From a virus, in IMG/VR virus record IMGVR_UViG_3300026519_000078, positions 1-20,364 of that record: a stretch of DNA of 20,364 nt, one strand, 5' to 3'. Shown here piece after piece: positions 1-20,364 of the stretch. Below the pieces are notes generated by a model that worked only from the letters and a program-made list of their open reading frames with translations, was not told the DNA's origin and did not search any database. Made by a program: the position numbers and the translations under genes. Every line of letters starts with the position of its first letter. Positions within the stretch are counted from its first letter, which is position 1.

Positions 1-298
1 CGCCCACTGCTGTTATTGCGTAAAGTGTTGTGCCTTCAAGCAGTGCAAATTCATAACTCAAAACATTGCCAGCCACTTCCGCTTCAGCAACAAAATTAGC
101 TTCTGTCGATCCAGAATAAATTCGATAACCTGCAATCTCACCGGGCAAAATAGGCGAACCATCAACTCGCTCAGTTGGTGCAACCCACGACAGTGTGCGC
201 GTTGCTTGCTCAGTCATGTCATACTCATGTACCTCCAGTGCTGTAGCTATACTGGAATAGAACGAGATAACAATTAACATAAAAAACATACGATTCAT
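1..298 (-). CDS. Exported fibronectin-III-like protein, 3' end cut off by window edge
   Basis: I read this short partial ORF directly from the minus strand; it starts at ATG 298-296 and is still open at base 1 (99 codons). The first 20 residues (MNRMFFMLIVISFYSSIATA) look like a Sec signal peptide: one early Arg, a hydrophobic core and an A-T-A site for signal peptidase I, with no lipobox Cys. The rest (about residues 30-99) has the pattern of a fibronectin type III domain: TLSWVAPTE, then AGYRIYSGS, then TTLYAITAVG, matching the B, C and F strands. A GGGGA sequence lies 10 nt before the ATG, and the stop of the fibre assembly gene is 4 nt upstream, so it is co-transcribed with the tail genes. 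Its role is unknown. It could be a surface or periplasmic protein made late in infection or by a lysogen, or a virion-associated adhesin. The domain call rests on pattern only. Confidence 0.72.
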   Translation of the reverse strand, partial: MNRMFFMLIVISFYSSIATALEVHEYDMTEQATRTLSWVAPTERVDGSPILPGEIAGYRIYSGSTEANFVAEAEVAGNVLSYEFALLEGTTLYAITAVG

Positions 299-302
299 CT
301 TT

Positions 303-869
303 TCAATTTCCCCAGTTAATATTAATGAGACGGCCAATCTTATCATTGTCTGTCGCGCTGGCATCGAGATAGATGCTATCGATGTCGTTAAATAGCTTTC
401 GCTTCTTCCCGAGAAGGTCGGCCGCCGACAGAGCAAAGTTGCTGGCGTTTTTAACGATCCGCTCCGCAATGCTCTCCCGGCTTTCGCCGCTCACTAGCGC
501 CATGCGATCAATAAGGGGGGTCGTTACATTCGCCCCTGAGTTAATCGCGGCAGCCTCCTCCTGCTGCATACCCCACGTCTCTCTCTCGGCAAAAGAATAA
601 CCGGCGACAATACTCTGTAGCTCAACCCCGAGCGACGATGAGACCCGCGACTTAGCGTCAGCTAAATATGATTCGACCGTGCGCGTGGGCGCAACCCTCT
701 TCAGTATGCGCCCAGCGACAACATCAACAATCCATGCCGATGGCTCCTTGAGGATCTCTAAATGTTGGGCTGGAGTTATCTCTATAGCATCATCGACAAC
801 ATCATCGTTAATTAGCGTGTCAATAAACCTAACAACATTACCGCTAATATCATAAACTAGTTTTATCAT
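303..869 (-). CDS. Tail fibre assembly protein, DUF4376-like
   Basis: A 188-residue protein encoded one base after the tail fibre gene, the usual place for the chaperone that folds or attaches the fibre. The N-terminal half (about 1-60) has the short beta-rich start seen in such proteins (KLVYDISGNVVRFID, then ITPAQHLEIL). The C-terminal half (about 65-185) is helical and carries YSFAERETWGMQQEEAAA, close to the conserved F-x-x-x-E-T-W-x-x-Q-x-x-E-A core of DUF4376, a domain found in tail fibre assembly proteins of Mu-like and lambda-like phages. The ATG at 869-867 follows a GGTGG sequence made of the last codons of the fibre gene. It probably acts in the cytoplasm and is absent from the finished virion, as for Mu gpU or lambda Tfa. 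Assignment rests on position plus this motif. Confidence 0.7.
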   Translation of the reverse strand: MIKLVYDISGNVVRFIDTLINDDVVDDAIEITPAQHLEILKEPSAWIVDVVAGRILKRVAPTRTVESYLADAKSRVSSSLGVELQSIVAGYSFAERETWGMQQEEAAAINSGANVTTPLIDRMALVSGESRESIAERIVKNASNFALSAADLLGKKRKLFNDIDSIYLDASATDNDKIGRLININWGN

Positions 870-870
870 G

Positions 871-2046
871 TCACCACCCCACAGAAGAATACATCAACGT
901 AACAGACTCACCAAAACCAGACCCGGCTACCCGAATCATATTAGGGGTGAATCCCCACGTACCTGTAAAACCCTCAATATCAACCTTTAACTCTACATGT
1001 TCAAGCCCGGTACTATTAGGCTGGAAAGTATTTACGTTAACGCTAAATGTCTCGTTTGGATATGAGATGCTGAAAACAACATCAGGTAAAACTGAGAAGC
1101 CTTGAATGCCGACGTTGTCCGGCACAAGCACTGTTTGACGACCCCATTGATAAATTAAACCACTCGGTAGTCGCTGATGCCCGGAGGTATTCAATGACCC
1201 TGAAAATTGACTTTGCCTCGCAAATAAATCATCGCGCACAACATCTTTAGTGATAGCGTCAATGCGCAATCGCTCTTTTGAATTCCCGGCCAAAAGGAAC
1301 GGGGCTCCGGACGGAGTGAGGACAAATAAGCTCCAGATAGTATTATTGGTGATTGTAAATTCACGCGGTGAGCCGTTAAGGATCACCTGCCTAATGTTTG
1401 TCAAAATACCGTTGGGGTCGTTAACAATTAAAACAGATGATTTATTTTGTTCCTCCGTTAACGTTATATTTTCATCTGTAATAAAATCAATCGTTGAGAC
1501 GTTTGCATGATTGTCAGTTTCGTCGTTTAACAATATCGCAGATGCGGATTGCGCCAGCAGACGATAGCGCCCCCCTGTTACGATATCGCCGGGGGCTAAC
1601 ACCTCGCCATTTGGTTTAAAGATGCCTAACGCAAACGACCCAAAAATACTCACTGATGCGCCCGTAACATTTGTGTTCGCTGCAATAAAGCTAAATACTT
1701 GCCCCGTGATAACAGGCGTGGACGGGTGCTGGTTTGTTGCCGGACCGAGGTTGTATTGGGCGGGCGTGCCAGTATCAACCAACGTCGTCGCATTCCCCGC
1801 GATCTGACCCACGAGCGCAGACATTACCTGTGATTGCTCCGCGTTATCGCTAATGTTGTTTGGTAGTATGCCACCCGACCTTAACAATGCTTGATTATTT
1901 CCGTGATAATCATTCACCCAATGAGCGTCAACAGGAAATCCATCTTCTGATTCCGGCGTAGTGGAGTTAACAGCGCTACCGCTTGGGTACGTAGAGTCAG
2001 CAGGCAACGTGCCAACTGGGTAACGATTTCTAATATGTATCGTCAT
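871..2046 (-). CDS. Tail fibre protein with gp53-like C-terminal domain
   Basis: A 391-residue fibre, the probable receptor-binding protein. The N-terminus (about 1-70) contains FPVDAHWVNDYHGNNQALL, typical of short tail fibres that attach to a Mu or P2-type baseplate. The middle (about 90-290) is beta-rich and low in Cys. From residue 293 the sequence LPSGLIYQWG starts a region of 99 residues ending in YSSVGW; LPSGLIxQWG opens the gp53-like C-terminal fibre domain of many enterobacterial and vibrio phages. It is likely a trimer. ATG 2046-2044 is preceded by TAGGAAT, which includes the stop codon of the gp48-like gene. No alternative fibre ends, invertase gene or inverted repeats are visible next to it, so there is no sign of Mu-style host-range switching here. 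Confidence 0.82.
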   Translation of the reverse strand: MTIHIRNRYPVGTLPADSTYPSGSAVNSTTPESEDGFPVDAHWVNDYHGNNQALLRSGGILPNNISDNAEQSQVMSALVGQIAGNATTLVDTGTPAQYNLGPATNQHPSTPVITGQVFSFIAANTNVTGASVSIFGSFALGIFKPNGEVLAPGDIVTGGRYRLLAQSASAILLNDETDNHANVSTIDFITDENITLTEEQNKSSVLIVNDPNGILTNIRQVILNGSPREFTITNNTIWSLFVLTPSGAPFLLAGNSKERLRIDAITKDVVRDDLFARQSQFSGSLNTSGHQRLPSGLIYQWGRQTVLVPDNVGIQGFSVLPDVVFSISYPNETFSVNVNTFQPNSTGLEHVELKVDIEGFTGTWGFTPNMIRVAGSGFGESVTLMYSSVGW

Positions 2047-2054
2047 ATCAATTC

Positions 2055-2843
2055 CTATTCGTAGTTAATAAGCATTATAGCCCATGTGTGCATGGGCTTT
2101 AACCGAAGGATTAATTTCTCTAGTTCGTCTTTTCGGTTTGCAGGTGCGTTGCCGGGCTTTGCATCAACAAGCACACCATTACTATAAACGCCCTCTCCTG
2201 CAACGAAAAAGAAGAACGGCCAAGTGTTAACGTCCACCGGGACACCATAAGTGAGCGGCACATTGTTAGTACCGACGACCGCTGCTTGTGCCTTTATATT
2301 CCCAGCGACTGCCCACCGGTTCCCCGCCGTCGTGCGATAAACTCTTGCAATAACACTGCTGCCGCCGTTAACCAAGATCCTGTAATTATAGCGCCCACAG
2401 TATGCTCGGCTATTTCCGCAGACAACAGGTCTACTCCCGGCGGTCGCTTGATATCGAGACGAGAACTGCGCAGGATTAAACGATCCAGAGTTGTCATAAA
2501 CGTTAAGGTTTACAAACCCAGCAGCAACTAATGCCTCAGAAATATCAGATTCTGTCCCGGCGTTAGCTTCAGACCCGTTAATTTTAGAGTTAAGCAGGGC
2601 GCGCCTTTCGCTGTCGGCGACAGATACATCTGGGGCAATACCAAAATCAATTTCAAGTTCATCAAGTAATGTTGTATCGTTTGCGCGTCTCACATTAGAG
2701 AGATTCGCAGCGCTTTCTTTTGCACGCTCAATAGTGTCAGCGACGCCAGCCTTTAAGCCCTGCATTCCGCCGCCAGACTTTGCGCACCACGCAGAACCTC
2801 GCGGCCATACAGCATCCAAAGATTTTATAGCGACGTTAGTCAT
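2055..2843 (-). CDS. Baseplate/tail protein, Mu gp48-like (DUF2313, YmfQ family)
   Basis: About 262 residues, in the place of Mu gp48, between the J-like wedge gene and the fibre. Members of the DUF2313/YmfQ family connect baseplate wedge and fibre. The start AIKSLDAVWPRGSAW fits the family pattern (L-x-x-L-x-P-x-G-x-A-W). LLDELEIDFGIAPD, then SERRALLNSKI and ISEALVAAGF, are its typical helical part, and LEKLILRLKPMHTWAIM is the conserved C-terminal segment (kP-x-H-t). I prefer the ATG at 2843-2841, which overlaps the stop of the preceding gene by 8 nt as elsewhere in this operon, to an in-frame TTG four codons upstream. A central stretch of about 60 residues (160-220) with three Cys and a run of four Phe is longer than usual. 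Confidence 0.8.
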   Translation of the reverse strand: MTNVAIKSLDAVWPRGSAWCAKSGGGMQGLKAGVADTIERAKESAANLSNVRRANDTTLLDELEIDFGIAPDVSVADSERRALLNSKINGSEANAGTESDISEALVAAGFVNLNVYDNSGSFNPAQFSSRYQATAGSRPVVCGNSRAYCGRYNYRILVNGGSSVIARVYRTTAGNRWAVAGNIKAQAAVVGTNNVPLTYGVPVDVNTWPFFFFVAGEGVYSNGVLVDAKPGNAPANRKDELEKLILRLKPMHTWAIMLINYE

Positions 2844-4005
2844 AACTAAGCTCAAAGAGCTTGGCCATCTCGCCCTGCTGCATTCTGTACTGAGACTCGG
2901 TCATCACAGATGACAACCCAAATTTAACTGTTGAGATTGACCCACCATATGGCGTTAATGCGTCACTAACAATGCCGCCGATTGATGCCAAGCTAACCAC
3001 GTCATTTCTATCGCCGTCATAACCAAGCCCCTCAATAAACATCCTGACTGATGCAAAATAGAGAATAAGCGCCGATTCAATATTTGCCTTCGCCAGCACT
3101 TCTTTTCCCGCCTCTACATTTAGCCCAACAACGCTAACATAAAACGGTACGCGAACAATTGATTTAATGTATAGCGTACTGTCAGTTAGACCTAGAGGCT
3201 GGCGCTTGAACCCAGTGCCGGGATCAGTAGTAATCATAGCCCTAACACTGTCAAGCAGCTGGATATCGGCTAACCCATCAGCCCCCGTTGACTCTATAAA
3301 TATAGTCCTATCTGGCGGTGCAGACGCTGTTGCGCCAGACCCGAACTGCCCGGAGTACGGGTACGCTCGTTTTACGCCGGGCGTTAACTCTGCCCACGTG
3401 CGATAGTCTGCATAATTAGCACCGCCGGTTGTTGCTCGCTGCGATGTTAAAACCCGCGCGCGGTAATCCTCTTGAGGCTCTTCGTCTACACCAATAACAG
3501 ATGATGAAATAACCGTTGCAAAGGATTCTACACCGGCAACCTGCGCGCCAATGTTTAAAGTGTTGCCGGGCGACAAGTTCCCAGCAGCACCGGCAACATC
3601 GCACTTTAGCTCTAACGTCGCAGTGCCACCGACAATCGTTTGGCTCGATGCTGGGAAATATCTCAACCCTGTTGGTTCCGCGACAAATGATCGCGTTACC
3701 GGGATGACGGTGCCATCATCTCCAGCAATCGTTGCGGACAATATAGCGCGGGTTGATGGTTTAAAGATCACCCCGCGATCTTTACCTATGTTCTTTAAGT
3801 CATTGCCTGTCGCAGTCACAGCCAATGACTGAGCAGCGCGCTCTGCTGTGTATTTATAAATGCCGGTTATTACAAGCGACAGCGATGCGGCAACGACGCG
3901 GTTAAATGCTTTAGCTAACAGCGGCGACGTTTGATTGATTCGCGCCTCTATGTCAGCAATGATCTGGTCATAGACCTGCTGCGTTGTCGGTATTTTAAAC
4001 GCCAT
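2836..4005 (-). CDS. Baseplate wedge protein, Mu gp47 / gpJ-like
   Basis: A 389-residue Baseplate_J family protein, part of the wedge that joins the hub to the tail fibres in contractile tails. The N-terminus MAFKIPTTQQVYDQIIADIEARI is the usual J-like opening (P-x-x-x-x-I-x-x-x-x-x-x-x-I). Other family landmarks are YTAERAAQSLAVTATG with the following LKNIGKDRGV, the beta-rich middle (IPVTRSFVAEPTGLRYFP, about 100-118), then VGVDEEPQEDYRARVL and YADYRTWAELTPGVKRAYPY (about 175-220). The C-terminus contains YDGDRNDVVSLASIGGIV. It overlaps the gp46-like gene by 11 nt and the gp48-like gene by 8 nt, so the three wedge proteins are probably translated in step. Strong assignment from sequence and order. 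Confidence 0.9.
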   Translation of the reverse strand: MAFKIPTTQQVYDQIIADIEARINQTSPLLAKAFNRVVAASLSLVITGIYKYTAERAAQSLAVTATGNDLKNIGKDRGVIFKPSTRAILSATIAGDDGTVIPVTRSFVAEPTGLRYFPASSQTIVGGTATLELKCDVAGAAGNLSPGNTLNIGAQVAGVESFATVISSSVIGVDEEPQEDYRARVLTSQRATTGGANYADYRTWAELTPGVKRAYPYSGQFGSGATASAPPDRTIFIESTGADGLADIQLLDSVRAMITTDPGTGFKRQPLGLTDSTLYIKSIVRVPFYVSVVGLNVEAGKEVLAKANIESALILYFASVRMFIEGLGYDGDRNDVVSLASIGGIVSDALTPYGGSISTVKFGLSSVMTESQYRMQQGEMAKLFELSYD

Positions 4006-4435
4006 TTAATCGCTCGCTTGCTGGGTCATAACTCTGGTTCATCCAGTTTATATTATCACGCGTAACAACCATTTTTTGAACATCCTGCCCCGGCGGTGCA
4101 CGCTCAATCGCAATTTCAAGCCCAGCGCCACTAGGGTTTGAAACAGTCACGCTAACCGTATCGACAACGCTACTCGATAACGCGCGGCGTGCAGCGTTTG
4201 CAATATCAATTAATTTTGTTTTAGTGATCGTACCCCGCGCCATTGATTCAAAGTCGCTGCCAATCGGCTCGGCCAGCAACGCATTTCCCGGCCATCCTTG
4301 CTCTGTAAACAATGCAATAATATCGCTATTTTCAAGACCATAATCCATTATCGGCTGCCCATCTCGATACACAATATCAGCGCCGTCGGGTGTAATGACA
4401 ATCCTAGGATCACCGTCGTAACTGTGATTAATCAT
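3995..4435 (-). CDS. Baseplate protein, Mu gp46-like (gpW/gp25 role)
   Basis: A 146-residue protein of the Phage_GP46 family, the small wedge component that occupies the gp25-like position and starts sheath assembly in Mu-type tails. Visible family features are DYGLENSDIIALFTEQGWPG near residues 32-51 (L-x-T-x-x-x-I-x-L-F-T-x-x-g-W-x-G), then LAEPIGSDFES, and a helix with ANAARRALS around 80-90, followed by a beta-rich C-terminal half. The ATG overlaps the spike gene stop as ATGA. It sits between spike (gp45) and J-like (gp47) genes exactly as in Mu. Confidence 0.86.
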   Translation of the reverse strand: MINHSYDGDPRIVITPDGADIVYRDGQPIMDYGLENSDIIALFTEQGWPGNALLAEPIGSDFESMARGTITKTKLIDIANAARRALSSSVVDTVSVTVSNPSGAGLEIAIERAPPGQDVQKMVVTRDNINWMNQSYDPASERLNGV

Positions 4436-4926
4436 AGGGGCATCTCAACGCTCTCGACTTTAGCAGACGAGATGTCAGCCGTCGAAGGTGTAGGCGGAGT
4501 CTCAGCAGTAAAATGGCCAGCGTGCGAATCGAAGTCTGTCTTGAGCTGATTAAACGCAGCCTCAAGCGCTGAAAAACGCACACCAAAATCACCGCCGCCA
4601 TTAATGACCACGTTACCATTTACGCCTAGCAGGATAGAGGCCAGCACCCCATTAGCGTCTAACGAATAAATCAATCGCTCACCCTCCATGATCTGCGGCG
4701 AGGTCGCGTTATCAACGGCAATGGCAATCGACCACGCGGCAGCCAGCTCAATAACAAATACACGCGATCCAGTAACGGGGCGGGAACTATCACCGGGTTG
4801 CGAAACTAGCTCAACAGAGCGCACGTCATCATCACTGGAGACGCGCACTTGCAACATGACAACATCAGCGCCACCCTGATTCGGCTTGATTCCCCAACCC
4901 GTTATTGTGCCTACTTCAACGTTCAT
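4432..4926 (-). CDS. Baseplate spike protein, Mu gp45-like (gpV)
   Basis: A 164-residue membrane-piercing spike. The N-terminal about 75 residues form the OB-fold-like part with V-T-G-R-type strands (MLQVRVSSDDDVRSVELVSQ). SRPVTGSRVFVIEL and AIAVDN follow, then the strand-rich segment ILLGVNGNVVINGGGDFGV (about 99-117) that in Mu-like spikes forms the trimeric beta-helix. The end carries LKTDFDSHAGH. Spike tips of Mu gp45 and P2 gpV hold a metal ion through His residues spaced H-x-H; here the two His are spaced H-x-x-H, so I cannot say that the metal site is kept. ATG overlaps the hub gene stop as ATGA. Confidence 0.86.
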   Translation of the reverse strand: MNVEVGTITGWGIKPNQGGADVVMLQVRVSSDDDVRSVELVSQPGDSSRPVTGSRVFVIELAAAWSIAIAVDNATSPQIMEGERLIYSLDANGVLASILLGVNGNVVINGGGDFGVRFSALEAAFNQLKTDFDSHAGHFTAETPPTPSTADISSAKVESVEMPL

Positions 4927-6203
4927 TTTCCCCAGCCAAAAAACTCAGGTGTGTAAATAAATTTAGCCGCCTTTTCCGCCGTCGCCGCCTGCTTTGCCTG
5001 CGGCGTCTCTATCTTTACATCCTCAACCTCAACCTCAAGCGGCGCATATGCAGACGGCGGGACTAACTCTAACCGCGTCGTATTGCCTCTGCCTGATTGT
5101 ACCATCTCCGTCGCCCTCACCAACATCTCAAACCCATCCGGTAAAAAAAGAGATGGCGATGTTAACGTAACAAACTGCCCCGGTTCCCACGGCACGCCAG
5201 ACGGCGATAAAAACCCATCAGCAACAATGGGGAGCATTAACGAATCAGCCATTGCTTTTCGATTGCGCCAATCTGCTGCGGCCTGCGGATCATCCGTATC
5301 GTCACCCGCAAACGTAGTAAACCGAGTGACAGGGACTGAGGGATCAATGGACACAGCACTACCCGCACCCGCACGCGGTGATTTGCTCACAAATCGATAC
5401 GCGCTAAACCGTTTGCGGCCGTCAAAATCAGCACTGAATCCGGAGAATCCAGCAGTGCCCTCTTTAATCTCGCCAACGTGCTGGCCACCGCCAACACCAA
5501 ACAGCCTAATGTCACCCGACGGCAATGATGATACGAGTACGCCCCGTTGTGCTGCCAACGCTAAAAGATGATCACCCGCGCGTTGCGTTGGTCGTGCGGT
5601 TACGCGATCAAACACGCCATCAACAACAAGATCAGACATGACATTGACGTTGAAATGTTTGGCGATTTCCTGCGCGCGCTGAAGCAGCGTAACGTCACTG
5701 GATTCGTACGGTGGCTTTAACGTTGAGTCTATAATGTCAGCCGCAAACGACCATCCCTCTAGCGTTATAGACTGCCGCCGCGCAATGGTTGTCATTGTGC
5801 GATATAAGCGCCCGGTGATTGATAGCGTTCCATTAACAAAAATTTTAGCAGGCGAATACGATGATGGCCTTATCATAAAATCAAACTCAGGATCATCGCC
5901 CGGCGACCACGCTAATGTGGCTGCCCATCCGTCTGCTAAAGCGTCGATTGACCGCGACACGCGTAGACTTTCAACGTCAATTTTAATGCCGTTAACCAAT
6001 AACGCTAAACCCTCCCCATCAAAATAAACATTTTGATCATCGCCGGGAATGATGATCACGTCACCGGGGATTAGTGATGCGATCTGGTTAGATTGCGCGA
6101 TATCAGCAGCCCGACCCACGTCGCCGTAGGCAATCGCGGCAATACGCTCGAGCGTATCACCCACCGCAGCGGTATATCGCTCACCCGGCGTAGGTTTAGA
6201 CAT
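4923..6203 (-). CDS. Baseplate hub protein, Mu gpP-like (gpD family) with N-terminal LysM domain
   Basis: A 426-residue hub protein that forms the trimeric platform on which the spike sits (T4 gp27 / P2 gpD role). Residues about 10-55 are a LysM module: YTAAVGDTLERIAAIAYGD, then AADIAQSNQI and IPGDVIIIPG, a fold that in phage baseplates usually contacts neighbouring proteins rather than peptidoglycan. The body fits the Mu gpP family: LALLVNGIKIDVESLRVSRS, FDFMIRPSSYSPAKIFVNG (residues near 105-123), LQRAQEIAKHFNVNV (the conserved A-x-x-I-a-x-x-x-g-I element), and a C-terminal end with PWEPGQFVTLTSPSLFLP. ATG 6203-6201 lies 8 nt inside the gpN-like gene and is preceded by GAGGTG. A fused LysM differs from phages that encode a separate tail protein X. 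Confidence 0.88.
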   Translation of the reverse strand: MSKPTPGERYTAAVGDTLERIAAIAYGDVGRAADIAQSNQIASLIPGDVIIIPGDDQNVYFDGEGLALLVNGIKIDVESLRVSRSIDALADGWAATLAWSPGDDPEFDFMIRPSSYSPAKIFVNGTLSITGRLYRTMTTIARRQSITLEGWSFAADIIDSTLKPPYESSDVTLLQRAQEIAKHFNVNVMSDLVVDGVFDRVTARPTQRAGDHLLALAAQRGVLVSSLPSGDIRLFGVGGGQHVGEIKEGTAGFSGFSADFDGRKRFSAYRFVSKSPRAGAGSAVSIDPSVPVTRFTTFAGDDTDDPQAAADWRNRKAMADSLMLPIVADGFLSPSGVPWEPGQFVTLTSPSLFLPDGFEMLVRATEMVQSGRGNTTRLELVPPSAYAPLEVEVEDVKIETPQAKQAATAEKAAKFIYTPEFFGWGK

Positions 6204-7434
6204 AAACCAGCACCTCGCGACCAGCGGGCAATATCAAAATATCATCGCCTTTTAAATTATTTGAGTCTACAAATAAATCGAACTTATCAACGCTTCCATA
6301 TTCGGTAATTGCGATCTCAATCGGCGCGCGCGCTTCTGACAGCAATATCATTTTCTCAACTGACAGATCAAAAGACCTGCTTAAAACATGACTCGCTGAT
6401 AGCGCAGCGATCTCAGACGACAACACAAAAGTTAGCGACTGGCTAAAATATTGACCTCCAATTAATTCATCATCAAAATTAGCCTGCGCAACGTCTAGGG
6501 CGTCGACTGTTTTCTTAAACTCCGCAAGTCCAAGCCCCGCAACCTCAACCGATTTTGCCCTTGTTTCATAGCGCCCGTTAACGCCTAGCGAGGATATTGC
6601 AGCGTTGCCAGACAGCATAAAAAGCTCTCGTATGGCCATCACGTTAAGGCCGGTTTGATCTGCAACCTCGTCCGGCAGCGCGCGCATCTTGTCTAAAAAA
6701 TCTCGTATCGGGCGGATCGCACCGAGCACATCACCCGTTATTTTAGCGGGCAACATCATGAGCGATTGTATCTGACCACCCAACACCGTGAGGTCAAGCG
6801 GCGACATGTTCATACTGTCGTTTATCCCCCTACGGATAGCCTCTGCCGCATCAGCGATCCCTTCAATTGCGCCCATAGCTGTGTCAAATATTGAGAGCGC
6901 TGATCGCGTTGAATTTTTAAGCGCATTAATTTCAGCAGCAGAGGATTGACTCGCCAAATTATTTAACTGGTCTAGCGCAGCCTCATCGAGTGACCGCTGT
7001 ATGCTCGCTATGCGTGCGGCAATTTGAGCCGGTGTAATTCTGATGCTTTTTTCTGCGGGGTGCATCCACTCGGTTTCAAAAACAGTGATGCTGCCAGACT
7101 CAACCGGCTCGATAGTTTCCCTTATTTTTATAGGCTGCAACGACAAAAGCCCTTTGGTTGGATGCGCGACGAGCCATGTGTTTTTACTGCTAAACGCGGC
7201 AAAGAACCGATCAGCTTCTAGGTCATTATCCGCGCCGTGGAAAGATAACGTAAGCGGATAACGAACACCCGCGATGCCTAAATCTTGGACGATCTCTCGA
7301 TCAACGTTTGGGTATTTAAAAACACCCAGTTGCTTTTCCAGCGTGCGTGTATTGCCTGACCAGCTTGGATTAAATACATGACCATCAGGCGAGGTTAGCT
7401 CAACTGATCCGCGCAGCCTGTCCAGCCAGCTCAC
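6196..7434 (-). CDS. DNA circulation / baseplate hub protein, Mu gpN-like
   Basis: A 412-residue protein whose first 115 residues are the DNA_circ_N domain: MSWLDRLRGSVELTSPDGHV, then LGVFKYPNVDREIVQDLG and YPLTLSFHGADNDLEADRF. In Mu, gpN is a hub-ring component; the 'DNA circulation' name comes from N-like proteins in which circularisation was proposed, so a structural role is the safer reading. The middle (about 150-330) is helical and of low conservation. The last 40 residues (DLFVDSNNLKGDDILILPAG) resemble a degenerate LysM-type tail end. GTG is the start: GTGA overlaps the tape measure stop. Confidence 0.85.
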   Translation of the reverse strand: MSWLDRLRGSVELTSPDGHVFNPSWSGNTRTLEKQLGVFKYPNVDREIVQDLGIAGVRYPLTLSFHGADNDLEADRFFAAFSSKNTWLVAHPTKGLLSLQPIKIRETIEPVESGSITVFETEWMHPAEKSIRITPAQIAARIASIQRSLDEAALDQLNNLASQSSAAEINALKNSTRSALSIFDTAMGAIEGIADAAEAIRRGINDSMNMSPLDLTVLGGQIQSLMMLPAKITGDVLGAIRPIRDFLDKMRALPDEVADQTGLNVMAIRELFMLSGNAAISSLGVNGRYETRAKSVEVAGLGLAEFKKTVDALDVAQANFDDELIGGQYFSQSLTFVLSSEIAALSASHVLSRSFDLSVEKMILLSEARAPIEIAITEYGSVDKFDLFVDSNNLKGDDILILPAGREVLVYV

Positions 7435-9164
7435 GCGTTGCGCCCTGCCAGCTCGACACGCACCGCCGGGGCACCGATCGTTTCGCTTTCGATTGTCGAT
7501 CCCGGTGGCGCGCCATTGATGTTCAGGTTGCCGTCAAACCTCACCCGCTGTGCCGCAACGCTTGCAACGTTCGGCGCTTGCCGCTCTACCTGCCGCTCAA
7601 CGACAGTACCACCGCCAAAAAAACCAGCCACTTTGTTAAAGAGGCCGAAACCGCTTTTGAAACCTGCGATGACCGCATCCCAATTGTCACGGAGCAATAT
7701 AACCCCTGCAACTAAAGCGCCAATCGCTACCGCAACAACAGCAATAGGGTTGGCCGCCATCGCAATATTAAGTAGCGCCATTGCTGCACCAGTCGCCTTT
7801 AAACCTGCGACGAGCTTCCACAGAAAAACAACTTTTGAGCCAACCGCAAACAAAATAAAGGCAGCATTGTAAGCAATGATCCCTGCCGCAATCCCATAAA
7901 ACAAGCCTTTCATCTTCACCAAAACATCAATGAATCCCATGACATTATCGCGCACTGAATCAAAATCAATCTCGCGCAGCCACGTCGTTAGCCCTTGTAT
8001 TGCAGGCTTAATCTTGCCATCAAACGTATCAAAGAATTTAAAACCAAGTTCTAACGCTGCTGATCTTAAACTTGCTAACTGATTCCCGAGCGAGTCCCTA
8101 ATAATATCAGCCATTGTTTTAGACTCGCCTGCTGAGTCAATAAGACTCTCACGGTATTCGCGCAACCCTGCTGATCCCTTTGATAGCAAAATATTAACGA
8201 GATTGATCGTCCTCGCGCCAAAGATCCTCGCTAATGCCGCACCGCGTTCAACGTCACCAAGCCCTTTTGTCCCTTTCTCAATGTCAGCAATAATGTCGAT
8301 TAAATCCCTAAAATTCCCGCTACCATCTTCGACAGTGACCCCAAGCATTTCAAGCGCGGCTGCGGCCTCTATTGTTGGATCAGTCAATCTCAACATAACA
8401 TTACGCATTGCCGTGCCAGCCTCTGTGCCTTTAAGTGCAGACCCTGCCGCAACACCTGCAATCGCTGCAAAGGTTTCAACCGACTGCCCTGACTTTTCAA
8501 ACTGCGAAGCGCCTTTGCCAACGGCCTCGAACAATAAATCAATATCAGTGTTGGCCGTTCGCGCCGTTTTAGCAAACACATCATTAATACGCGCGAGGTT
8601 GAGCGTGAGCTGAGTCGTATCGTCAACCATAAGATTAAATGCGCCGAGCGAGTCAGAGGCTATGTCTGTAGCGTTTGCTAAGTCTGTGTTAGCCGATGTC
8701 GCGAGGTCAACAACGCCCGGCAAAAGTTTGATAGCCTGCGCAGTGGTGAAGCCTGCCATCGCTAAAAACTCAAGGCCGCCCGCTGCTTGTGTTGCGGTGA
8801 ACTCCGTCGTTGCGCCAAGTTCACGCGCAAGCAGTTTCAACTCGCCAAGCGTGCTCATCCCAGCTTTTGTTGTTAGATCTAAATCTTTAAATTTTGCAGA
8901 GGCTGATGTGATTGCATCATCATACGCAATAAACTCAGTGGCCGTTGCAGATAGGCCGCGACGTAGCTGGTTAAGGCCGCCTTTCAGGATGTCAGTAAAT
9001 AAAATGCCTTTAACAATATCACCAAAGCGGGAACCAGCGCGTGACGCACGATTAAACGCTTTGTCTGCATTGTCACCAAAAACACCGGCCTGCCGACCCA
9101 TTTTGTTAAAGACCACCGAGACAGCATCAGTTGCTTTAAACACTGTAGATACAGCGTATTCCAT
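7431..9164 (-). CDS. Tail tape measure protein
   Basis: A 577-residue tape measure, which sets tail length and leaves with the DNA. Residues 1-60 (VFKATDAVSVVFNKMGRQAG) and 65-400 match the TMP core of Mu-like and P2-like phages: ARELGATTEFTATQAAGGLE, FLAMAGFTTAQAIKLLPGVV, GTAMRNVMLRLTDP and ARIFGARTINLVNIL are typical blocks. About 415-495 contain several hydrophobic segments (GIIAYNAAFILFAVG, ANPIAVVAVAIGALVAGVIL) that could insert in the host membrane, as known for many TMPs. A VVERQVERQ repeat precedes the end. No lysozyme or peptidase domain is visible. At roughly 1.5 angstrom per residue the tail would be about 85 nm; this is a rule-of-thumb inference. ATG follows the extension ORF stop directly (TAGATG). 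Confidence 0.92.
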   Translation of the reverse strand: MEYAVSTVFKATDAVSVVFNKMGRQAGVFGDNADKAFNRASRAGSRFGDIVKGILFTDILKGGLNQLRRGLSATATEFIAYDDAITSASAKFKDLDLTTKAGMSTLGELKLLARELGATTEFTATQAAGGLEFLAMAGFTTAQAIKLLPGVVDLATSANTDLANATDIASDSLGAFNLMVDDTTQLTLNLARINDVFAKTARTANTDIDLLFEAVGKGASQFEKSGQSVETFAAIAGVAAGSALKGTEAGTAMRNVMLRLTDPTIEAAAALEMLGVTVEDGSGNFRDLIDIIADIEKGTKGLGDVERGAALARIFGARTINLVNILLSKGSAGLREYRESLIDSAGESKTMADIIRDSLGNQLASLRSAALELGFKFFDTFDGKIKPAIQGLTTWLREIDFDSVRDNVMGFIDVLVKMKGLFYGIAAGIIAYNAAFILFAVGSKVVFLWKLVAGLKATGAAMALLNIAMAANPIAVVAVAIGALVAGVILLRDNWDAVIAGFKSGFGLFNKVAGFFGGGTVVERQVERQAPNVASVAAQRVRFDGNLNINGAPPGSTIESETIGAPAVRVELAGRNA

Positions 9165-9314
9165 CTAACCCTCCGCTGCCTTTTTTTCGGCTTTCACAAA
9201 AAGATCGTGCCATGACGACCAATACGAAAGCTGATGGTATTTCATTTTTTCTATCTCGCCGGGAGCACCCCCGCGCGAGAATATGTTACCCATAAACTGA
9301 TCAACGCGCGGCAC
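9165..9314 (-). CDS. Small ORF in -1 frame, possible tail assembly chaperone extension (gpT-like)
   Basis: This 49-codon frame lies between the chaperone and the tape measure genes, the exact position of the frameshifted second part (lambda gpT, P2 E', Mu gp42-type extension). Read in the -1 frame relative to the chaperone it gives FMGNIFSRGGAPGEIEKMKY followed by HQLSYWSSWHDLFVKAEKKA and a stop next to the TMP ATG. The frame is open without stop from 9389 to 9165, so it overlaps the chaperone end. It could be reached by a -1 frameshift between 9389 and 9314, or begin alone at GTG 9314-9312, where the chaperone stop and start share a base (TAGTG), or at ATG 9293-9291. No clear ribosome binding site precedes either. 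Coding character and position support a real product; the mode of translation is open. Confidence 0.6.
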   Translation of the reverse strand: MPRVDQFMGNIFSRGGAPGEIEKMKYHQLSYWSSWHDLFVKAEKKAAEG

Positions 9315-9730
9315 TACGCCTGCATTAAAAGTACGCCAATCGCCTCGGCGGTTGTTAGATCTTTCCCTTTGAGGTTTATAATCGCCGTTTCACCAAGACC
9401 ACTTAAAGAGCCAAGCAACGCATAAATCTTGCCGTAGTTGTCGCCTTCACTTTTTTTTCCCATCGCGATTTTAGACTCACCGCACAACTCAGCATACTCA
9501 ATCACTTCGCCAGTCTGAATAGTCTGCTTGATTTTAAGGTCGCCGTCTTCAATAATAACTTCTAATCGCTCGCGCCGGATCGCTTTAATTAGCTTTGATG
9601 ATGCCATGCTGACAGCCGCGCCAACCTCATCTGGTAGCGCTGAAATATCAACGTCGTAATGATCATAAAACACCTGCATCTGCAACGCGGCGGACTCTTT
9701 AGAGATCCCCATTTTAGTTACGTTTGTCAT
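9314..9730 (-). CDS. Tail assembly chaperone, Mu gp41-like
   Basis: About 138 residues, between tail tube and tape measure. Its expected role is to coat the tape measure during tail assembly (lambda gpG, P2 gpE). Recognisable parts are VGAAVSMASSKLIKAIRRER and a beta-hairpin (LEVIIEDGDLKIKQTIQ) and the helical end LGSLSGLGETAIINLKGKDL, a pattern known from Mu gp41-like chaperones. I take ATG 9730-9728, which overlaps the tube stop as ATGA and follows GGAAGGAG by 11 nt; a start seven codons further up would place its own codons on the ribosome binding site. A run of eight A (9451-9458 on the + strand as T) lies in the frame, but slippage there meets a stop. Confidence 0.8.
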   Translation of the reverse strand: MTNVTKMGISKESAALQMQVFYDHYDVDISALPDEVGAAVSMASSKLIKAIRRERLEVIIEDGDLKIKQTIQTGEVIEYAELCGESKIAMGKKSEGDNYGKIYALLGSLSGLGETAIINLKGKDLTTAEAIGVLLMQA

Positions 9731-10101
9731 GATGATAGAAACTCCTTCCATTCACCATCTGGAATGGCCGTAATTTCGACGGTGTTATTTTCAGATTCGT
9801 AATTGCCTAAACTGATCTGACCTACAGCCCGGTACACATCTCCAGCGGCAAGTTCATAAGACATTGGATAATTAGTTTTACGCTTAGATACTAGCGCCAA
9901 ACGGCTATACTCAGCCGCCGTAACAATGAGCTTAACGCCTTCGACTTGACCGACAGCAAGCGTGCGCTTGATCATTGTGCCGCCAGTATGCCGAATGCCC
10001 TCGGTCGTGACCTCCGGTGTCTTTGAAAAGTTAGCGTCCCCAGCAACGTTATATGTTACCGATGCAACTGTAAATCGACGTGGTGTACCTGCTAATGCCA
10101 T
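9727..10101 (-). CDS. Tail tube protein, Mu gpM-like
   Basis: A 124-residue tube subunit, the inner tube of the contractile tail that is driven through the outer membrane. Family features include the opening ALAGTPRRFTVASVTYNVAG, KTPEVTTEGIRHTGGTMIKR (about 29-47) and VEGVKLIVTAAEYSRLALVS, all typical for the Mu gpM / Phage_tail_tube family beta-barrel. It lies directly after the sheath gene with TAGGAG, made of the sheath stop codon and following bases, 9 nt before the ATG, a strong site fitting a protein needed in many copies. Confidence 0.9.
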   Translation of the reverse strand: MALAGTPRRFTVASVTYNVAGDANFSKTPEVTTEGIRHTGGTMIKRTLAVGQVEGVKLIVTAAEYSRLALVSKRKTNYPMSYELAAGDVYRAVGQISLGNYESENNTVEITAIPDGEWKEFLSS

Positions 10102-10110
10102 TGTTATAAT

Positions 10111-10116
10111 CTCCTA
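10111..10116 (-). promoter_or_regulatory. Ribosome binding site of the tail tube gene
   Basis: TAGGAG on the minus strand, 9 nt before the tube ATG at 10101; its first three bases are the sheath gene stop codon. Confidence 0.75.
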
Positions 10117-11670
10117 GAGTGCGACTGCAATAGAGGTGTCAAACTCGACAAGCGTATCAACAATGCCGCCTGCGCCTGAGTAAACGACCTTCAAATTGAT
10201 ATCAAAACCTGATCCGCCCGCGCGAATCGTAACCGCGCTCGGATCTTGTAGCGAATCAATCGTAAACGCTGAATCAAAGATCCATGCTCGCTTCTCGAAC
10301 TCAAGCGCGAGCGCAACAAGGTCATCGATAACGCTCGATACATCCCGTGCTTTTTCTTTGCTCGATGCATTGCCTACCGCGCTCACATCATTAACAATCG
10401 TAATTCCACGCCAGCGCTCACTCTCAAAGTTTTGGCGAATCACCGCTTTAATGTTTTGCGTAATTGAGATATTGCGCATCAGGCGATAACCGTTTGACGC
10501 TACAGGGATAGAGCTAGGGCGATAAAAAGACAGTACGTCTTGCAGGACCAGCGTGCCGCTCTTTACAAATGTGGGGGACAAACCAGACTTAACAGCGATG
10601 TCACGATTGTCATAGCTGGATGTCCACTGGTCAGACCCCGGCCAGATACCTGATAGCGCTGTGCCTTCATACGTTTCTTCCGCGCGGTTGTTGTTAATAC
10701 GCGCCATATGTCCAATGGCCTGAGCTGCAATCTCAGATGGATGACTCTCCGATCCCGGTGCTGCAATCACACCGTTAGCACGATCATTTAAGCGCGCACC
10801 AGAGATTGCGAGCAATGCATTTAACCCAGATGATCCGGGTGTGATGTCGCCTGTTAACGCGCGGAATGGGCGGCCAACGGTTTTAGAATAAAGACCGCTA
10901 AACTCATCGCCCTCTCCGACATACGATTGGATTGCATTTAGCGTTGATGTGTCCAGCAGGTAGCCATGTACTAGATCCGTAATGCCGAGGTCGTTGGCAT
11001 TATCACCTGTACCTAGCCCACTGTTCAACGCTGTCGAGATGTTGGGCGTACCACTTCCGCCGGTGGGCTGTGTAATAACAGCAGTAATACCCGGCGGCAA
11101 CTCCTCACCCGCCGAAAGATTAAACGCTATTTTAATTTCATTGCCGTAGGTGCCGGTTGTTTTCGCAGTAAAATTAACCTGCGTATTATCCACGCCATCA
11201 ACAGCGGCGGTCACAGGGAGTTCTTTTATTTTGCCAAACTCAACAACAACCGCCGCCGCAACCTGCGCCGCAGTCAACCCTGTTGCCGCAACAGGGGAGC
11301 CAACGCGATCACCACCTACATACAGACTAACTGTACCGGGCGCTGTTGATGTGCCGCCGAACCCAACATTCCCCACCGCCTGACTCCCGGCCACCTGCGC
11401 TTGTGGGATAACATAAGTCGGGATGCCGCGACTGCCTTTAAACGTTTCGACAGCAAGCCGGTGGATCATAAACCCAAAGCCAAAACGATCACCCGCATCT
11501 TCAGGACTCGTGATCAATACCGCCTCATCATTTGCAATCGTAGTGATCGATGGATCGTATGTGCCAACGATTCCTATGTTTCGCTGCAATACACCAGCCG
11601 ACGGCGAGAACTGTTTGTTTTTTACGCCGACACCAACGCCTGTCGCCAAGCTATTCGCATTTAATCCCAT
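10114..11670 (-). CDS. Contractile tail sheath protein, Mu gpL-like
   Basis: A 518-residue sheath subunit, the defining protein of a myovirus. The N-terminal domain opens with GVLQRNIGIVGTYDPSI, then YVIPQ and an Ala/Gly-rich inserted domain (about 95-215). The C-terminal half, where sheath subunits interlock with each other, contains ARINNNRAEETYEGTALSGI, GSDQWTSSYDNRDIAVKSGL, SGTLVLQDVLSFYRPSS and ISITQNIKAVIRQNFESERW (about 385-420), all closely like Mu gpL. The ATG at 11670 has a near-perfect ribosome binding site. Together with tube, spike and J it shows that the tail contracts. Confidence 0.93.
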   Translation of the reverse strand: MGLNANSLATGVGVGVKNKQFSPSAGVLQRNIGIVGTYDPSITTIANDEAVLITSPEDAGDRFGFGFMIHRLAVETFKGSRGIPTYVIPQAQVAGSQAVGNVGFGGTSTAPGTVSLYVGGDRVGSPVAATGLTAAQVAAAVVVEFGKIKELPVTAAVDGVDNTQVNFTAKTTGTYGNEIKIAFNLSAGEELPPGITAVITQPTGGSGTPNISTALNSGLGTGDNANDLGITDLVHGYLLDTSTLNAIQSYVGEGDEFSGLYSKTVGRPFRALTGDITPGSSGLNALLAISGARLNDRANGVIAAPGSESHPSEIAAQAIGHMARINNNRAEETYEGTALSGIWPGSDQWTSSYDNRDIAVKSGLSPTFVKSGTLVLQDVLSFYRPSSIPVASNGYRLMRNISITQNIKAVIRQNFESERWRGITIVNDVSAVGNASSKEKARDVSSVIDDLVALALEFEKRAWIFDSAFTIDSLQDPSAVTIRAGGSGFDINLKVVYSGAGGIVDTLVEFDTSIAVAL

Positions 11671-11673
11671 CGT

Positions 11674-12300
11674 TTAACCTCCTAATGTACCCGCTACACC
11701 TGTGCGCTCAACATCATCATCTGCAATGTCTAGCGTCAGATCAAAATCAATTCCGGCTTTTCCGCGCTCGCCGTCAACCTGCTCGCAGACAGTGCAACTC
11801 AATGCTGCGCTGCCCGTTAATACTGTAGACTCACCTCGGTCAATCGGCGCGTGCTTTGTAAAACCCGACAACCAGCGGCTTGAGACTTGCCCTTTTGGCA
11901 ACTTAAAATGTTCGTGACGTGCATCCATGATGACATTGTAAACGTCACTAAACAGATGATCAATTGCACGGTCAGCATCTCTGAGCGAATTGCTAAATGA
12001 CTCCAGCGATGATGACAACTGATCGGCCGTTGCGTTTTGGTTCTGCAACGTCATTAGATCACCCTCTGCATTAACAACAACAGAGAGATCAAGGCTAAAA
12101 GTTAAATCAAATCTATTCGCACCAGAGGCAGTGCCCCCCGACTCTGGGAAGTTACCAGACTTAAAAAACACTATTACTGTAGGCTCAAACCGCTCAACCA
12201 ACCCAGCAGAATTGTTTTGATAACCTACGACATTATAGCGCCGGTGCGCCTCATCAAACAGCAACTGCTCTATTGCATCTCGTATGATCTCATATTGCAT
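11674..12300 (-). CDS. Probable tail terminator / tail completion protein (Mu gp37 or lambda gpZ/gpU position)
   Basis: A 208-residue protein between the head-joining and the sheath genes, the slot of the tail terminator in Mu-like tails (gp37, DUF1834). It starts with MQYEIIRDAIEQLLFDEAHR, an amphipathic helix as in that family. The middle carries a beta-rich part, RFDLTFSLDLSVVVNAEG, and helices (SFSNSLRDADRAIDHLFSDV). The end, SAALSCTVCEQVDGERGKAG followed by beta strand LTLDI, is the type of end common in minor tail proteins. The start codon shares one base with the preceding stop (TAATG). Recognition is by position and secondary structure pattern, not by a diagnostic motif. It sits at the border between lambda-like head and Mu-like tail genes. 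Confidence 0.55.
   Translation of the reverse strand: MQYEIIRDAIEQLLFDEAHRRYNVVGYQNNSAGLVERFEPTVIVFFKSGNFPESGGTASGANRFDLTFSLDLSVVVNAEGDLMTLQNQNATADQLSSSLESFSNSLRDADRAIDHLFSDVYNVIMDARHEHFKLPKGQVSSRWLSGFTKHAPIDRGESTVLTGSAALSCTVCEQVDGERGKAGIDFDLTLDIADDDVERTGVAGTLGG
11677..11684 (-). promoter_or_regulatory. Strong ribosome binding site of the sheath gene
   Basis: TAGGAGGT on the minus strand, 6 nt before the sheath ATG; it matches the anti-Shine-Dalgarno sequence over all eight positions and is encoded by the last Leu-Gly-Gly codons of the upstream gene, so a coding constraint and a translation signal share the same bases. Confidence 0.85.
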
Positions 12301-12695
12301 TACGCCTGCGCCGCCCTTTGCAAATAAAGTCGCACCACCCCAATACTCGCACCACCCTCACTAGGGCGGACCGTAAAAAGAAAATCAACCATTGGCGCTG
12401 TCATTGATGGCCTCGTTGGGATTTTTACACCCCAGCGCTCACCATCAACAGGGACTCTCGTTAACGACGAAATGCGCAGCGTAACAACCGGCGTGTTGAT
12501 GAAGATATCTTCGCCAGTGTCAGGGTTGAATGCACGCTTACCATAAAGCACTTGCCCCGTTAGCGGAGCAAGTGGGTCATTAGCAGACGTGTCGTAACGA
12601 TTGCCTTCAGGGTCAATGAGCACTACGGGGAGTGCCCATTCCCCCTCAAGCGTTTCAGCAAGATCAGCCTCCGCCATTTCGCGCAGGCCAACCAC
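12300..12695 (-). CDS. Head-tail joining protein, FII-like
   Basis: A 131-residue beta-rich protein in the lambda FII position. PVVLIDPEGNRYDTSANDPL and SLTRVPVDGERWGVKIP (about 80-100) have the strand-turn-strand pattern of gpFII-like attachment proteins, whose members end with a hydrophobic strand such as VVRLYLQR here. Such proteins form the ring onto which the tail docks. The start is GTG 12695-12693, three bases from the preceding stop; the upstream GGA is far away (13 nt), and ATG 12677 is an alternative start giving 125 residues. Moderate confidence because sequence motifs for this family are weak. Confidence 0.55.
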   Translation of the reverse strand: MVGLREMAEADLAETLEGEWALPVVLIDPEGNRYDTSANDPLAPLTGQVLYGKRAFNPDTGEDIFINTPVVTLRISSLTRVPVDGERWGVKIPTRPSMTAPMVDFLFTVRPSEGGASIGVVRLYLQRAAQA

Positions 12696-12697
12696 AG

Positions 12698-12880
12698 CTA
12701 ATCGCCTTTTCCTTTTTTAGCGCCACCGTTTTGCTTTGGCGCATCGCCAATTTTACCCTTAGCCTTAAGACGTTTAACAACATCAGCCGCAACGGTGCTA
12801 GGGATCTCTTCGCCTTTCTTGATCTGCTTTCGCCCTACTAAAAGCGTGCTTTCTGGGCAAAGCCAAATATCTTTAGCCAT
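12698..12880 (-). CDS. Small basic protein of unknown function in the FI position
   Basis: A 60-residue protein between the major capsid and the FII-like gene, where lambda has FI. I do not recognise a family. The first 40 residues (MAKDIWLCPESTLLVG, then KKGEEIPSTVAADVVKRLKA) look folded, with a short beta part and one helix. The last 20 residues are Lys/Gly-rich and probably disordered (NGGAKKGKGD end). The start at ATG 12880-12878 is fixed by AAGGA 7 nt upstream. A longer reading from 12922 would lie inside the capsid gene and is unlikely. A role in head completion or DNA packaging is inferred from position only. Confidence 0.65.
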   Translation of the reverse strand: MAKDIWLCPESTLLVGRKQIKKGEEIPSTVAADVVKRLKAKGKIGDAPKQNGGAKKGKGD

Positions 12881-12887
12881 AACTTTA

Positions 12888-12892
12888 TCCTT
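12888..12892 (-). promoter_or_regulatory. Ribosome binding site that fixes the start of the 60-residue gene
   Basis: AAGGA on the minus strand overlaps the capsid gene stop codon (TAA) and lies 7 nt before ATG 12880, favouring this start over the in-frame codon at 12922. Confidence 0.7.
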
Positions 12893-14093
12893 ATGGAGTT
12901 GTGTCGATTGAGACAAAAGCATCTGCCATTGTCGTTGCGAAGATAGGCGCAGACTGGTTGCGAATAGTCACTACTTTGCCCTTGCCAGACTCATAAGCAT
13001 CAGTGTAAAACATCGCACTGTTAATAACGTTGTTGCCGTTTGCAGGCATCGGCATAGGTGGCGCAGACATATCAAAACCAAACACCTCGCGGAACCACGC
13101 CACTTTAGATGCGGTCAACGGAAGAATATCAGGCGGACCAAAATAGCGATCACAGCGCGCACCGCTGAAGAACACAATGGCGGTCTCATCAGGCATGTAT
13201 TGTTTTGCGGTACCAGCGGCCGTGGTGTAAACCGCGTCGTTTGTGAACATCCACAACTCATAACCACCATTACTCAAACGCAATCGTCCACGTGCGTTCC
13301 ACCCGGCCTCAACGAGATGAGCAAAGCGGGGCGGCACCGGGTTGGCAAGTGAGACCTCGATTAATTCAAAGCGACGGTTGTCCGCCTGATTTAATATTTC
13401 AGTGTTCTTTGTGATTGCTTCAAAGTCAGCATCACCCAACAGCACGCCGTCAGCCTTGACATAACCATCTGCGTTGATCAGTTTACATGCAGCACTCAGG
13501 TCGCCAAGAATCGATGTTGCAGGATTCGACCACGCCGCAGCGGCTGTCAGTCGATGCGTTGAGCGCCGAAGAAAATCATAGGTCAGATCATCGTTAGTCG
13601 TACCATCAATCGCGGTCATTTTGCCTGTTAAAATAGACTGTGCGGCCAACTCTTCAAACCTGCGTCCGATCTTGCGCACGTTTTCGAGGTAAACATTCAT
13701 CGCCAGATCGCGCATACGTTGCTGGCGAGTGGCGGTTGAATACTGTGCCTCACCCGCTAAACGGTTAACGAGTTGGTCACTACCAATAGACCCAGTCTCC
13801 TCAACAAGTGGAAACTTTCGAGATATAGATGTGAACCGCTCTTCTTGCGTATCCTTTTGCCCTCCCAGCGCACGAGCAGATTGCCCACGATGAATCATTG
13901 CCGCAAGACGCTGATTGCCATATTGAATGTCAATGTCGAGTGCGTTGGCGTCGGGTGAAAAAATAGTGCTCGCGCCGGTTTCACGGCGACCAAAAAAAGC
14001 ACCGAACCCCCTTGGGATTCCAATCGCGTCTCTTGCATCGAATAGCGCCGAGTTGTAACGCGCAAACTGATCAGCCGGTAATAGTGCTGCCAT
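12891..14093 (-). CDS. Major capsid protein, lambda gpE-like
   Basis: A 400-residue HK97-fold capsid protein of the gpE family. The N-terminal arm contains FFGRRETGASTIFSPDA (about 29-45), followed by LDIDIQYGNQRLAAMIHRGQ, close to the family's F-F-x-x-r-x-x-x-T-x-x-i pattern. FEELAAQSILTGKM is the conserved spine-helix end. The P-domain and C-terminal half have VLLGDADFEAITKN, ELWMFTNDAVYTTAAG, CDRYFGPPDILPLTASK and PMPMPANGNNVINSAMFYTD (about 345-365), the last being typical of gpE proteins with a Pro-rich loop before the closing strands. It is longer than lambda gpE (341). The ribosome binding site AAGGAG 8 nt before ATG 14093 is among the best in the operon. Confidence 0.92.
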   Translation of the reverse strand: MAALLPADQFARYNSALFDARDAIGIPRGFGAFFGRRETGASTIFSPDANALDIDIQYGNQRLAAMIHRGQSARALGGQKDTQEERFTSISRKFPLVEETGSIGSDQLVNRLAGEAQYSTATRQQRMRDLAMNVYLENVRKIGRRFEELAAQSILTGKMTAIDGTTNDDLTYDFLRRSTHRLTAAAAWSNPATSILGDLSAACKLINADGYVKADGVLLGDADFEAITKNTEILNQADNRRFELIEVSLANPVPPRFAHLVEAGWNARGRLRLSNGGYELWMFTNDAVYTTAAGTAKQYMPDETAIVFFSGARCDRYFGPPDILPLTASKVAWFREVFGFDMSAPPMPMPANGNNVINSAMFYTDAYESGKGKVVTIRNQSAPIFATTMADAFVSIDTTP

Positions 14094-14101
14094 GTTTATA
14101 T

Positions 14102-14107
14102 CTCCTT
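14102..14107 (-). promoter_or_regulatory. Ribosome binding site of the major capsid gene
   Basis: AAGGAG on the minus strand, 8 nt before ATG 14093, beginning inside the decoration gene stop codon. Strong site, as expected for a protein made in hundreds of copies per virion. Confidence 0.8.
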
Positions 14108-14552
14108 AAACTGCAAATTCAGAGGCGGCGACCGTCTCTTTAGTAAAGATTCCGCGCGTCGCCAAGTGATCGCGGACAGACCTAAGATCACGCGCGCCAT
14201 CTGTAATGACAGTGTCAAGTGTCTTCGCGGCCTCAATAACCAGTTGCCCGCTGTCAATCAGCGCGCCACCGACGAGGATTGGCAAATCAGTTACGTCACC
14301 CGCAACCAGTGTGGCCGCATCAATATCATCGCCGGTATAAATGCCCTGCGGAATCGCGGTGCCGTCTAATGCTATCTCACTAATAAACGGCGTCCATTTC
14401 TGTGACGCCGCGACTTTGGCCATCAGCGTAAACTTAACGAGCGGCGTAGCGCGCGCGGCGTCTTGCGCAATGACTGCATCATGATCGGTGTATGGGCAGC
14501 CGTCTAATACAAACGGAATATTTAAAAAGTTGCCAGATGCTTGCACGCTCAT
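14106..14552 (-). CDS. Capsid decoration protein, lambda gpD-like
   Basis: A 148-residue head decoration protein. gpD-type proteins bind as trimers on the expanded capsid and stiffen it against packaged DNA pressure. Family features are the central WTPFISEIALDGTAIPQGIY (Pro-x-x-x-G-x-a-v-G-i-l pattern), LVAGDVTDLPILVGGALIDS and the C-terminal ARDLRSVRDHLATRGIF. It precedes the major capsid gene as in lambda, and its ATG overlaps the protease stop as ATGA. It is longer than lambda gpD (110 residues), mostly at the N-terminus and in the loop around 30-50. Confidence 0.85.
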   Translation of the reverse strand: MSVQASGNFLNIPFVLDGCPYTDHDAVIAQDAARATPLVKFTLMAKVAASQKWTPFISEIALDGTAIPQGIYTGDDIDAATLVAGDVTDLPILVGGALIDSGQLVIEAAKTLDTVITDGARDLRSVRDHLATRGIFTKETVAASEFAV

Positions 14553-14941
14553 AAGTCATTCCCCCGCGCGGCTTTAGCTTTAGCAACGACCGCTTGGTAA
14601 TCATCCTCGCCGTTAATATCGCCATTGTGGACTTCCGCGCTAACGTCACCCGGATCTTCGCTTTTCGCTTGTGCACTTTTTGCCTGCTCTGTCGCTGCAT
14701 CAACCGCCGCAACAGCAGCAGTGAGCGCAACATCATTGACCTCACCCGCGACAACTTTAACCGCGAGCGCATTAATAGCAGCGGGGTATTCATCCGTTGA
14801 TAAAAACGGCTTTGCGACTGCAATACGAGCTTCAACCGCCTTCGCTCCAGATTGTCGCCCCGTCTCTTGGGCGGCTGAAAGCGCGGCATCATGCTCGGCT
14901 TTTGCGCCGGGATTTTCCGCAAGAAACTTTTCTAACGACAT
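14549..14941 (-). CDS. Nested capsid scaffold protein, Nu3-like, internal start in the protease gene
   Basis: A 130-residue product in the same frame as the protease 3' end, residues 292-421 of the long protein. Its start MSLEKFLAENPGAKAEHDAA has a very good ribosome binding site (AAAAAAGGAG, 9 nt before the ATG), and few reasons exist for such a site inside a gene other than internal initiation. The region is Ala/Glu/Lys-rich, helical and without Cys, as expected for scaffold proteins, and ends with a charged stretch (YQAVVAKAKAARGN). In lambda the C gene and Nu3 share the 3' end in exactly this way, and Nu3 has a similar length. Its role is inferred: it would guide assembly of the capsid shell and then be removed by the protease that contains its sequence. 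Confidence 0.78.
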   Translation of the reverse strand: MSLEKFLAENPGAKAEHDAALSAAQETGRQSGAKAVEARIAVAKPFLSTDEYPAAINALAVKVVAGEVNDVALTAAVAAVDAATEQAKSAQAKSEDPGDVSAEVHNGDINGEDDYQAVVAKAKAARGNDL

Positions 14942-15814
14942 CTTGACATTCTCCTTTTTTGCTTGAGCACCAACGCCCATTTTTCGCGATGATACAACAG
15001 CATCACGACCATTACTACCCATCTGCATATTGGCCAACCCATCAATCATACCGACTGATATTGCGTCCGGCATTTTGTCATCGGGATCATGCGCGATCAA
15101 CACGCTGCCGCGCCCAAAATCTTTCTTAACAACATCAACGCCCACGCCGCGACCTTCAGCGACGCGCGATAAAAACACACGCTCTACAGCGTCAAGCTCT
15201 CGCTTGATCTCTGCAATACCCTCATCGTCACTGATCGATGGGGCCTTGTTTGGGGCGTTTTCCGATAGAATAACAACGCGCTTGAAGCCAATTTCTTCGA
15301 GCAATTTGCTGTTATCAAAACCAACAACTTTGACCCCAATCGACCCCGTTTCAGCTATCGGCGACATGGCCACAATCTCGTGCGCTGCCGATGCGATCCA
15401 CATCCCAGCAGATGCTATCATACCGTGGTTTTCAAACCGCGTGCGCCTTGTTTCACCCAGCGCTTTGATCGCCATGTAAGTTTCGTCAACCATCTCTGCT
15501 CCACCGCCCGGTGTGTTAGCGCAGAACACGACCTCTTCAATATCATCCATTGCAGCAACATCATTACACGCTGCTATAATAGCGCGATAGCTTGTTCCGC
15601 TGTAACCAAAAAACAGATCGATGGGCGACGGACCATCAGCCGAGAGTATCCCCTTAACCTGTATTGTCGCCGTTTTGCCCGACACGACAAGAATTTCTTC
15701 TGGCTTGATTTCGCCAAACATTTTGGCCGCAACCTGACGCTCATCGAAGCTAACAGAATAAATTCGAGCATAATAATCAGCCGCAACAGGCGGGTGCATT
15801 AATGTGAGTTTCAT
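14549..15814 (-). CDS. Head maturation protease, S49 family (lambda gpC-like), with C-terminal scaffold domain
   Basis: About 421 residues. Residues 50-275 form a SppA/S49-type serine protease domain: NTPGGGAEMVDETYMAIKAL, the nucleophile block HGMIASAGMWIASAA with Ser135, and AETGSIGV. The likely Lys base is Lys190 in ENAPNKAPS, 55 residues downstream, matching the Ser-Lys dyad spacing of SppA proteins. Residues 292-421 are the scaffold region. Such proteases enter the procapsid, cleave portal and scaffold, and digest themselves. I take ATG 15814-15812, which overlaps the portal stop as ATGA behind GGTGG; an in-frame GTG at 15844 gives ten more residues. Numbering here is from the ATG. The sequence and neighbours leave little doubt. 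Confidence 0.88.
   Translation of the reverse strand: MKLTLMHPPVAADYYARIYSVSFDERQVAAKMFGEIKPEEILVVSGKTATIQVKGILSADGPSPIDLFFGYSGTSYRAIIAACNDVAAMDDIEEVVFCANTPGGGAEMVDETYMAIKALGETRRTRFENHGMIASAGMWIASAAHEIVAMSPIAETGSIGVKVVGFDNSKLLEEIGFKRVVILSENAPNKAPSISDDEGIAEIKRELDAVERVFLSRVAEGRGVGVDVVKKDFGRGSVLIAHDPDDKMPDAISVGMIDGLANMQMGSNGRDAVVSSRKMGVGAQAKKENVKMSLEKFLAENPGAKAEHDAALSAAQETGRQSGAKAVEARIAVAKPFLSTDEYPAAINALAVKVVAGEVNDVALTAAVAAVDAATEQAKSAQAKSEDPGDVSAEVHNGDINGEDDYQAVVAKAKAARGNDL
14951..14960 (-). promoter_or_regulatory. Internal ribosome binding site for the nested scaffold
   Basis: AAAAAAGGAG on the minus strand inside the protease gene, 9 nt upstream of an in-frame ATG (14941). It decides the existence of the separate scaffold product. 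Confidence 0.75.
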
Positions 15815-17418
15815 TTCGCCACCACCCACGGCATCTGCTGCCACTCTTTGACTTCACGCATGAGTTTGCTCCTATTCGATTTTCCGTTACTACCGTTTGT
15901 GTCACTCGCAGCGCGGTCAAACGTTGTTGCGTTTATTTCAAGGTTCATCTTGTTTGCCTTTGCGCTCTTAACGTCGTCAATATTCGGCACCGGGCTACCG
16001 ATCAAGTCATGCGCCAACCATGCCGCACGCAACCGAGGGTCAGACCAACCCGGCGCAGACTCACGACCAGCCGCGATTTCCTCCGCAAGCCATAATTCAA
16101 AAACGGGCGTTAAAAAATCAGCGTCCATCTCATGCCGCCAAATCCAAGCGATACGCCAAAACAAAATAAGCGTACCCCTGCTGGCCGCATAATTGTTGCC
16201 AAATTTCATAAGTACAATTTCAATCGGCATCGACATAGATGCCGAAATATAAGAGAAGAACGAGTCCACAAAAGTATCGAAAGAATCTGCTGGCGAGCTG
16301 TTGGGGAATGCCTTTAGCGTCGAGTTACCCTGCAAATTAAACACGCCAACGCTGCCGGGTGTGCCTATATTAGCCCCCGGAACACTGCTGTACTCAACCG
16401 GCATAACACTTTCATCAGTGACGTTCTTGGCGTCGCCGGACGGCAATGGATTGCTACCAAACTGCGTAGACGCTGGCCCAGCTTTACCAGTGATGCCGTC
16501 AAACGGGTTTGGGGCATCGCGCTCATCTTTAGATTCCGTAAACATCGCAATGTTAGATTGATTAATTGCTTTGTTGAGGACGGCGAGTGAGAAATCGGTT
16601 ATGTTCTGAAACTCTTGCAGCGCATGGCCGAGCCTAGAATAACCGCGCCCTTGACCAGCATACTCTGGTGAAAATCCATGTAGCATTAATCGACGGCCAG
16701 ACGTTGCACCTACTGCGTCTATATTCTTGTCTTCGTACTGACCGTTTTTGTTCTTAACCCAAACTTTAAAAGACACCTCGCGCCCTGCATCGTCACGCTC
16801 GATGCCATCGCTTATATCACCGTTAAAACCAGATGTTGACGTGTATGCATCACCCCTGATTTGTGACGGGTCAATAAAGCTGAACTGTAAATTACTCTGC
16901 AAATGGCCTTCGCCCGAATAATGCAGGCGCACGAAAATATCGTTATCACGTTGCTGGAATATCTGGTACATGCGCTGCGCTTGGTAGCCGGTCATCGCGC
17001 CAGATCTGAAACAGTCTTTAGACCCCATCCACAAATCAAATCGCCGACCAACTCGCTCAGCCCAACCCTCTGCGGCCTCCGCGCTGAGGCCGAGCAGCTG
17101 GTAATCAGGTGTGGGCTGTATCTGTAACCCAGTATCAACAACGATGTCAGCAAAGCGATCAACAATAGCACGCGCTTGCGGAACGTCATGGTACGCTTTA
17201 CGAGCGTTAATCCGCAGCGTGTGATGATCCACCACAATAGAGCTACCAGAGTGCGAGATGCCACCGGCGAACTTAGATCCGTCGCCATAGCGTGCGTAAG
17301 AATCCCCGTATGGGTTAAACCCACCGACATGTGACAACTCTGGATTGGTACTAGCGTGACCTGCCTGATGCTCAGGCTCTAATACCCCGTGCCAGTGTTT
17401 GTCCCACCACGTTGTCAT
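15811..17418 (-). CDS. Portal protein, lambda gpB-like
   Basis: A 535-residue portal, near the 533 of lambda gpB. It forms the ring at one capsid corner through which DNA is pumped by terminase and to which the joining proteins bind. Recognisable parts are INARKAYHDVPQARAIVDRF (about 69-88), RLHYSGEGHLQSNLQFSFID, ARGWGYSRL-type sequence as GQGRGYSRLGHALQEFQNIT (residues near 260-280), SYISASMSMPIEIVLMKFGN and YAASRGTLILFWRIAWIW, the last two being typical clip/crown-side blocks of the gpB family. The ATG overlaps the gpW-like stop as ATGA. Confidence 0.92.
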   Translation of the reverse strand: MTTWWDKHWHGVLEPEHQAGHASTNPELSHVGGFNPYGDSYARYGDGSKFAGGISHSGSSIVVDHHTLRINARKAYHDVPQARAIVDRFADIVVDTGLQIQPTPDYQLLGLSAEAAEGWAERVGRRFDLWMGSKDCFRSGAMTGYQAQRMYQIFQQRDNDIFVRLHYSGEGHLQSNLQFSFIDPSQIRGDAYTSTSGFNGDISDGIERDDAGREVSFKVWVKNKNGQYEDKNIDAVGATSGRRLMLHGFSPEYAGQGRGYSRLGHALQEFQNITDFSLAVLNKAINQSNIAMFTESKDERDAPNPFDGITGKAGPASTQFGSNPLPSGDAKNVTDESVMPVEYSSVPGANIGTPGSVGVFNLQGNSTLKAFPNSSPADSFDTFVDSFFSYISASMSMPIEIVLMKFGNNYAASRGTLILFWRIAWIWRHEMDADFLTPVFELWLAEEIAAGRESAPGWSDPRLRAAWLAHDLIGSPVPNIDDVKSAKANKMNLEINATTFDRAASDTNGSNGKSNRSKLMREVKEWQQMPWVVAK

Positions 17419-17675
17419 CGCCGACGTAACCCTAGCATCACTAATCCCGAACCGCTAAGTTTTCGTTCAATCGATTCAATTTCAGCCACCAAATTATCCA
17501 TCTGCTTTTTAACCTCTGACAGCTCGCGGCGTTTCGTTTGCTGCTCACCCTCTGTAGAGTCAAAACGATATGACAGCACGCCACTCGATATCAGCTCATC
17601 ATACGTGGCCTCTAATATCGCTAGTGACGCATTACGCTTCGCAAGGCGCGCTTTTAATGCTGCTGATGTTGCCAT
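17415..17675 (-). CDS. Small head-tail connector protein, gpW-like
   Basis: An 86-residue protein between large terminase and portal, the place of lambda gpW (68 residues), which joins the portal ring after packaging. It opens with ATSAALKARLAKRNASLAIL, a helix; a short beta hairpin part follows (SSGVLSYRFDSTEG), then a long charged helix (RRELSEVKKQMDNLVAEIES) and a basic LRRR tail. This helix-hairpin-helix order agrees with the gpW fold, though the sequence alone is not diagnostic. The stop overlaps the portal ATG. Confidence 0.72.
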   Translation of the reverse strand: MATSAALKARLAKRNASLAILEATYDELISSGVLSYRFDSTEGEQQTKRRELSEVKKQMDNLVAEIESIERKLSGSGLVMLGLRRR

Positions 17676-17676
17676 A

Positions 17677-19665
17677 TCAGGATGCTACCACGTCGTTACC
17701 TTGTTTCAAAACCTGCAAAATCATCATGCTATTGACCTGTGCAATCTGCATACTACTCGCTCCATTGTTCTTCATCTTCGCGCGCACGTCTGCGATCCTA
17801 GCATCTAAATAAACATCGGCTGCGCACATGGCGTAAACACGGCAATCTATCGGTTCGTTGCGCACGCCCTGCGCGCAAAAGAAAGAGCCGTCTGTGCGTT
17901 TTTCTTCTGCCGTTAGCCCCTTGAAATACTTCTCGGGATAGTCCAACGGGAAATCACAAAACCCCGGCGGTTGTGCGCCCTGCTCGTTCCTGACCCGCTT
18001 TAAATTTTTATACAAAATGTTTTTGTAGTAATTCGTCGAGACCTCGTACAGCGTTACATCCTGACCAATACGCTGCGCCCTAAAACGTTTAAAATTATTG
18101 CTAGATTGCTCATCACCTTTTTCATGCTTCCGTTTTCTTAGTGCGTTAAAACCCTTGACCGGATACGTTGACTGCCAACCAGAGCAGAATTGATAAACAG
18201 TATCTGTCGTCTCGCCGTCACCCGAGTCAATAAAAATTAACGAGGGCGACATCTCTTCACCGCTCGATTTCTTAAACGACAACCCACCTGATTCTGCGAA
18301 CTCATGAAACTTCGCCCACGCGCCAGCACTCGGATCGTCTACCGCACCCTCAAATACTAAATAAGCAATGCTCCATGTACGGTAGCCCATGCCACTACCC
18401 AGCACCTCCATCTCAATACGCGCAGGATTGTCAGGATTATTTTTAGATCCGCGCTGAACATCCGCACCAACCGTTAAATATAAAACATCGTCTGGCACAT
18501 GCCCACTAGCGTAAATCCCTTTTAGCTCAATAACCGACTCTAATTTAGGGCGCTGCCCTGTCTCGCGATAAGGCATCCCTAAAAACAAATTAGTAAACGC
18601 ATTCATTCCACCCGGCAGCGCTAATGCCTCTTCGTAAGCGCGATAGAAGTCCAACCAACTCAACATGCCAACAGGCGAGTAGATTGAGTTGAGCTGATAG
18701 CTCCGGCGGTTAGCCGACTCAGCCGTTGAGGTCGGCTCCCAAATGCCTCCACGTAACATCTCGCCTTTGTGGTAATTAAAAATGGCGTCATGGCAAAAGT
18801 CACAGATATAAAAAGCGTTAACCAAACGCCCAGCTACACGCTCAGGGCGCATCCCATGACTGCCACCACTCTCACCCAACTCTAGCGGTTGGCGCTTGCC
18901 ACAGTGCGGGCACGGCACCATAAAGTAGCGCTGATCACCCGCCAAGAACCGCTCATAAATTAACGACTCGCCAAACTTCCCCGGCGTCGATAATGCCATA
19001 ATTTTTTTGCGCACACCCCATGCATTAGTACGCCCCTCCGCTACTTTATCCCATGCACCCTCACCCGTTGTCAGTAACCTCGGCGCGCTATCAATCTCGT
19101 CTAAAATTAAAATACGTTTTGAATCAGAGCGCAGTGATGATGATGATTGAGCACTGCCCATGTCTAACGCGCCACCCACAAATTCTTTGCTAAACATGCG
19201 ATCACCAGAGCGGCGAACCTTAGCATCAGGGGCGCTTTGTGCATGGATCTTATGACGATAGCCGCATGAGTCGATCAATGGATCAAGTCGCTTCGTCGCC
19301 CACTTTAACAACAACATCTGAGTGCCCGACACATATAATATCTCTGCTGGGTTAGCATCAGACCAATATGCGATTACATTCTCAGCAGCAGCAGTAACGC
19401 CCAGCTGGCAGCCCTTTAGAATGTCGGTGTAAACAACCGGTGAATATGGACTCATATTGTCCATGACTTCTACGAGATAGGGGGTACGCGAGTTTTCCCA
19501 CAGCCCCGGAAATGGTGTGGACGGGGGCAACACCCGCTTGCCCTCAACATAACCAGAGATCGTCTGAGGTGGCCGGGTCGTTGGCTTGTCAGCGACCATA
19601 CGCACAAGAAAACTAATTTCGTCGCTAAGATTTGGATTGTTAGTCAATGCGCTGCTTGCTCTCAA
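17677..19665 (-). CDS. Terminase large subunit, lambda gpA-like (GpA/TerL family)
   Basis: A 662-residue packaging motor and nuclease (lambda gpA, 641). The ATPase half has KGCQLGVT at about 84-91 in the Walker A position (lambda KSARVGYS, also a deviant form) and ILILDEID at about 185-192 as Walker B. Two CxxC pairs, CPHC (252-255) and CDFC (288-291), form a zinc-ribbon-like element common in GpA proteins. The nuclease half has the acidic residues of the RNase H-like fold: VGADVQ (about 399-404), then FIDSGDG, and the C-terminal NEPIDCRVYAMCA, matching lambda NEALDCFVYALAA. The start is unclear: TTG at 19665 (used here) or TTG at 19647, which overlaps the small subunit stop by 8 nt. No ATG fits better. 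Confidence 0.92.
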   Translation of the reverse strand: MRASSALTNNPNLSDEISFLVRMVADKPTTRPPQTISGYVEGKRVLPPSTPFPGLWENSRTPYLVEVMDNMSPYSPVVYTDILKGCQLGVTAAAENVIAYWSDANPAEILYVSGTQMLLLKWATKRLDPLIDSCGYRHKIHAQSAPDAKVRRSGDRMFSKEFVGGALDMGSAQSSSSLRSDSKRILILDEIDSAPRLLTTGEGAWDKVAEGRTNAWGVRKKIMALSTPGKFGESLIYERFLAGDQRYFMVPCPHCGKRQPLELGESGGSHGMRPERVAGRLVNAFYICDFCHDAIFNYHKGEMLRGGIWEPTSTAESANRRSYQLNSIYSPVGMLSWLDFYRAYEEALALPGGMNAFTNLFLGMPYRETGQRPKLESVIELKGIYASGHVPDDVLYLTVGADVQRGSKNNPDNPARIEMEVLGSGMGYRTWSIAYLVFEGAVDDPSAGAWAKFHEFAESGGLSFKKSSGEEMSPSLIFIDSGDGETTDTVYQFCSGWQSTYPVKGFNALRKRKHEKGDEQSSNNFKRFRAQRIGQDVTLYEVSTNYYKNILYKNLKRVRNEQGAQPPGFCDFPLDYPEKYFKGLTAEEKRTDGSFFCAQGVRNEPIDCRVYAMCAADVYLDARIADVRAKMKNNGASSMQIAQVNSMMILQVLKQGNDVVAS

Positions 19666-20188
19666 CGTCGATCAAAAAATCATTCATTGAACGCTTTAAA
19701 TGAGCAAGCGTAATAAACACACGCTCTTCAATGATCTCACTCACTCGGATCTCAACGGCCGGATCATCAACCTCGCACACAGCCATAATGTCAGGCGATA
19801 CACGCGCACCTAATCCGCGCCACTGAGTTGCATCAATCGAGTAAAGCTGCCTAAACACAGCGGCCACAATCTCCCTAGAGATCAAGTTTTTAGACGCCGC
19901 CAAAACATCAAGTTCAACTTTCCGCGCCTGCGCCGTGGCTTTGCGTAGGTCAACCTCCTGCCGGGTTTGTTTAGCAGACTCGGCCGGTCCAAAATTCTCA
20001 GGTTTTAAATCGTTCGCACTGCGACCAACAGCATTGCGTTTTAGTCGCGCGGCGTTTAGCGACAGCATGTCATCCTCTTCAAAATATCCAGACTCATCAG
20101 CCGGTAATTTGCCCGAGCGAATCCAACGCCCGACCGTCATCCGGGGCACGCCATGCGCTTTCTCTGCCTGCGATGCGTTCATTCTCAT
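19640..20188 (-). CDS. Terminase small subunit, Nu1-like
   Basis: A 182-residue small terminase, equal in size to lambda Nu1 (181). The N-terminal 25 residues hold a winged helix-turn-helix of excisionase/MerR-like type: ASQAEKAHGVPRMTVGRWIR with SGKLP as the turn into the wing. This domain recognises the packaging (cos-like) site. The middle (about 60-110) is a charged helix (KQTRQEVDLRKATAQARKVE) that in Nu1 serves oligomer formation, and the C-terminal part contacts the large subunit. First gene of the leftward operon. The start at ATG 20188 has only GGTGG nearby; ATG 20182 is an equally possible start. A cos-like site was not identified. Confidence 0.82.
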   Translation of the reverse strand: MRMNASQAEKAHGVPRMTVGRWIRSGKLPADESGYFEEDDMLSLNAARLKRNAVGRSANDLKPENFGPAESAKQTRQEVDLRKATAQARKVELDVLAASKNLISREIVAAVFRQLYSIDATQWRGLGARVSPDIMAVCEVDDPAVEIRVSEIIEERVFITLAHLKRSMNDFLIDVESKQRID

Positions 20189-20196
20189 ACCACCAA

Positions 20197-20221
20197 TGTA
20201 ACACCATTTCCGGTCGTTACA
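20197..20221. repeat. Inverted repeat TGTAAC-N13-GTTACA next to terminase start
   Basis: Six-base perfect arms at 20197-20202 and 20216-20221 with 13 bases between, 9 nt upstream of the small terminase ATG. It could be a protein-binding palindrome or a hairpin in the leader RNA near the ribosome binding site. Confidence 0.5.
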
Positions 20222-20291
20222 AAACTAAGCATCGGATATTATTGCTTTTATCAATATATAAAACTGATTAATTTTGCTTTTTTGTAAAGAA

Positions 20292-20333
20292 AACACATCG
20301 GAAAAACCGATGTTACAAGGCGAACACATCGGA
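20292..20333. repeat. Direct and inverted repeats of AACACATCGGA
   Basis: AACACATCGGA occurs at 20292-20302 and again at 20323-20333, 31 bp apart (about three helical turns). Between them CCGATGT at 20307-20313 is the inverse of ACATCGG at 20295-20301, forming a 7-bp stem with a five-base loop. A further CATCGGA lies at 20230-20236. On the minus strand the stem is followed by GTTTTCTTT, so a weak terminator for an upstream gene is an alternative to an operator array. Confidence 0.55.
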
Positions 20334-20364
20334 TTTTATAAAGAGCGACAGGTCCGACATATAT

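Follow-up and report, generated by a model that had tools for sequence, protein, structure and literature searches.

A tail chaperone extension probably made by -1 frameshifting at a U_UUA tetramer in a contractile-tailed virus

Introduction

How is the extension of a tail assembly chaperone produced when the overlap between the two reading frames holds no slippery heptamer? In phage lambda, gpG and gpGT are linked by a -1 frameshift at GGGAAAG, and few ribosomes make the fusion. The question is raised here by a virus contig of 20,364 bases, analysed at its full length and called the window below, which carries a tail module of the contractile type on its minus strand. An initial annotation had described a -1 frame open from 9389 up to the base preceding the tape measure gene, in the normal place of a gpT-like extension, and had inferred an unusual production route from the missing heptamer. 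The coordinates of this frame hold; the route is the subject of what follows.

Gene order and relatives of the locus

All features described here lie on the minus strand. The sheath gene (11670-10114) is followed by the tail tube protein gene (9727..10101), named from a weak match to phrog_4699 (E=0.0036) and from its position between sheath and chaperone, as in annotated relatives. The zero-frame ORF of the gpG-like tail assembly chaperone (9314..9730) ends at a TAG at 9316-9314 and starts at 9730 or, alternatively, at 9751; the Shine-Dalgarno (SD) pairing at the ATG at 9730 is strong (-8.3 kcal/mol). The open -1 frame covers 9389-9165, with its stop TAG at 9167-9165, and the part past the slip site proposed below (about 9325-9165) would be the gpT-like extension. 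This frame ends one base ahead of the ATG at 9164 of the tail tape measure gene (7431..9164), whose product matches PF10145 (E=6e-40) and many PHROG tape-measure families. A short chaperone ORF between the tube and tape measure genes is the gene order of G/GT-type systems, and annotated relatives are arranged alike. Neither the chaperone nor the extension could be named with confidence from Pfam or PHROG.

The chaperone and tube proteins are too diverged to serve as queries and found no close relatives; we used the tape measure protein as an anchor instead. Its search recovered the cultured phages VP16T, VP16C, 97.13, 367.14, SFCi1, SppYZU01, CKB-S1, 1.009.O and AeroV_348, and PD0307 was found via the sheath; further relatives comprise many metagenomic contigs and a few MAGs. 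Throughout this first set, every member with upstream sequence has a chaperone and then, immediately ahead of the tape measure gene, a -1 extension. With the tape measure start of all loci located by tblastn, -1 chaperone/extension pairs were extracted automatically. Pairs were obtained from 226 of 249 loci and 144 were distinct; after exclusion of ten junctions of other chaperone families (for example, GGGAAAC and AAAAAAA types), 134 distinct homologous junctions remained.

In a tree of the tape measure protein, the window and the locus L032 are sisters (98% SH-aLRT) and L002 branches next (99%). The window's chaperone is homologous to those in the same position elsewhere (39% identity to that of L002, 32% to that of L004, and others). 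Its extension matches the -1 extension of L032, the nearest relative, at 61% identity over 49 residues, and that of L002 at 44% over 39 residues. Because extensions can be aligned in this way across relatives, as can the chaperones, we regard the extension as real coding sequence: an out-of-frame, overlapping reading frame before the tape measure gene, conserved as protein. Judged from these alignments, the open -1 frame does encode a true gpT-like extension, whose relatives are conserved, and the place assigned to it initially is supported by its homologs. Stops in this frame among relatives had been named as evidence against a product; past the slip site there are none, the frame being open in 134/134 junctions.

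An in-phase U_UUA tetramer at the homologous place

A scripted scan of the chaperone/extension overlap found no in-phase X_XXZ_ZZN heptamer, as the initial annotation had reported; its rule covered heptamers only and overlooked the Z_ZZN class. The 3' end of the window's chaperone reads GTA CTT TTA ATG CAG GCG TAG. Within it, the in-phase scan places a U_UUA tetramer at 9329-9326, in a candidate slip site CTT TTA (9326..9331) whose P-site codon would be CTT (9331-9329) and A-site codon TTA (9328-9326), the latter four codons before the stop. A second in-phase tetramer, A_AAC, lies 20 codons before the stop and is unlikely to be a slip site. Taken alone, a T_TTN is unremarkable in the window, where 153 occur in phase in 6247 codons, or about a 20% chance per 8 codons, with an AT-leaning Leu codon usage; it becomes significant through the relatives.

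The register of the window's T_TTA is that of the T_TTT in its sister L032 (GTT TTT CTT CTA GCG TAA) and of the first TTT in the T_TTT_TTG heptamer of L002 (GTT TTT TTG GCG GTG TAA); overall, the T_TTN of 133 of the 134 junctions shares it. The in-phase T_TTA thus stands at the place of the relatives' slip site, which leaves the proposal of an unusual route without support. Over the 134 junctions, an in-phase T_TTT_TTN (U_UUU_UUN) lies at most 8 codons from the chaperone stop in 104, a T_TTN tetramer only lies within the same distance in 29, the window included, and neither is present in one (L162). In other 8-codon windows of the same genes, the background rate of the heptamer is 0.26% and that of the tetramer alone 15%; in members that have no heptamer, T_TTN occurs in 17% of 8-codon windows. 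Of the 30 junctions without the heptamer, 29 still have a single-codon slip motif, a proportion to which we attach no formal probability, many junctions being related by descent. Parsimony on the tape-measure tree requires at least 20 changes between heptamer and its absence (shuffled labels: mean 27, minimum 22), which makes many of the cases independent. The Vibrio phages VP16T, VP16C, VP_EVC_2013, 1.009.O and CKB-S1 all carry CTT TTT ATT.

The window's own CTT TTA ATG recurs in eight distinct junctions of another subfamily (GCG/TCG/GTG CTT TTA ATG GAT TAG; L093, L098, L113, L157, L201, L202, L207 and L211, with L201 and L202 near-identical), whose chaperones end in LLMD; one of these junctions is from a Nitrospinota MAG. 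Two other members of the LLMD group have not kept it. L162 (IMGVR_UViG_3300033153_002379) reads GCC TTA TTA ATG GAT TAG and is the sole junction of the 134 that combines an intact -1 extension with no nearby in-phase T_TTN and no nearby start codon. L198 has CTA CTC at the site and CTT TTT two codons further upstream. These two cases mean that a T_TTN at this site is not absolutely required.

Exceptional junctions and annotations

Several loci depart from the common arrangement. In L048 and L131 (IMGVR_UViG_3300022680_000059), the junction reads GGC GTT TTG TTT CTG CAG GTC TAA AGT and it is the +1 (= -2) frame, not -1, that encodes the homologous extension (KVLHKVDQYMGYLFYRG...); our script scored this junction as a tetramer, though the true extension is in the other frame. 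Either another kind of shift operates here, as in Mu, for which a -2 shift has reportedly been described, or the contig contains an indel. The extension of L239 (1796-1997) is likewise in the +1 frame relative to its chaperone. Upstream of the tape measure gene, L060 and L142 (IMGVR_UViG_3300010392_000445) have one continuous frame of about 236 codons that runs right up to it, and no chaperone/extension pair was detected there; the two may be fused in this gene, or the protein may be unrelated.

Other loci bear on annotation. In VP16T and VP16C, orf15T and orf15C (locus 2887-2991) are annotated from an internal start, and the conserved extension begins some 100 bases upstream in the same frame; this region is probably the -1 extension of orf14. 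In AeroV_348 (2798-2989) and PD0307 (6213-6407), the extensions are annotated as separate genes from a GTG overlapping the TGA stop. The chaperones of both phages have a canonical in-phase T_TTT_TTN, and their extensions are probably frameshift products.

Proposed mechanism and candidate stimulators

The gene pair is real, conserved and of the ordinary kind, and it is the slip site that is non-canonical. The best reading of the locus, to which we give a probability of about 0.77, is G/GT-type -1 frameshifting on a Z_ZZN tetramer in place of a heptamer. From the comparison of junctions we infer slippage at CTT TTA as follows. Most ribosomes would read the chaperone through to the TAG at 9316-9314. 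In a minority, the tRNA-Leu on TTA (9328-9326) would re-pair with the TTT one base back, and the slipped ribosomes would continue in the -1 frame to 9165, and the resulting fusion of chaperone and extension would be about 185 residues long. CTT TTA would then be a reduced form of the U_UUU_UUN heptamer that most relatives have at the same place.

Two elements may raise the efficiency of the slip. The first is an SD-like GAGG (9343..9346), a candidate 5' stimulator 11 nt upstream of CTTTTA, which pairs with the anti-SD at -5.9 kcal/mol as compared with -2.7 kcal/mol in control windows upstream within the same gene. The second, a candidate 3' stimulator, is a GC-rich inverted repeat (9271..9311; CCGCGCG at 9311-9305 and CGCGCGG at 9277-9271), which together with its extended stem folds at -28.5 kcal/mol (z = -1.36). 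Neither reaches significance for the window alone. Family-wide, anti-SD pairing is better than in control windows over the 20 bases preceding the slip site (p=0.0003 for heptamer members, p=0.03 for tetramer members), and folding is better than in control windows over the 65 bases following it (p=3e-7 and p=0.02, respectively). We also considered that stimulators might compensate for the weaker motif; this comparison does not support it, as tetramer members are no stronger than heptamer members in either signal.

The main weakness of the frameshift reading is that U_UUA should be a poor slip site in E. coli, and it may be too weak here unless the host tRNA or the stimulators differ. No phage-encoded tRNA genes were found in the window. 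Pausing at a rare TTA was rejected, TTA being the commonest Leu codon of the window (24%).

Alternative routes to the extension

Termination at the TAG (9316-9314) followed by reinitiation at a GTG (9312..9314) would yield a separate 49-residue extension. The stop does share its G with this -1-frame GTG, as had been pointed out, and all of the extension's homologous part (RVDQ.MGN...) is downstream of TAGTG; restart after a stop also needs little SD. The SD pairing at the GTG (-2.5 kcal/mol) counts against restart, being no better than at random positions (mean -2.15); the tape measure has -10.0 and the chaperone -8.3. TAGTG occurs in no other tetramer junction. In 18 of these 29 junctions, the -1 frame contains no ATG, GTG or TTG between 6 codons ahead of the stop and 12 codons past it. 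The sister L032 has a single start, an ATG 8 codons in where other relatives have L, C or I, and the canonical heptamer is present in L002, which encodes the same protein. In the known systems, moreover, chaperone and extension have to be covalently fused. Restart cannot be the general mechanism of this phage family, and there is no sign that it is peculiar to this member; the stop-restart alternative put forward initially, with its unconserved GTG, is weakly supported and we consider it unlikely.

Even less probable is a decayed slip site, whether through a recent loss that has left the extension conserved, a defective prophage or an assembly error. U_UUA is indeed a weak motif in E. coli, and a 3-base difference in the T-run would restore U_UUU_UUA. 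However, the sister L032, likewise without a heptamer, has its extension intact; several tape-measure lineages maintain CTT TTA ATG alongside intact extensions; and in the window neither the chaperone frame nor the extension frame is broken. An assembly indel is an unnecessary assumption, given that L032 has the same frame arrangement and stop position.

Least probable of all is a frameshift elsewhere in the overlap, for example at AAAGGGAAAG (9370-9361) or at the A_AAC: the -1 frame, open from 9389, would permit an uninterrupted fusion, but upstream of the slip site it is closed in relatives, opening only 14 (L032), 9 (L002) and 9 (L034) codons ahead of the chaperone stop, and this speaks against slippage at a point as distant as AAAGGGAAAG. 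That sequence is out of phase, as first noted (the zero frame reads AAA GGG AAA G), and in no phase can the zero-frame tRNAs re-pair at -1. Its conservation, and that of TAGTG, had been suggested as a check; neither is conserved in the nearest relatives, L032 having TTA AAA AGC CAT in place of AAAGGGAAAG. The GGGAAAG was rejected as a slip site on these grounds.

Comparison with known frameshift systems

Frameshifting at the U_UUA tetramer remains our preferred reading and can be set beside several known cases. Lambda resembles the window in gene order and in the logic of a chaperone-extension fusion, and differs in its slip site: the window has GGGAAAG only out of phase and not conserved. VP16T, VP16C and their relatives belong to the same family by tape measure and chaperone homology; like the window, they have no heptamer and carry a tetramer in the same register, and they have no usable start codon. 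They differ in having U_UUU instead of U_UUA, and their extension, of an RTL-type branch, is only 6-7% identical to the window's.

In the account of P2 given in PMC3091744, gpE and gpE+E' arise by -1 frameshifting at TTTTTTG (Christie et al. 2002). As far as that description goes, P2 is comparable by layout and by site: it has a contractile tail, a short chaperone ORF and, immediately preceding the tape measure gene, a -1 extension; its T-rich slip site is near the chaperone end, and most of the window's relatives share its U_UUU_UUR heptamer. The window, with CTT TTA, differs from P2 as described there in allowing good re-pairing for the second codon only.

Z_ZZN tetramers are an established class of bacterial -1 sites, and all 16 have been tested in E. 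coli (Sharma et al. 2014, PMC4066793). In those tests U_UUA, backed by a strong pseudoknot, gave 1.8-3.6 times background, a range for four motifs grouped together, far below U_UUC and U_UUU; the tetramers of the IS1 and IS3 families are mainly A_AAG, U_UUC and U_UUU, with U_UUA among the weak ones (PMC4066793). These insertion sequence sites (PMC4066793) share with the window's proposed site a single re-pairing codon after the same base, the U_UUN type and possibly a dependence on stimulators; the window's gene is a tail chaperone. Nothing relevant came up when the literature was searched for a CUUUUA slip site.

Chaperone junctions that lack an expected motif have been met before. In the actinophage set of PRFect, the XXXYYY motif is absent from most annotated tail chaperone frameshifts, and 22 genomes have none of the program's motifs in the overlap (PMC10885494). 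The KS10 paper describes a Mu-like phage with no slip site found (PMC2628397). These reports make a missing heptamer a known annotation difficulty and not, by itself, evidence for a new mechanism.

Implications for the phage family

Searches restricted to X_XXZ_ZZN heptamers would miss about a fifth (29/134) of the tail chaperone fusions in this phage family. Where the slip site is missed, the extension is left unannotated or is given a wrong internal start, as in VP16T and VP16C.

We give even odds to a broader proposal: that the family's slip site has switched repeatedly from U_UUU_UUN heptamer to U_UUN tetramer or back, the tetramers including the U_UUA and U_UUG that barely work in E. coli, and that single-codon slippage is a regular and selected means of making tail chaperone fusions, its efficiency being supplied by stimulators or by the host tRNA-Leu. 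If the U_UUA and U_UUG sites work, the rules for bacterial -1 slippage derived from E. coli do not hold for these phage-host pairs, and the family would supply natural heptamer/tetramer pairs for measuring what makes up the difference.
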